Positions 1 to 64,000 of a DNA stretch of 64,000 nt are shown one piece after another. Source of the DNA: an uncultured Alphaproteobacteria bacterium (lineage in GTDB: Bacteria > Pseudomonadota > Alphaproteobacteria > Rhodobacterales > Rhodobacteraceae); assembly GCA_902524655.1 (NCBI GenBank), contig CABZEG010000004.1, positions 1 to 64,000 of the forward strand. Reading direction: 5' to 3'. Under the pieces are notes generated by a model. It had not been told where the DNA came from. It made no database searches and saw only the letters and a list, made by a program, of their open reading frames with translations. Every line of letters starts with the position of its first letter. Position 1 is the stretch's first letter. The position numbers and the translations under genes are program-made.

Positions 1-2
1 AT

Positions 3-653
3 CAATTGTTGGCTAAGGCTAAAGAAGATGAAAAATTATCTTTTCTTCCGATTATTGTTAAGAGTGATGTAAGAGGATCCGGTGAAGCGATTGTTCAGGC
101 AATGGAAAAAATAAAAAGTGAGGAGGTTGAAGTTAGAGTCGTTCATTCAGGTGTTGGCGCTATAACAGAAAGTGACATAACTTTGGCATTATCTTCTAGT
201 TCTATAATTATAGGATTTAATGTAAGAGCAAACAGCGCTGCTAGGGAGAGTGCATCTCAGAAAAAAATTGATATAAGATACTATTCAGTGATATATGATC
301 TTGTTGACGACATCACCAGGGCGGCAGAAGGGCTTCTTTCGCCGGAAATAAAAGAAACTTTTATAGGGTACGCTAAAATACAAGAGGTTTTCAAAATCAC
401 TGGTGTTGGAAAGATCGCTGGTTGCTTAGTAACTGAGGGGCACGCGAAAAGAGATGTTGGTGTTCGTCTCTTAAGAGAAGATGTTGTTATTCATACAGGA
501 AAGCTTAAAACACTTAAAAGATTTAAAGATGAAGTTAAAGAAGTACAGTCTGGACAGGAATGTGGAATGGCTTTCGAGGCATATGAGGATATCAGAAAAA
601 ACGACGTTATAGAAATTTTTACTACACAGGAAGTAGCGCGAACCTTAAGCTGA
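3..653 (+). CDS. infB: Translation initiation factor IF-2, C-terminal part (5' end outside window)
   Basis: Protein carries IF-2 C-terminal signatures: [71 protein letters not shown]. Frame stays open to the window edge. Confidence 0.95.
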
Positions 654-661
654 CTTGAAAT

Positions 662-1207
662 ATGAAAAATATGCATGGAACAACTATAGTCGGTGTCAGA
701 AAACAAGGAAGTGTCACAATTGCTGGCGATGGACAAGTCAGTTTAGGTAATACAATAATAAAAGGAACCGCTCAGAAAATTAGATCCATAACAAATGAGG
801 GTTATAAAGTTATCGCAGGTTTTGCTGGTTCCACCGCAGACGCCTTTACTCTTATAGAAAGATTGGAGGAAAAACTTGAGAAACATCCAGGTCAACTGTC
901 CAAAGCGTCTGTGGAACTTGCTAAAAATTGGAGAACTGACAAATATCTAAGAAATTTAGAGGCTATGATGATCGTTTCTGATGGGGTTGAGTTATTAATA
1001 ATAACTGGTTCGGGAGATGTATTAGAGCCTGAAAATAATATAGCATCTGTAGGTTCTGGTGGCAACTTTGCGTTGGCTGCTGCTAGAGCTTTGTACGAAG
1101 GAGAAGATAATTCAGAAAAAATCGCTACAAAAGCTATTAGCATTGCTTCTGAAATATGTGTTTACACTAATGACAACGTTAATTACTTAACTTTGAATTC
1201 GAGATAA
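662..1207 (+). CDS. hslV: ATP-dependent protease subunit HslV (ClpQ)
   Basis: [26 protein letters not shown] with the catalytic Thr after [17 protein letters not shown]; followed directly by hslU. Confidence 0.97.
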
Positions 1208-1208
1208 T

Positions 1209-2519
1209 ATGTCAAGCAACCTTACCCCAAAACAAATAGTAAAAGAGCTTGATAGATTTATAATAGGTCAAGAAGACGCAAAGAAATCGGTGGCGATTGC
1301 ATTGAGAAATCGGTGGAGACACCAGCATGTGATCGACGGTATAAAGGATGAAATATACCCTAAGAACTTACTTATGATTGGTCCTACTGGTGTAGGAAAA
1401 ACAGAAATATCAAGGCGATTATCTAAAATAGCAAAAGCCCCTTTTTTAAAAGTTGAAGCAACAAAATTTACTGAAGTTGGATATGTTGGAAGAGACGTTG
1501 AGCAAATAATTAGAGATCTCTTAGAAAACTCAATTATCCTTGTAAAAAAAGAGATGAGTAAGTCTGTTTATGAAAAAGCAAAAGCAGAAGCTGAAAACAT
1601 TGTACTAAAATACATCGCTGGCGAAGAAGCAAGAGAGTCTACAAAAAATTCATTTAGAAAAAAGTTGAGGGATGGTCTTTTAGACGATAAGGAAATAGAG
1701 ATTGAGGTTTTTGAAAAGAACAATCCACTTCCAACAATAGACTTACCGAACTTAACTAGTGGTTCAATGGGTATTATGAACTTGAGCGACATATTTGGCA
1801 AAAATTTTGGTACATATAAAAGAAAAAAGAAAATAAAGGTTGGAGAAAGTCACAAAATACTTATTGATCAGGAAATGGAAAAGCTTTTAGACAACGAAAA
1901 TATTCAAAAGGAGGCAAAGACAAGAGTAGAACAAAGTGGTATAGTCTTTGTAGATGAAATAGATAAAGTGTGTACAAACTCCGCGTCTAAATCTGCTGAG
2001 GTAAGTCGCGAAGGAGTTCAACGCGATTTGCTTCCACTGATTGAAGGCACTATTGTATCCACAAAATATGGTCCAATTAAAACTGATCAAATTCTATTTA
2101 TTTGCTCAGGGGCTTTTCATTTGTCTAAACCATCTGATCTTCTCCCGGAGCTACAAGGAAGACTACCAATAAGAGTACAACTGAACCCACTAAAAAAAGA
2201 ACATTTTAAAAAAATTTTAACTGATACTGATAACAGTCTTACCAAACAATATATTGAATTGATAAAGACTGAAGGTGTTGAACTGATTTTTGCGGATGAC
2301 GGTATAGATAAAATATGTTCCCTAGCTGAGGAAGTAAATTTTAATGTCGAAAATATAGGTGCAAGGAGACTTCATACAATCCTGGAGAAAGTCCTCGAAG
2401 ACATAAGTTTCTGTGCGCCAGATTTAAAAGGAAAAAAAGTTGTAATAAACAAAAAGCTAGTTGAAAAACACGTGGGTAGCCTTTCAAAAACTACTGATTT
2501 AAGGAAATACGTTCTTTGA
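1209..2519 (+). CDS. hslU: HslUV ATPase subunit HslU (ClpY)
   Basis: [34 protein letters not shown]-like N-term, [10 protein letters not shown] Walker A, FVDEIDKV Walker B, [22 protein letters not shown]-term. Confidence 0.97.
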   Translation: [436 protein letters not shown]

Positions 2520-2924
2520 TCTTTTAAGAAAAAAGTAGTAAGCACCATCTCCACCATGTTTATCTAGTGCTTTCGAAATATACTGTACTTTATCGCGATA
2601 AAAGTTGCCAGAAAGCCATTTTTTTAATTCACTTTTTATTGTATGCGTCTTTCCATAGTTGTTTGGCCTTGAATTTTTACCCTTTCCAGTGATGATCAAC
2701 AAAAACCGCTTATTTTGTTTAAAACTCTTAGCAACGAAAAGCTGCAAGCGCATCTCAGCTTCTTTTAAAGAGAATCCATGAAGGTCAATGGTTGCTTCAA
2801 TGTTAATCTTTCCACTTTTTATTCGTCTCAACTTATTCTTTTCCACTTGAATATTAATCTCAGGAGAGTTGATTTTATCAAAATGCATCGAACTAAAAAT
2901 CTTGGACCCAGAGCTTCTTTTCAA
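2499..2924 (-). CDS. Smr/MutS2 C-terminal domain protein
   Basis: ATIDLHGFSLKEAEMRLQLFV and LLIITGKGKNSR Smr motifs; convergent ~21 nt overlap with hslU. Start uncertain (TTG at 2924; the open frame extends further upstream). Confidence 0.85.
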   Translation of the reverse strand: MKRSSGSKIFSSMHFDKINSPEINIQVEKNKLRRIKSGKINIEATIDLHGFSLKEAEMRLQLFVAKSFKQNKRFLLIITGKGKNSRPNNYGKTHTIKSELKKWLSGNFYRDKVQYISKALDKHGGDGAYYFFLKRSKNVFP

Positions 2925-3087
2925 CGTGGGAACTATAGGATCAAAGATTGCTACTGGTGTGGTGGCCGGTTTTAAATTACTTATATTAGCGCCGGTCTTG
3001 CTAGAATTTTTTTTTTTATGTTGTTCTTAACAACAAAAGCTTCCCATAAGCTTTGATTTATATCTTTTTTTCTGCTTTTTTCTTTTT

Positions 3088-3741
3088 TCATAAAGTAGAC
3101 TTTAAAAGCCATATAGGACTTTTTTCGGATAGATTTTTAGTGAAAACCCAGGTGTCTGTTTGTTTTTTTATCTCGTCAGGATGTCCCTCTATGATAGTTC
3201 CGCTGGCATCCTTTACTACTGTAGTTAGCTCTGATTTAAATGAAAGTGTAACATCAGCAATTTTTGTTTTTTGACTGAATGATGCATTTATTATTCTTAT
3301 ATCTCTCATCCCTATGAACTTAGCATCAATTATAATCCCTTCCTTCTTTCTTTTGTCTATTACCGACTTGAAGCTTTTTAATACTTTACTTTCCAAGAGA
3401 GTGTTTAATTTTTCTGTGTCACCTTTTTCAAAAGCCATCAGGATTATTTCATATGCCATCTTCGCACCGGAGACAAATTTGTTCACGCTGAAATCTTTGT
3501 CAAAATCCTTCATCTTTTTAAATGCCTGAGCACTCTTGCTGTTTTCTTCCACATAATCAAAAATGTCGTCATCAGGATTGTTATTTTTTGCTTCATCCAT
3601 AACATCTGGTTTATTAATAACGCTGGTTGGTTCTTTCATGTCTTTGAGGGTCTTCTCAAAACCTTCTCGGGAACCCAGAACCGCTCTTAAGCGCCAAAAG
3701 AGAAAAATCGCTACAGCTGCTAATATAAATATTTGTAACAT
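3088..3741 (-). CDS. Tim44/TimA-like domain protein
   Basis: N-terminal TM segment LQIFILAAVAIFLFWRLRAVLGSREGFEK typical of alphaproteobacterial Tim44-like proteins; C-term NTF2-like region; position next to secB. Confidence 0.85.
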   Translation of the reverse strand: MLQIFILAAVAIFLFWRLRAVLGSREGFEKTLKDMKEPTSVINKPDVMDEAKNNNPDDDIFDYVEENSKSAQAFKKMKDFDKDFSVNKFVSGAKMAYEIILMAFEKGDTEKLNTLLESKVLKSFKSVIDKRKKEGIIIDAKFIGMRDIRIINASFSQKTKIADVTLSFKSELTTVVKDASGTIIEGHPDEIKKQTDTWVFTKNLSEKSPIWLLKSTL

Positions 3742-3882
3742 TTGTACTGGTCCAATTATTTTTTATATCTCTGAATTGAGGAAATATTTTTACTACGAAA
3801 TAAATATAAGAGTTAATTCTATTGTGTCCACTAGTAAGATGAAGTATATAGTTCCTTTAAACAAATAAAAGTTAAAAATACC

Positions 3883-4359
3883 ATGTCTTCAAAACAATTA
3901 GCTACAGATGATTATAGTTACTATGTTGAAAACTTGCTATTTAATCATGACATCGAGATATTGTCCCAATTCATCAAAGATATGTCTTTTGAAAAAAAAG
4001 AGGATTATGTCTATTTTACTGAGGAAGACTTTAAAGGAAAAACGGATTTTTCGCTTAACATTGAAGTCGAAAACAAGCAACGGGATAATGGTTTAATATT
4101 AGTATCTCTTATTGTAAATTTGGAAGCTAAAATTAATAATAAGACAGCTTTTATATTGGAAATGACGTACTGTGGCTTATTTAAGTTTCCAAATGTGAGT
4201 GAGCAGATACTTGAGAAGCAAATAAAAGTTGAAAGTCCAAAAATGCTTTTCCCATATATAAGAAGGATAATTTCTCAAACAATGATAGAAAGTGGCATGC
4301 CAAACATTGATATAAAAAATATCAACTTTTTTGATCTATTTAAATCTAATAAAGATTAA
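3883..4359 (+). CDS. secB: Protein-export chaperone SecB
   Basis: FSLNIEVENK, LEMTYCGLFKF, ESPKMLFPYIRRIISQTMIESGMPNIDIKNINFFDLF match SecB consensus blocks; neighbourhood conserved. Confidence 0.9.
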   Translation: MSSKQLATDDYSYYVENLLFNHDIEILSQFIKDMSFEKKEDYVYFTEEDFKGKTDFSLNIEVENKQRDNGLILVSLIVNLEAKINNKTAFILEMTYCGLFKFPNVSEQILEKQIKVESPKMLFPYIRRIISQTMIESGMPNIDIKNINFFDLFKSNKD

Positions 4360-5081
4360 TACCATAAATTCTTCTTCATACCTGAAATAAATCTTGCATG
4401 GATCTGCTTTTCTCGATGCGACAACCTATTATCGATCAAAGGGAGTTTTCTAATAAAAGGTTTTCTTACTAGGTTTTTACTATAATTACCTTCAGCTTCA
4501 TTATTAAGTTTTGAAAATTGGAAATCAGGCTGTTTTCCTCCAACTAACTCCAGATAAATTTCAGACAGTATTTCGCTATCAATAAGAGCACCATGACTTC
4601 CTTTTCTCTTATTGTTGATACCAAACTTTATACATAAAGAGTCTAAAGAAACTGATTTACCAGGATACAACTTCTTTGCGATTTCCAGAGTATCAATTAC
4701 ATATTCATTCTTTAATTCCTTGAAGGGTAATCTCTTATATACATCAATGTTGCTATTCTCAAGTCTCTGAATTTCTTGATTTATAAACCCAATATCAAAC
4801 TTAGCATTATGTATAATTAATTTTGAGCCATTCAAAAATTTTATGAAGCTCTCTATTATTTCCGAAAACAGTGGTTTGTCGGACAAAAAACCTGTAGACA
4901 AACCATGTACATTGAAAGATTGATCCGGCATTTCGCCTTCTAACATTGGATTTAAATAGGAGTGGAATGTATTTCCTGTCGGGATGTGGTTTATGAGTTC
5001 TAAAGCCCCTATCTCAACTATCCGGTCTCCCTTATCTGCTTGTAGCCCAGTAGTTTCAGTGTCTAAAACAACCTCTCTCAT
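4356..5081 (-). CDS. dnaQ: DNA polymerase III epsilon subunit (3'-5' exonuclease)
   Basis: MREVVLDTETTGL ExoI, HNAKFDIGFINQE ExoII, GSHGALIDSEILSEIYLEL ExoIII. Confidence 0.95.
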   Translation of the reverse strand: MREVVLDTETTGLQADKGDRIVEIGALELINHIPTGNTFHSYLNPMLEGEMPDQSFNVHGLSTGFLSDKPLFSEIIESFIKFLNGSKLIIHNAKFDIGFINQEIQRLENSNIDVYKRLPFKELKNEYVIDTLEIAKKLYPGKSVSLDSLCIKFGINNKRKGSHGALIDSEILSEIYLELVGGKQPDFQFSKLNNEAEGNYSKNLVRKPFIRKLPLIDNRLSHREKQIHARFISGMKKNLWY

Positions 5082-5085
5082 CTTT

Positions 5086-5688
5086 TTACAGAAATCCCTT
5101 TATTCTTTTGTGTATTTGTGCAATTTCTTGTTTTGTTTCTAATAAACTTTTGTCCGTGTCTATAATGAAATCGGCCCTTTTTATCTTTTCTTCTTCGTTC
5201 ATTTGATTTCGTTTAATTAACTGGAAATCTTTCTCTGTCATATTTTTTCTCTTTAGCACTCTTTCCCTTTGTGTATTTTCTGAAGCTGTAACAACTAAAA
5301 CAGCGTCAAAGTTCTTCTCTAGTTTTTTTTCAAAAAGAAGAGGGATGTCAAAAATTATTATAGGCAAATTTTCATTTAAACTAACAAATTCGTTCTTCGA
5401 ATGTTCCAATAGTGGGTGAACTATATCTTCTATCTTTTCAAGTATGGCATTGTCTTGATGAATTAAATATCTTAATTTATTTTTATCAATACCCTTCTCT
5501 GTCACAACTGTAGGGAACACTTTAGATATTTTCTTTGTAGCAGCACCATTTTTTTTATACAAATGTTCAACTTCGTTGTCTGCACACCAAACCGGGACAT
5601 TGAGATCCCGAAAGAAACTTGAAACGGTAGTTTTTCCCATAGCAATAGAGCCCGTCAAGCCAAGAATAAATTTAGGTTTTTTATTCAA
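5086..5688 (-). CDS. coaE: Dephospho-CoA kinase
   Basis: LGLTGSIAMGKTTVSSFF P-loop, VWCADNEV, IIIFDIPLLFE, NQMNEEEKIKRADFIIDTD. Confidence 0.95.
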   Translation of the reverse strand: MNKKPKFILGLTGSIAMGKTTVSSFFRDLNVPVWCADNEVEHLYKKNGAATKKISKVFPTVVTEKGIDKNKLRYLIHQDNAILEKIEDIVHPLLEHSKNEFVSLNENLPIIIFDIPLLFEKKLEKNFDAVLVVTASENTQRERVLKRKNMTEKDFQLIKRNQMNEEEKIKRADFIIDTDKSLLETKQEIAQIHKRIKGFL

Positions 5689-6526
5689 CTATGAACTTTC
5701 TAGTTTCTTCATCGATAATTGGTGTTTTTTGAAACCAATGTTCGAAACCAGGTACTGCTTGATTAATCAACATACCTATTCCACCCACCGTTTTCAGCTT
5801 TAGTTTTTCAGCCTCTTTCATAAGCTCTGTAATTAGCGGATTGTAAACAATATCAACTACTAGTGCTGTTTTTTTTGCTCTAGATATTGGTTGTGAGAAC
5901 TCTGGTTGGCCTATCATACCCATCGAAGTAGCATTAATAATTAAATCTGCTTTTACTATCGTTTCAGGAGCTGTTCTCCAGTCAATTACCGATACTTTAG
6001 CACCTAAATTCTCAGATATTATTTGAGCCTTTGATCGGGTTCTATTTGTTATACCTACTTCCTTTACACCATTTGATATTAATGCGGATGCTATAGCTCT
6101 AGCCGACCCACCTGCTCCATATATTAATGCCACTTTGTCGTAGAAATCATAGTCTGGAATTTCATCAATTATATTTTGAATAAAACCATAACCATCTGTA
6201 TTATCAGCATGAATTTTCCCACTTCTACTAAAGTATAGTGTGTTTGCAGCTCCTATTAAAGCGGCTCTATCAGTAACAGAATCTGCTATAGAAAGTACAT
6301 TTGTTTTATGTGGTATTGTAACATTGACACCGTTAAACCCAAGATTTATTAAACTCTTAATGGAAGTTTTAAGGTTTTCCGTAGTAACCGAAAACGGAAT
6401 GTAAAAACCGTTTATTTCATATTTTGATAACCAAAAATTATGTAATTTCGGAGATTTACTGTGGGATATTGGGTGCCCTATTACTCCTGCCAAATATGGT
6501 ACTTTCTCTGTTATGTTTTTATCCAT
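5681..6526 (-). CDS. aroE: Shikimate dehydrogenase
   Basis: GVIGHPISHSKSPKLHNFWL, GVNVTIPHKTNV, IGAANTL, ADNTDGYGF, YGAGGSARAIASAL, GIGMLINQAVPGFEHWF. Confidence 0.96.
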   Translation of the reverse strand: MDKNITEKVPYLAGVIGHPISHSKSPKLHNFWLSKYEINGFYIPFSVTTENLKTSIKSLINLGFNGVNVTIPHKTNVLSIADSVTDRAALIGAANTLYFSRSGKIHADNTDGYGFIQNIIDEIPDYDFYDKVALIYGAGGSARAIASALISNGVKEVGITNRTRSKAQIISENLGAKVSVIDWRTAPETIVKADLIINATSMGMIGQPEFSQPISRAKKTALVVDIVYNPLITELMKEAEKLKLKTVGGIGMLINQAVPGFEHWFQKTPIIDEETRKFIVE

Positions 6527-6810
6527 ATTAGTCTGTTAATTAAAATGGGGTTATGTTAGTAATTTTTTTCAGTTTAAAACCAAATCACATTTTATTATAA
6601 ACTATTATCTTTTTTTCAACAACTAAGCTCACATTAAAAAAAAGTTAATATTAGTGAACTGCTAGTTAAAAATTCCTCAATAATGCATATTTTTTAGTAA
6701 CTTGTACGATTAATGCCAATAGTTATTTTCAGAAAAAAAGCTCTTGATAAAACTATCCCCGCATTTTTGTGTATATACTACAAACAACAAATACATTATA
6801 AATATATATT
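6527..6810. other. Candidate chromosomal replication origin (Cori-like) in the aroE/hemE intergenic region
   Basis: ~284 nt AT-rich strand-switch spacer beside hemE, the position of Cori in Caulobacter. Contains a perfect TTAA-N7-TTAA at 6634-6648 and a near match TTAA-N7-TTAT at 6540-6554; parS/parAB lie 4-8 kb away. No perfect DnaA box seen (nearest is TTATCCATA at the aroE start). Confidence 0.45.
6634..6648. promoter_or_regulatory. Perfect match to CtrA full-site consensus TTAA-N7-TTAA
   Basis: TTAA AAAAAAG TTAA read directly from the sequence. The local AT richness makes chance matches fairly likely. Confidence 0.4.
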
Positions 6811-7842
6811 ATGAATCTGTTCTTAAAATGTGTAAATGGTCAATCTATCGAGCGACCACCCATTTGGTTTATGCGACAAGCTGGTAGATATCTTGCAGAG
6901 TATCGTAACACTAGAAGAAAAGCAGGTTCTTTCTTAAACCTTTGTTATAATTCTGATCTAGCAACTGAAGTTACATTACAACCTATTGAAAAATTCGGAT
7001 TTGATGCCGCTATTTTATTTGCAGATATATTATTAATATTGGATGCTTTAGGTGCAAAAGTTGATTTCGTAGAAGGTCAAGGTCCTTTGATAGAGCCAAT
7101 AAGGGAAAGAAGAGATATAAATAAAATTAGTAATGTAGGAAAGATGCATGAAAAACTTGCCCCAGTATATGAAACCGTCAAGAAATTAAAAAGACAACTA
7201 CCAACGAATGTTCCTTTAATTGGTTTTGCGGGAGCGCCTTGGACGCTTGCAACATATTTAATTAATGGAAAAGGAGAACAAGGGTCATTAACAGCAAAAA
7301 AGTTTTTAATTGAAAACAATGAAGAGTTTGAAGAAATTATAAGCTTATTAACTAAAGCAACAATAGAATACTTGTTAATGCAAATTAAATCGGGTGCTGA
7401 TGTAATAAAGATTTTTGATAGTTGGGCTGGTGCACTAAATGCTGACATGGCCATACGTTATTCCCTAGAACCAATTAAAAAAATAGTGAGTGAAATTAAA
7501 AAAGAATATTCAGATATACCATTTATAGTATTTCCTAGATCTGTAAATACTATATATAGAAAATTTTCTGATACTGATTGTTTTGATGTGTTAGCAATTG
7601 ATCAGTTTTTAGATCGGCAATGGGTTGTAAATGAAATTCAACCAAAGAAAATAATTCAGGGTAATTTAGATCCTATTTTTTTAACACAAAGGAAAGATAT
7701 ACTTATTCAAGAGTTAAAGAAAGTAACGGAGGATTTTAAAAATTACCCCTATATTTTTAATCTGGGACATGGAATCACTCCGGATGCAAAGGTAGAAAAT
7801 GTTGAATTGGTGGTTGAGTTTATAAAAAAGCTAAGATTATAG
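6811..7842 (+). CDS. hemE: Uroporphyrinogen decarboxylase
   Basis: RPPIWFMRQAGRYLAEYRNTR, FADILLILDALG, GFAGAPWTLATYLI, FDSWAGAL, GNLDP, FNLGHGITPDAKVENV. Confidence 0.98.
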   Translation: MNLFLKCVNGQSIERPPIWFMRQAGRYLAEYRNTRRKAGSFLNLCYNSDLATEVTLQPIEKFGFDAAILFADILLILDALGAKVDFVEGQGPLIEPIRERRDINKISNVGKMHEKLAPVYETVKKLKRQLPTNVPLIGFAGAPWTLATYLINGKGEQGSLTAKKFLIENNEEFEEIISLLTKATIEYLLMQIKSGADVIKIFDSWAGALNADMAIRYSLEPIKKIVSEIKKEYSDIPFIVFPRSVNTIYRKFSDTDCFDVLAIDQFLDRQWVVNEIQPKKIIQGNLDPIFLTQRKDILIQELKKVTEDFKNYPYIFNLGHGITPDAKVENVELVVEFIKKLRL

Positions 7843-7945
7843 ATATAGAACCTTAAATACATATAAAAAGTTGACAAAATAAAAAAAAGCATTTAACCCT
7901 GTATACGTCTAAAATTCCCTTTCTTTTGAATAAATCCTTAAATAC

Positions 7946-9229
7946 ATGGTTGATATAGATAATACGAAGCAGCTGTCTCTAGCAGAACTCAAAACTCAGA
8001 GCCCAAGCGATTTGTTAATGCTTGCCGAAAAGCTTGAAATAGAAAACGCATCATCGATGAGAAAGGGCGATATGATGTTTTCAATATTAAAAGATATGGC
8101 TGAAGATGGTGTTGAAATATCTGGAGATGGTGTATTAGAAGTGTTGCAAGATGGATTTGGTTTTTTAAGATCAACTGATGCAAATTATTTACCTGGTCCA
8201 GACGATATATACGTAAGCCCTAGCAAAATAAAAAAATTTTCATTGAGAACGGGAGATACTGTTGAAGGTGTAATCAGAGCACCTAAAGAAGGTGAAAGAT
8301 ATTTTGGATTAGTAAAGGTTACAAAAATAAACTTCCTAGAAATGGAAAAAGCAAAACATAAAATACACTTTGACAATCTTACACCACTCTATCCTGATGA
8401 AAGAATTGGCTTGGAGTTAAATGACCCAACGATAAAAGATAAGTCAGCTCGAGTAATTGATCTTGTGGCTCCAATAGGAAAGGGTCAAAGATCCTTAATT
8501 GTTGCACCACCTCGAACCGGCAAAACTGTGATATTACAAAATATTGCCCACTCAATAGAGAAAAATCACCCAGAGTGCTTTTTAATTGTTCTATTAGTGG
8601 ACGAGAGACCTGAAGAGGTAACTGACATGCAGAGATCGGTGAAAGGTGAAGTTATCTCCTCTACTTTCGATGAACCAGCAACTAGGCATGTTGCTGTTGC
8701 TGAGATGGTGATCGAAAAAGCGAAGAGGCTAGTTGAGCATAAAAGAGATGTGGTGATATTGTTAGATTCGATTACTAGGTTAGGGAGAGCGTACAATACA
8801 GTTGTGCCCTCTTCTGGTAAGGTTCTAACAGGTGGAGTGGATGCTAATGCACTTCAAAGACCAAAGAGATTTTTTGGAGCTGCCAGAAACATAGAAGAAG
8901 GAGGCTCTTTAACGATAATCGCTACTGCTCTAATCGATACTGGTAGTAGAATGGACGAAGTTATTTTCGAAGAATTCAAGGGCACTGGAAATTCAGAACT
9001 TGTTCTCGATAGAAAAGTAGCTGATAAAAGAGTTTTCCCAGCTATAGATATATTAAAATCAGGCACACGAAAAGAAGATTTACTTATAGACAAAAAGGAA
9101 TTAACAAAAATATTTGTTCTTAGGAGAATTCTTAATCCCATGGGAACAACTGATGCAGTAGAATTTCTTCTCGAAAAGCTCAAACAAACAAAGACAAACA
9201 ACGACTTTTTTGATTCTATGAATACCTGA
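7946..9229 (+). CDS. rho: Transcription termination factor Rho
   Basis: [18 protein letters not shown]-binding, [25 protein letters not shown]-loop, [40 protein letters not shown]. Confidence 0.98.
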
Positions 9230-9237
9230 GAAAGCCT

Positions 9238-10536
9238 ATGAAAGACACGATCTTTGCTCTTTCGACTATACCTGGTCTTTCCGCTATTTCAGTATTTAGA
9301 ATATCAGGCCCCAATTCTTTTGCTGTTTTAAAAAAAATAACAAAAGGAAAATTTCCGGATAACAGATATGCAACTTTAAAAAGGATTTTTTGGGAGGGAG
9401 AGGTAATTGATAAATGCATTGTTATTACGTTTTGCAAAAATAAAAGTTACTCTGGTGAGAAAATGGTAGAGATCCATTGTCATGGCAGTATTGCTATCAT
9501 CGAGAAAATAGTTGCTATTTTAATGGAGTGTGGACAGGAACTGAACCTTAGACTTGCAGAGGAGGGAGAATTTACAAGACAAGCGTTTTATAACGGAAAA
9601 TTGGATCTTATCCAGGTCGAAGGATTATCTGATTTATTAAAAGCAGAAACGGAAGCCCAAAGAAAAATATCCCTAAATTCATTAGACGGAATTGTTTCTA
9701 AAAAAGTGAGTATTTGGCGGTCGCAAATTATTTCAATACTAGCATTTTTGGAGGCTGATATAGATTTTAATGATCAAGGTTTGGGTGAAATACAGGTCTT
9801 GAGCATGATATCAGACCTTATACAAGTCTTAAAAAAGGAAAGTGAAACTTTTGAGAAAATAAAGCCATTAAAAGAAGGCTTAGAAATCGCCATAATTGGT
9901 CCACCAAATGTGGGAAAATCAACATTGATAAACCATTTATCAAAAAGAGAAGTTTCCCTTACCTCAAGGATAGCAGGCACCACAAGAGATATAATAGAGT
10001 CTAAAGTTCATATAAATGGGATAAATGTAACTTTTCTAGACACTGCAGGTCTTAGAGAGACAAACGATACAATTGAAAAAAAGGGAATCGCAGCAATAAA
10101 AAAACGACTTAAGACTGCCGTTTTAAAAGTTTTCCTCATTAACAAGGAGGCAGATCTCAAGGGTATTGGTGTAAAGATAGGTTGTGATGATCTCGTTTTT
10201 AAAGCTAAGGCTGATCGAGGAAATAAGACAAGATTTTCTGGTATATCAGGGAAGACTGGTTTAGGTGTGAAAGAGGCAATTGGTTTGATAGAGAAAAAAT
10301 TACCTAGGTATTATATAAATAAAGGTAGTATAACGACACTCCGCCAACAATCAAAAATTGACAGCTTACTAGATCATTTATCTGAATTGACGGTGGATAT
10401 AAAGGAAGAGAAAGATGTTGAGCTTGTAGCTGAGAAAGGAAGGGACTGTCTGAAATTAATTGAAGAGTTAACTGGAAGAATAGACACTGAAGAAGTTTTA
10501 GGTATTATATTTAAAAGTTTTTGTATAGGAAAGTAA
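9238..10536 (+). CDS. mnmE: tRNA modification GTPase MnmE (TrmE)
   Basis: [52 protein letters not shown]-terminal FKSFCIGK. Confidence 0.97.
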
Positions 10537-10550
10537 GTTTCACGTGAAAC
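10537..10550. promoter_or_regulatory. parS: parS centromere-like site (ParB binding)
   Basis: Perfect 14-bp palindrome GTTTCACGTGAAAC; the putative GTG start of mnmG (10544) lies inside it. Confidence 0.9.
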
Positions 10551-12403
10551 ATTTATTCGATGTAATCGTTGTTGGTGGCGGACATGCTGGCTCGGAAGCT
10601 GCTTATGCGGTAGCGAGAGCTGGCGGAAGGGTGGCACTAATTACAAAAAAAAGAAATCAAATTGGTGTTATGTCATGTAACCCTGCTATAGGTGGACTGG
10701 GAAAGGGACATCTGGTTAGGGAAATAGATGCCCTGGGTGGCCTCATGGGAGTTGCCGCGGATCTATCGGGGATTCAATTTCGATTATTAAATAAGTCAAA
10801 AGGGCCGGCTGTTCAGGGACCCAGAACACAATCCGACAGAGGTCTCTACAGAAAAGCTGTACAAACACTTTTAACCTCTGAGGAAAACATTAAAATTATT
10901 GAGGGCGAAGTTGTTGATATATTAATACAGAACGGAACGGTTAGGGGTGTAGAGTTAGCGGATAACACAAAGATAGATACAAACAGCCTTATACTCACCA
11001 CGGGGACCTTTTTAAATGGCTTAATAAGAGTTGGGGAAGAAAAAATTTCGGCAGGACGTGTCGGAGATTTTGCATCTATTAGATTGGCAAAAAAATTAAG
11101 AGAAGTAGGACTAAATACAGGAAGACTAAAAACAGGAACCCCCGCAAGGCTCTCATCTAAGACAATAGACTGGAATGTCTTAGAAATACAGAAAGCGGAT
11201 AAAAAACCGACACTGTTCTCATTTCTACATAAAAAACCTTTTCAAAGGCAAATCAGTTGCGGCATTACATTCACAAATAATATAACTCACGAAATAATAC
11301 GTGAAAACATCGAAAAGTCAGCTGTTTTTAATGGGTCTATAACTTCAAATGGTCCAAGATACTGCCCATCGATTGAAGATAAGGTTGTAAGATTCTCAGA
11401 TAAAGAGGAACACCAAGTTTTTTTGGAACCAGAAGGTTTAACCGACGATACAATTTATCCTAATGGTATCTCAACATCGTTGCCTAAGCACATTCAGGAG
11501 AAGTATATTAAATCTATCAGGGGATTAGAGAAGGTAAAAATACTGAAATATGGCTATGCCGTTGAATATGATTATGTAAACCCCAAAAGTTTAAAATCTT
11601 CTTTAGAATTAAAGAATACTAATGGACTTTTTCTCGCAGGACAAATTAATGGCACCACGGGTTACGAAGAAGCAGCTGCTCAAGGATTAATTGCTGGAAT
11701 CAATGCCTATCTATATGTGAAAAACAAAGAACCCTTTGTTTTGGATAGATCTGAGGCATATATGGGCGTAATGATTGATGATTTAGTAACAAGGGGCGTA
11801 ATAGAACCTTATAGAATGTTTACATCTAGAGCAGAGTTCAGACTGAGTTTGAGGTGCGATAACGCTGATATTAGACTTTCAGATAAAGGCTATAAAATTA
11901 ACTTAGTATCAGAAAGTAGGATGAAATTGGTAGAAAAGAAAAGAAGATCCATAAAAAATCTTACTATGTTTTCACAAAAACTTATGTTTTCTAATAGAGA
12001 ACTGGAGACTTTGGGAATAAATCACAAAAAAGACGGTAAAAAAAGATCTTTTCACGATATATTAGCTCTCAAAGGGATAGAAGATGAAATTTTGCGAAAA
12101 TTATGGGGTCATTTTTTTGATTATGGTTTGGATGTTCGTGAGTTTGTGCGAGCAGATGCTAAATATAATTATTATATTGAGAGACAAAAAAGTGATATAG
12201 ATAAGATGAGAAAAAATATAAATACTATTATCCCAAAAGATATTGATTTTAAAAAAATAGACGGGCTATCATCAGAACTAAGACATAAGCTGAGTGAAGC
12301 AAACCCACAACACATTCATGAAGCCAGTAAAATTGATGGAATGACACCAAGCGGATTAATGTTACTAATATCAAAAATTAATTCTTATAAGAAGACCGCT
12401 TGA
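10544..12403 (+). CDS. mnmG: tRNA uridine-5-carboxymethylaminomethyl modification enzyme MnmG (GidA)
   Basis: [75 protein letters not shown]. Confidence 0.98.
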
Positions 12404-13020
12404 AAAAAGAAAAATTTACAAAAACACTAAATGTTTCACGTGAAACACTGAGCAATTTTTGTGAATATGAGGCTTTACTCTTGAAGTGGAACAAGAAAAT
12501 AAACCTTGTTTCAAAAAACACAATATCCGATATATGGGAGCGACACTTTCTAGATTCAGGTCAAATTATAAATTACGTAGACCCATCAGGAAAACGTTGG
12601 GTAGATGTTGGTTCTGGGGCTGGTTTCCCTGGATTGGTAGTTGCTTTATTGCTACGAGATAGAAAAATAGATTGTGATATAATTTTAGTGGAAAAAAACA
12701 AAAAAAAAGTTTTTTTTCTCAGTGAGATTATTAGAAAATTCAATTTGAGTGTTCAAGTTGTCAATGATAACATTGAATCATTAGAACCCTTAAATGCTGA
12801 CATCATAACCGCGAGAGCATTTTCAGAACTAAACAAATTAATCGAAATAGCCCTACACCATAGAAAAAAAGAGGGGATTTGTTTATTTTTAAAAGGTGAA
12901 AACTACAGGTTTGAATTAGATAAAACTTTAAATTATTGGTTTTTTGATTATGATGTTTTGAATAGCTTAAGCAGTTCTTCTGGAAAGATAATTAGAGTGG
13001 AAAACATTTTTAAACGATAA
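12400..13020 (+). CDS. rsmG: 16S rRNA (guanine(527)-N7)-methyltransferase RsmG (GidB)
   Basis: [54 protein letters not shown]; 4-nt overlap with mnmG. Confidence 0.97.
12432..12447. promoter_or_regulatory. parS: parS site inside rsmG coding sequence
   Basis: Perfect 16-bp palindrome TGTTTCACGTGAAACA encoding part of NVSRET. Confidence 0.95.
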
Positions 13021-13031
13021 AGGGGAATGGT

Positions 13032-13835
13032 ATCACTAATCCTTCAATTATATCTATTGCCAACCAAAAAGGTGGTGTAGGAAAAACAACAACCGCTATA
13101 AACCTATCTACAGCGCTTGCGGCTGTCAATTATAAGGTGTTGATTTTGGATCTAGATGCTCAAGGAAATGCATCAACCGGTTTAGGTGTTCCAAAAGAAG
13201 AACGGGAAAAATCCACTTATGATTTATTGACTGGCAAAGCGAGTTTGAAAGATGTAGTAAAAAAAACCAATATACCGTCTCTTTTTATTGCTCCCGCATC
13301 CACTGATTTATCGTCAATCGATGTAGACCTTTATGAGGAGAAGGATAGAGTTATTAAACTTCGCGAATTGTTATCACTAGAGAAATTTGAATTCGATTAC
13401 GTTTTAATTGACTGCCCACCATCTCTTAATCTTTTAACGATAAATTCAATGGTGGCTTCAAATTCTATTCTAGTTCCTTTACAGGCAGAATTTTTCGCTC
13501 TGGAAGGTCTGAGTCAATTGCTATTAACAGTAAGGGACATCAGATCAAAAATTAATCATGATTTGAAAGTTCATGGCATTGTATTGACTATGTTCGATAA
13601 AAGAAACAATTTGTCAGAACAAATTGAGGAAGATGTGAGAGGAAATCTTGGAGAGTTGGTGTACGACACAGTTATCCCAAGAAATGTCAGGGTCAGCGAA
13701 GCCCCCTCGTTTTCAATGCCAGCTATAATATATGATCATAAGTGTTCTGGGGCTATTGCATATCAAAAATTAGCAGCAGAATTTTTAAAGAGAGAAGATC
13801 ACTTTGAAAGAAGGAAAAATGAGTTCAAAAAATGA
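13032..13835 (+). CDS. parA: Chromosome partitioning ATPase ParA (Soj); start non-canonical or frameshifted
   Basis: Frame upstream of the listed ORF encodes ITNPSIISIANQKGGVGKTTTAINLSTALAAVNYKVLILDLDAQGNASTGLG. No in-frame ATG/GTG/TTG between the upstream stop (13011) and the P-loop. The 13137 start given by the ORF track would delete the P-loop. Confidence 0.9.
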   Translation: MTNPSIISIANQKGGVGKTTTAINLSTALAAVNYKVLILDLDAQGNASTGLGVPKEEREKSTYDLLTGKASLKDVVKKTNIPSLFIAPASTDLSSIDVDLYEEKDRVIKLRELLSLEKFEFDYVLIDCPPSLNLLTINSMVASNSILVPLQAEFFALEGLSQLLLTVRDIRSKINHDLKVHGIVLTMFDKRNNLSEQIEEDVRGNLGELVYDTVIPRNVRVSEAPSFSMPAIIYDHKCSGAIAYQKLAAEFLKREDHFERRKNEFKK

Positions 13836-14724
13836 ACGAAAAAAAAGTTTGGGTAGAGGGCTTTCGTCTTTTTTAGATGTCAACAACTTTGATGATATAG
13901 TAAAAAGCAATAAAGATAAGGACCAAGTAAACAATACTACTAATAGCTCAAGTTATCTTCCAATAGAACAACTTGTTCCAAATCAAAAACAACCTCGAAA
14001 ATATTTTTCATCTGATGAACTGAAAAGCCTAGCCTCTTCGATAGAAGATACAGGGATAATACAACCTATACTTGTGAGGAAGAATAATGATATCTATGAA
14101 ATAGTAGCTGGTGAAAGGCGCTGGAGAGCTGCACAAATTGCGAAAATTCATGAAGTTCCAGTTTTGATTAAGGAGTTAACTGACGAAGAAGTTGTAAAAA
14201 TTTCAATAATTGAAAACATTCAAAGAGTAGACCTAAACCCAATAGAAGAAGCCAATTCTTACAATCAGTTAATACAAGACTTTGGTTATACCCAAGAAAA
14301 AGTTTCAGCCTCCTTGGGAAAATCAAGAAGTTACATTGCAAATTCTTTAAGACTTCTTTCACTGCCAGAAAGTATAGTTAGATTATTAAAAGAAGGTAAA
14401 CTGACGAGCGGACATGCAAGAGCTTTGGTAGGAGCTGAAAACTCTGAGTTTTTAGCAAGGAAAATAATAGAAGAGCATTTATCCGTAAGAGATATAGAAA
14501 ATATCGTAAAAAGAGGAACAACCAAAAATGACAATATAATAAAAAAGAAAACACTGGAAAAAAAAGATGTTGATACTATTAATTTAGAACAAGATTTAAA
14601 AATGGCCCTAGGTTTAAGCACAACCATAGATCACAATGAAAGTTCTGGGGGAGGAAGCATAATTATTAAATATAAAGACTTGGAACAATTGGATATATTT
14701 TGTTCAAAAATAATGAAAATCTGA
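13819..14724 (+). CDS. parB: Chromosome partitioning protein ParB (Spo0J)
   Basis: KSLGRGLSSFLDV, IEQLVPNQKQPRKYFS, ELKSLASSIEDTGIIQPILVRK, EIVAGERRWRAAQIA, GKSRSYIANSLRLLSLP HTH. Start moved from 13804 to MSSKNERKKSLGRG. Confidence 0.96.
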   Translation: MSSKNERKKSLGRGLSSFLDVNNFDDIVKSNKDKDQVNNTTNSSSYLPIEQLVPNQKQPRKYFSSDELKSLASSIEDTGIIQPILVRKNNDIYEIVAGERRWRAAQIAKIHEVPVLIKELTDEEVVKISIIENIQRVDLNPIEEANSYNQLIQDFGYTQEKVSASLGKSRSYIANSLRLLSLPESIVRLLKEGKLTSGHARALVGAENSEFLARKIIEEHLSVRDIENIVKRGTTKNDNIIKKKTLEKKDVDTINLEQDLKMALGLSTTIDHNESSGGGSIIIKYKDLEQLDIFCSKIMKI

Positions 14725-14728
14725 GGTT

Positions 14729-15880
14729 TTAAAAGCAGTCTATTAGTGATCTAGCAATATAATCCAACACCCTTTTACCTTTCTCTCTTATAATAATTTC
14801 ATTTTCCTTAGACTTTATTAATTTGTTCTTTTCTAAATCCAATACCACTGGGCTAAGTTTTTCATAATCAAAAATTGATACTGGTATGTTTTTATATATT
14901 CTAAGGTTCATTATCAACCTCTCCTCCAAAAAAACTCTATTTTCTATTGGGATTGTCTTTGGGGTAGTTGAGTCTAAGGAAACGGTTTTCTTAACCCAAA
15001 TATCTGGACTCCTTTCTTCTTCAGTTGCGTATCTTTTTCCTGACATTGTTACTCGGCCATGTGCGCCCGGTCCTACGCCAATATAATCATTATACTGCCA
15101 GTACGAAATATTATGCTTGCAATTAAAACCCTTCCTCGCGAAATTCGATGTTTCATATTGCTTATAACCATTATTTTTACAAAGTTTTTTCGTTATTTCA
15201 AACATATCAGATACAGTTTTGTGTGTCGGTATACCTTTTAACAAGCCTCTTTTAAAGAGCTTATGGAAATAAGTGTTTTCTTCTATTGTAAGCTGATAGA
15301 GAGAAAGGTGTGGCGCACCTAACGATATTATTTGCAATAGCTCATCCTTCCAATCGTCAGAACTTTGGTATTGCCTTCCATATATAAAGTCGAGATTATA
15401 ATTTTTAAAAAAACTTTTAACGATTTCTATAGCTTCAATTGCTTTCTTTTTACTATGATCACGTCCTAAATTATCTAGATCTTTATTATTAAGTGCTTGT
15501 ACACCTACTGATACTCTATTTATACCAATGTCGCTAAACAACTTAAATTTTCTGGTTGATACACTATTTGGATTAGCTTCGATAGTAATCTCACAATCAT
15601 TATTTATAGTCCATAGACTATCGGATTTTTGCAGCACCATGTCCACAAAATCTGGCTCAAGAAGACTAGGCGTACCTCCACCAAAAAATATAGAGCTAAT
15701 TTCTCTTTCACCCAGTCTTGAAGACCATAATTCTAATGCTTTTAAATAGGCCTTAAGCCAATAAGATTGATTGGTGCTCTCTCTTTTATATGAATTGAAA
15801 TCGCAATAAGGACATTTAATACTACAAAATGGCCAGTGTATGTATATGGCTAACGAAGATTTTGACATATTCAAAAGCAA
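14729..15880 (-). CDS. hemW: HemW-like radical SAM protein (HemN family)
   Basis: IYIHWPFCSIKCPYCDFNSY (CX3CX2C), IFFGGGTPSLLEPDFVDMVL, EANPNSV, NRVSVGVQALNNKDLDNLGRDHS. Confidence 0.93.
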   Translation of the reverse strand: MLLNMSKSSLAIYIHWPFCSIKCPYCDFNSYKRESTNQSYWLKAYLKALELWSSRLGEREISSIFFGGGTPSLLEPDFVDMVLQKSDSLWTINNDCEITIEANPNSVSTRKFKLFSDIGINRVSVGVQALNNKDLDNLGRDHSKKKAIEAIEIVKSFFKNYNLDFIYGRQYQSSDDWKDELLQIISLGAPHLSLYQLTIEENTYFHKLFKRGLLKGIPTHKTVSDMFEITKKLCKNNGYKQYETSNFARKGFNCKHNISYWQYNDYIGVGPGAHGRVTMSGKRYATEEERSPDIWVKKTVSLDSTTPKTIPIENRVFLEERLIMNLRIYKNIPVSIFDYEKLSPVVLDLEKNKLIKSKENEIIIREKGKRVLDYIARSLIDCF

Positions 15881-16482
15881 GCATTCAGTAAGTTATCCAT
15901 AGCTAAGCCCCTATGACTTATCTTATTTTTTTTCCATCTATCCATCTGGCCAAAAGTCTCAGTGTACCCATTGGGAAGAAAGACTGGATCATACCCATGA
16001 CCTTTTTCACCTTTACCAGGCCAAATTATTTCACCGTGTATTTTTCCTTCAAACTTTTCAAAATAATTATCTGGCCAATATAAAATTAAGGAGCAGATAA
16101 AATAAGCGTTGAAAGGCCCTGCTAAATTGGTTTCTTCAATTTTCTTTACTAATTTATTGGTAGCAAAATTGAAATCCCTTGATCCGTCATTCATAATAGC
16201 CCAATCCGCCGAAAAAATCCCCGGTGCATCATTCAAAATGTTGACGCAAAGTCCACTGTCATCTGCTAAACTAACCAAACCAGTCAATTTTGTCGCCTCT
16301 CTAGCCTTAATCAAGGAATTCTCCCAAAATTGCATACCATTCTCTATGGGTGGGATCCAGGAATATTGGCCAATATCCGTAATTTGGAAGTTTACCTCTC
16401 CAAACAAATGTTTAAACTCTTCTATTTTTCCAAAATTGTGGGTCGCTAACACTAATTCTTTTTCTTGAAATTTTCTATTCAT
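15871..16482 (-). CDS. rdgB: dITP/XTP pyrophosphatase (RdgB/Ham1)
   Basis: LVLATHNFGKIEEFKHLF, SLADDSGLCVNILNDAPGIFSADWA, GHGYDPVFLPNGY. Confidence 0.95.
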   Translation of the reverse strand: MNRKFQEKELVLATHNFGKIEEFKHLFGEVNFQITDIGQYSWIPPIENGMQFWENSLIKAREATKLTGLVSLADDSGLCVNILNDAPGIFSADWAIMNDGSRDFNFATNKLVKKIEETNLAGPFNAYFICSLILYWPDNYFEKFEGKIHGEIIWPGKGEKGHGYDPVFLPNGYTETFGQMDRWKKNKISHRGLAMDNLLNACF

Positions 16483-17233
16483 TCAAAGCTGATTTCTGTA
16501 TTTTAACTATTTTTTCTATTCCTTTTGATGCCATAGAAAACATTGTCTCAAATTCCTCCTTTGAAAATGGTTTTTTTTCTGCAGAGCATTGAATTTCAAT
16601 TAACCCCCCCCTATCATCCATGACAAAATTAGCATCTGTCCAAGCTGCACTATCTTCTTGATAATTCAAGTCTAATTTTGGTTCTCCATCTATTATCCCA
16701 CATGATATCGCTGCTACGTGCCGGATAATTGGATCAAACTTTATCTGTCCACTTCTTACCAGAGAGTTGGTTGCAAGTTTTAGTGCGACCCAACCCCCAC
16801 AGATTGAGGCGCATCTAGTTCCACCGTCAGCCTCGATAACATCACAATCAATTATTATTTGCCTCTCACCCAGTGCAACTCTGTCAACAGCCACCCTTAA
16901 ACTTCTTCCAATCAATCTTTGTATTTCCTGTGTTCGACCACTTTGGCCAACCTGTTTAGACTCCCTTCTCATCCTTTCGCTTGTCGAGCCTGGTAGCATA
17001 CCATACTCCGCTGTTACCCATCCCATTCCGCTTTTTCTTAAGAAAGGCGGAACAGTTTCTTCTATAGTTGCCTTACAAATGACGCTAGTGTTACCAACTT
17101 TTATCAGACAAGAGCTTTCTACGTTTGTTAACAAATCAAAAGATATCGAAACATTTCTAATGTCTTGACTCAGCTTGTCCATATTTTCACCAGTATGCTG
17201 TTTTTTTATTTGGATACATAAAGAATTAATCAT
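16475..17233 (-). CDS. rph: Ribonuclease PH
   Basis: GWVTAEYGMLPGSTSERMRRES, GRTQEIQRLIGRSLRVAVD, IIDCDVIEADGGTRCASICGGWVAL. True start probably the internal ATG (MDKLSQDIRN). Confidence 0.96.
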   Translation of the reverse strand: MINSLCIQIKKQHTGENMDKLSQDIRNVSISFDLLTNVESSCLIKVGNTSVICKATIEETVPPFLRKSGMGWVTAEYGMLPGSTSERMRRESKQVGQSGRTQEIQRLIGRSLRVAVDRVALGERQIIIDCDVIEADGGTRCASICGGWVALKLATNSLVRSGQIKFDPIIRHVAAISCGIIDGEPKLDLNYQEDSAAWTDANFVMDDRGGLIEIQCSAEKKPFSKEEFETMFSMASKGIEKIVKIQKSALNE

Positions 17234-17446
17234 TTAAATAAAGCAAGTTTAAATTAGGAAGTAAAACAATAAATCTTATATTTTTTGTATTTACAAGCCT
17301 TTAAATTCTTTAAATTCTTACATATATCTTATATACAGAAAATCGGATTTTATTAATTACCAAAAATGCAAGATTAAAATTGAAAATTACAACACTGCTT
17401 TTGTTTATCAGACAAAAGTAAACTGTAAAACGGAAAGGTTGTTAAA

Positions 17447-18067
17447 ATGGGTAAAGAGGATGTAAGTATGGAATCAGAAGATCATGGTGAAACTCAGAAA
17501 AATGAGGAAGAAATCGTATCGTTGACTAACGACAGGGAAATGGACGCAGAAGATATCCAAGAGGAATCAAAAGAGGAAGAAAAAACATTAGATGAACTTA
17601 AAGAGGAAAATAAAATTCTCTCAGACAAAATGATGAGAGCCCTAGCGGAAACAGAAAATATAAGGAAAAAATTTTTTAAGGAAAAGAAAGATGCGGAAAT
17701 ATATGGTGGAACAAAGTTAGCTAGGGACCTATTGTCTGTGCTTGATAATTTAAATAGAGCGTTGGAAAGTGTAGATGATGAAATGATGGAAAAGCAAAAT
17801 GCCTTCCTCGAAGGAATTGAGCTTACAAAAAAAGAACTGCTAAACGCATTTTCAAACCACGATATTAATGAATTGGCTCCTCAAGAGGGAGAAAAATTTG
17901 ATCCAAAATTTCATCAAGCAATGTTTGAGGGCCCTCACACAGATATTGAAAAAGGAAATATTATTCAAGTAATGGCAAATGGTTTTACAATAGGGGAGAG
18001 ACTATTAAGGGCCGCGCAAGTAGGTGTGTCCTCAGGAATTATTCAGAATAAAAAAGGTGTGAATTAG
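17447..18067 (+). CDS. grpE: GrpE nucleotide exchange factor
   Basis: RALAETENIRKKFFKEKKDAEIYGGTKLARDLLSVLDNLNRAL; FDPKFHQAMFE; GFTIGERLLRAAQVGVSSG. Confidence 0.95.
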   Translation: MGKEDVSMESEDHGETQKNEEEIVSLTNDREMDAEDIQEESKEEEKTLDELKEENKILSDKMMRALAETENIRKKFFKEKKDAEIYGGTKLARDLLSVLDNLNRALESVDDEMMEKQNAFLEGIELTKKELLNAFSNHDINELAPQEGEKFDPKFHQAMFEGPHTDIEKGNIIQVMANGFTIGERLLRAAQVGVSSGIIQNKKGVN

Positions 18068-18079
18068 GTGACATAATCT

Positions 18080-20647
18080 TTAAACACCACTCTTCAACTT
18101 GTGGAGAATATTTAGCGCTTCGATAGGTGTTATGGATTCTAAATCAATGCTGTCTAACTCATTTCTGACTCTAAGAAGCCTTTCCCTTTCATAATCTTCA
18201 TCCCTTAAAAGAATATCTTTTTTTCTTAATCCTTCCTTTTGAAGTTTTCCAAGCAATGCGTTAGCCTCGACTATGACCTCCCTAGGAAAACCAGCTAGTT
18301 GTGCAACCTTTATCCCTAAGGAACCTTTCGATTTCCCTTTTATTACTTTGTAAGAATAAATTATTTCGTCATTCCATTCCTTAATTTCACAACAAACATT
18401 ACTAACTTTGGAGTTGTTTTTTTCAATATCTGTAAGCTCATGGTAGTGTGTTGCAAACAGGGTTCTGGATTTATTACTTCTCAGAACTCTTTCAATAATA
18501 GCCCAAGCTATAGCCAATCCATCGAAAGTTGATGTGCCTCTCCCTATTTCATCTAAAATAATAAAAGATTTATCGTCAGCGTTTTTAATAATATTGCTTG
18601 TTTCTAGCATTTCTACCATAAACGTGGACTGACCTTTAGAAATATTGTCTGATGCTCCTATTCTGCTAAACAATTTGTTTGCTATCCCAATCTTAGCTTG
18701 CTTCGCGGGAATGTAGGATCCAATTTGTGCTAAAATAATTATGTGTGCATTTTGTCTCAGAAATGTTGATTTACCGGCCATATTAGGTCCTGTTATCAGC
18801 CACAACTGCTCGTTCGTACTTAATGAACAATCATTTGGAACGAAGGCATTTAGGCTTTTCTTTAAAATTGTTTTTTCAACCACAGAATGGCGACCATCTT
18901 TAATAATGAAATCTTTGCTGTTATCTATTGAAGGACAGCACCAATTATTTGTTTTTGCTACATAACCGAGAGTTGAGCAAACATCTAAAGATGATATTTT
19001 TTTAGATAAAATTATAATATCTTTACTGACCTCCAGTACCTTCTTATGCAATTTTTCTAATATTTCTATCTCTAGATTTAAAGAATTATTCCTGGCATCA
19101 AGAAAAGTTTTCTCTATGTGATCAAGGCTTATACTTTTAATCCGAACAGTATTAGCTGTTGTTTGTCTATGAAAAAATTCAGGGTCTTCTAATAATTTAC
19201 TCTTATAAGAAATTGGGGTTTCAAAAAAATATCCTAAAACATTGTTATATTTCAATTTAAGTGATTTTATACCAGTTTTTTGAGAATATTCTTTTTGTAA
19301 GTCTAGAAGATCATAGGTCGCTTTTTTTTCTACCAATTTAATTTTGTTTAATTCATCGTTGTATTTTTCTTTAATAAAGCCTCCTTCTTTTATAGTTAGA
19401 GGAGGATTTTCTATAATGGCCAAGTCGAGCTCTTCAATTATACTTTTCAGATTATCTTCGACGATCTTACCGAGTATAATTCTATTTTCCTTTAGAAACT
19501 TTACATTTTCTTTTAATGTAAAAAATAGGCTCATGCCTGTCTTTAAAGAATAAAGGTCTCTAGGGTTTGGACCAAGTCTTATCAGCCGGGACAAAGCTCT
19601 TTCTGTATCAGGAAACTTACTTATTAAAGCCCTAACTTTCTCAGTAGTTTGCGGATTACTATAAAAATCAGTAATCTTCCTCTGCCACTTCAAAATTTGA
19701 TCTTTTTGTGTGGATGGAGCGTTTAATCGTCTCTTTAATAGTCTTGAACCAAGAAGACTGCAGGTTTTATCAATTACACCTAATAGTGAAGAGCCTTTTT
19801 CACCGTCCAAAGAAGTGTTTATTTCAAGGTTCTTTCGCGTGGAAGGATCCATAATCATTATGTTTGAAAGCTCTAATTGTTCAGGGATATCATAATATTC
19901 TAGAAATAAGTTTTTATTTCTTTGAAGATATTCCACTACTATGTAAATCGATCCCAGCAGACTGGTATTAAGTTTTTGAAGATTATCTTTATCAAAAAAA
20001 GAGGACAAGAAATCGATAAAATTGTCTCTAGAAATATTTTTGTTTCTTTGAAGCCAAGTTATTTCTACAGGTGTGTCTGATTTAAGAATGGATAATTCTC
20101 TTGTATTTTTATATGAGAGGGTTTCATTAGGCGATATTTGATCGATAAATGATAATAATTGTGACTCATTAATTATCGATGATTTGAACAAACCAGTTGA
20201 AATATCTATCCAGCAAGAGGTCCAAACGTTATCAAAAAAAAATAAGCCCATTAATATATTGTTTTCTTTTTGTACTAGAAAAGATTCTTCTAATTTTGTC
20301 CCCGGTGTGATTATTCTCACAACATCTCTCTTCACAATTTCCTTATACCCTCTTTTTTTTGCTTCTTTGGGAGTCTCAAGCTGTTCACATATGGCGACTT
20401 TTACATTTTTATCTAGAAGTGTTTTGATATATCCCTCTGCAGAGTGAAAGGGAACCCCGCACATCGGTATATCTTTCCCATTGTGTTGTCCTCTTTTTGT
20501 GAGAACAATATTAAGATACTTTGATGCTAACTCAGCGTCAGAAAAAAAAAGCTCATAAAAATCACCCATTCTAAAAAACAGTAAAGCGTCTTTATGATCA
20601 GCTTTAATATTTAGGTACTGCTGGATAACAGGAGTTGTTTGCACCAC
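18080..20647 (-). CDS. mutS: DNA mismatch repair protein MutS
   Basis: LLFFRMGDFYELFFSDAELAS, PMCGVPFHSAEGYI, LWLITGPNMAGKSTFLRQNA, IILDEIGRGTSTFDGLAIAWA, LFATHYHELT. Confidence 0.98.
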   Translation of the reverse strand: MVQTTPVIQQYLNIKADHKDALLFFRMGDFYELFFSDAELASKYLNIVLTKRGQHNGKDIPMCGVPFHSAEGYIKTLLDKNVKVAICEQLETPKEAKKRGYKEIVKRDVVRIITPGTKLEESFLVQKENNILMGLFFFDNVWTSCWIDISTGLFKSSIINESQLLSFIDQISPNETLSYKNTRELSILKSDTPVEITWLQRNKNISRDNFIDFLSSFFDKDNLQKLNTSLLGSIYIVVEYLQRNKNLFLEYYDIPEQLELSNIMIMDPSTRKNLEINTSLDGEKGSSLLGVIDKTCSLLGSRLLKRRLNAPSTQKDQILKWQRKITDFYSNPQTTEKVRALISKFPDTERALSRLIRLGPNPRDLYSLKTGMSLFFTLKENVKFLKENRIILGKIVEDNLKSIIEELDLAIIENPPLTIKEGGFIKEKYNDELNKIKLVEKKATYDLLDLQKEYSQKTGIKSLKLKYNNVLGYFFETPISYKSKLLEDPEFFHRQTTANTVRIKSISLDHIEKTFLDARNNSLNLEIEILEKLHKKVLEVSKDIIILSKKISSLDVCSTLGYVAKTNNWCCPSIDNSKDFIIKDGRHSVVEKTILKKSLNAFVPNDCSLSTNEQLWLITGPNMAGKSTFLRQNAHIIILAQIGSYIPAKQAKIGIANKLFSRIGASDNISKGQSTFMVEMLETSNIIKNADDKSFIILDEIGRGTSTFDGLAIAWAIIERVLRSNKSRTLFATHYHELTDIEKNNSKVSNVCCEIKEWNDEIIYSYKVIKGKSKGSLGIKVAQLAGFPREVIVEANALLGKLQKEGLRKKDILLRDEDYERERLLRVRNELDSIDLESITPIEALNILHKLKSGV

Positions 20648-20715
20648 AATTATTTTCTAATTATTAGTTTACTTGTATTTTAATAGTGTACAATTTGGAA
20701 TAAGTAAGCAATGTT

Positions 20716-21855
20716 TTAGTTACTGTTTTTTTCCCAGAAATTTTTCACTTTTGAAAAAAAATTTGAATGTTTTGGATTATTATCATTTTCTTGAAGAGAC
20801 TTATCAAACTCTCTTAGTATGTCTTTCTGTTTTTCATTCAGGTTAACAGGAGTTTCTATATGCAGCTCTATATATAAATCGCCGAAAGAACTGCCCCGGA
20901 TGTTGGGCATGCCTTTGCCTCTCAATCGTAGCTGTTTTCCATTTTGAATACCAGCAGGTACCTTAACCCTAGTCTTTCCACCGTCAAGAGTTGGCGCCTC
21001 TATGTCGCCACCGAGTGTGGCTGAGACTATAGAAATAGGTATTTGGCAGAATAGGTTAGCGCCATCTCTCTGAAATATTGAGTGATCAAGAACCTCAGTA
21101 AAAATATACAGGTCTCCACTTGGGCCATTTTGCAATCCTACCTCGCCCTCACCAGATAATCTAATCCGTGTTCCGGTCTCAACCCCAGGTGGAATATTAA
21201 CGCTCAGGTTTTTATTTTTTTGAGATGTACCAGAGCCGGAACAAAAACGACATGGGTTTTTGTTCATCTGGCCTTTTCCGGAGCATGTGGGACATGTTCT
21301 TTCAACCGTAAAAAACCCTTGTTGTGCTCTTACTTTTCCTAATCCGCCGCATGTAGGGCAAGAAGAGGGTTGACTTCCATCCTTACCACCTGTTCCAGAA
21401 CATTGATCGCATTTTACAGAAGAAGGTACGGTAATTGTAGTTGACTTTCCTTTGTAAGCTTCTTCTAAGGATAAAGTCATGTTGTACCTTAGATCTGAAC
21501 CTCTTCTTGAAGAGGAACTAGATCCTCTCCGTGAGGAACCGCCCATAAAATCTCCAAAGAGATCTTCAAATACATCTGAAAATGCTGATGAAAAGTCTGC
21601 ACCTCCACTCGAGTTACCAAAACCACCATTTTCAAAAGCTGCATGACCATATTGGTCATATGCTGCTTTCTTGTTTGGGTCTTTAAGTATTTCATAGGCC
21701 TCGTTTACTGCTTTAAACTCTTCTTCCGCTTTAGAACTTCCAGCGTTTTTATCTGGGTGTAGCTCTTTAGCCTTTGCTCTAAATGCTTTCTTTATATCAG
21801 CCTCTGAAGCACCATTGGTAATACCAAGCGTTTCATAGTAGTCTCTTTTTGACAT
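20716..21855 (-). CDS. dnaJ: Chaperone DnaJ
   Basis: J-domain with HPD ([12 protein letters not shown]), G/F region, four CXXCXGXG zinc repeats ([32 protein letters not shown]). Confidence 0.97.
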
Positions 21856-21895
21856 TTAGCTTTCCATATTTAGAAGAAACGATAGAGGGATTCAA

Positions 21896-23809
21896 TTATT
21901 TCTTCTGATCATCCAAGTCTTCGAAATCGGCATCAACAATGTCCCCATCGTCCTTATTTACATTATCATCGGTTGCGACAGGCTCATCAGAATTTTTCTC
22001 TGCCTCCGCCTTATATATAGCTTCTCCAAGCTTCATCGATGCTTCGGTTAAATCTTGACATCTCGCTTTAATTTTCTCTGCATCATCACTCTCTAAAACT
22101 TCCTTTAGCGCCTTCATTGATAGTTCCATAGCCTCTATGGTAGACGGGTCAACTTTATCACCGTGCTCTTCTATGGACTTTTGTGTACTGTGTATGAGGC
22201 CCTCAGCTTGGTTTTTTGCCTCAACAAGATCTTTTTTTGCTTTATCCGACTCGGCATTTTCTTCGGCGTCTTGGACCATTTTATCTATTTCTTCTTCGGA
22301 AAGCCCACCTGACGCCTGTATTGTTATTTTCTGCTCTTTTCCTGTGCCTTTGTCTTTAGCTGATACGGAAACAATACCATTTGCATCTATATCAAAAGTT
22401 ACCTCAATCTGTGGCATTCCCCTAGGGGCAGGAGGTATTTCTTCTAAATTAAATTTTCCAAGCTCTTTATTATCGTTAGCCATATCTCGCTCACCTTGAA
22501 ACACTCTTATAGTTACGGCACTTTGATTGTCCTCAGCAGTGGAAAAGACCTGACTTTTTTTTGTTGGAATGGTCGTATTCCGGTCGATCAACCTCGTAAA
22601 TACACCTCCTAATGTTTCTATTCCCAGACTTAATGGTGTTACATCTAAAAGAACAACATCTTTAACGTCACCCTGTAAAACCCCAGCCTGAATTGCAGCT
22701 CCCATAGCAACTACTTCATCAGGATTAACACCTTTATGAGGCTCTTTTCCGAAGAAACTAGTTACTTCTTCGATAACTTTGGGCATTCTTGTCATTCCTC
22801 CAACAAGAACCACTTCGTCTATATCGCCTTTCTTAACGTCAGCGTCCGTTATAGCAGCCTGACATGGTTTCAATGACCTTGCTATAAGGTCTGCCACTAT
22901 GCTTTCCAATTTTGCTCTGGTCAATTTCATTACTAAATGCAAAGGTTGACTGGTTTTTGGGTCCATAGATATAAAAGGTTGATTGATTTCAGTCTGGCTT
23001 GAAGATGACAATTCTATTTTTGCTTTTTCAGCGGCTTCCTTAAGTCTCTGTAAAGCCATTTTGTCTGCCTTTAAATCGACACCGTTATCTTTTTTAAATT
23101 CTTCTGCTAGATGATCAACTATTCTTAGGTCAAAGTCCTCTCCACCTAAAAAGGTGTCTCCATTTGTTGATTTGACCTCAAATAGCCCATCATCGATTTC
23201 CAAAATAGAAATATCAAAGGTACCACCACCCAAATCGTAAACGGCTATGGTTTTACCACCCTTTTTTTCTAACCCATAAGCAAGTGCAGCGGCGGTAGGC
23301 TCATTTATAATTCTAAGAACTTCTAATCCGGCAATTTTGCCAGCATCTTTTGTAGCCTGTCTTTGAGCATCGTTAAAGTAAGCTGGCACAGTGATAACTG
23401 CCTGTGTTACCTCGTTCCCAAGGTGGCTTTCTGCGGTCTCTTTCATTTTCTGTAATATAAATGCAGATATTTGACTTGGAGAAAACTTCTCTCCTTTTGC
23501 CTCAACCCAGGCATCTTTATTACTTCCTTCAACAATGTTGTAGGGAACCATTTTTTTGTCTTTCGAAACCATTGGGTCGTTATACTGTCTACCTATTAAT
23601 CTTTTCACTGCGAAAAGTGTGTCCGATGGGTTTGTAACTGCTTGTCTTTTAGCTGGTTGACCTACCAAGCGCTCATCATCGGTAAATCCTACAATTGAGG
23701 GTGTAGTTCTGGCGCCTTCCGAGTTTTCAACAACCTTGGCGTTTGCGCCTTCCATTATAGCAACACATGAATTTGTTGTTCCCAAGTCTATACCAATGAC
23801 TTTGCTCAT
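21896..23809 (-). CDS. dnaK: Chaperone DnaK (Hsp70)
   Basis: [60 protein letters not shown], acidic EDLDDQKK tail. Confidence 0.99.
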
Positions 23810-23848
23810 AATTTGACCTTTCGAAAAATAATATCGTTGATGTAATGG

Positions 23849-23877
23849 TATATAGGCAAATAATTTTATCGTACAAG
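23849..23877 (-). promoter_or_regulatory. Candidate RpoH (sigma-32) promoter of dnaK
   Basis: Minus strand reads CTTG-N17-CCTATATA, matching the alphaproteobacterial RpoH consensus CTTG-N16-18-CYTATNT; -10 lies ~40 nt upstream of the dnaK ATG (23809). Confidence 0.65.
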
Positions 23878-23938
23878 ATTAGATGGTGCTAAAAATGTAT
23901 TTTTGTTGTAAGAGAGAGTACATAACTTGGTTTAGCAC

Positions 23939-24733
23939 ATGATTGATACTCTTATTAAATCAGCTACAGAGGCTGGAACAGTCATTCGTAAAATTTATGA
24001 AAGCGGTAGATTTTATACATCATTTAAAAGTGACAATTCTCCAGTAACAACAGCTGATGAGAAAGCAAATGAACTGATTTTAGAATTTTTAGCCCAGCAA
24101 TTTCCTAAAATACCAGCAATATCAGAGGAATCTGAAAATTTAGTTCTAGAGGGGGGGACTTTTTTTATTATAGATCCGTTAGATGGAACTAAGGGTTTTT
24201 TAAATAAAACTAACAACTTTACAGTTAACATAGCTTTTATCAATAATTGGAAACCTGAATTAGGTGTTATATATAGTCCAATAAGCGGAGAGCTTTTTTA
24301 TACATCTTCAAACCGCGAAAGCTACAAGTATAATTTCTTAAAAAAAACTGAGAAAGTTAAATTACTAGGAAATAAAATAGATAGCGAGAGACTAACGCTA
24401 ATAACATCAGAAAACAATATAGTTGGAAAAGAAAGCAAAATTTTTAAATATGAGCGTGAGCATAAAATTATTAAAATTGGCTCATCAATAAAATTTTGCA
24501 AGCTTGCAGAAGGGGTAGCAGATTTTTATCCAAGATTTGGCCGAACCATGGAATGGGATACGGCGGCTGGCCACGCTATATTAAGTTGCACCGGAGGTTC
24601 TCTTGTTGATTTAAAGACAAAGAAAGAGCTTGTTTATGGAAAGAGAAACTTTGAAAACGGGAGCTTTGTAGCACTGAGAGAATCAAAAGATAGTGAGAAA
24701 ATTGATTGGCAAAAATTATTTTCGGGAAATTGA
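23939..24733 (+). CDS. cysQ: 3'(2'),5'-bisphosphate nucleotidase CysQ (inositol monophosphatase family)
   Basis: SPVTTADEKANELIL, IPAISEES, FFIIDPLDGTKGFLNKTNNFTVNIAFI, EWDTAAGHAIL. Confidence 0.9.
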   Translation: MIDTLIKSATEAGTVIRKIYESGRFYTSFKSDNSPVTTADEKANELILEFLAQQFPKIPAISEESENLVLEGGTFFIIDPLDGTKGFLNKTNNFTVNIAFINNWKPELGVIYSPISGELFYTSSNRESYKYNFLKKTEKVKLLGNKIDSERLTLITSENNIVGKESKIFKYEREHKIIKIGSSIKFCKLAEGVADFYPRFGRTMEWDTAAGHAILSCTGGSLVDLKTKKELVYGKRNFENGSFVALRESKDSEKIDWQKLFSGN

Positions 24734-24862
24734 TACCTCGGCAGACTAAATTCAAGAAATGAGCACTTCAATTCATATTTTTTATTTTATCGTGAAACTG
24801 ATAGTCTGAAGTGGCTTACAACTATATTGAGCTCAATGGCCAAGTTGTTCTGACAGTAAATA

Positions 24863-25345
24863 CTAGGCGGCCTTTGAGTCTTCACTACTTGTTAGTATGG
24901 CAAATATAGATTCCGCATTCTCCGAAGATCTAAGTTTAGATCTGATTCTTTTGTTACTGAGCACTCGCGAGACCAGCGCAAGAGCTTTAAGGTGCTCAGT
25001 TCCATCGTTATTTTCTGGAGCTAATAGAGTAAAAATAAGATCTACTGGTTGCTTGTCTGCTGATTCAAAGTCTATTGGGTTTTCTAAACTTGAAAAAAAG
25101 CCAAATATCTTGGTCAAGCCCCTTATTTTTACATGAGGTATTGCCACCCCATTACCAATTCCCGTTGGTCCGAGAATTTCTCGTTGTTGCAAGGACTTTG
25201 CTATATTCATACTGGCAATGCCCACATGATCCGATGCCATATTAGCAATATCTTGCAAAAGTTTCTTTTTGTTTGCGGCTTTTACCTTTGTCCGAATACC
25301 TTTATTAGATAAAATGTCGTCGATTTTCATAAAACTACCCCCCAA
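24863..25345 (-). CDS. ptsN: Nitrogen PTS EIIA-like protein PtsN
   Basis: LQQREILGPTGIGNGVAIPHVKIRGL containing the phospho-His motif, PVDLIFTLLAPENNDGTEHLKALALVSRVL. Confidence 0.92.
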   Translation of the reverse strand: MGGSFMKIDDILSNKGIRTKVKAANKKKLLQDIANMASDHVGIASMNIAKSLQQREILGPTGIGNGVAIPHVKIRGLTKIFGFFSSLENPIDFESADKQPVDLIFTLLAPENNDGTEHLKALALVSRVLSNKRIRSKLRSSENAESIFAILTSSEDSKAA

Positions 25346-25400
25346 ATGTGGCAGAAGATTACAACAAAAATTTTTTTTTTTCTACAGTTTTCTATAATTT

Positions 25401-26168
25401 TTACAAAGCAAATTTGTCACCCAAGTAAACTCGTCTCACGTCTTGGTCACTAACAACAAACTCAGGAGTTCCGTACTTTATAATTTTTCCATCGTTTATA
25501 ATGTAGGCCCTATCAACTATTTTTAATGTTTCTCTAACGTTATGATCAGTAATTAAAATTCCTATGTTTCTATTTTTCAATCCTCGAACTAAGCCCCTTA
25601 TTTCATCGATGGCTATTGGGTCAACACCGGCGAAGGGTTCATCTAATAAAATATATTTTGGTTGACTTGCAAGACATCGCGCTATTTCAACTCTTCTTCT
25701 TTCACCACCAGAAAGATTGACTGCTTTTGCGTTTCGGAGATGTGTTATCGAAAACTCACCCATTAATTCCTCAAGCTTCTTCCGTCTTTCCTTTGAATTT
25801 ATTATTTTTAGTTCTAATATCGCATTAATATTTTTTTCTACACTAAGACCTTTAAAAATCGATGACTCCTGGGGAAGATAACCAAGTCCAGCTTTTGACC
25901 TTCTATACATGGGAAGGCTGGAAATTTCATTTCCATCCAGTTTAATAGAACCACCATCTGAACTATGTATACCTGCAATTATGTTAAAAGCTGTTGTTTT
26001 TCCAGCCCCATTTGGACCAAGTAGGCTTACTACTTCACCCCTAGTCACATAAATATTGAAATCCATCAAAGCAAGTCTGGATTTGTATACTTTTCTCAAA
26101 CCCTGCACTTTTAAACCAACATCTGCATTAGTTTGGTTGTCCACAGTTAAATATGGCTTTGTCAACAA
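25401..26168 (-). CDS. lptB: LPS export ABC transporter ATP-binding protein LptB
   Basis: VVSLLGPNGAGKTTAFNIIAG Walker A, LGYLPQESSIFKGLSVEKNI, NLSGGERRRVEIARCLA signature, ILLDEPFAGVDPIAI. Confidence 0.96.
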   Translation of the reverse strand: MLTKPYLTVDNQTNADVGLKVQGLRKVYKSRLALMDFNIYVTRGEVVSLLGPNGAGKTTAFNIIAGIHSSDGGSIKLDGNEISSLPMYRRSKAGLGYLPQESSIFKGLSVEKNINAILELKIINSKERRKKLEELMGEFSITHLRNAKAVNLSGGERRRVEIARCLASQPKYILLDEPFAGVDPIAIDEIRGLVRGLKNRNIGILITDHNVRETLKIVDRAYIINDGKIIKYGTPEFVVSDQDVRRVYLGDKFAL

Positions 26169-26176
26169 TTACACCT

Positions 26177-26713
26177 TTAATTTTTTATAAAAGAGTCTTT
26201 TATTCCTTCAAAATCTACTGTTTCGGTAACTAAATCAACCTTTATTTTTTCTGCTTTAATTATTGAACTGCCTTGAGAAAATTCAACATTACCTGAAATA
26301 GAAACAAACTTTTTTTCGACATCCATAAAAAGTTTGTCACCCTTTGCTGAAATATCTTTATTATTTGAAAAGTATATATTTTTACTTGCCTCAACAATTT
26401 TAATCTCTTTTGAGTCGACACCGTCCAATTTAGCTATTAAAACATCTGACAGGATCACATACTCCCCATATGAAATTTTTACCTCGCCAGATAAATGTAA
26501 GACTCTGTTCTTTTTCTTTATCTGTGCAGTCTCTGAACTAAAACGTATTACTTCTTTCTTTATTTCAGAATAGGCCTCAAGCCCATGAAACAATAACAAA
26601 AAAATAAATACATTATTTAAAAATATTAATATTCCCTTAACAGGTACATGAAACAATTCTTTAATCAATAAAGATTTCAATTTCCACTCCGTTGGTAAAA
26701 AGTATCTCCTCAC
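26177..26713 (-). CDS. lptA: LptA-like periplasmic LPS transport protein (OstA domain)
   Basis: Hydrophobic N-term, OstA-like beta repeats (LHLSGEVKISYGEYVILSDVL, ISGNVEFSQGSSIIKAEKIKVD); between lptB and lptC. Confidence 0.8.
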   Translation of the reverse strand: MRRYFLPTEWKLKSLLIKELFHVPVKGILIFLNNVFIFLLLFHGLEAYSEIKKEVIRFSSETAQIKKKNRVLHLSGEVKISYGEYVILSDVLIAKLDGVDSKEIKIVEASKNIYFSNNKDISAKGDKLFMDVEKKFVSISGNVEFSQGSSIIKAEKIKVDLVTETVDFEGIKDSFIKN

Positions 26714-27254
26714 CTTTTTCTAAGCCGTAAGAATATTCCATTCCCCCACTTTCTAATAATCCATACTGAGCATCAACCAAAATTTTTTTATGTCCGATCA
26801 ATAATTTTCTCTCTAAATCTGCTATTAATTCCTCAGTTCTTATCAAATTTCCCCATGAGTTTTTTATAGAGAGATTGCCATTGAACAATATACTTTTCTC
26901 ATCTAAATTCAAGCTTGCAAAGTCAGACGAAAAATTAAACTTCTGATTACTTGAAAAAGAAATTTTGCCAAGCGGCTTTGACAATATTACAGTGTTATTT
27001 TGATGACTAGGGTTCAATGCTTTCGCGTGAAAATCAAAAGTGCCACCATCTGAAGTATTTCCAGTTATATGGGCATTACGTGCCTGATACTCCAATCCAA
27101 TTCTAACATCTTTTGTTACAACTTTTACAGGAGAATCTACTTTTTTTGAATAAGAAAAAACGAAGATTATAAAGAACAACAAACCCGCAGTTAATCCTAG
27201 CATTAATTTAAGCCAAAAAACTAGTCGAGTATATTGGGTCGCATCAGTCAACAT
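26661..27254 (-). CDS. lptC: LptC-family LPS export protein
   Basis: Single N-terminal TM then beta-rich region; position upstream of lptA-lptB; weak family-level similarity only. Confidence 0.7.
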   Translation of the reverse strand: MLTDATQYTRLVFWLKLMLGLTAGLLFFIIFVFSYSKKVDSPVKVVTKDVRIGLEYQARNAHITGNTSDGGTFDFHAKALNPSHQNNTVILSKPLGKISFSSNQKFNFSSDFASLNLDEKSILFNGNLSIKNSWGNLIRTEELIADLERKLLIGHKKILVDAQYGLLESGGMEYSYGLEKGEEILFTNGVEIEIFID

Positions 27255-27322
27255 GATCTAAAAGGTAATTTTCCTGTTGATTAGAAAAGTATTTTACACA
27301 AGTTTTAGCATTTTCACAAAAA

Positions 27323-27934
27323 TTAATGTGAAAAAGGATCGATGTCTTCCCACCCCCTATTATCTAACTCGCATCTAGTAGGAAGGAAACTACAAGTCTT
27401 TTGAAAAATATCATACCTGTCTTCACGTTTTAAAATTTTATCAAGATGATTTTTAATTTTATGCAAATACAGTACATCTTGTTTAGCATAATTGATTTGA
27501 TGTTCGTCTAAAACTTCTGCTCCCCAGTAAGAAGACTGTTGTTCTTTGGAAATATCAATTGATAATATTTCTTTTACAAGGTTCTTGAGACCATGGCTTT
27601 GCGAAAATGTCCTTGCCAATTTTGATGCAATTTTAGTGCAGTATATATTTTGAGTAATGAAGTTTAAGTTTTTATGAAGAATACTAATATCAAATCTAGC
27701 ATAGTGGAAAATTTTGACAATTTCTTTGTCAGTCATTAATTTAGCTAGGTTTGGAGCATACTTCTGGTTCTTCTCGATTTGAATAATATAAACTAGACCT
27801 TTACTGTCTGCTAATTGAACCAAACACAATCTGTCCCTGCCGGATTTTAACCCCATAGTTTCAGTGTCCACAGCAATCTCGATCCCTAGCTTTAAATCTT
27901 TTGGTAAGTCGTTTTTATATATAGAAACAGTCAT
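27323..27934 (-). CDS. rnd: Ribonuclease D (3'-5' exonuclease)
   Basis: EIAVDTETMGLKSGRDRLCLVQLAD, FHYARFDISILHKNL, YAKQDVLYLHKIKNHL. Confidence 0.9.
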   Translation of the reverse strand: MTVSIYKNDLPKDLKLGIEIAVDTETMGLKSGRDRLCLVQLADSKGLVYIIQIEKNQKYAPNLAKLMTDKEIVKIFHYARFDISILHKNLNFITQNIYCTKIASKLARTFSQSHGLKNLVKEILSIDISKEQQSSYWGAEVLDEHQINYAKQDVLYLHKIKNHLDKILKREDRYDIFQKTCSFLPTRCELDNRGWEDIDPFSH

Positions 27935-28049
27935 TTTTGTTTTTGGTGGTTTGTGTTTATTTCATTTATATAAATTTTCGGGAATTTGTAAAATTTTTAT
28001 GATATGTAAAAAATAGATTATTTTAAATAAAAATATTTTTACACGGATA

Positions 28050-28988
28050 ATGTTAATGAACTTGGTGACTATTTTTGGTGGTTCTGGCTTCTTGGGGAGA
28101 TATGTAGTTAGACAACTAGCTTCAAAGGGCTTCTTTATAAGAGTAATAGCGCGAAACCCTAATGATGCTCTTTTTCTTAAGGTCTATGGTAAAGTAGGGC
28201 AAATACAATTGTTGGCTGGCGATATAAAGGAAGAAAATAAACTTGGAGGTTATATAAACGGTTCGGATTGTGTTATTAATTGTGTGGCGACCTTTTTTGA
28301 AACACGTGCACAGTCATTTATCAATCTTCATATTGACGCAGCGAGAAATTTAGCCAAAACCGCTCAAAAGGAAGGGGTTAATCAATTTATTCATATATCC
28401 TCCTTAGGTGCATCATCCAAATCGAGCAGTCGACTCCTTAAGTCTAAAGGGGTTGGTGAAGAAGCCGTACTTAATTGCTTTCCGAATGCAAATATTATCA
28501 GACCTTCTTTAATATTTGGAAATGAGGATACATTTTTTAATAGGTTTGCGAAATTGTCCTTAATTAGCCCATTTATCCCGGTTGTGGGTTCAAATACAAA
28601 GTTTCAGCCGGTATATGTTGATGATGTAGCCAAAGCTGTAAGTTTATTGGTTGAGACAAGTCAGCAGAAGAGGTATCTGGATTTAGGTGGAGATGAAACA
28701 TACTCATTCACAGAACTTATTCAAATTTTACTATCCGAAATTAACCGAAAGAGGATTATTTTAAAAATCCCATTTTCTCTGGCAAGAGTAATTGCTGCAA
28801 CCAATGATTTTTTCCGTTTTATTTTAGGTGATTTGGTCCCAGCTTTTTTAACATTGGCACAGGTCAGAAGTCTAGAGAAAGATAACATTGTAGACGTCAA
28901 ATCTGAAAAGTTTTCGGATTTAGGTATAGTTCCAATGAAACTAAAAATAATTTTGCCGAAGATTGTTGTTCGGTTTAAGCGCGGCTAG
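28050..28988 (+). CDS. NAD(P)-binding protein, complex I NDUFA9-like family
   Basis: VTIFGGSGFLGRYVVRQLASKGFFIRVIARNP; FIHISSLGASSKSSSRLLKSKGVGEEAVL; IIRPSLIFGNEDTFFNRFA. Confidence 0.88.
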   Translation: MLMNLVTIFGGSGFLGRYVVRQLASKGFFIRVIARNPNDALFLKVYGKVGQIQLLAGDIKEENKLGGYINGSDCVINCVATFFETRAQSFINLHIDAARNLAKTAQKEGVNQFIHISSLGASSKSSSRLLKSKGVGEEAVLNCFPNANIIRPSLIFGNEDTFFNRFAKLSLISPFIPVVGSNTKFQPVYVDDVAKAVSLLVETSQQKRYLDLGGDETYSFTELIQILLSEINRKRIILKIPFSLARVIAATNDFFRFILGDLVPAFLTLAQVRSLEKDNIVDVKSEKFSDLGIVPMKLKIILPKIVVRFKRG

Positions 28989-29767
28989 AAATATAGAATT
29001 GCTAACAAAGCTAAACCGAGAAAAAGTCTATAGATTACAAAGGGAGTGAAAGAAAAAATCTCCCCAAACTTTATAAAAGATTTTAAAGCTAAATATGAAA
29101 AAATGAATGAAAATATCGTTGCATATATAGTAAACTCAGTTTCTATCTTGCCTGGGCTGTTGAAGTATTTAAAGCCAATGTAACTGCTTGAAATAATTAT
29201 TGCTGGTATGCTTAATATGGCAGAAATGATAATTGCTTCTTTTCTATCATAATTTAAAAATCGTGCACCAGTTATAGAGGCGCCAGATCTGCTAGTTCCA
29301 GGAAAGACCGCTAAAGATTGCCAAAGGCCTATAAAAAAAACATCTCTTGCCGTAATATCCGAAAATCTGCGGTAACTTGGTTGTCGGTCTGACATAAAAA
29401 GTAATAAAGCAAATATCAAGTTAGTAAACGCAATTATTTCTAATTGTCTTGATAGATCAAGAAGACGGGCATACTCTAAGATTAAAGCAATGACAGCTAA
29501 TGGTAACGTTGCTAAAGCCAAAAATAATAATGATTTTTTCATTCCAAGTTTTATTAAAACCTTGTTAGTATGATTCTTTAGAGGTTTTGAAGCAAATAAT
29601 ATAACTGCTACTAGGCTGCCAATGTGCATTGATATGTCTAAGCTTAAATTGTTCTTTAGACCAACTGCCAACTTGTTGTAAAGTATCAGATGTGCAGATG
29701 AAGAGACGGGCAAAAACTCGGTTGCTCCTTGAATTAGAGACAATAGAAATATATGGAAAATAGTCAT
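28985..29767 (-). CDS. uppP: Undecaprenyl-diphosphate phosphatase
   Basis: LIQGATEFLPVSSSAHLIL and QSLAVFPGTSRSGASITGARFL motifs; multiple TM segments. Confidence 0.96.
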   Translation of the reverse strand: MTIFHIFLLSLIQGATEFLPVSSSAHLILYNKLAVGLKNNLSLDISMHIGSLVAVILFASKPLKNHTNKVLIKLGMKKSLLFLALATLPLAVIALILEYARLLDLSRQLEIIAFTNLIFALLLFMSDRQPSYRRFSDITARDVFFIGLWQSLAVFPGTSRSGASITGARFLNYDRKEAIIISAILSIPAIIISSSYIGFKYFNSPGKIETEFTIYATIFSFIFSYLALKSFIKFGEIFSFTPFVIYRLFLGLALLAILYF

Positions 29768-29941
29768 TTTTAAAACATTAGCTTAGGTTTTCGAAAGAAT
29801 GTACGATAAACCACCAGGCTTTCCCCTATTTTATTAAAAAAATTGTGACAAATCCAAACCATAAACTTTCTTTTCTTTTCTTGAAAACTATATTAAGAAG
29901 TCTTCTCAGAGAAATAATAAGAAAAAACAAGTAAAAAGCGA

Positions 29942-32900
29942 ATGAAGATTTTTGATAAAAAGCGTAATAAAGCGGAGGGTCTGTATGATCCTAGAAATGA
30001 ACATGATTCCTGTGGCCTAGGTTTTATTGCCAATATCAAAGGAAGAAAAAGCCATGATATTGTACAAAAAGGTATTTTTATTCTAGAGAACCTCGAACAT
30101 CGAGGCGCTACAGGAGCAGATCCCTTAGTGGGTGACGGAGCAGGAATGCTTACACAAATACCACATGATATGTATAGGGAAGAAATGGAAAAGCTGAATT
30201 GTGTTCTTCCTGATCCTGGAGGCTATGGCGTGGGAATGTTTTTTTTCCCAAAGGAAATCAAATATCACATCCTTATAAAAGATATAATTTTTGAACTAAG
30301 CAACGAACAAGGTATTAAATTACTAGGTTGGCGTGATATACCTGTAAACAACGACTGTTTATCAATGGACGAAGAAATTCGTAAGGCTGAACCTATACAT
30401 TTGCAAGCATTCTTCAAAAAACCTGAAGGTATGAACGAGGATGAATTTGAAAGGAATCTTTATGTTCTAAGAAAAAAAACAACCAACAAAATTTATGAGG
30501 AATTGGGTAATGAAGATTTATACTACGCAGTTTCACTATCATCCAGAACGGTTGTTTATAAGGGCATGTTTTTAGCTGATCAGCTGGCTAAATATTATCT
30601 AGATTTGCAAGACGTCCGATATGTGTCCGCGCTATCGTTAGTTCATCAAAGATTTTCCACAAACACTTTTCCCTCTTGGAGACTGGCTCACCCTTACCGA
30701 ATGGTGGCTCATAATGGTGAGATAAATACTAGCAGAGGTAATGTAAACTGGATGGCTGCGAGGCAAGCAAGTCTAAAGTCGGAGCTCTTTGGCGATAAGT
30801 TGGACGACATATGGCCTGTGACAAGAGAAGGTCAATCCGATACAGCTTCGTTTGATAACGCTATTGAGTTATTATATCAGGGAGGGTACCCTCTTCAGCA
30901 CGCTTCAATGATGTTGATCCCAGAAGCTTGGGCGGGAAATCCATTAATGGATAGAAAACGCAAATCATTTTACGAATTTCACGCATCTATAATGGAACCT
31001 TGGGATGGACCAGCTGCTATTGCTTTTACAGATGGAAGAAAAATCGGAGCCACTCTGGATAGAAATGGATTAAGACCAGCAAGATATTTTGTTTCTGAAG
31101 ATGATACTGTGGTGTTGGCTTCCGAGGCTGGAACGCTTCCTGTTGATGAGAGTAAAGTTATTACAAAGTGGCGATTGCAACCAGGAAAAATGCTCCTCAT
31201 TGATATGGACGCAGGAAAAATCATAACGGATGAAGAAGTAAAAAAAGATCTTAGTAATGAGTCGGATTACGAAGATATATTGAATAATACACAAATTGTT
31301 TTAGAGGAACTCGAATCGGATGAAACACAGAAAGTTTCCTTATCAACGAGTAATCTTTATTCTGGTCAAAAAGCCTTTGGCTATACCCAAGAAGACTTAA
31401 AAACACTTATGTCCCCAATGGCAGTTACTGGCCAAGAAGCCATTGGCTCAATGGGCACTGACACGCCCATTTCTGCAATATCAAACAAAAAGAAGCTTCT
31501 CTACACATATTTTAAGCAAAATTTCGCACAGGTAACGAATCCTCCAATAGACCCTATTCGCGAGGAGTCAGTGATGAGCTTAGTTTCCTTTATTGGCCCG
31601 AGACCAAATATTTTTGATAATAAAGCTTTGAGCAATGTGAAGAGGCTAGAAGTAAAACAACCAATCTTAACAAATGAAGACATGCAAAAAATAAGAAAGA
31701 TAAGTGAGATTGGAGACAATCATTTCGTTTCAAGAGTACTAGATACTACATTTGACAAGAATACAGGTTATACAGGTTTTGAAAAATGTTTGGAGAGCAT
31801 ATGCATAAAGTCGGAGAATGTAGTTAAAGAGGGTGGTAATATTATAGTGCTATCCGACAGGCAGTTTGGTAAAGATAGGATTGCTTTGCCCGCTCTATTG
31901 GCCATTGCGTCGGTACATCATCATTTAATAAGGAAAGGACTGCGAACAGCCGTTGGATTGGTAGTGGAATCAGCAGAGCCTAGGGAGGTTCATCACTTTG
32001 CAGCATTAGCAGGTTACGGAGCAGAGGCTATAAATCCATACATGGCTTTCGACACCATATTAGATCTTAAACAAAAGAATATGTTGTCTAAAGATGTAAG
32101 TGAGACAGAAGCGGTTAGTAGATATATAAAGTCAGTTAACAAAGGCCTTTTAAAAGTTATGTCCAAGATGGGTATTTCAACTTACCAATCATACTGTGGA
32201 GCACAAATTTTTGACGCAGTCGGGTTATCAGAGGAGTTCGTGAGCAAGTACTTCAAGGGTACTTCTTCTCAAATCAGCGGAGTAGGAATAAATGAAATAG
32301 CAAAGGAAACGATTAACCGCCATGAGGAAGCCTACTCAAACTTAGAGGTTTTAAGAGACTCTCTAGATGTTGGGGGAGATTACGCCGTAAGAAAAAGAGG
32401 AGAAGTTCATGCTTGGAGTTCAGATGAAATTACGAACCTTCAACATGCTGTAAGAAGTAATTCTTTCGATACATTTAAAGAATATTCAAGGTCCATGGAC
32501 GAGCAAGAAGAAAGGTTGTTCACAATAAGAGGCTTATTTAGGCTTAGAGACTCAAGCGAAACGGGCAGAAATAGTATTAAAATTGATGAGGTTGAGCCGG
32601 CCAAGGAGATTGTAAAACGGTTCGCTACCGGAGCCATGTCGTACGGATCAATATCCGCAGAAGCGCATGAGAACCTAGCCATAGCCATGAATAGGATTGA
32701 GGGAAAATCGAACACAGGTGAAGGCGGTGAAGAAGTGGAACGTTTTTCCACTGATAATAATGGCGACAACAGACGGTCTGCAATAAAACAAGTTGCCTCT
32801 GGTAGATTTGGTGTAACAACCGAATACCTAGTAAATTCCGACATGATTCAGATTAAAATGGCGCAAGGAGCAAAGCCGGGTGAAGGAGGTCAGCTTCCCG

Positions 32901-34603
32901 GCCACAAGGTAGACGCTGTTATCGCAAAGGTCCGACATTCTACTAGAGGGGTTGGACTTATCTCTCCCCCTCCCCACCACGATATTTACTCAATAGAAGA
33001 TTTAGCGCAACTTATATTTGACCTTAAAAACGTCAACCCAAAAGCTGATATATCAGTGAAATTAGTATCCGAGGTTGGGGTAGGTACAGTCGCTGCTGGA
33101 GTGGCTAAAGCAAAAGCGGACCATGTTACTATTTCGGGTATGGAGGGTGGTACTGGGGCGAGCCCATTGACCTCGGTGAAACATGCCGGCTCACCCTGGG
33201 AATTGGGTTTGGCAGAAACACACCAAACTCTAATGAAAAATAAGCTTAGATCAAGAATATCGGTCCAAGTGGATGGTGGGCTAAGGACGGGGCGTGATGT
33301 TGTTATTGGAGCATTGTTAGGCGCGGATGAGTTTGGTTTTTCAACAGCCCCATTAATTGCATCAGGTTGCATTATGATGCGTAAGTGTCACCTGAACACC
33401 TGTCCTGTTGGGATTGCAACTCAAGACCCAGTTTTGAGGAAACGATTTGTAGGAATGCCAGAGCATGTTGTTAATTTTTTCTTCTTTATCGCAGAAGAGG
33501 TAAGAATATTAATGAGTAAATTAGGTTTCAAAAAATTTGATGAGATGATTGGTCAAATTGATGTGCTTGACAGGAAAAAAGCAATTAAACATTGGAAAGC
33601 AAAGGGGCTCGATTTCTCAAAGCTGTTTTTTGATCCAAAGATGGGCGATGGAGTGCCAAAATTTAATTGTGAAAGACAGGAGCATCCAATTAAAGATATT
33701 TTGGATATGCAGTTAATTGAAATGTCAAAGGATACCTTGCAAAACAAAAAACCCACCAAATTAAAACTGCCGATTTATAATTACAATAGATCTACTGGAG
33801 CAATGCTCAGTGGAGAGGTCGCACGTATTTTTGGACATATAGGTCTCCCAGAGGATTCAATAAACATTTCTTTTAAGGGTACAACGGGTCAGGCATTTGG
33901 AGCATGGTTATCGAGAGGAGTTACTCTAGAAGTAGAAGGCGAAGCAAATGATTATGTTGGCAAAGGATTATCTGGGGGAAAAATAATAGTATACCCTCCA
34001 AAAGAGGCAAAAAGAATTGTTCCTGAAGATTCGATCATAGCAGGAAACACAATTCTTTATGGAGCTATTGACGGAGAATGCTTTTTGAGAGGCATAGTTG
34101 GAGAAAGGTTTGCCGTTAGAAATTCTGGAGCTACCGCTGTTGTTGAAGGAGTGGGTGATCATGGTTGTGAATATATGACAGGTGGTATAGTAGTCGTTTT
34201 AGGGAAAACAGGCCTTAATTTTGCGGCAGGTATGTCCGGAGGTATAGCATATGTTTTGGACGAAGATGGTACCTTTAAAAATAGATGTAATTTGGCAATG
34301 GTTGAGCTTGAGCCGGTTCCAGAAGAAGATGATCTACTAGAATCTGAGCACCATCACGGAGGCGACTTTGAACACCATGGTCGCGTGGATATATCGAGTG
34401 ATATGACCAGATATGATGAAGAAAGGCTGAGAAATATAATTTCTAGACACTTAAAGTTTACTCAATCAGACCTTGCAAAAAAGATTTTAGGCGATTGGGA
34501 TAATTTTAGGCCTAAATTTTTAAAAGTAATGCCTACGGAATACAGAAGGGCGTTGGAAGAAATAAGGGCTGAAAAGCTCAATAATATCGTAGCTGCAGAA
34601 TAG
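29942..34603 (+). CDS. gltB: Glutamate synthase (NADPH) large subunit
   Basis: [13 protein letters not shown] (Cys at amidotransferase site), [39 protein letters not shown], FMN and 3Fe-4S region [20 protein letters not shown]. Confidence 0.98.
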   Translation: [1553 protein letters not shown]

Positions 34604-34633
34604 CCTCTAATTTAGAATATAAGGGAAGTTGAG

Positions 34634-36067
34634 ATGGGTAAGGTTACTGGATTTTTAGAAATAGATAGGCAAGATAGGAAATATAGGCCTGCATCAGATA
34701 GAATAAGAAATTTTAAGGAGTTTATAGTACCTCTTCCAGAGGAGGTAATAAGAGACCAAGCCAGCAGATGTATGGAATGTGGAATTCCTTTTTGTCATGA
34801 CATGAAGGGCTTGAAAGGGTGTCCCGTTAATAATCAGATCCCGGATTGGAATGATTTGGTTTATAGGGGTGAATGGGAACAGGCTTCTAAAGACTTACAT
34901 TCAACCAATAATTTTCCAGAATTCACGGGAAGAATATGCCCTGCACCATGCGAAGCTTCATGTACTCTAAATATTGTTGATAGTCCGGTAACAATAAAAT
35001 CCATAGAATGTTCTATAGTTGATAAGGCATGGGACAATGGATGGATAAAACCACAAATAAATCAAAACAAGACGAACAAAAAAATAGGAATAATTGGGTC
35101 TGGACCAGCAGGGCTTGCAGCTGCTCAACAATTAGCCCGAGCAGGTCATAATGTAATAATTTATGAAAAAAATAAAAAGATGGGCGGTCTTCTTAGATAT
35201 GGAATTCCTGATTTTAAAATGGAAAAAACTCATATCGACAGAAGACTAGAACAATTATCAGCTGAAGGAGTTCACTTCCAATGTGGTGTTGAGCTAGGTT
35301 TAGATATTAAAATTAATGACATGATAAAGGAACACGATGCTTTGATACTAGCCTGTGGGGCAGAAAAGCCACGTGACCTTGACATTGAAGGGCGTAACGC
35401 GGACGGGATCCATTTCGCCATGGATTTTTTACCTCAGCAAAACAGAAGGGTAGGCAAAGAGACGCTCGAGGGTTTGAAGGAGATAACAGCAGATGGTAAA
35501 CATGTCGTTGTTATTGGTGGAGGAGACACCGGCTCAGATTGCATAGGAACATCAATTCGCCAAGGTGCATTGTCTGTCACACAGCTAGAGATTATGCCTG
35601 CTCCGCCCGAAAGGGAAGACAAGTTGCTAACATGGCCAAATTGGCCTCTCAAGATGAGAACCTCTTCGAGTCAAGAAGAGGGAGCCGATAGAGAATTTTC
35701 AGTATTAACAACATCTTTTGGGGTTGAAAATGGTAGAGTCAGTTCTTTAAATTGTATAAGGGTAAATGAGAAATTTGAAAAAATAGAAAACTCTGAGTTT
35801 GTAATTAAAGCGGATTTGGTATTACTGGCTATGGGTTTCGTTTCACCCATTACAGATAGGATTTTTAAAGATACTGAAGTATCTCTGGATAAGCGTGGAA
35901 ATGTCTTAGCGGATGATAAATCTTACAAAACTTCTCTTGATAAATTGTGGGTAGCTGGTGATATGCGACGTGGTCAGTCTCTTGTCGTGTGGGCAATAAG
36001 AGAAGGCAGGCAAGCTGCGAAATCAGTAGACAAGGCATTGATGGGCTATAGTAGTCTCTCAGACTAA
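34634..36067 (+). CDS. gltD: Glutamate synthase small subunit (NAD(P)H-dependent oxidoreductase)
   Basis: [96 protein letters not shown]. Confidence 0.97.
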
Positions 36068-36099
36068 GGAAAAAAATTGTCCTATTTAAATAATATTTT

Positions 36100-36786
36100 G
36101 TGTGCGTTATTAAAAATTTAGCATTCAAAGCTGCTAGAATTATCACACTATTATTCGTGTTCCTTATATGTTTGTCCGTGTCAACCGTTGTTTTACTTAG
36201 ATTTTTTAATCCTCCTTTTACGAGCTTTATGGTTTCGGAAAGCGATTTTTTTCAAAGAAAAATAGATTACAGTTGGACTTCAATTTCAAATATGGGCGAA
36301 AATATTGCCCTTTCAGTGGTCGCAACAGAGGATTCTAATTTTTGTAACCATTTAGGACTAGACGTAAAAGAGATTTACAAAGTAATTACAAGAAAGGAAA
36401 AAAGAGGCGCGTCAACGATAACTCAACAACTTGCGAAAAATCTTTTTTTATGGTCTGGACGATCTTGGTCAAGGAAAATTATAGAATTGTACTTTACCTT
36501 TTTGATAGAGATCATTATTCCAAAAAAAAGAATTCTCGAAATATATCTAAACACTGTTGAGACAAGCCTGCTGACATTTGGTGTTAATCAAGCTTCAGAT
36601 AAGTATTATAAAAAGCCAGTAAATAAACTCACCAAAGAGCAATCAGTACGAATTGCGTTGATTCTTCCAAATCCAAAGTATCGAAAGCCCAAAAAACTGA
36701 AGCCTAATCTCACAGTTAGAATTTCACAATTAAAAAAAGATATCAATATCCTAAAAAAAGATGACAGATCTAGCTGTTTTTTATAA
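36100..36786 (+). CDS. mtgA: Monofunctional biosynthetic peptidoglycan transglycosylase
   Basis: VVATEDSNFCNHLGLDVKEI, RGASTITQQLAKNLFLWSGRSWSRKIIELYFTFLIEIIIPKKRILEIYLN (GT51 motifs). Confidence 0.92.
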   Translation: MCVIKNLAFKAARIITLLFVFLICLSVSTVVLLRFFNPPFTSFMVSESDFFQRKIDYSWTSISNMGENIALSVVATEDSNFCNHLGLDVKEIYKVITRKEKRGASTITQQLAKNLFLWSGRSWSRKIIELYFTFLIEIIIPKKRILEIYLNTVETSLLTFGVNQASDKYYKKPVNKLTKEQSVRIALILPNPKYRKPKKLKPNLTVRISQLKKDINILKKDDRSSCFL

Positions 36787-36818
36787 TTATAAATGGATTA
36801 AAGTAAGGTTTATTTACT

Positions 36819-37490
36819 ATGAAGAAACTCCACCATCTAGCACTCTCACCATTCTGTCGAAAAGTAAGGCTGGTTTTGGCAGAAAAAAAACTTGAAGTTG
36901 AATTAATCGATGAACCTGTTTGGGAAAAAAGATTGGATTTCATAAGATTCAGTCCTTCCGGTAAAGTGCCATTATTAAAAGAAGGAGCTAATGTATTCAC
37001 GGAGAGCACTCCCATATGTGAGTATTTGGATGAATCTCACCCGATTCCAAAACTTATTCCGGCTGACAAAAAGCTAAGGTTCGAGACGCGCAGGGTAACT
37101 TCTTGGTTCGACGATAAATTTTATAATGAAGTCACAAAAAACTTACTTAATGAGAGAGTGTACAAAAAGATTTTTAAAATAGGCCAACCTGATAGTGGTG
37201 CAATAAAAGAGGGCCTTAAGAAAATAAAGTTTCATTTTGATTATTTGGAATGGCTTTTGGAAAAAAGAAATTGGGTAGCTGGGGAGAAAATGTCATTAGC
37301 TGATTTTTCAGCGGCTGGACATATTTCAGCACTAGATTATATAGGAGACATTGACTGGCAGTCTAAGCCAATAATAAAAGAATGGTATGCAAAAATTAAA
37401 TCAAGACCTGCTTTTAGAAATGCAGGTTTGCTGACAGACTTAGTTCCTGGTTTTGTACCGGCAAGTCACTATAGTGACTTAGATTTTTAG
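36819..37490 (+). CDS. Glutathione S-transferase family protein
   Basis: LHHLALSPFCRKVRLVLAEKKLEVELIDEPVW; SGKVPLLKEGANVFTESTPICEYLDE; MSLADFSAAGHISALDYIG. Confidence 0.9.
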   Translation: MKKLHHLALSPFCRKVRLVLAEKKLEVELIDEPVWEKRLDFIRFSPSGKVPLLKEGANVFTESTPICEYLDESHPIPKLIPADKKLRFETRRVTSWFDDKFYNEVTKNLLNERVYKKIFKIGQPDSGAIKEGLKKIKFHFDYLEWLLEKRNWVAGEKMSLADFSAAGHISALDYIGDIDWQSKPIIKEWYAKIKSRPAFRNAGLLTDLVPGFVPASHYSDLDF

Positions 37491-37491
37491 T

Positions 37492-38532
37492 ATGGAAATA
37501 TTGGATTTTAAATCACAACTCCAGCAGATTTCTTCTGATGTAGGTTTTTCTGCCGTTGGCATAACCGATCCACTCAAGGTTGATCAATCAATAAAAGAAA
37601 AATTTAGGGAGTACATTAAAAATGATTGGAATGCTGGTATGGATTGGTTGGAAAAGAGGATCAACGAACGAATAGCACCAGAAAATTTATGGCCAAGCGT
37701 TAAGTCAATTTTAGTATTTACAGATGACTATACTCCCGCAGAAGAACCTTTAAAAAAATTGAGGGATAAAGAACTAGCTAATATCTCAGTTTATGCCACG
37801 AAAAGAGACTATCATAAAGTAGTCAAATCTAAGCTAAAGCTCGTAGCCTCTTGGGTAAAAAAAAAATTAGACTGTGAGCTTAAAATATTTGTCGATACTG
37901 CCCCTGTTATGGAAAAACCTTTAGCACAGTTATCTGGCTTGGGTTGGCAAGGCAAACATACAAATTTGGTGAGTAGGAATACGGGAAATTGGTTTTTTAT
38001 CGGTGTAATGTACATTGATAAACAATTGCCTGCAGATGAACCAGAGCAAGATAATTGTGGATCTTGTACCAAGTGTTTGGATATTTGTCCAACTAATGCT
38101 TTTGAGGGTGCATATAAGCTAGATGCTAGAAAATGCATCGCGTATCTCACTATTGAACACAAGGGTGCTATAGATAAAAAACTCAGATCATCAATTGGCA
38201 ACAGAGTTTTTGGATGCGATGATTGTTTAGCTGTTTGTCCTTGGAATAAATTTGCACAAATAAGCAGAAATGAAAATTATAGAGAAACTTTTTCTGACTT
38301 AGCTCTGGAGGAAGCGCTGAACTTTTCAGATGGCGATTTCAGAAGTTATTTTAGTGGGACCGCCATAAAAAGATTAGGATCAATTAGATTTCTGAGAAAT
38401 GTAATATACGCGATGGGAAATAGTGGAAAAAAAGAATACATCAAATTACTAGAGGGTTTTGGAAGCCATTCTGTGGATTTTATATCTGAGGCAGCTTATT
38501 GGTCTATTTCCGAGTTAGAAAAAAATGAATAA
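37492..38532 (+). CDS. queG: Epoxyqueuosine reductase QueG
   Basis: GLGWQGKHTNLVSRNTGNWFFIG, CGSCTKCLDICPTNAF and CDDCLAVCPWNKFA [4Fe-4S] motifs. Confidence 0.95.
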   Translation: MEILDFKSQLQQISSDVGFSAVGITDPLKVDQSIKEKFREYIKNDWNAGMDWLEKRINERIAPENLWPSVKSILVFTDDYTPAEEPLKKLRDKELANISVYATKRDYHKVVKSKLKLVASWVKKKLDCELKIFVDTAPVMEKPLAQLSGLGWQGKHTNLVSRNTGNWFFIGVMYIDKQLPADEPEQDNCGSCTKCLDICPTNAFEGAYKLDARKCIAYLTIEHKGAIDKKLRSSIGNRVFGCDDCLAVCPWNKFAQISRNENYRETFSDLALEEALNFSDGDFRSYFSGTAIKRLGSIRFLRNVIYAMGNSGKKEYIKLLEGFGSHSVDFISEAAYWSISELEKNE

Positions 38533-39406
38533 GAAAAATATATTGTTAATTTTTGGCTTTGGTTACACAGCTAAATTTATGTGTCAGAAATTTTCAAAAA
38601 AAAATTGGGAAGTGTTTTGTACAACAAGATCTGATGAAAAGGCCAAAGAAATTAAATCATTTAATGCCACACCGGTTTTTTTCTATGATGAAGAAAAAAT
38701 TGAGAGTATCCTCAACAAAAATTTAAACATTTTGAGTACGGCTCCACCGGACAATGGAAAAGATCCAGTTATTGAGAACTATAGGCATTTATTCAAAAAA
38801 AATAGTGAAAGAATAAGATGGGCAGGATATCTTTCAACAACCAGTGTTTATGGCGATAAAAAAGGTGGGTGGGTTACAGAGGATACAGAGCTCAAACCCA
38901 AATTAGAGAGAAGTATTTCAAGAGTCGCGGCCGAAAAATCATGGCTTAAATTTGGAGGAAATTATTCCATAAAAACTATGATTTTCAGGCTGGCAGGTAT
39001 CTATGGGCCAGGAAGAAGTCTTATTGACCGTTTAGTAGCGAATGAAACGGTTTATATAGTCAACAAACCAGCTCATCTATTTAACAGAATTCACGTTGAC
39101 GATATTGTAGGCGCAATCGAGATGGCTATGTGCTCAAAATCGGAAGCAACGATTTTTAACTTGTCTGACGATTTGCCTGCGACGCAATTGGATGTTGCAC
39201 AATTCGCTTCGAGGTTACTTAAAAAAGAATGCCCACCGACTGTCAGTTTGGAAAGCGATATGGTAAGTGAAATGGCAAGAAGCTTCTATAAAGAAGAAAA
39301 AAAAGTATCAAACAATAGGCTCAAAGATGAATTGGGTTATAAGCTTACTTTTCCCTCATTTAAGGAGGGACTATTTGCAATTCACAATAATTCTAAAGAA
39401 TCCTAA
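38525..39406 (+). CDS. NAD-dependent epimerase/dehydratase-like protein (YeeZ-like SDR)
   Basis: ILLIFGFGYTAKFMCQKF; YLSTTSVYGDKKGGWVTEDTELKP; FRLAGIYGPGRSLIDRL; NRIHVDDIVGAIEMAM. Confidence 0.85.
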   Translation: MNKKNILLIFGFGYTAKFMCQKFSKKNWEVFCTTRSDEKAKEIKSFNATPVFFYDEEKIESILNKNLNILSTAPPDNGKDPVIENYRHLFKKNSERIRWAGYLSTTSVYGDKKGGWVTEDTELKPKLERSISRVAAEKSWLKFGGNYSIKTMIFRLAGIYGPGRSLIDRLVANETVYIVNKPAHLFNRIHVDDIVGAIEMAMCSKSEATIFNLSDDLPATQLDVAQFASRLLKKECPPTVSLESDMVSEMARSFYKEEKKVSNNRLKDELGYKLTFPSFKEGLFAIHNNSKES

Positions 39407-39971
39407 CAGGTGTTCCAATCTCAACTAAATTGAAAAGCTCTTCAATTTGTTCATTATACAGCCCTATGCATCCAGACGAGCTTTGTCTTCCAATTTTTCT
39501 AGTATCGCTTGTTCCATGAATACGATAACTTGGCCAACTAAGATAAAGTGCGTGGGAACCCAGAGGGTTATCAGGGCCTGGAGGCATAAACTCTGGGAGC
39601 TTAGGATCCCTTTTTCTCATTTTTTTTGTAGGCCTCCATTCAGGCCCAATTATTTTTTTTGTAACTTTCGTATACCCAAGTCGGGTCAATTCTTCATTTA
39701 GAGGGACGGAGGTTGGAAAGACCTTATACTCTTTTCCATTTATACTCCAGTAATGTAATGATCGCGTTTTGGTGTCAACGAGTATTGCCCCTTTCGTCAA
39801 ATCCTTAAAATGATCCTGCCAAGTTTGCACTCTAAACGAGAAAATATTGTGTTTTGGTTTTCCATCCTCACCAAACTCTACTGCTGTCTGAGCAATAATG
39901 GGGTTGCTAATTAATGCATAAACAAATAAGAGTATCGATGATATTAATATGTTGGAGACAACTTTGATCAT
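39393..39971 (-). CDS. L,D-transpeptidase (YkuD) family protein
   Basis: Secretory N-term; YRIHGTSDTRKIGRQSSSGCIGLYNEQIEELFNLVEIGTPVRIL (HX..SSGCIGL catalytic motif). Confidence 0.9.
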   Translation of the reverse strand: MIKVVSNILISSILLFVYALISNPIIAQTAVEFGEDGKPKHNIFSFRVQTWQDHFKDLTKGAILVDTKTRSLHYWSINGKEYKVFPTSVPLNEELTRLGYTKVTKKIIGPEWRPTKKMRKRDPKLPEFMPPGPDNPLGSHALYLSWPSYRIHGTSDTRKIGRQSSSGCIGLYNEQIEELFNLVEIGTPVRIL

Positions 39972-40074
39972 TTTTACATTAATAGTTGAAATTCATTTAC
40001 TACAAAACAACTAATTGCTCACGAACAAAATTAACGTATTATTTCGAACATTGGAAGAAAAGACTTATAGATTT

Positions 40075-40575
40075 ATGAATAATTTTATTTTAAAGATACT
40101 GCTCTTGGCTGTCTTAGTAGGGTGTGTTGGTACAAATACAGATATCTACTATGGGTACTCAAAGTCAGGGGTTATTTCTAGCTTTAAAGCGGCCGCTCTA
40201 AAATCAAGACACTTAGATATGGTTAATGCTTTAAGACTGGAAAATGGAAGATCCTCACTAAAATACTCATCTAGTCTTTCAGCTGCATCAAAGACACATG
40301 CTTTTGACATAGCCAGACAACAGCGAGCTTGGAACTACGGTTCAGATGCATCGTCAGCATTAGATAGGGCAAGAATTGCAGGTTTTGAGGGCTTAGTGCT
40401 TGGTGAAAACGTTTCGGAAACCTATGAAGGCGAGTATGATGTATTAAATGTCTGGTTCAAAAGTAAAATTGGTAGAGAAATTATTCTGGATCCCACTGCA
40501 ACCGATTTGGGGCTAAGTTGGTATCAGGATAGCACCGGAAAAGTTTGGTGGGTACAGATGATTGGCAAGTCTTAG
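40075..40575 (+). CDS. CAP/SCP-domain lipoprotein
   Basis: Likely start MNNFILKILLLAVLVGC with lipobox LVGC; LDMVNALRLENGRSSLKYSSSLSAASKTHAFDIARQQ; GENVSETY CAP motif. Confidence 0.8.
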   Translation: MNNFILKILLLAVLVGCVGTNTDIYYGYSKSGVISSFKAAALKSRHLDMVNALRLENGRSSLKYSSSLSAASKTHAFDIARQQRAWNYGSDASSALDRARIAGFEGLVLGENVSETYEGEYDVLNVWFKSKIGREIILDPTATDLGLSWYQDSTGKVWWVQMIGKS

Positions 40576-40589
40576 TTGCAAATATAAGT

Positions 40590-41090
40590 TTAAGCATAAA
40601 TGTAGATAATGGTACCAGGTTCTACCAAACGATAAATTTCCTCTATCTCCTTATTTGTCACCGCAATACATCCCTCGGTCCAGTCAAAAAAATAGTGCAA
40701 TAGGATATTTTTTCTTCCAAGTCCATGAATAAAAATATCACTACCAGGATTAAGTCCTTTTTCAAGCGCTCTTTTTTTGTCTGATTTATTGGGAAAGTTT
40801 ATTCCAAGACTTAAGAAAAATTTACTATTTGGGTTTTTGTGGGTAATGTAGTATTTGCCCTCTGGGGTTTTGCCATCTCCTTCTTTTTCTTTTTGACCCT
40901 GAGGACTGAACCCTAAGCGAATTCGATAGGCTTTTATCATTTTACTATTTCTGTAAAGGGCTAAAACTCTCTTTTTTTTCCAAACCACCAATAAATTCGG
41001 TTTTTTAGGATGACCCCATGAAGGTTTTAAAAAAATAAAAGGAAATAGAATTGAAAACAAGAAAAAGCGTCTTTTGCTAATTTTTTTCAT
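40590..41090 (-). CDS. L,D-transpeptidase (YkuD) family protein
   Basis: Likely start MKKISKRRFFLFSILFPF; DIFIHGLGRKNILLHYFFDWTEGCIAVTNKEIEEIYRLVEPGTIIYIY; ATGA-type overlap with rlmN. Confidence 0.88.
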   Translation of the reverse strand: MKKISKRRFFLFSILFPFIFLKPSWGHPKKPNLLVVWKKKRVLALYRNSKMIKAYRIRLGFSPQGQKEKEGDGKTPEGKYYITHKNPNSKFFLSLGINFPNKSDKKRALEKGLNPGSDIFIHGLGRKNILLHYFFDWTEGCIAVTNKEIEEIYRLVEPGTIIYIYA

Positions 41091-42217
41091 GTAGATGCTT
41101 TTTCTTTTATAGATTTGGATTTCAATTGGCCACACGCTGCCATAATGTCTTCTCCACGCGGTCTTCTTATGGGACTGGGTAATCTTGACTTAATTATTAT
41201 ATCTCTAAAAGCTTTAATTCTATCTGATGATGAACGCTTATATTGACTTCCAGTCCAATTATTAAAGGGAATTAAATTTACTTTAGAGGGTAGTCCTTGT
41301 AGTAATCTTACCAACCTATGTGCGTCCTCTTTTGAATCGTTAATTCTGTCAAGCATAACGTATTCAAATGTTACTCGTTCGGAATTACGCAACTTAACGT
41401 CATCTCTCAAGGAACCGAGCAACTGTTCCAAATTCCACTTTTTATTTATTGGAACTAAAATATCCCTTGTCTTATTTTCTGTTGCGTGGAGACTTATAGC
41501 GATCATGCAGCCGATTTCCTCATGAGCTGTCTTTATCTTAGGAACTATACCAGCTGTCGATAAGGTTATTCTTCTTCGTGAAAAATCTAGTCCTTTATTG
41601 TCTATCAAAACACTACAGGCTTTCTTTACTTCTTCATAATTTAATAGAGGTTCACCCATTCCCATGAAAACAATATTGGTAATAATTTCGAAACAAGAAG
41701 TACCATTACTCCTCATCCTCTTCTTCTCCCAAAGCCCTAGATCATCATAAACTGCAATGACTTGACCGACAATCTCTTGGCTTGAGAGATTCCTTACCAA
41801 TTTCTGGGTCCCCGTATGACAGAATGAACAGTTCAATGTACAACCAACTTGTGAAGAAATGCAAAGGGTGCTTCTTTTCTCTTCAGGGATAAATACCGTT
41901 TCTATTTTGCTTTGGTCTTCTAAACAGAATAGATATTTTATTGTGCCGTCATTGCTGATTTCTTTTTTTTCAATAGCTGGCCGTGAAATATTAAAAACAT
42001 TCTGCAGTTTTGAGCGAAGATTTTTATCTATGTTAGTCATGTTATCAAATGAACTAATTCCATGACAATAGATCCAAGACCAGAGCTGATTTACTCTCAT
42101 AGATGCTTTTTTTGGTTGAGTTTCAAAGTTTGAAATTAGCGAAAACAATTCGTCTCTACTGAGCCCTAATATATTACATGCTTGATAATTCGATTGTAAG
42201 GTCAATTTATTTCGCAC
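41087..42217 (-). CDS. rlmN: 23S rRNA (adenine(2503)-C2)-methyltransferase RlmN
   Basis: LCISSQVGCTLNCSFCHTGTQKLVRNLSSQEIVGQV radical SAM CX3CX2C, FMGMGEPLLNYEEV, AACGQLKSK C-term. Confidence 0.97.
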   Translation of the reverse strand: MRNKLTLQSNYQACNILGLSRDELFSLISNFETQPKKASMRVNQLWSWIYCHGISSFDNMTNIDKNLRSKLQNVFNISRPAIEKKEISNDGTIKYLFCLEDQSKIETVFIPEEKRSTLCISSQVGCTLNCSFCHTGTQKLVRNLSSQEIVGQVIAVYDDLGLWEKKRMRSNGTSCFEIITNIVFMGMGEPLLNYEEVKKACSVLIDNKGLDFSRRRITLSTAGIVPKIKTAHEEIGCMIAISLHATENKTRDILVPINKKWNLEQLLGSLRDDVKLRNSERVTFEYVMLDRINDSKEDAHRLVRLLQGLPSKVNLIPFNNWTGSQYKRSSSDRIKAFRDIIIKSRLPSPIRRPRGEDIMAACGQLKSKSIKEKAST

Positions 42218-42843
42218 CGCCTTTCTAATTCTGACATGGCATCGGAAAAGCCGGTTAACATAAATGTGTCTTTCGTCACCGTGTTACGATGAGATATAGC
42301 ACTCATGATTGCCTTACTACCTTTTTTAAGGTAATTAACTAATTTATCTTGATCAAATTTTTGAGCCCAAGCATGCTCTTTTTCTACTTTAGCTTTAGGT
42401 GACGGGTGCGCAAAAAAAACGACTTTTTCTTTGTTATCAACTTCTAAAATTGCTCTTGATCCCACCTGTAGAGGATACCCTGCATAAAACGTCCCTTCAT
42501 ACTCGCTATCTTTATTCATTATCTTGATTATATATAATGTACCTTTTTCTCTATTAACCGATGAGAGTTTTTGATTATTCCTGAAGGCTTCACCTTTTAC
42601 AGACTGAGAAGCAATGAAGCACATTTTGGGTTCTTTTTTCGATATGAAAACGCTCCAATCTCTAAAACTTTTCTCAGCTTTCCTTAAGTTGTCTTGTCCA
42701 AAAGAAAATGTTGTAGAAAACAAAAAACTTAAAAAAACGCATAAAAGAAGCATACTAAAATAGTATACTGAACGGCTATTAATATTAATTTTCATTTGGA
42801 CTCTCATTTCATAAATCCCTATGGGCATACTTAATACAAGCAA
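42202..42843 (-). CDS. Invasion-associated locus B (IalB) domain protein
   Basis: Signal peptide-like N-term; FRDWSVFISKKEPKMCFIASQS; TFYAGYPLQVGSRAILEVDNKEK; typical position upstream of rlmN. Confidence 0.85.
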   Translation of the reverse strand: MLVLSMPIGIYEMRVQMKININSRSVYYFSMLLLCVFLSFLFSTTFSFGQDNLRKAEKSFRDWSVFISKKEPKMCFIASQSVKGEAFRNNQKLSSVNREKGTLYIIKIMNKDSEYEGTFYAGYPLQVGSRAILEVDNKEKVVFFAHPSPKAKVEKEHAWAQKFDQDKLVNYLKKGSKAIMSAISHRNTVTKDTFMLTGFSDAMSELERRCEIN

Positions 42844-42962
42844 TTATTGGACTAGAAAAGACTTTTTATTTTGTTCTATATTACCAGTGGTTGACAATTT
42901 AAAGAGAGCATAAATGAGAAATGATAAAAAGTTCTGGATTTTGATAAAAATTTTATTTAGAT

Positions 42963-44372
42963 ATGGAAGCTATGGTAAAAGGTAGAACTCTATATGACAA
43001 GATTTGGGATAACCATCTTATACAATCAGAAAATGACACTTCTCTGATATACATTGACAGGCATTTAGTGCATGAAGTTACAAGCCCTCAGGCTTTTGAG
43101 GGTCTACGAGAATCTGGAAGGCAAGTTCGTGCTCCTAATAAAACAATTGCGGTACCTGATCATAACGTGGCTACAACATCTGATCGGTTAACTAACTTTG
43201 GAAGTGAAGAAGGTCGAATTCAGCTAGAAACGCTGGATAAGAACGCCAGAGATTTTGGCATTCACTATTATTCTGTTGATGATATCAGACAAGGAATAGT
43301 GCATATAATTGGCCCTGAACAAGGCTGGACCTTGCCAGGTATGACAATTGTTTGTGGGGATAGCCATACAGCAACGCATGGAGCTTTTGGTGCATTAGCA
43401 CACGGCATAGGTACATCCGAAGTGGAGCATGTCCTTGCAACGCAGACATTAATTCAGCAGAAGTCAAAAAATATGAAGGTGGAAGTCTCTGGAGACGTGG
43501 GAAATGGGGTGACAGCAAAGGATATCACATTAACAATAATTGGAAAAACAGGTACAGCAGGTGGTACTGGACATGTTATTGAATACTGTGGCAATGCTAT
43601 TGAAAGTCTCTCAATGGAAGGACGAATGACCGTTTGCAATATGGCTATTGAAGGTGGAGCGAGAGCTGGGTTGATAGCCCCTGACCAAAAGACCTTAGAC
43701 TATGTGAAGGGGAGACCACATTCACCAAAAGGTGAAAAATGGGATAAGGCTGTAAAGTTTTGGAAAACGCTTTTTTCCGACCCAGATGCGTATTTTGATA
43801 AAGAAATTTTTCTAAAAGCGGAGGACATTGCGCCCGTTGTTACATGGGGAACGAGTCCAGAGGATGTCCTTCCTATCACAGATTATGTACCGAGCCCTGA
43901 TAATTTTCAGGGAAGTAAAGTAGAAGCGGCTAAACGATCTCTTGAATACATGGGGTTAAGGCCAGGCCAGAAATTGCAAGATATAGAAGTTGATGCCGTT
44001 TTTATTGGTTCATGTACCAACGGACGAATAGAGGACTTAAGAGAAGTAGAAAAGATTGTTAAAGGAAAAAAAGTAAAGAGTGGGATAAGGGCTATGGTCG
44101 TGCCAGGATCAGGATTAGTCAAAAAACAGGCGGAAGAAGAAGGAATAGCCAATTCACTAAAAGAGGCTGGTTTCGATTGGAGGATGCCAGGTTGTTCAAT
44201 GTGTCTAGCAATGAATCCTGATCAGTTGTTGCCTGAGGAAAGATGCGCGGCGACGTCTAATAGAAATTTTGAAGGACGACAAGGGCGTGGGGGCCGCACT
44301 CATTTAATGAGCCCCGCAATGGCAGCAGCCGCAGCAATAACTGGTCGATTGACTGATGTGAGAGATATTTAG
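42963..44372 (+). CDS. leuC: 3-isopropylmalate dehydratase large subunit
   Basis: [81 protein letters not shown]. Alternative start at 42972. Confidence 0.97.
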
Positions 44373-44384
44373 TGAAAGAGTCAA

Positions 44385-44990
44385 ATGGAAAAGTTTAATA
44401 TACTTGAAGGCATCGCAGCTCCTATGCCGTTAATAAATATCGATACTGATATGTTAATACCAAAACAGTTCCTTAAAACAATTAAAAGGACAGGGCTTGG
44501 CGAGAACCTTTTTTTTGAAATGCGTTACGATCAAAATGGAGATGAAATAAAAGATTTTATCCTAAATAATGAACATTATTCAAAAGCCTCAATTATAGTA
44601 GGTGGGGCCAACTTTGGGTGTGGTTCTTCAAGGGAGCATGCACCTTGGGCCTTAAAAGATTTTGGGATTAAGTGCATAATATCAACAAGTTTCGCAGACA
44701 TTTTTTTTAATAATTGCTTCAAGAATGGCATACTTCCGATCGTTGTGTCTGAAGATTTGCACCAAAGACTTCTTCAGGACGCAGAAATGGAAACAACATC
44801 CATCATGAAAATTGATCTCGAAAATCAGAAGATCATTCGCAACAACGGAGACGAACTGGACTTTGAAGTTGACGAGTTTAAGAAGTATTGCTTGTTAAAT
44901 GGGTTAGACGATATCGGATTAACACTCAAGAGTGTAGAAAAAATAAGCAGCTTTGAAAAAGAATATTCTGATAAATATAGCTGGTCATGA
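44385..44990 (+). CDS. leuD: 3-isopropylmalate dehydratase small subunit
   Basis: [74 protein letters not shown]. Confidence 0.97.
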
Positions 44991-45000
44991 AAAGGTATAA

Positions 45001-46101
45001 TTGATGTATTCTCTGCTTATTCTTCCAGGAGATGGAATTGGTCCAGAGGTGATGACTGAGGTTAAGCGTGTAATTTCTTGGTTCCATGATAAGCGCAACT
45101 TAAAACTAGATATTGAAGAAGGTTTAGTTGGTGGAGCGTCTTATGATAAACACGGTGTGCCTCTTACGGAAGAAATTTTAAAAAAAGCATTAGGAGTGGA
45201 TGCTGTTTTGCTGGGGGCGGTCGGTGGCCCTAATTACGATAATCTAAGTTTCGATTTGAAACCAGAACGAGCGCTATTGAGACTTAGGAAAGAACTTGAT
45301 TTATTTGCCAATATCCGACCCGCTCAATGTTTTGATGCACTGGCCTCTTTCTCGTCACTCAAGAAAGAAATAGTTTCTGGACTGGATATTGTTATTGTAA
45401 GAGAGCTTACATCGGGGATTTATTTTGGAGAACCTCGTGGAATTCATACTGATGGCTTAAATGAGAGAGTTGGTATAAATACACAAAGATATACTGAATC
45501 AGAAATACGAAGGGTTGCAATAAGTGCCTTTGAACTTGCTTTAAAGAGAAATAAAAAATTATGCTCTATGGAAAAAGCCAATGTGATGGAGAGTGGTGTT
45601 CTATGGCGAGATATTGTTAATGAGGTTCATGTTGATTATCAGGATGTAGAGCTCAGCCATATGTATGCTGACAATGGAGCGATGCAATTGGTTAGAGATC
45701 CTAAACAGTTTGATGTGATTGTAACAGATAATCTTTTTGGAGATATACTATCCGATTGTGCTGCTATGCTAACAGGCAGTTTGGGAATGCTACCATCTGC
45801 AAGCTTGGGAAATAAAAAAGAAAATGGCTTGCCTCGAGCTATGTATGAACCAGTACATGGATCAGCACCAGATATTTCTGGTCAGGAAATGGCTAATCCG
45901 ATAGCGTGTATTTTAAGCTTTTCAATGGCTTTAAGGTATTCATTTTCAGACACACAGAATGCTAATCTTCTCGAGCAATCTATAGAAAAGGTACTTGCGA
46001 AAGGGTACAGAACTCCTGATTTAATGATGGGTGATCGAGGACATCTGTGTAAAACTAGTGAAATGACCGATAAAATACTAGAGGAGCTAGAGTCAGGCTA
46101 G
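45001..46101 (+). CDS. leuB: 3-isopropylmalate dehydrogenase
   Basis: [90 protein letters not shown]. Confidence 0.97.
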
Positions 46102-46104
46102 TAG

Positions 46105-46872
46105 CTATCGGCCCATCCAACCACCGTCTACATTTATCAGTTCCCCATTTACATAGTCTGATGCATCAGAAGCTAAGTAAACAGCAGCTCCCGCCATATC
46201 GTCTATGGTACCCCATCTTTTCATAGGAATTCTCGCCATTAGGTCAGCTGACCTACTTTTATCTTGGCGAAGAGCGGTGGTAATATCCGTGACAACGTAA
46301 CCTGGGGCGATGGAATTAACATTTATTCCCTTATCTGCTAGTTCATTAGATAGAGCTTTTGTAAGTTGCGCAATTCCACCTTTAGAAGCCGTATAGCTGG
46401 GAACAAATAAACCGCCCTGATGAGATAAGATTGATGCTGTAAAAATAATTTTACCCCAGCCTCTTTCAATCATTTTTGAACTAAGTTCCCGTGCAAGAAC
46501 AAACTGAGACGATAGATTGATTTCAATTATTCTATCCCAATGGTCATCATTATGTTCATTCAGCTCAGTTCTAATTAAAGAACCGGCATTACTTACAAGA
46601 ATATTTGGCTCTAAATTTTTTTTACCAAGTTCCTTTAAAAAATTGTGTGTATTCTTTCTTGCGGAAAAGTCACAGTTAAAGCAATGAAAGCTTCTACCGA
46701 TTGACTCAACATATTTTTCGATTTCGCTGCCTTGTCTCAAGGATGAGCTAACCCCAATTATATCAGCTCCAGCCTCAGCTAGGCCCTTGGCAATCCCATA
46801 ACCTATACCCTTGCTGCACCCTGTTACAAGAGCAATTTTCCCATCTAGCTTAAATTTTTCCAAAATTGACAT
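46105..46872 (-). CDS. Short-chain dehydrogenase (gluconate 5-dehydrogenase/KduD-like)
   Basis: ALVTGCSKGIGYGIAKGLAEAGADI; YTASKGGIAQLTKALSNELADKGINVNSIAPGYVVTDIT; GELINVDGGW. Confidence 0.9.
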   Translation of the reverse strand: MSILEKFKLDGKIALVTGCSKGIGYGIAKGLAEAGADIIGVSSSLRQGSEIEKYVESIGRSFHCFNCDFSARKNTHNFLKELGKKNLEPNILVSNAGSLIRTELNEHNDDHWDRIIEINLSSQFVLARELSSKMIERGWGKIIFTASILSHQGGLFVPSYTASKGGIAQLTKALSNELADKGINVNSIAPGYVVTDITTALRQDKSRSADLMARIPMKRWGTIDDMAGAAVYLASDASDYVNGELINVDGGWMGR

Positions 46873-46886
46873 GAATATCTAACCTC

Positions 46887-47624
46887 TTATTTCTCACAAT
46901 ACTCTAAGTATCTTTTTAAATTTTTTTTACCACCGATTAACTCGGTAGCGAATTCTATTATATTGCCTGCGTTTTTTTCAAATTCTCTAAGGCCAGCCTC
47001 CAACCAGCTCTCATTTACTTTTAATAACTCCTTTACCCCTATTTGATTTACTTCTTTAGTCACATTTTCAGTTGGTTTATAATGTTCATTTGATAGCATG
47101 TAGTCCTCATAGATGCTGCGCTGACTAACACCAAAGAGACTTAAAATTAAAGCAGCGGCAAAACCTGTTCGATCTTTTCCTGCTGTGCAATGAAATATTA
47201 TTTTAGAACCAGAATTTTTAAACAATATTTCAAAGAACTCTTTGAAAGTGTCTAAGTTTTCAGAAGTATATTTTCTATAGGCCTGTTTAAAAATCTCATT
47301 CAGATCTTTCTCTCGCGTATTTACCTTATCTAACTTTTTTAATAGTTCGGTCACCTTTGGCTCAACAGGTAAATGAACTCTGTTTTTTAGAAGCTCTCTT
47401 GGGAAGCTAGTTGGATTTTTCTTTGCCTCATTAATACCTCTAAAGTCTATAATTAAAGTTTCTTCATTAGAGATTAGCATTTTTTGAGCTTCAGAGCTTA
47501 GGTTTATAGGTGCTGCACATCTAATAAACAAGTTTTCTTTTATAGCATTATTGGTTTTTGTTTTCTTATTTCCTAAGTCTCGCAAATTGTTAACGAAGCT
47601 TATTTTTTCACTTGATTCGGTCAT
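46887..47624 (-). CDS. Tyrosine/serine protein phosphatase (Y_phosphatase3-like)
   Basis: NLRDLGNKKT N-term and HCTAGKDRTGFAAALIL (CX5R) active site. Confidence 0.88.
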   Translation of the reverse strand: MTESSEKISFVNNLRDLGNKKTKTNNAIKENLFIRCAAPINLSSEAQKMLISNEETLIIDFRGINEAKKNPTSFPRELLKNRVHLPVEPKVTELLKKLDKVNTREKDLNEIFKQAYRKYTSENLDTFKEFFEILFKNSGSKIIFHCTAGKDRTGFAAALILSLFGVSQRSIYEDYMLSNEHYKPTENVTKEVNQIGVKELLKVNESWLEAGLREFEKNAGNIIEFATELIGGKKNLKRYLEYCEK

Positions 47625-47694
47625 GTTATTTATTGTCTTTCCATGTTAGGATAGTTTTTTAAATGAACTTTTATTGGCAACAACGGAGGAAAAA

Positions 47695-48318
47695 TTGACG
47701 GTTATAATAACATCTACTTATAAGCCTCACTCGGGAAAAGCAAGGCTTGTTTTATCAAACATGAAGGAAAATGTTGAAGCGTTTGGTGCTATGGGCATGA
47801 CCTGTAGGATTTCTAGAATAATTTTTGGTCCAGATACTGGATCACTGGTTTTTTCTATTTTTTCTGAAAATTTTAGTGGAGCTATGAAAAATGCAGAAAA
47901 GATTTTTTCTAGTGAAATATGGGCTAAGATTCAAATGCGTTTAGATGATAACCCCTCATCGGAGATCATAATGCAGCCAAACTTATTTAGAACAGTTGCT
48001 GGTGAAATGAGTGCTACCCACAGAGTCATTAACTATAGATGGTATCTTATGAAAAGAGATAAAGTCGTAGAGGCGCTTGAAATGTTTTCTGAAGTAAAGG
48101 GTCTCTGTGAAAAAGTTGATATAAATCCTGTAATGTTAGCACCTGTAACTGGTGATCCCATGAGTAGCCTAGTTGTTATGTATGGTGCAAAATCGCTGGC
48201 TCATGCAGGTGAAGCTTTGGACGGTATGGGTATGGGGCAAGAAATGCAGCAAATCGTTGCAAAGGCGGCAACTCTTGGGGAGCTTTATCGCGCGTGGATC
48301 ACAGTCCCCGCAGACTAA
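47695..48318 (+). CDS. Uncharacterized protein, apparently two tandem alpha/beta (dimeric barrel-like) domains
   Basis: TTG start preceded by GGAGGA; two ~100-aa halves (TVIITSTYKPHSGKARLVLSNMKENVEAFGAMGMTCRI... and HRVINYRWYLMKRDKVVEALEMFSEVKGLCEKVDINPVM...) with similar layout. Confidence 0.6.
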   Translation: MTVIITSTYKPHSGKARLVLSNMKENVEAFGAMGMTCRISRIIFGPDTGSLVFSIFSENFSGAMKNAEKIFSSEIWAKIQMRLDDNPSSEIIMQPNLFRTVAGEMSATHRVINYRWYLMKRDKVVEALEMFSEVKGLCEKVDINPVMLAPVTGDPMSSLVVMYGAKSLAHAGEALDGMGMGQEMQQIVAKAATLGELYRAWITVPAD

Positions 48319-48340
48319 TATTAGCATAGCCTAGTTTTTG

Positions 48341-49801
48341 TTATCGTACAGAAGCTGGGCTGTCTTTTATAAGACCAATATTTAAGCCAATTGCCTCAGA
48401 TAGCTGTCCAGCTGTAAGACCAGCACCATATTGTGAGATTAGGTATCTGGCGCATTGAGTTTGCAGATATACACCACTTCTGAAAGGTGTTTGGGATCCA
48501 GAACTCCAGAGACCGGCTATAATTCCTGCTAAAACGTCACCCATTCCAGCTGTTCCTAGCCATCCATTTGAAAACAAATTTATCCATAGTTTCTTTTCTT
48601 CTGAGACTAAAGTTCCTGGTCCTTTGAGGATCCAGTCTCCACCATATATTTTTTTTAGTTTTGTAATATTAGACCACTTGTCGGAAAATTTGTCTTTAAG
48701 AAGTGTTTTTACCTCTCCCTTATGAGGTGTTCCCACCCAAGGAGCTGTTCTCTTATTTGGCTTTTTTCTAGACAACCAATCCAAACCATCAGCATCAAGA
48801 ATAATTTTAAGATCAGTATTCCATAAGAATTCAATTTCCCTATCAAAACTTTTGCCAAGTCCCGGACCTATAATTGCAATGCGCATATTTTTATCTAAAA
48901 CGGACTGTATATCTTTAATACAAGGATTTATTTGTATAAGCTCTGGAGGCCTTTGTAGCTTGTCGGTATCTGATGCCCAAAATACTTTACCTGCCCCCGA
49001 TCGTAAAGCAGAAATACATGCGAGTATTCCTGCACCTTCCATTGATTTGGAGCCACCAAGACATATTAATGATCCCCTCGTGCCTTTGTGAGCAGATCTA
49101 GATAGACCAGGAAAATGAGTTGTGACTTTGGAAATAGAACTCATATCTGAGCTATAGAAAAAATTATTTATACTCAAATCGTTGAAATAAATCTGACCTG
49201 TGTAATCAGAAGCCTCATCAAAAAATAGCCCAGGCTTTAAGGTTAAAAATGATATAGTAGCAGTCGCTTTAACTAATTTGTCAGAAATACTTCCTTTTGA
49301 ACCGTGAAGACCACTAGGTAAATCTAAAGATAAGATTTTCTTTGTCTCAGAACATTGCAGAAAATTTACAGCTTTTAGGTAGTCGCCTGTAAGGTTTCTG
49401 TTCAAACCTATGCCAAATATGGCATCAATATACCAATCGGCTTTTGGAATTTTGTTTGCATTAAATTTGTGAATATTAATTCCCAGATTAAGACAAAATC
49501 TGTAAGCGGGAGATTTAGGGCGATTTTTGTAGCTAAGGTCAATTACATTGGTTTCAATATTGTCAATTTTCAAAAGGGCAGCTAGGCAAAGACCGTCTTC
49601 ACCATTATTACCTTTTCCTATGAAAATAGTAACAGTGTTTGCTTTAGCATTATCCAGAAATTCTTTTGCCGCTTTTGCAGCTCTAAGCATCAATAGAAAT
49701 GGTGTTGCAAATTTCTCGGAAACTTTGGTGTCTATCAGCCTGGATTTTTCGGATCCGAATAATCTGTAAGAAAAATCAGTTTCCAGTGTCGATTTTTGCA
49801 T
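48341..49801 (-). CDS. nnrD: Bifunctional NAD(P)H-hydrate epimerase / ADP-dependent NAD(P)HX dehydratase
   Basis: N-term epimerase: VTIFIGKGNNGEDGLCLAALL, DAIFGIGLNRNLTGDYL; C-term kinase-like: TRGSLICLGGSKSMEGAGILACISALRSGAGKV, TAGMGDVLAGIIAGLWSSG. Confidence 0.93.
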   Translation of the reverse strand: MQKSTLETDFSYRLFGSEKSRLIDTKVSEKFATPFLLMLRAAKAAKEFLDNAKANTVTIFIGKGNNGEDGLCLAALLKIDNIETNVIDLSYKNRPKSPAYRFCLNLGINIHKFNANKIPKADWYIDAIFGIGLNRNLTGDYLKAVNFLQCSETKKILSLDLPSGLHGSKGSISDKLVKATATISFLTLKPGLFFDEASDYTGQIYFNDLSINNFFYSSDMSSISKVTTHFPGLSRSAHKGTRGSLICLGGSKSMEGAGILACISALRSGAGKVFWASDTDKLQRPPELIQINPCIKDIQSVLDKNMRIAIIGPGLGKSFDREIEFLWNTDLKIILDADGLDWLSRKKPNKRTAPWVGTPHKGEVKTLLKDKFSDKWSNITKLKKIYGGDWILKGPGTLVSEEKKLWINLFSNGWLGTAGMGDVLAGIIAGLWSSGSQTPFRSGVYLQTQCARYLISQYGAGLTAGQLSEAIGLNIGLIKDSPASVR

Positions 49802-49853
49802 AATAAAGTTATATATCGTACTAAGATATTAATAAATACAAATATACTTTAAT

Positions 49854-50720
49854 ATGAAAAGAATTATAGTTCAAACAGAGAGGGGAAACATTTCAACTTG
49901 TTTTTGGAAAGGACCAAAACAAGGACCAGTATTACACTGGGCACACGCTAATGGCTTCAATGGGCAAACATATAGTAGAGTGTTAAGTAAGTTGACATCA
50001 AAATATAACATATACGCCTGGGATACACCTGGATACGGAATGTCTGAGATAGGTGCTTGCTATGATAAAACAAACCCCGTTTTAGGATATTCAAAAGATT
50101 TAGCTGCCTTAATTACAGTGTTGAATGAGAAACATAAGAGCAAAATAGTTCTTGGTGGCCATTCTATCGGTGGCTCGCTTAGTGTGATGGCAAGCAAACT
50201 CTTAAATGATAGAGTAGCAGGTTTAATTTTAGCGGACCCAGTTGTAATAAATTACCATTATAAATACTTCACAAAATTTTTTGGTCCTCTTGGATATGAA
50301 AGCAATACTATAAAACTTTATCGTCAAGCGTTAAAAAAAAGAAGCAAATGGAAAAGCTTTGATGAAGTTTTGAAGTCTTATACAAATAGGGGAATTTTTA
50401 AAACATGGAAAACGGGTTTTCTGTACGATTACCTGTCGGGTGGTACAAAGAAAGACGAAAACGGTGTATCTTTGTCCTGTAATCCAGAAACGGAGGCTGC
50501 TAGTTTCATAAACACGGAGAAAGTTACTACACCGAAGATTATAAAAAATATAAACATACCGGTATTGCTGCTTATTGCTGAATTTGGGAGTACAACAGCT
50601 TCACTAGGTTCATTTAAGAAACTGAAGGATTTAAAGCTAGTTGAAAGAATGCATGGAGGGAGTCACTTTTTCCCTATGGAGCAGCCGGATAAGCTTATTT
50701 CGTTTATTAAAGGCTTTTAA
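49854..50720 (+). CDS. Alpha/beta hydrolase
   Basis: HWAHANGFNGQTYSRVL, YAWDTPGYGMSE, VLGGHSIGGSLSVMAS nucleophile elbow, late His in MHGGSHFFPMEQPD. Confidence 0.9.
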   Translation: MKRIIVQTERGNISTCFWKGPKQGPVLHWAHANGFNGQTYSRVLSKLTSKYNIYAWDTPGYGMSEIGACYDKTNPVLGYSKDLAALITVLNEKHKSKIVLGGHSIGGSLSVMASKLLNDRVAGLILADPVVINYHYKYFTKFFGPLGYESNTIKLYRQALKKRSKWKSFDEVLKSYTNRGIFKTWKTGFLYDYLSGGTKKDENGVSLSCNPETEAASFINTEKVTTPKIIKNINIPVLLLIAEFGSTTASLGSFKKLKDLKLVERMHGGSHFFPMEQPDKLISFIKGF

Positions 50721-50771
50721 TCTTATTGTTAAGCTTTATACTAAAAACGCATTGCAAAGGTGGGATATAAA

Positions 50772-51665
50772 ATGAATAAATTGGAAATTGCTGATCAAAA
50801 CGAATATCAATCAAATTATTTTGCCTTTGAGTTAATAGGGCATGTTGCTCACATAAAGCTCAACAGGCCAGATAAGAGAAATGCAATGAACTGGGATTTC
50901 TGGAGAGATCTACCAAGAATAATTGCGGATATTGATAAAAATTCACTTGCAAGATGTGTTGTTATCTCTTCAACGGGTCCTGTGTTTTCAGCAGGACTGG
51001 ATTTGAGCCTTTTTGGTCAAGATGTTTTTTCAAGCCCTGAGGCAGAAAAAAAGAATGAGAAAGAGTTACAAACCCCCCAAAATTTCATGAACTTTTTATC
51101 TTTTTTGCAAGAATCTATTTCATCCTTACAGAAAGCTAGAATTCCCGTTATTTGTGCGATTCAGGGTGGCTGTATAGGTGGAGGCGTTGACCTGATTTGT
51201 TCTGCGGATATACGACTAGCAACAAAAGATGCCTTTTTTTCAATCAGAGAAACAAAGATTGGCATGGTAGCAGATGTAGGAACATTCCCAAGAATTGTGA
51301 AATTGCTCCCCGAAGGAATTGTCAAGGAATTAGCGTTTACAGGAAGAAACTTTTCAGCTCATGAGGCTAAAGAATATGGATTTATAAATAAGCTATATGA
51401 CGGTCATGAAGCTCTCATCGAAGGAGCATTGGAGATGGCTAAGGAGATAGGATCTAATTCCCCCGCCGCTGTATTTGGTTGTAAGAAGGTTATTGAATTT
51501 TCACGTGACCACACAATTGAAGAGGGATTGGAATGGATAAATATGTGGAATGCATCCATGCTGAGCCAAGCTGAGTTGATGGAAGGATTTCGATCCTATA
51601 AAGATAAGACTGAAGGCAAATTTGCCGAATTACCAAAGCTGAAAGATCACTTTTCAAACAAGTAA
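50772..51665 (+). CDS. Enoyl-CoA hydratase/isomerase family (dienoyl-CoA isomerase-like)
   Basis: VAHIKLNRPDKRNAMNWDFWRDLP; FSAGLDLSLFG; GGCIGGGVDLICSADIRLATKDAFFSIRETKIGMVADVGTFPRI. Confidence 0.92.
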   Translation: MNKLEIADQNEYQSNYFAFELIGHVAHIKLNRPDKRNAMNWDFWRDLPRIIADIDKNSLARCVVISSTGPVFSAGLDLSLFGQDVFSSPEAEKKNEKELQTPQNFMNFLSFLQESISSLQKARIPVICAIQGGCIGGGVDLICSADIRLATKDAFFSIRETKIGMVADVGTFPRIVKLLPEGIVKELAFTGRNFSAHEAKEYGFINKLYDGHEALIEGALEMAKEIGSNSPAAVFGCKKVIEFSRDHTIEEGLEWINMWNASMLSQAELMEGFRSYKDKTEGKFAELPKLKDHFSNK

Positions 51666-51676
51666 AAAGGAAAAGC

Positions 51677-52699
51677 ATGGGATATAACATTGCTGTTTGC
51701 GGTGCCACTGGTAACGTAGGAAGAGAAATGCTTAATATATTGGCTGAGCGCGTGTTTCCAGTGGACGATTTGACTGCTTTAGCTAGTAGAAGGTCTTTAG
51801 GGACTGAATGTTCTTTTGGGGATAAGGTTCTAAAGACAAAAGATCTGGACACTTTTGATTTTAAAGGAGTTGATATTGCACTTTTTGCAATTGGTTCAGA
51901 AGCAACAAAAAAATATGTGAAAAAGGCGACTGATCGAGGTTGCATAGTGATAGACAATTCATCTCTTTTTCGTTACCACCCAGATATCCCCTTAATAGTA
52001 CCTGAGGTAAATCCTAGTGAAATTAAAAATTTCTATAAAAGGAATATTATTGCAAACCCCAACTGTTCAACTGCCCAATTGGTTGTGGCATTAAAACCTT
52101 TACACGATAGAGCGCAAATAAAAAGAGTTGTGGTAACAACATTTCAATCAGTTTCAGGTTCAGGTAAGGAAGCAATGGACGAGCTCTGGGCTCAAACAAA
52201 AGGGTTATACGTACCAGGTCAGGAAGTAGAACCAAAAGCTTACCCTAAACAAATCGCTTTTAATGTAATTCCTCAAATAGATGTGTTTCTTGACGACGGT
52301 CAAACAAAAGAAGAGTGGAAAATGGTTGCTGAAACAAAGAAGATTTTAGACAAGAAGATAAAGCTGACAGCAACATGTGTCAGAGTACCTGTTTTCGTGG
52401 GACACTCTGAGGCAGTAAATATTGAGTTTGAAGATTTTTTAGATGAAGAGGAAGCTAGAGAAATTTTGAGGCAATCTCCAGGCATAATTGTGGTAGATAA
52501 AAGAGAAGAAGGAGGTTATACAACGCCAGTCGAGTGTGCAGGTGATTATGCAACTTTCATAAGCCGAATAAGACAAGACTCCACGACCGAGAATGGTTTA
52601 AGTTTATGGTGTGTGTCCGATAATCTCAGAAAAGGCGCTGCGCTAAATGCAGTGCAAATAGCAGAGCTTTTAGGGAATAAAGTATTAAAAAAAGAATGA
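51677..52699 (+). CDS. asd: Aspartate-semialdehyde dehydrogenase
   Basis: IAVCGATGNVGREMLNILAERVFPVDDLTALASRRSLG; NPNCSTAQLVVALKPLHD catalytic Cys; TCVRVPVFVGHSEAVNIEF. Confidence 0.97.
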   Translation: MGYNIAVCGATGNVGREMLNILAERVFPVDDLTALASRRSLGTECSFGDKVLKTKDLDTFDFKGVDIALFAIGSEATKKYVKKATDRGCIVIDNSSLFRYHPDIPLIVPEVNPSEIKNFYKRNIIANPNCSTAQLVVALKPLHDRAQIKRVVVTTFQSVSGSGKEAMDELWAQTKGLYVPGQEVEPKAYPKQIAFNVIPQIDVFLDDGQTKEEWKMVAETKKILDKKIKLTATCVRVPVFVGHSEAVNIEFEDFLDEEEAREILRQSPGIIVVDKREEGGYTTPVECAGDYATFISRIRQDSTTENGLSLWCVSDNLRKGAALNAVQIAELLGNKVLKKE

Positions 52700-52730
52700 T
52701 AATTAAATGCTTATTTGCTTCAGTAAAAAG

Positions 52731-53642
52731 TTAAAATTGCCTGCTGACGATAAAGTTTGCGATTTGGCGAAGATTTCTTGATCGCTCTTTATAAACAGAA
52801 ACAGCCTCGCAAGCCTCTGATACTAACTCAGTAGCTTTCTTTTTTGAATTATCAATACCTAATTTTGAGACAAAAGTAGCCTTATTTTTGTCATTATCTT
52901 TACCCACTTTTTTTCCTAAGGCTTTAGAAGAACTAGTAACATCTAGGATGTCATCGATAATTTGAAAAGCTAGGCCTACTTTAGAAGCGTATAAGGAGAG
53001 GGGCTCAGAGTTTTCTCCAGCTATTAATGGGCCAACCTCGCAGGACCAAGATATCAGCTTCCCAGTCTTATATTCTTGTAATTTTGAAATTTCATCTATT
53101 TCAAGTTGCTTTTTGGAAGACTCAGCCTCAATATCTAACGCTTGACCTAATACCATACCGGAAGCCCCAGAATTTCTCGCTAATCTCCAAATCAATTTAT
53201 TTTTTATTTTATCTGTAACTCTAAATTGGTCTGCACTAAGAGCTTCAAAAGCCAAACTTTGGAGTGCATCTCCAACCAAAATGGCAGTCGCTTCATTCCA
53301 TTTCCTGTGGATAGTTGGCTGACCTCGTCTCAAATCATCATCGTCCATCGATGGAAGATCATCGTGTACAAGAGAATAAGTATGGATGCACTCAATAGCT
53401 ATAGCACAGAATATAGATATGTCATTTGCAATATTGAAAACTTTTGATGTTTCCATGCACAGTAAAGGCCTTAATCTTTTTCCTTTCCCAAAAAGCGAAT
53501 ACTTAATCGGTTTTTTTAGTAGTCCAAAATTTTTATTTTTTAAAAATTTTTTTAGACTGTGATCAAAATAAAGTGAATTATTTTCGAGCATTGTTTTGAA
53601 GTAAGTTGTGTCAAACTCACTAAAGACTTTACTCATTATCAC
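52731..53642 (-). CDS. ispA: Polyprenyl (farnesyl/geranylgeranyl) diphosphate synthase
   Basis: GKRLRPLLCMETSK, HTYSLVHDDLPSMDDDDLRRGQPTIHRKW (FARM), AFQIIDDILDVT (SARM). Confidence 0.95.
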   Translation of the reverse strand: MIMSKVFSEFDTTYFKTMLENNSLYFDHSLKKFLKNKNFGLLKKPIKYSLFGKGKRLRPLLCMETSKVFNIANDISIFCAIAIECIHTYSLVHDDLPSMDDDDLRRGQPTIHRKWNEATAILVGDALQSLAFEALSADQFRVTDKIKNKLIWRLARNSGASGMVLGQALDIEAESSKKQLEIDEISKLQEYKTGKLISWSCEVGPLIAGENSEPLSLYASKVGLAFQIIDDILDVTSSSKALGKKVGKDNDKNKATFVSKLGIDNSKKKATELVSEACEAVSVYKERSRNLRQIANFIVSRQF

Positions 53643-53874
53643 CCGCTTTTAACTCTTCTGTCTCTATTTTTTCTTTGTCAGATACTTTTAAAATTTTTAG
53701 CTCGGCCCTCTTTAAAAGTTCTTCGCAGTGGTTTTTCAGTTTAATGCCGATTTCGTAGTAAGAAATTGATTCTTCTAAACTTAAATTTCCATCATCTAGT
53801 TGAGTTACCAACTCTTCTAGTTTCTTCAGTCCTTCTTCAAATTTTAGTTTATTTATTTCGTCTTCTTTAAGCAT
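53629..53874 (-). CDS. xseB: Exodeoxyribonuclease VII small subunit
   Basis: KFEEGLKKLEELVTQLDDGNLSLEESISYYEIGIKLKNHCEELLKRAELKI; start taken at MLKEDEINKL. Confidence 0.92.
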   Translation of the reverse strand: MLKEDEINKLKFEEGLKKLEELVTQLDDGNLSLEESISYYEIGIKLKNHCEELLKRAELKILKVSDKEKIETEELKAGDNE

Positions 53875-53955
53875 AACAAATCTGATGATATTTTTATTAA
53901 GTTCTATAGTATAGTCTTTTAGATCAATAGCCACTTCATTTTTGTAAATTAAATC

Positions 53956-54789
53956 TTGCCAGAACTACCGGAAATAGAAACAGTTAAATTAGGCATAGAG
54001 AAGACTGTTTTAGGTAGTGTTATCATTTCAGCAAAAATATTTCGGCGTGACTTAAGGTTTCCTGTTAAAGAAAATCTTGAAAAATTAATTATGAACAAAA
54101 GAGTTTTAGAGGTTGGTAGACGGTCAAAATACTTACTTTTTTTCCTGAATAATAAAACAACATTAGTCCTGCATTTAGGAATGTCAGGTAAGATAAACGT
54201 AGGAATAAATAGGAAAAATGCATATAAAGAAAAAAAACATGACCATCTTATAATATCATTCGATAATGGTTTTTTTCTTATATACAACGACCCACGAAGG
54301 TTTGGTTTTGTTGAAACTATTGAAGGTGATTACACTGAATATATAAGATTTAGAAATATGGGGGTAGAACCTTTGTCAAAAAAGTTTGATGAAAAATATC
54401 TGTGGTCTAAAATCAAAACCTCTTCGAGAACTTTAAAAAACATTTTGATGGATCAGACTATTGTAGCTGGCTTGGGTAATATATACGTTAATGAGGCTTT
54501 GTGGGATAGTCAAATAAAACCAACTAGGATTGGTAGAAATATGTCATTAATTGATTGCAAAAAATTAGTCGTATCAATAAAGAAAGTTCTTGATAATGCG
54601 ATCAAATTTGGTGGCACTACCCTTAAAGATTTCAGACAGGTAGGGGGTGAAGTAGGATATTTTCAGAATAAGTTGCAGGTTTATGGGAAAGAAGGCAAAG
54701 CGTGTTTTCAAAGAAAGTGTAAGGGTACAATTGAGAAAGTGGTAATTAGCGGAAGGAGTACATTTTATTGTCCTACCTGTCAGAAGTAA
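53956..54789 (+). CDS. mutM: Formamidopyrimidine-DNA glycosylase (TTG start)
   Basis: (M)PELPEIETVKLGIEK; LVLHLGMSGKI; DPRRFGFVE; GLGNIYVNEALW; C-terminal zinc finger CFQRKCKGTIEKVVISGRSTFYCPTCQK. Confidence 0.96.
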   Translation: MPELPEIETVKLGIEKTVLGSVIISAKIFRRDLRFPVKENLEKLIMNKRVLEVGRRSKYLLFFLNNKTTLVLHLGMSGKINVGINRKNAYKEKKHDHLIISFDNGFFLIYNDPRRFGFVETIEGDYTEYIRFRNMGVEPLSKKFDEKYLWSKIKTSSRTLKNILMDQTIVAGLGNIYVNEALWDSQIKPTRIGRNMSLIDCKKLVVSIKKVLDNAIKFGGTTLKDFRQVGGEVGYFQNKLQVYGKEGKACFQRKCKGTIEKVVISGRSTFYCPTCQK

Positions 54790-54860
54790 TTCATTATTTT
54801 CTTGATAAATCCATATAAGAAAATTAAAAGATGGTGCATAGTAATTTTTTGGAGAATCGG

Positions 54861-55637
54861 ATGGCTTACGAGACGCTTATTATCGAGCATGAAGAACCAA
54901 TTTTGATTATTAAGCTCAATAGGCCCAATGCACTCAACGCTTTAAACAGCAAATTGCTCCAGGAACTAAACAGTGCTCTTACAGATGCAGATAATAATGA
55001 CTCTGTTAGATCAATAATTCTAACAGGTTCTGAAAAGGCGTTTGCTGCCGGTGCAGATATCAAGGAAATGATGTCCAAGTCTTTTGTAGATATGTTTTAC
55101 AAAAACTTCTTTTCTAATGATTTAGATAGAATTCAAGCAACTAGAAAACCTATCATAGCCGCTGTAGCAGGATACGCGCTCGGAGGAGGATGTGAACTTG
55201 CAATGAGGTGCGACTTTATTTTAGCCGCCGATAGCGCAAAATTCGGGCAACCAGAAATAAATTTAGGTGTAATGGCAGGTTTTGGGGGAACGCAGCTATT
55301 GTCAAAGTTTGTAGGAAAATCTAAAGCAATGGAAATGCATCTAACGGGTAGAAATATGGATGCTAACGAAGCTGAAAGAGCGGGTCTAGTTAGCCGAGTT
55401 GTTTCTTCTGAAGATCTTTTAAAAGAGGCAAAGGCTGTAGCTTACAAAATTGCAGAGAAGTCGATGCTGTCGACTATGGGAATAAAAGAATCAATAAATC
55501 GTTCTTTTGAGATTGGAATATCAGAGGGTATATTATTTGAAAGGCGAATATTTAATGCCCTATTTTCTACTGATGACAAAAAAGAAGGAATGTCTGCTTT
55601 TATAGAAAAAAGAACGCCTAAGTTCGAAGACAAATAG
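54861..55637 (+). CDS. Enoyl-CoA hydratase
   Basis: LIIKLNRPNALNALNSKLLQEL; AFAAGADIKEM; AVAGYALGGGCELAMRCDFILAADSAKFGQPEINLGVMAGFGGTQLL. Confidence 0.95.
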   Translation: MAYETLIIEHEEPILIIKLNRPNALNALNSKLLQELNSALTDADNNDSVRSIILTGSEKAFAAGADIKEMMSKSFVDMFYKNFFSNDLDRIQATRKPIIAAVAGYALGGGCELAMRCDFILAADSAKFGQPEINLGVMAGFGGTQLLSKFVGKSKAMEMHLTGRNMDANEAERAGLVSRVVSSEDLLKEAKAVAYKIAEKSMLSTMGIKESINRSFEIGISEGILFERRIFNALFSTDDKKEGMSAFIEKRTPKFEDK

Positions 55638-55648
55638 CGGTTCGCTAG

Positions 55649-55677
55649 TTGACAATTACAGCCTCATTGTGTAATGG
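55649..55677 (+). promoter_or_regulatory. Candidate promoter of rpsT
   Basis: TTGACA at 55649-55654 with a weak -10 (TAATGG) at 17-nt spacing, ~24 nt before the rpsT ATG. Confidence 0.35.
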
Positions 55678-55700
55678 ATTGCATAGGGAGTACAATAAAA

Positions 55701-55973
55701 ATGCCAAATAAAGCTTCAGCTAAAAAGAGATTGAGACAAACGGTTAAAAAAACCACTGAAAACAAAAACAGAAAAACCAGAATTAAGTCGTTCGTCAAGA
55801 AAGTTGAGAAAGCTATAGCTCAAGATGATCAAGCTACCGCTAATGAAGTTCTCAAAACAGCGCAGTCGGAAATCATGAGAGGTGTTACAAAAGGTGTTCT
55901 TCATAAGAATACAGCAAGCCGAAAAATATCAAGATTGAATTCAAAAGTTAAAAGTCTAAAAAAGGCAAGCTAG
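55701..55973 (+). CDS. rpsT: 30S ribosomal protein S20
   Basis: MPNKASAKKRLRQTVKKTTENKNRKTRIKSFVKKVEKAI; KGVLHKNTASRKISRLNSKVKSL. Confidence 0.96.
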   Translation: MPNKASAKKRLRQTVKKTTENKNRKTRIKSFVKKVEKAIAQDDQATANEVLKTAQSEIMRGVTKGVLHKNTASRKISRLNSKVKSLKKAS

Positions 55974-56093
55974 GAAAAATACATTTTTTCATTTTTGATA
56001 GGGCTTTATTGTAAAGTTATTGTTTTGCCGAGGCTCTTCGCTGCCAGTTCTGAAAGTGGAACGGCGAATACAGCAGTTTAAACGGGTTTAGAT

Positions 56094-56522
56094 TTGGTTG
56101 AAAATATAAAATCATTAGAGGCTTTTGATCTTCTAAGAGAAGACAAACTCGCGGTATTGATTGATGTAAGAACTGAGAAAGAGCATTTAGCGGTTGGAAT
56201 GCCAGACTTACGAGAAATAGAAAAAACGACCCACCTAGTAGAATGGAGAAACTCGATTTTACCAGGGTCACGAAAACGATTTTTACATGATTTTAACGAA
56301 AAGATTGGCCTTCAAGAAGAAGGAAAGTATCTATTTATTTGTAGATCTGGAATAAGATCGAACTTCGCCGCATTAACTGTGGAAGAATCGTTTAATTCGG
56401 GTAATTATAATATAAAGAGTTTTAATATAATTGACGGCTTCGAAGGAAACGAACAATCTATAGGAGATGTAAAAACTCCAACTGGTTGGAAAAATGTGGG
56501 CTTGCCCTGGAAAAAGAGTTAA
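56094..56522 (+). CDS. Rhodanese-domain protein (single domain)
   Basis: LAVLIDVRTEKEHLAVGMPDL; FICRSGIRSNFAA active-site loop; FNIIDGFEGN. TTG start. Confidence 0.88.
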   Translation: MVENIKSLEAFDLLREDKLAVLIDVRTEKEHLAVGMPDLREIEKTTHLVEWRNSILPGSRKRFLHDFNEKIGLQEEGKYLFICRSGIRSNFAALTVEESFNSGNYNIKSFNIIDGFEGNEQSIGDVKTPTGWKNVGLPWKKS

Positions 56523-56525
56523 CTA

Positions 56526-57890
56526 ATGCACAAAGATGAGTGGTCAAAGGTAAAAGAATTTGTAAAGAACAATATAGGCGAAAGCGCTCACACGAACTGG
56601 ATACAGCCTATTGAGCTTAAAGAGATTAAAGGTTCTGTTGCAAAATTTAAAGTGCCCACCAGGTTTATTGGTACCTGGGTGCATAGAAATTATGGGGACC
56701 ATATTATCCAAGGATTCAAAAATCAAAAATTGAATATTGAAAGGCTAGAGTTTATTGCTTCGGTGGATAGATTATTAGTGAAAAAAGATAGTTCAGAGAA
56801 AAAAATACCTAAAAAGGCGGAACAAAAAGATCAGGAATCGCAACAGGATTTACCTAGTTCACCTCTCGATGTTAGGTTCACTTTTGATAAATTTGTGGTT
56901 GGAAAACCTAATGAGTTAGCTCATGCCGCCGCAAAAAGAGTTTCAGAAGGGGGAAAGGTCACGTTTAACCCATTATTCTTGTATGGAGGGGTCGGTTTAG
57001 GAAAAACGCATCTAATGCATGCTATTGCTTGGTCCACTAAAGAAAAAAATAAAAAAGCGCGAATATTATATCTTTCAGCCGAACAGTTTATGTATAGGTT
57101 TGTTCAAGCTTTAAGATTTAAGGATATGCACGCATTCAAAAAGTTATTTAGATCTGTCGATGTTTTGATGGTTGATGATGTGCAGTTCATAGCTGGGAAA
57201 GACTCTACTCAGGATGAGTTTTTCCATACTTTCAACGCTCTTATCGAGCAGGGGAAGCAAATAGTTATATCCGCTGACAGAGCTCCTGGAGAAATTGACG
57301 GTCTAGAAGAGAGGATTAAATCAAGACTAGCGTGGGGTCTTGTTGTAGATGTACATCCAACGGACTACGAATTACGTCTAGGAATTTTACAGGCTAAAGC
57401 TGAAATTCAAATGGAACTTAATAAAGATGTTAAAATTGATGAAGGAATATTAGAGTATCTTGCCCATAAAATTTCATCGAATGTCAGAGTATTAGAAGGA
57501 GCTCTAACGAGGTTATTCGCCTTTGCATCTTTGGTTGGAAAAGAAATAAACATCGATTTAGTTCAGGAATGTCTATCGGATATTCTTAGAACTTCAGAGA
57601 GAAAAGTTACTATTGAAGAGATAATCAGAAAAGTTGCCGAACACTACAACCTCAGAATGACAGATTTGGTATCTGCAAGACGAGCAAGGGTAGTAGCTAG
57701 GCCCAGACAGATAGCTATGTTTTTATCCAAAAGTCTAACCTCGAAATCTCTGCCGGAAATTGGAAGAAAATTTGGTGGAAGAGATCATACTACCGTTATA
57801 CATGCCGTGAAAAAAATCGAGGAGCTAAAACTTATTGATGTACAAGTAGCAGACGAGGTAGAAATCTTGCGCAGAACTCTTGAGGCATAA
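56526..57890 (+). CDS. dnaA: Chromosomal replication initiator DnaA
   Basis: FTFDKFVVGKPNELAHAAAKRVSE; NPLFLYGGVGLGKTHLMHAIA; VDVLMVDDVQFIAGKDSTQDEFFHTFNAL; GGRDHTTVIHAVKKIE. Confidence 0.99.
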   Translation: MHKDEWSKVKEFVKNNIGESAHTNWIQPIELKEIKGSVAKFKVPTRFIGTWVHRNYGDHIIQGFKNQKLNIERLEFIASVDRLLVKKDSSEKKIPKKAEQKDQESQQDLPSSPLDVRFTFDKFVVGKPNELAHAAAKRVSEGGKVTFNPLFLYGGVGLGKTHLMHAIAWSTKEKNKKARILYLSAEQFMYRFVQALRFKDMHAFKKLFRSVDVLMVDDVQFIAGKDSTQDEFFHTFNALIEQGKQIVISADRAPGEIDGLEERIKSRLAWGLVVDVHPTDYELRLGILQAKAEIQMELNKDVKIDEGILEYLAHKISSNVRVLEGALTRLFAFASLVGKEINIDLVQECLSDILRTSERKVTIEEIIRKVAEHYNLRMTDLVSARRARVVARPRQIAMFLSKSLTSKSLPEIGRKFGGRDHTTVIHAVKKIEELKLIDVQVADEVEILRRTLEA

Positions 57891-57963
57891 AAAGTTTTTC
57901 GCTATTATTTTTATTTAAAAAAGGCTACTATTCATCGAAGACATTTATTTGTATGAATCAAAA

Positions 57964-59082
57964 ATGAAGATTAGCGTAGAAAGAAACGATTTGCTTAAGT
58001 CAATGAGCCGAGCGCAAGCTATCGTTGAGAGAAGAACTACTATTCCGATTTTATCAAACGTTTTAATTGAGGCTAGAGAGGACTGTCTAACACTAAGGGC
58101 CACTGACTTAGATATCGAATTATTAGACTCTGTTAAAGCTGTAGTTGAAAAAGAGGGAGCTGTTACTGTAGGTGCACATACCTTCTATGATATTCTTAGA
58201 AAACTGCCAGATGGCTCGAGGGTCTTAATAGATCTCGATCCTTTAGATCAGAAAATAAATGTGAAAGCTGGACGTTCTACTTTTTCATTAACGACAATTT
58301 CGGTTGACGATTTTCCATTAATGGCATCATCGGAATATGACTTTTCTTTCTCTATAAAAAGTGAAGAATTAAGAAGACTTTTCGAAAAAGTAAAGTTTGC
58401 AATGTCGATGGAAGAAACAAGATTTTATCTTAACGGAGTTTTTTTCCATGAGTTCACTTATCAAGACTTAAAGCTTTTACGTACTGTGGCTACAGATGGT
58501 CATAGACTCGCAAAAATAGATTCAGTATTACCAGAAAATGCAAATGGAATGCCTGGGGTGATTGTACCACGAAAAACAGTTTCTGAATTGAGAATGATCT
58601 ATGAAACTACAGAGGAAATAGTATCTATATCTGTATCAGAAACGAAAATACGTTTTTCAAACTCCACATTATCTCTAACATCCAAGGTAGTTGATGGCTC
58701 TTTTCCTGACTATGATAGGGTTATTCCAAAAAATAATGTTAAAAGACTGGTTATTGATGCTTCAGAGTTTGCTAAATCAGTTGATCGAGTAGCAACTGTT
58801 TCTTCGGAGCGAGCTCGAGCAGTAAAATTGAGTCTTAGTAAAGAAAAGCTTATACTGTCTGTAAATGCTCCAGAGACAGGATTAGCGATTGAGGAAATTC
58901 CAGTAGCTTATGAGGGAGAGGAAATTGAAATTGGATTTAATGCTAAGTATCTTCAAGAGATTTCTAATCAAGTAGAAAGCGGGGAAGCAATTTTCTTATT
59001 CAATGATGTTGGGGACCCTGCACTTATGAAGGATAATAATGACGACACGGCGGTTTATGTCGTTATGCCTATGCGTGTTTAG
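57964..59082 (+). CDS. dnaN: DNA polymerase III beta (sliding clamp)
   Basis: MKISVERNDLLKSMSRAQAIVERRTTIPILSNVLIEA; VATDGHRLAK; YVVMPMRV C-term. Confidence 0.98.
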   Translation: MKISVERNDLLKSMSRAQAIVERRTTIPILSNVLIEAREDCLTLRATDLDIELLDSVKAVVEKEGAVTVGAHTFYDILRKLPDGSRVLIDLDPLDQKINVKAGRSTFSLTTISVDDFPLMASSEYDFSFSIKSEELRRLFEKVKFAMSMEETRFYLNGVFFHEFTYQDLKLLRTVATDGHRLAKIDSVLPENANGMPGVIVPRKTVSELRMIYETTEEIVSISVSETKIRFSNSTLSLTSKVVDGSFPDYDRVIPKNNVKRLVIDASEFAKSVDRVATVSSERARAVKLSLSKEKLILSVNAPETGLAIEEIPVAYEGEEIEIGFNAKYLQEISNQVESGEAIFLFNDVGDPALMKDNNDDTAVYVVMPMRV

Positions 59083-59097
59083 AATATTTATATTGAA

Positions 59098-60204
59098 ATG
59101 AGTTCTGTAGGAATAGAAAAACTCAAAATTAGTAATTTTAGATCCTATAAATCTTTAGAGCTTTTTTTTGACTCTGTTCCTACCGTCATTTACGGAAAAA
59201 ATGGAGTTGGAAAAACAAACCTTTTGGAAGCTATATCTCTCTTATATCCAGGAAAGGGGATAAGAAGATCTAGCTTTTTTGAAATGGTGAATATTTCTAA
59301 CAATCTTCCCTGGAAGGTCGAGGCTTTATGCCGCAGAAAAAATAATCTTTTTGAAATAGAGACTTACAGCGACGGAAAGGGAAGACATGTAAGAGTAGAT
59401 GGCAAAAAAGTACCACAGAATAACCTTAGCTCGGGTTTGAAAATTATATGGTTTCTACCACAATTGGATAGAATTTGGATGGAAACCTCCAAGGACAGAA
59501 GAAAGTTCTTAGATAGAATGGTATTTAGTCTTGATATTAGCCATGCAAAAAGATGTGCTCAATATGAAAAGCTTCTCAGGGACAGGAATAGGTTATTAAA
59601 AAACCGCATAGAAGACAGCTCTTGGTATCTCGCCATCGAAAAGGAAATGGCCATACTTGGGTTTAAAATAGATAATTGTAGAAGAAAATTTGTTGAACAG
59701 CTTAATATAGTTTTAAAGGAAAAGAATATTTATTTCCCACTAATCAAGCTGAGTCTAAAAGATCATCCTGTAGAAAGCGAAGAAGTATTTTTGCAAAATT
59801 TAATTAAAAAAAGAGGGCAGGACCTGATATCTGGCCGAACGAATTTCGGGCCTCACACAGATGATCTGCAAGGCTTTTATTTTGAGAAAGAAATAGATAC
59901 AAAATATTGTTCTACAGGTGAGCAAAAGCTTTCAATAATTTCTATTATTTTATCCAACGCAAAATTGATCCAAGAACAAAATAACGTTTCTCCTATTTTG
60001 CTGTTAGATGAGATAACGGCGCATTTGGATGAAGTACGCAAAGAAAATTTATTTTCGGAGTTATTGTCCTTGGAAAGTCAGTTCTTTATTTCAGGAACTG
60101 AGGTTGGTATATTTAATTCATTAGGTTCCAAAGCAAAATTTTTGGATATAAATGAAAAAAAAAGTTTGTCGTCTAGTTTTTTTCGAAAAAAGGACAATCT
60201 TTGA
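59098..60204 (+). CDS. recF: DNA replication/repair protein RecF
   Basis: LKISNFRSYKSLELFFDSVPTVIYGKNGVGKTNLLEAISLLYPGKGIR; FGPHTDDLQ; STGEQKLSIISIILSNAKLI; LLLDEITAHLD. Confidence 0.96.
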   Translation: MSSVGIEKLKISNFRSYKSLELFFDSVPTVIYGKNGVGKTNLLEAISLLYPGKGIRRSSFFEMVNISNNLPWKVEALCRRKNNLFEIETYSDGKGRHVRVDGKKVPQNNLSSGLKIIWFLPQLDRIWMETSKDRRKFLDRMVFSLDISHAKRCAQYEKLLRDRNRLLKNRIEDSSWYLAIEKEMAILGFKIDNCRRKFVEQLNIVLKEKNIYFPLIKLSLKDHPVESEEVFLQNLIKKRGQDLISGRTNFGPHTDDLQGFYFEKEIDTKYCSTGEQKLSIISIILSNAKLIQEQNNVSPILLLDEITAHLDEVRKENLFSELLSLESQFFISGTEVGIFNSLGSKAKFLDINEKKSLSSSFFRKKDNL

Positions 60205-61324
60205 TTATATCTCTACCAACATCATTTATATCTCTTTTTCCGCAGAGAGCCATCGTCATATCGAGTTCTTTGTTTAGAATCTCTAAAGATTTCATGACTC
60301 CTTTTTTTCCTCCGGCTGACAGACCATATACAAAAGATCTACCAATCATCACGCCGGTGGCTCCTAGAGCAATAGCCTTGAGAATATCCTGACCAGAGGA
60401 TATACCGCCATCCATTAATACATCCATATTGGATACAGCTTTCTTTATTTCCGGAAGTGTGGAAATCGAACTATTAACACCATCCAATTGCCTTCCACCA
60501 TGATTAGAAACCACCAAAGCGTCTGCACCACATTTCTGTGCCATTTTGGCGTCATCCGGGTCCATTATCCCCTTTATAATTAATTTTCTTCCCCACCAGT
60601 CTTTTATTCTTTTGACATCATCCCAGTTTAGTTTCGGGTCAAATTGACTTTGTACCCATTTAGTTAGAGAGGTTAGATTTTTTATATCCTTTACATGCCC
60701 CATAATGTTACCGAAGGTCCTATTTTTCGATTTTACCATTTCAAAACACCAATTTGGTTTTGATATTAAGTCAAAAACATTAGACATTTTTATTTTCATA
60801 GGGACTGACAAACCATTCCTTATATCGGCGTGTCTCTGACCAAGAATTTGTAAGTCCAGAGTAAGTACCAATGCAGAGCATTCCACTGCCTTTGCCCTCT
60901 CAACTAATCTTTTAGCAAAATCGTGATCTCTCATTACATATAGTTGAAACCAAAACGGCTCCGAAGTATTTCTCGCAACTTCCTCTATTGAACAGATCGA
61001 CATGGTAGAGAGTGTAAAAGGCACACCGAAATTTTCGGCTGCTTGCGCCGCTAGTATCTCGCCATTTGCTTTTTGCATGCCAAGTAAACCCACTGGAGCT
61101 AAAGCAACTGGCATTTTGAAGTCTGTGCCTAATAAACTCTTTATAGTAGTTCTATTAGATATGTCGACGGCAACTCTTTGTCTAAAGGAAATTTTTTTAA
61201 AATCGTTACTGTTATCTTTCAAAGTAGATTCCGTCCAAGAGCCTGATAGAACATAATCATGAAACGCTTTGGGAACTTTCTTTCTTGCTTCGTATTTTAG
61301 ATCGTCAATAGTGAGATATTCCAT
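60173..61324 (-). CDS. FMN-dependent alpha-hydroxy acid dehydrogenase/oxidase (lactate dehydrogenase LldD-like)
   Basis: EYLTIDDLKYEARKKVPKAFHDYVLSGSWTESTLKDN; LAPVGLLGMQKANGE; DALVVSNHGGRQLDGV; VLMDGGISSGQDILKAIALGATGVMIGRSFVYGLSAGG. Confidence 0.94.
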   Translation of the reverse strand: MEYLTIDDLKYEARKKVPKAFHDYVLSGSWTESTLKDNSNDFKKISFRQRVAVDISNRTTIKSLLGTDFKMPVALAPVGLLGMQKANGEILAAQAAENFGVPFTLSTMSICSIEEVARNTSEPFWFQLYVMRDHDFAKRLVERAKAVECSALVLTLDLQILGQRHADIRNGLSVPMKIKMSNVFDLISKPNWCFEMVKSKNRTFGNIMGHVKDIKNLTSLTKWVQSQFDPKLNWDDVKRIKDWWGRKLIIKGIMDPDDAKMAQKCGADALVVSNHGGRQLDGVNSSISTLPEIKKAVSNMDVLMDGGISSGQDILKAIALGATGVMIGRSFVYGLSAGGKKGVMKSLEILNKELDMTMALCGKRDINDVGRDIIKDCPFFEKN

Positions 61325-61336
61325 GTGATACTCTCT

Positions 61337-61801
61337 TTAAATCTTAAGGTCTAATCTGGGTTTCCAAAAGGGACGAAAGAGTTCAATTTTGGGACATCTG
61401 TTCATTACTACTTTTAACCCTGCTTTTTTTGCTGTCTCTGCAGCTACGTCATCATAAACGCCAATTTGACCCCAAAGCACTTTTGCATTTATTTCGATTG
61501 CTTCTTTTGCTACTGATAATAGCTCTTCTTTTCGTCGAAATACTTGTACCATATCAACGGGTTTATCTATTTCCTTTAGACTGTGAAAGACTTTAAGACC
61601 TCTAATCTCTTTGATGTTCGGGTTTGGGTTAACAGGTAACATTTGATATCCAGTTTCATGTAGCACCCGTAAAACACCATAGCTAAATTTTGTCTTATCC
61701 CCACTAGCTCCAACCATAGCAATCGTTTTCACAGATTTCAGAATGTCTGCGATATAACCTTTAGGATAGTCATAAATGTGGTCTACATCAGCTTCAGGCA
61801 T
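61337..61801 (-). CDS. CoA-binding domain protein (YccU-like)
   Basis: VKTIAMVGASGDKTKFSYGVLRVLHETGYQMLPVNPNP; VDMVQVFRRKEELLSVAKEAI; KVLWGQIGVYDDVAAETAKKAGLKVVMNRCPKIE. Confidence 0.92.
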   Translation of the reverse strand: MPEADVDHIYDYPKGYIADILKSVKTIAMVGASGDKTKFSYGVLRVLHETGYQMLPVNPNPNIKEIRGLKVFHSLKEIDKPVDMVQVFRRKEELLSVAKEAIEINAKVLWGQIGVYDDVAAETAKKAGLKVVMNRCPKIELFRPFWKPRLDLKI

Positions 61802-62175
61802 TACTTCTCTCTTTCTTTTTTTGCAATATCATCTTTTAGTTCATGAGGCTTCAAGGGATCTAAAAATGGATTTCTGTAAAGCTTATCATGACTCTCAACA
61901 CCAATTTCAAGAATAAGGTTTGACCTAGGTCTTGCTACGCACAGTATAATGTATCCATCATTTATCTGTCTATTATTAAGTGCCACTTGTCTTCTTTGAT
62001 CTACTTCTCCATCAATAAGTTTCGCTGCACACGTTATACATCCACCATACTTGCAGCCATAGGGTAGATCAACGCCCTGTTCCCTTAAGCTGTCAAGTAA
62101 AGGTCTCTTCGGCTGAACTTGGTATGATATTCCACCCTTATTTGATAATTCGACCTTAAATGTTTTCACAGCCAT
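61801..62175 (-). CDS. Plant-type 2Fe-2S ferredoxin
   Basis: LPYGCKYGGCITCAAKLIDGEVDQ...GYIILCVARP (CX4CX2C...C). Confidence 0.93.
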   Translation of the reverse strand: MAVKTFKVELSNKGGISYQVQPKRPLLDSLREQGVDLPYGCKYGGCITCAAKLIDGEVDQRRQVALNNRQINDGYIILCVARPRSNLILEIGVESHDKLYRNPFLDPLKPHELKDDIAKKEREK

Positions 62176-63521
62176 ATATCACTTGTGCAATCGCCACCAG
62201 GATATCTACTTTCGTGACAGCGACTTGGACCATTTGGTTCTTCGCCAAAATTTACCATAAAATCAGGATTAATTTTCATTCCTCCGTTCACTGGGTCACA
62301 GTCAATCATTATCATAACGCCTCCCTTTTCTCTTATATCTGGATAAAATTGATTGTCCCAAGTTGAAAATAGAGAGGTGGTTACATACAATCTTTTACCA
62401 TCTAGGCTCAGCTGAAACATTTGTGGTCCACCTGCAATCTCAAGGCCATTAACCTTAGGCGCTCTTCCAAGTAAACCACCCATCCAAACTTGGCCAGTAA
62501 GTTTTGGTTTATGGGGGTCTGATATATCATACTGCCTCATATCTCCGTGCAGCCAATTATTGAGATATAAATATTTATCATCCATTGAAACAAGAATTGC
62601 GGACATCACGCCTGGAATAGGAATTGGCCAATCTGGGTGGGGTTGATTTTCCACATCAATAATTTTTTCCCATTGCCATTTTTCATTTTTATCTTTCCAC
62701 CAATGTATTACGTTTGCGCTTAGAGCTGCGCCACAAAACCCATGACTGCTATCTGGATTATGATGAAACTTTACTTCTAATGGAACGAGACCATCTTCAC
62801 CCAAATACATAGTTTCTATTGGCTTACGTTCCTTGAAATCCCAGAAGTGAAGTTGTCTTCCATACTTGAGGTGTCCAACTTCTTCTAAATCAAAACCCGG
62901 CATAAATGTGTTTGGAGCAGCCCATTCCGATGAAACCATTATATTGTGTCTTGGTTGATACCAAAAATCATACCCAAATGGTATATCTCCCATTGAGTTT
63001 TCCCATCTTCCAATAATTTCAAAATTCTTATCCAGATGCAAATATCCTCCAGGTGCTTCTCCCTTTGCATCACCCAGCATAGATATAATTATTTCTGAGC
63101 CCAGACAATGGACGGTATGTGGGCCACTTAAGTTGGTTTTTGATTTAATGTCTGTTCCGTCAATAACTTTGTGGAGAGCGGGCATTCTAGGATTGGTCGC
63201 GGTATCCACTATGTGAATATTATTCGACCTCACTCCTGGAAGTAAAAGATATCTGCGGGTCATGCTAGAGTCGCCATGGCAAGATGAACACGCATTCCAT
63301 CCCATATGATGAAGTTCATCACCAATGCCTGGCATTTCCAACCTATGTATAACTTTCGAATAAGTAGGGCTATCGGGGTCAACATCGACTGTAGCTAAAT
63401 AGTCAGGCTTTTGTATTCCCGTTCCTGTATATATTGCAATTGTATATAAAAGTTTTTCCTTTGGTGCTTTTATAGCTTCTGCAGGGGTCGAATATCCAGG
63501 GCCACAACACGTTTCATTCAT
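62166..63521 (-). CDS. Selenium-binding protein SBP56 family / putative methanethiol oxidase
   Basis: CCGPGYSTPAEAIKAPKEKLLY; ATVDVDPDSPTYSKVIHRLEMP; DELHHMGWNACSSCHGD; GYDFWYQPRHNIMVSSEWAAPNTF; NWLHGDMRQYDISDP; SLDGKRLYVTTSLFSTWDNQFYPD; RYPGGDCTSDIWL. Confidence 0.95.
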   Translation of the reverse strand: MNETCCGPGYSTPAEAIKAPKEKLLYTIAIYTGTGIQKPDYLATVDVDPDSPTYSKVIHRLEMPGIGDELHHMGWNACSSCHGDSSMTRRYLLLPGVRSNNIHIVDTATNPRMPALHKVIDGTDIKSKTNLSGPHTVHCLGSEIIISMLGDAKGEAPGGYLHLDKNFEIIGRWENSMGDIPFGYDFWYQPRHNIMVSSEWAAPNTFMPGFDLEEVGHLKYGRQLHFWDFKERKPIETMYLGEDGLVPLEVKFHHNPDSSHGFCGAALSANVIHWWKDKNEKWQWEKIIDVENQPHPDWPIPIPGVMSAILVSMDDKYLYLNNWLHGDMRQYDISDPHKPKLTGQVWMGGLLGRAPKVNGLEIAGGPQMFQLSLDGKRLYVTTSLFSTWDNQFYPDIREKGGVMIMIDCDPVNGGMKINPDFMVNFGEEPNGPSRCHESRYPGGDCTSDIWL

Positions 63522-63524
63522 TGT

Positions 63525-63923
63525 TTATTCTTTCGTTTCAATAGGATTTCCAGATTTTTTCCAGGCTGCGAAGCCTCCCTCTAGATGAGATACGGGGCTC
63601 AGACCCATGTCTTGTGCTGCTTTGGCTGCAAGAGCAGATCGGCCAGCTGCAGCACAATAAAAAACATATTTCTTGTCTTGGTTAAAAATTTCTTTGTGGT
63701 AGGGACTATCAGGGTCTATCCAGAATTCGAGCATTCCTCTCGGGCAAGAGAACGAATTTGGAATTTTTCCTTCTCTTTGAATTTCCCTAGGGTCTCTTAT
63801 ATCTACAAAAACGTACTTACTATCTTCGAAATATTTTGAGGCATCAACTACAGGTGTTATTTCAACCTCTTTATTTGCTTCAGCTACCATATCTTTCACA
63901 TGTTTTACTATTTTTTGTGTCAT
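63525..63923 (-). CDS. Rhodanese-domain sulfurtransferase
   Basis: YVFVDIRDPREIQREGKIPNSFSCPRGMLEFW; YVFYCAAAGRSALAAKAAQDMGLSPVSHLEGGFAAWKKSGNPI. Confidence 0.93.
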   Translation of the reverse strand: MTQKIVKHVKDMVAEANKEVEITPVVDASKYFEDSKYVFVDIRDPREIQREGKIPNSFSCPRGMLEFWIDPDSPYHKEIFNQDKKYVFYCAAAGRSALAAKAAQDMGLSPVSHLEGGFAAWKKSGNPIETKE

Positions 63924-64000
63924 TTTGTCTATTCCTTCCTATTTTAAGAGAAGTTTTTCTGAAACTGATCTAAACTTTCATCTATTTTTATTGAGGGTAT

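Follow-up and report, generated by a model that had tools for sequence, protein, structure and literature searches.

We found that the SBP56 gene cluster of an uncultured Rhodobacteraceae bacterium is built on a conserved unit of three genes, not five: an SBP56 family protein, a plant-type 2Fe-2S ferredoxin and a stand-alone CoA-binding protein. On balance, this trio is probably a cytosolic methanethiol-oxidising unit, present mainly in marine Alphaproteobacteria, that would be fed by DMSP demethylation and would work with a dedicated ferredoxin. In the ocean, DMSP demethylation yields methanethiol, a smelly gas that arises from algal sulfur compounds, as one of its main products.

Gene content of the locus

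An ORF check of the window (the whole stretch of DNA analysed, 64,000 nucleotides), together with Pfam matches, confirmed the five tightly packed minus-strand genes of the initial annotation, with their families, coordinates and gaps. The cluster is nevertheless incomplete within the window, as a GFA gene and an SDR gene extend the same-strand array beyond the edge:

60173-61324, minus strand: FMN-dependent alpha-hydroxyacid dehydrogenase (383 aa; PF01070, 1.1e-128; L-lactate dehydrogenase subfamily)
61337-61801, minus strand: stand-alone CoA-binding protein (154 aa; CoA_binding_2 PF13380, 4.9e-35; 2DUW, E=1.9e-29)
61801-62175, minus strand: plant-type 2Fe-2S ferredoxin (124 aa; Fer2, 1.1e-14)
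62166-63521, minus strand: SBP56 family protein (451 aa; PF05694, E=1.5e-207), predicted to be a Cu-dependent methanethiol oxidase of the cytosol
63525-63923, minus strand: single-domain rhodanese (132 aa; PF00581, 1.4e-18)
63944-64000, continuing to contig position 64414, minus strand: GFA-family gene, 3' end in the window (156 aa; PF04828, 2.6e-30)
Contig positions 64399-65106, outside the window, minus strand: SDR gene (adh_short_C2, 1.2e-30)

The full array on the contig, cut by the window end, therefore reads SDR-GFA-rhodanese-SBP56-ferredoxin-CoA-binding-FMN. From the rhodanese gene to the FMN enzyme gene the spacings are exactly +3, -10, -1 and +12 nt, the ferredoxin and SBP56 genes overlapping by 10 nt; the GFA gene lies 20 nt upstream of the rhodanese gene on the same strand and overlaps the SDR gene by 16 nt. 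The GFA match (PF04828, 105.3 bits against a cut-off of 24.3) carries the name of a formaldehyde-activating family; this formaldehyde-linked gene lay just past the window edge.

The cluster is not a chance arrangement, because all five genes are under purifying selection (dN/dS of approximately 0.03-0.12 against relatives) and 16 further genomes (L002-L015, L017 and L018) show them in the same order, a count that leaves out L016, where the contig stops before the rhodanese gene. Promoter and terminator scans returned fewer sites than in shuffled sequence, and Rfam models identified no RNA element at the contig end.

A conserved three-gene core

Far from being unique to this genome, as the initial annotation had allowed that it might prove, the association is decisively widespread. 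The SBP56-ferredoxin-CoA-binding trio is found at every one of 88 distinct loci whose SBP56 is at least 80% identical (at two of these the CoA-binding gene falls beyond the contig end), in Rhodobacteraceae, SAR11, SAR116 and other hosts, many of them abundant in the ocean. The self-contained five-gene module proposed earlier was rejected as the conserved unit, since gene-order comparison keeps only the trio. The rhodanese is a frequent partner whose position varies, and the GFA, SDR and FMN enzymes are lineage-specific, with the FMN gene present only in the nearest relatives.

The SBP56-ferredoxin pair alone extends to Paracoccus and haloarchaea. On a tree, the ferredoxin-paired SBP56 proteins form one clade, within which the ferredoxin gene always lies directly downstream of SBP56, often overlapping it, from Alphaproteobacteria to haloarchaea. 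No ferredoxin gene adjoins SBP56 at any of 37 loci from a 40%-identical clade or at any of six MtoX-like loci, and none is annotated next to the SBP56 genes of Rubrobacter, Haloterrigena and Natrinema. When 289 alphaproteobacterial genomes were drawn evenly, the ferredoxin was present in 6/6 clade members and at none of the loci fetched from other SBP56 genomes. In the open-access literature searched we found no description of an SBP56 or selenium-binding protein cluster with a ferredoxin or CoA-binding protein, which is not proof that none exists.

Classification of the SBP56 protein

The window protein matches PF05694 over its full length (690 bits, residues 5-451), and its fold is known from the structural match 2ECE (E=2.5e-123). 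The Cu-binding histidines H71, H72, H135, H138 and H436 are conserved. All three cluster-1 cysteines, C78, C139 and C445, are present in the motifs GWNACS, HTVHC and GGDCT, which are common to RdMTO and RlMTO (Cao et al. 2024, PMC10936201). A further cysteine, C435, is specific to the clade and stands beside the metal-site candidate His436. The cysteine spacing is that of RdMTO, while RlMTO fits the other, ferredoxin-less branch; RdMTO (WP_011568565.1) is assigned to the ferredoxin-paired clade by its residue spacing and not by an alignment. The two enzymes were assayed alone, and the parts of the study consulted mention neither a ferredoxin, a CoA-binding partner nor C435. In human SELENBP1 (PMC10362175), H73/H74, H137/H140 and C80/C83/C141 correspond to H71/H72, H135/H138 and C78/C81/C139 of the window protein, and D189 and E252 match by motif only, with a shifted offset; the human protein has no bacterial-type operon partners. 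Judged by hydropathy, the N-terminus of the window protein is not hydrophobic and carries no leader peptide. Its prediction as a methanethiol oxidase is well supported, and it is most likely a cytosolic copper enzyme.

The initial annotation had measured the protein against MtoX and remarked on the missing SCO1/MauG genes. This comparison did not hold, as the MtoX model NF052453 gives the protein 159.7 bits where its cut-off demands 650, and membership was rejected. The MtoX proteins of Hyphomicrobium and of Ruegeria pomeroyi (Eyice et al. 2018, PMC5739008) belong, like the window protein, to the SBP56 superfamily and have the same Cu histidines; a further likeness is an IclR regulator close by in many relatives. 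However, MtoX-like loci are only about 27% identical to the window SBP56, MtoX is predicted to be periplasmic whereas the window protein lacks a leader peptide, and MtoX is accompanied by SCO1/SenC and MauG genes instead of ferredoxin and CoA-binding genes. As far as the contig stretch extends, none of the neighbours was recognised as SCO1/SenC or MauG; because the window SBP56 is not an MtoX, their absence is expected and leaves no gap. With scores so far below the cut-off, surveys trained on MtoX may miss such oxidases.

Partner proteins

The ferredoxin has the Fer2 pattern C-x4-C-x2-C...C, with cluster ligands C41, C46, C49 and C79, and the solved chains closest to it are plant/cyanobacterial-type ferredoxins; it falls narrowly under the TIGR02008 cut-off (76.2 against 81.15 bits). 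In alignment it ends in a conserved, clade-specific tail, ESHDKLYRNPFLDPLKPHEL. The bacterial clusters contain no ferredoxin reductase; a Pyr_redox_2 gene of Natronorubrum is one candidate, and another is a reductase-like gene located elsewhere in the genome of the window. The CoA-binding protein scores 120.9 bits against the PF13380 cut-off of 22.8, and the rhodanese has the active-site loop CAAAGR with Cys90. The FMN enzyme exceeds the PRK11197 cut-off (414.7 against 376 bits) and stays under that of the LldD model NF033901 (356.6 against 550 bits); it is probably a dehydrogenase of the lactate type that shares the transcript but plays no direct role in the pathway.

DMSP and persulfide context

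On a Phaeobacter plasmid, the SBP56-ferredoxin pair is clustered with a rhodanese, a Blh-type dioxygenase and a DmdA-like gene, and rhodanese and Blh-type dioxygenase genes occur together in some SBP56-ferredoxin clusters (L090, L023 and L036). The same two genes take part in sulfide oxidation by the Blh/bigR operon (PMC5823870), but there persulfide comes from sulfide, whereas the window pathway would draw it from methanethiol. A true DmdA gene lies 4.8 kb from the SBP56 cluster in L024; a 451-aa gene near SBP56 in SAR11 was rejected as DmdA (239 bits against 410). The window's genome encodes two DmdA proteins elsewhere (NF009133, 500.2 and 472.1 bits against a cut-off of 410) and one persulfide dioxygenase on another contig. 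Its best DmdB match is under the cut-off (731 against 822 bits), and in this genome, which is 71% complete, no glutathione-dependent formaldehyde dehydrogenase (TIGR02818) exceeds the cut-off. DmdA occurs in 4/6 clade genomes and in 22/283 others (p=0.0007, uncorrected for kinship).

A methanethiol module linked to DMSP, as first proposed, is therefore supported as the best reading, given the RdMTO-like cysteine spacing, the relatives with DmdA or DmdA-like genes, persulfide dioxygenase and rhodanese, and the two DmdA genes of the genome itself; its confinement to five self-contained genes is the part that fell. The chemistry quoted with that proposal, in which CH3SH yields H2S and H2O2, is disputed: cluster-1 enzymes are reported to form sulfane sulfur without any H2O2 (PMC10936201).

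Proposed mechanism and alternatives

Methanethiol from DMSP demethylation would be supplied to the trio and bind C445. Attack by O2 would free formaldehyde and leave sulfane sulfur on the enzyme, as described for an enzyme of this type that has been assayed (PMC10936201). The ferredoxin would pass electrons to the Cu/Cys site, for a monooxygenase-like oxidation or for persulfide discharge; Cys90 of the rhodanese would move sulfane sulfur towards glutathione and persulfide dioxygenase, and the GFA protein would handle formaldehyde. The roles of the ferredoxin and the CoA-binding protein are inferred, and the weakest step is the latter's, which would most likely be to offer the site either CoA or a CoA thiol.

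SBP56 might instead oxidise methanethiol with no redox partner at all; its two neighbours, the ferredoxin and the CoA-binding protein, would then only be co-transcribed and act in an adjacent step (chemistry of Fe-S or CoA thiols, or persulfide reduction). RdMTO and RlMTO are active in vitro without ferredoxin (PMC10936201), which shows that it is not indispensable, and no ferredoxin adjoins SBP56 in the 40%-identical clade, the one that the cysteine spacing of RlMTO fits. We nevertheless consider this explanation rather unlikely, given a ferredoxin tied to a single clade across such distant hosts, invariably in the same downstream position and with a tail of its own. It is more doubtful still that the trio oxidises another thiol, or deals with general sulfide and persulfide stress, with methanethiol incidental. 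Human SELENBP1 does oxidise more than one thiol and works best on methanethiol and ethanethiol, among several accepted (PMC10362175), and in haloarchaea no DMSP genes are annotated around the pair in the stretches examined; against this, DMSP-type genes cluster with the trio in several marine lineages, DmdA is enriched in clade genomes, and RdMTO consumes methanethiol (PMC10936201).

A selenium-handling role is suggested by the family name, selenium-binding protein, and by matches of the rhodanese to selenoprotein-related models. We rejected it as highly improbable: these scores are far under cut-off (39.1 against 115 and 26.6 against 805), the Cu site of SBP56 is intact, selenium is dispensable for human SELENBP1 activity (PMC10362175), and no selenium genes were recognised in the neighbourhoods examined.

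Within the methanethiol-oxidising reading, we tentatively raise a further possibility, to which we give less than even weight: that the members of the one SBP56 clade shared by marine Alphaproteobacteria and haloarchaea are copper enzymes that depend on ferredoxin, with electrons going to monooxygenase-like oxidation or persulfide discharge. The conflict in the literature over products (H2S and H2O2 against sulfane sulfur and water) might then stem partly from assays without ferredoxin, and the marine branch would have added the CoA-binding protein, the ferredoxin tail and C435.

Conclusions

The SBP56-ferredoxin-CoA-binding arrangement provides a genomic marker by which cytosolic oxidases linked to a ferredoxin can be told from periplasmic MtoX. 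The products and electron balance of these oxidases are disputed, and a dedicated ferredoxin makes the dispute directly testable. The presence of a ferredoxin beside one whole SBP56 clade, SAR11 included, points to a component that the published assays cited above lacked, and suggests that a branch of the family works with a partner left out of laboratory assays.

Extent of the gene cluster

The initial annotation described a five-gene operon on the minus strand. On re-checking the sequence its coordinates and gaps proved exact, and Pfam bore out all five gene families, but the array is longer than had been claimed: the contig continues to 75046, and two further genes on the same strand extend it beyond the window.

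64399-65106, minus strand: SDR gene, overlapping the GFA gene by 16 nt
63944-64414, minus strand: GFA-family (formaldehyde-activating) gene, 20 nt directly upstream of the rhodanese gene
63525-63923, minus strand: rhodanese
62166-63521, minus strand: SBP56
61801-62175, minus strand: 2Fe-2S ferredoxin
61337-61801, minus strand: CoA-binding protein
60173-61324, minus strand: FMN-dependent alpha-hydroxyacid dehydrogenase (FMN gene)

Because the two added genes lie directly upstream of rhodanese on the same strand, the gene order indicates that the transcription unit probably comprises seven genes, SDR-GFA-rhodanese-SBP56-ferredoxin-CoA-binding-FMN. For the original five genes dN/dS is about 0.03-0.12; GFA has higher values, 0.14-0.32. 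The genome is 1.77 Mb in size and 71% complete, and its closest named records are single-cell genomes from uncultured marine Alphaproteobacteria and MAGs of Rhodobacteraceae, MED-G56 among them.

The cluster adjoins dnaA-dnaN-recF (56526-60204), with recF convergent with the FMN gene and overlapping it by 32 nt, a neighbourhood found again in the nearest relatives. Directly upstream of dnaA, an ORF at 56094-56522 is rhodanese-like, with a score (21.8 bits) that narrowly misses the Pfam cut-off (22.2). Another FMN-dependent alpha-hydroxyacid dehydrogenase gene (L082:9999-11114, or C4:69999-71114; PF01070, 339 bits) shares the strand of the first and is some 9 kb away from it.

Conservation of the gene trio

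We fetched 80 loci with close SBP56 relatives and scanned them for neighbours; further loci joined later. At all 88 distinct loci with SBP56 identity of at least 80% (raw count 90, three being the window's own locus), SBP56 is followed by ferredoxin and then the CoA-binding gene, the last seen at 86 since the contig ends before that position in L037 and L079. These loci include SAR11, SAR116, Planktomarina, Roseobacteraceae, HTCC2255, one Geminicoccaceae and one Granulosicoccaceae MAG. The count inflates independence, as the 80 loci include many near-copies picked by similarity; 289 alphaproteobacterial genomes drawn evenly make a better sample. SBP56 occurs in 20 of these, with an adjacent ferredoxin in 6/6 genomes of the window's clade and at no locus fetched from the remaining SBP56 genomes. 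Four further clade members with ferredoxin and CoA-binding genes came from 399 genomes drawn across the phylum.

The initial annotation had linked SBP56 with both ferredoxin and rhodanese. An upstream-adjacent rhodanese, like a downstream-adjacent FMN gene, is limited to the nearest relatives, L002-L018. Ten other loci carry rhodanese after the CoA-binding gene instead. GFA lies upstream in L002-L015 and is absent from L017 and L018.

The SBP56-ferredoxin pair reaches further than the trio. On haloarchaeal plasmids (Halocatena, Natronococcus, Haladaptatus, Natronorubrum) SBP56 is directly followed by a 2Fe-2S ferredoxin without the CoA-binding protein, and Paracoccus seriniphilus also has the pair; Rubrobacter, Haloterrigena and Natrinema have SBP56 with no ferredoxin annotated at that place. 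No ferredoxin adjoins SBP56 at any of 37 loci of a 40%-identical SBP56 clade, nor at any of 6 MtoX-like loci. A tree of 46 proteins, built by a quick method, sets the three SBP56 groups apart and requires three changes in ferredoxin presence (support 80 at the node joining Rubrobacter). In the same tree the SAR11 proteins are nested within Rhodobacteraceae-type sequences, a placement that suggests transfer.

Identity of the predicted oxidase

Assignment of the window SBP56 to MtoX was rejected: its score of 159.7 bits falls far below the cut-off (650), and it is about 27% identical to MtoX-like loci. It also has no leader peptide, whereas the MtoX-like proteins of L119 and L120, whose starts are clean, have a strongly hydrophobic N-terminus.

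The protein carries all three cluster-1 cysteines of PMC10936201, spaced by 61 and 306 residues. Spacings of 61 and 305-306 hold in nearly all ferredoxin-clade proteins with three readable motifs; two haloarchaeal members have 59 and 308-309. PMC10936201 gives C82, C143 and C448 (61, 305) for the methanethiol oxidase RdMTO and C76, C140 and C456 (64, 316) for RlMTO, the latter being exactly one pattern of the 40% clade. Because its spacing matches, RdMTO very probably belongs to the ferredoxin clade, judged by published residue numbers rather than sequence comparison; the same study reports that RdMTO consumes methanethiol and forms sulfane sulfur without H2O2. The copper histidines H71, H72, H135, H138 and H436 are kept, and Cu-site numbering in human SELENBP1 differs by a constant offset of 2 as far as C139 (PMC10362175).

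A further cysteine, Cys435, adjoins the invariant His436. It is present in all proteins from loci with the CoA-binding gene and in both contig-end loci, and in 0/43 other SBP56 proteins with a readable site. Ferredoxins of this group share the tail ESHDKLYRNPFLDPLxPHEL, partly retained in Paracoccus and absent in haloarchaea. Cys435 and the tail probably have a single origin on the tree, and therefore count as one event, not as independent evidence; they suggest that the enzyme and its partners changed together.

Pathway context

On Phaeobacter inhibens plasmid pP30_b the trio belongs to a longer cluster.

L090, pP30_b 53660-65012: the trio and genes for rhodanese, a sulfur dioxygenase and a DmdA-like protein

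The order is IclR (divergent), SBP56, ferredoxin, CoA-binding protein, rhodanese, Blh-type sulfur dioxygenase, enoyl-CoA hydratase, acyl-CoA synthetase and a GcvT/DmdA-like protein. The sulfur dioxygenase scores 367 bits against the dioxygenase portion of the Blh model; the model's cut-off, set for the whole protein, is 625. The plasmid is predicted to be conjugative, so the pathway may be transferable. Portions of this set recur in L020, L023, L030, L036, L043, L055 and L056. With 364-380 bits, the DmdA-like proteins of L020, L036, L043, L055 and L056 fall short of the DmdA cut-off (410), so they come close to DmdA without being assigned to it. In L024 a genuine DmdA (540 bits) lies 4.8 kb from the cluster. 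The window's genome holds two DmdA genes, one Blh-type dioxygenase and one OAH/OAS sulfhydrylase. DmdA is enriched in clade genomes (4/6 versus 22/283, p=0.0007; p=0.005 when the window's genome is left out; both uncorrected for relatedness).

An acyl-CoA synthetase akin to the PRK08162-type ligase of L090 lies beside SBP56 in L030, L036, L043, L090 and L103, and an enoyl-CoA hydratase in L030, L036, L043 and L090 (PRK08139 type where tested, L036 and L090); a PRK08139-type hydratase is also directly upstream in SAR11. These recurring proteins may represent methylthio-acyl-CoA enzymes as yet uncharacterised.

Upstream of the cluster, Planktomarina encodes an Fe-alcohol dehydrogenase and an aldehyde dehydrogenase. 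SAR11 loci carry, downstream of the cluster, a second CoA-binding gene, a DUF4864 gene, a gene for a dimethylglycine dehydrogenase-like protein and genes reading as ETF and ETF-QO. The ergothioneine genes EgtB and EgtD are nearby: SAR11 loci (L062:183-17149) keep them upstream of the trio, along with genes for a Rieske oxygenase and an APS-kinase-like protein.

Proposed mechanism

SBP56 methanethiol oxidases are already known, and so is the part that rhodanese and persulfide dioxygenase play when sulfur is oxidised. We found no report in the open-access literature searched that ties SBP56 to a ferredoxin or CoA-binding protein, and the word 'ferredoxin' is absent from the MtoX study PMC5739008. 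In PMC10203303, the core genes of MBARI-C16 that were differentially expressed include a ferredoxin and a selenium-binding protein whose gene numbers are consecutive (2517702559, 2517702560).

Gene linkage, motifs and context are the observed basis of the mechanism we propose; from them we infer the chemistry. DMSP would yield methanethiol via DmdA, and SBP56 with Cu and O2 would convert it to formaldehyde and an enzyme persulfide on C445. The ferredoxin would carry electrons either to or away from that site. Rhodanese and persulfide dioxygenase would clear the sulfane sulfur, and GFA would handle the formaldehyde. In Natronorubrum the gene right after the ferredoxin encodes a Pyr_redox_2 flavoprotein; elsewhere in the window's genome L163:1129-2349 is ferredoxin-reductase-like (279 bits to HcaD, under that model's cut-off). 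The mechanism is weakest on what the CoA-binding and FMN proteins do.

If the ferredoxin is the donor, the balance becomes CH3SH + O2 + 2 e- + 2 H+ -> HCHO + H2S + H2O. Neither H2O2 nor free S0 is then needed, which would reconcile the conflicting reports of the enzyme's products.
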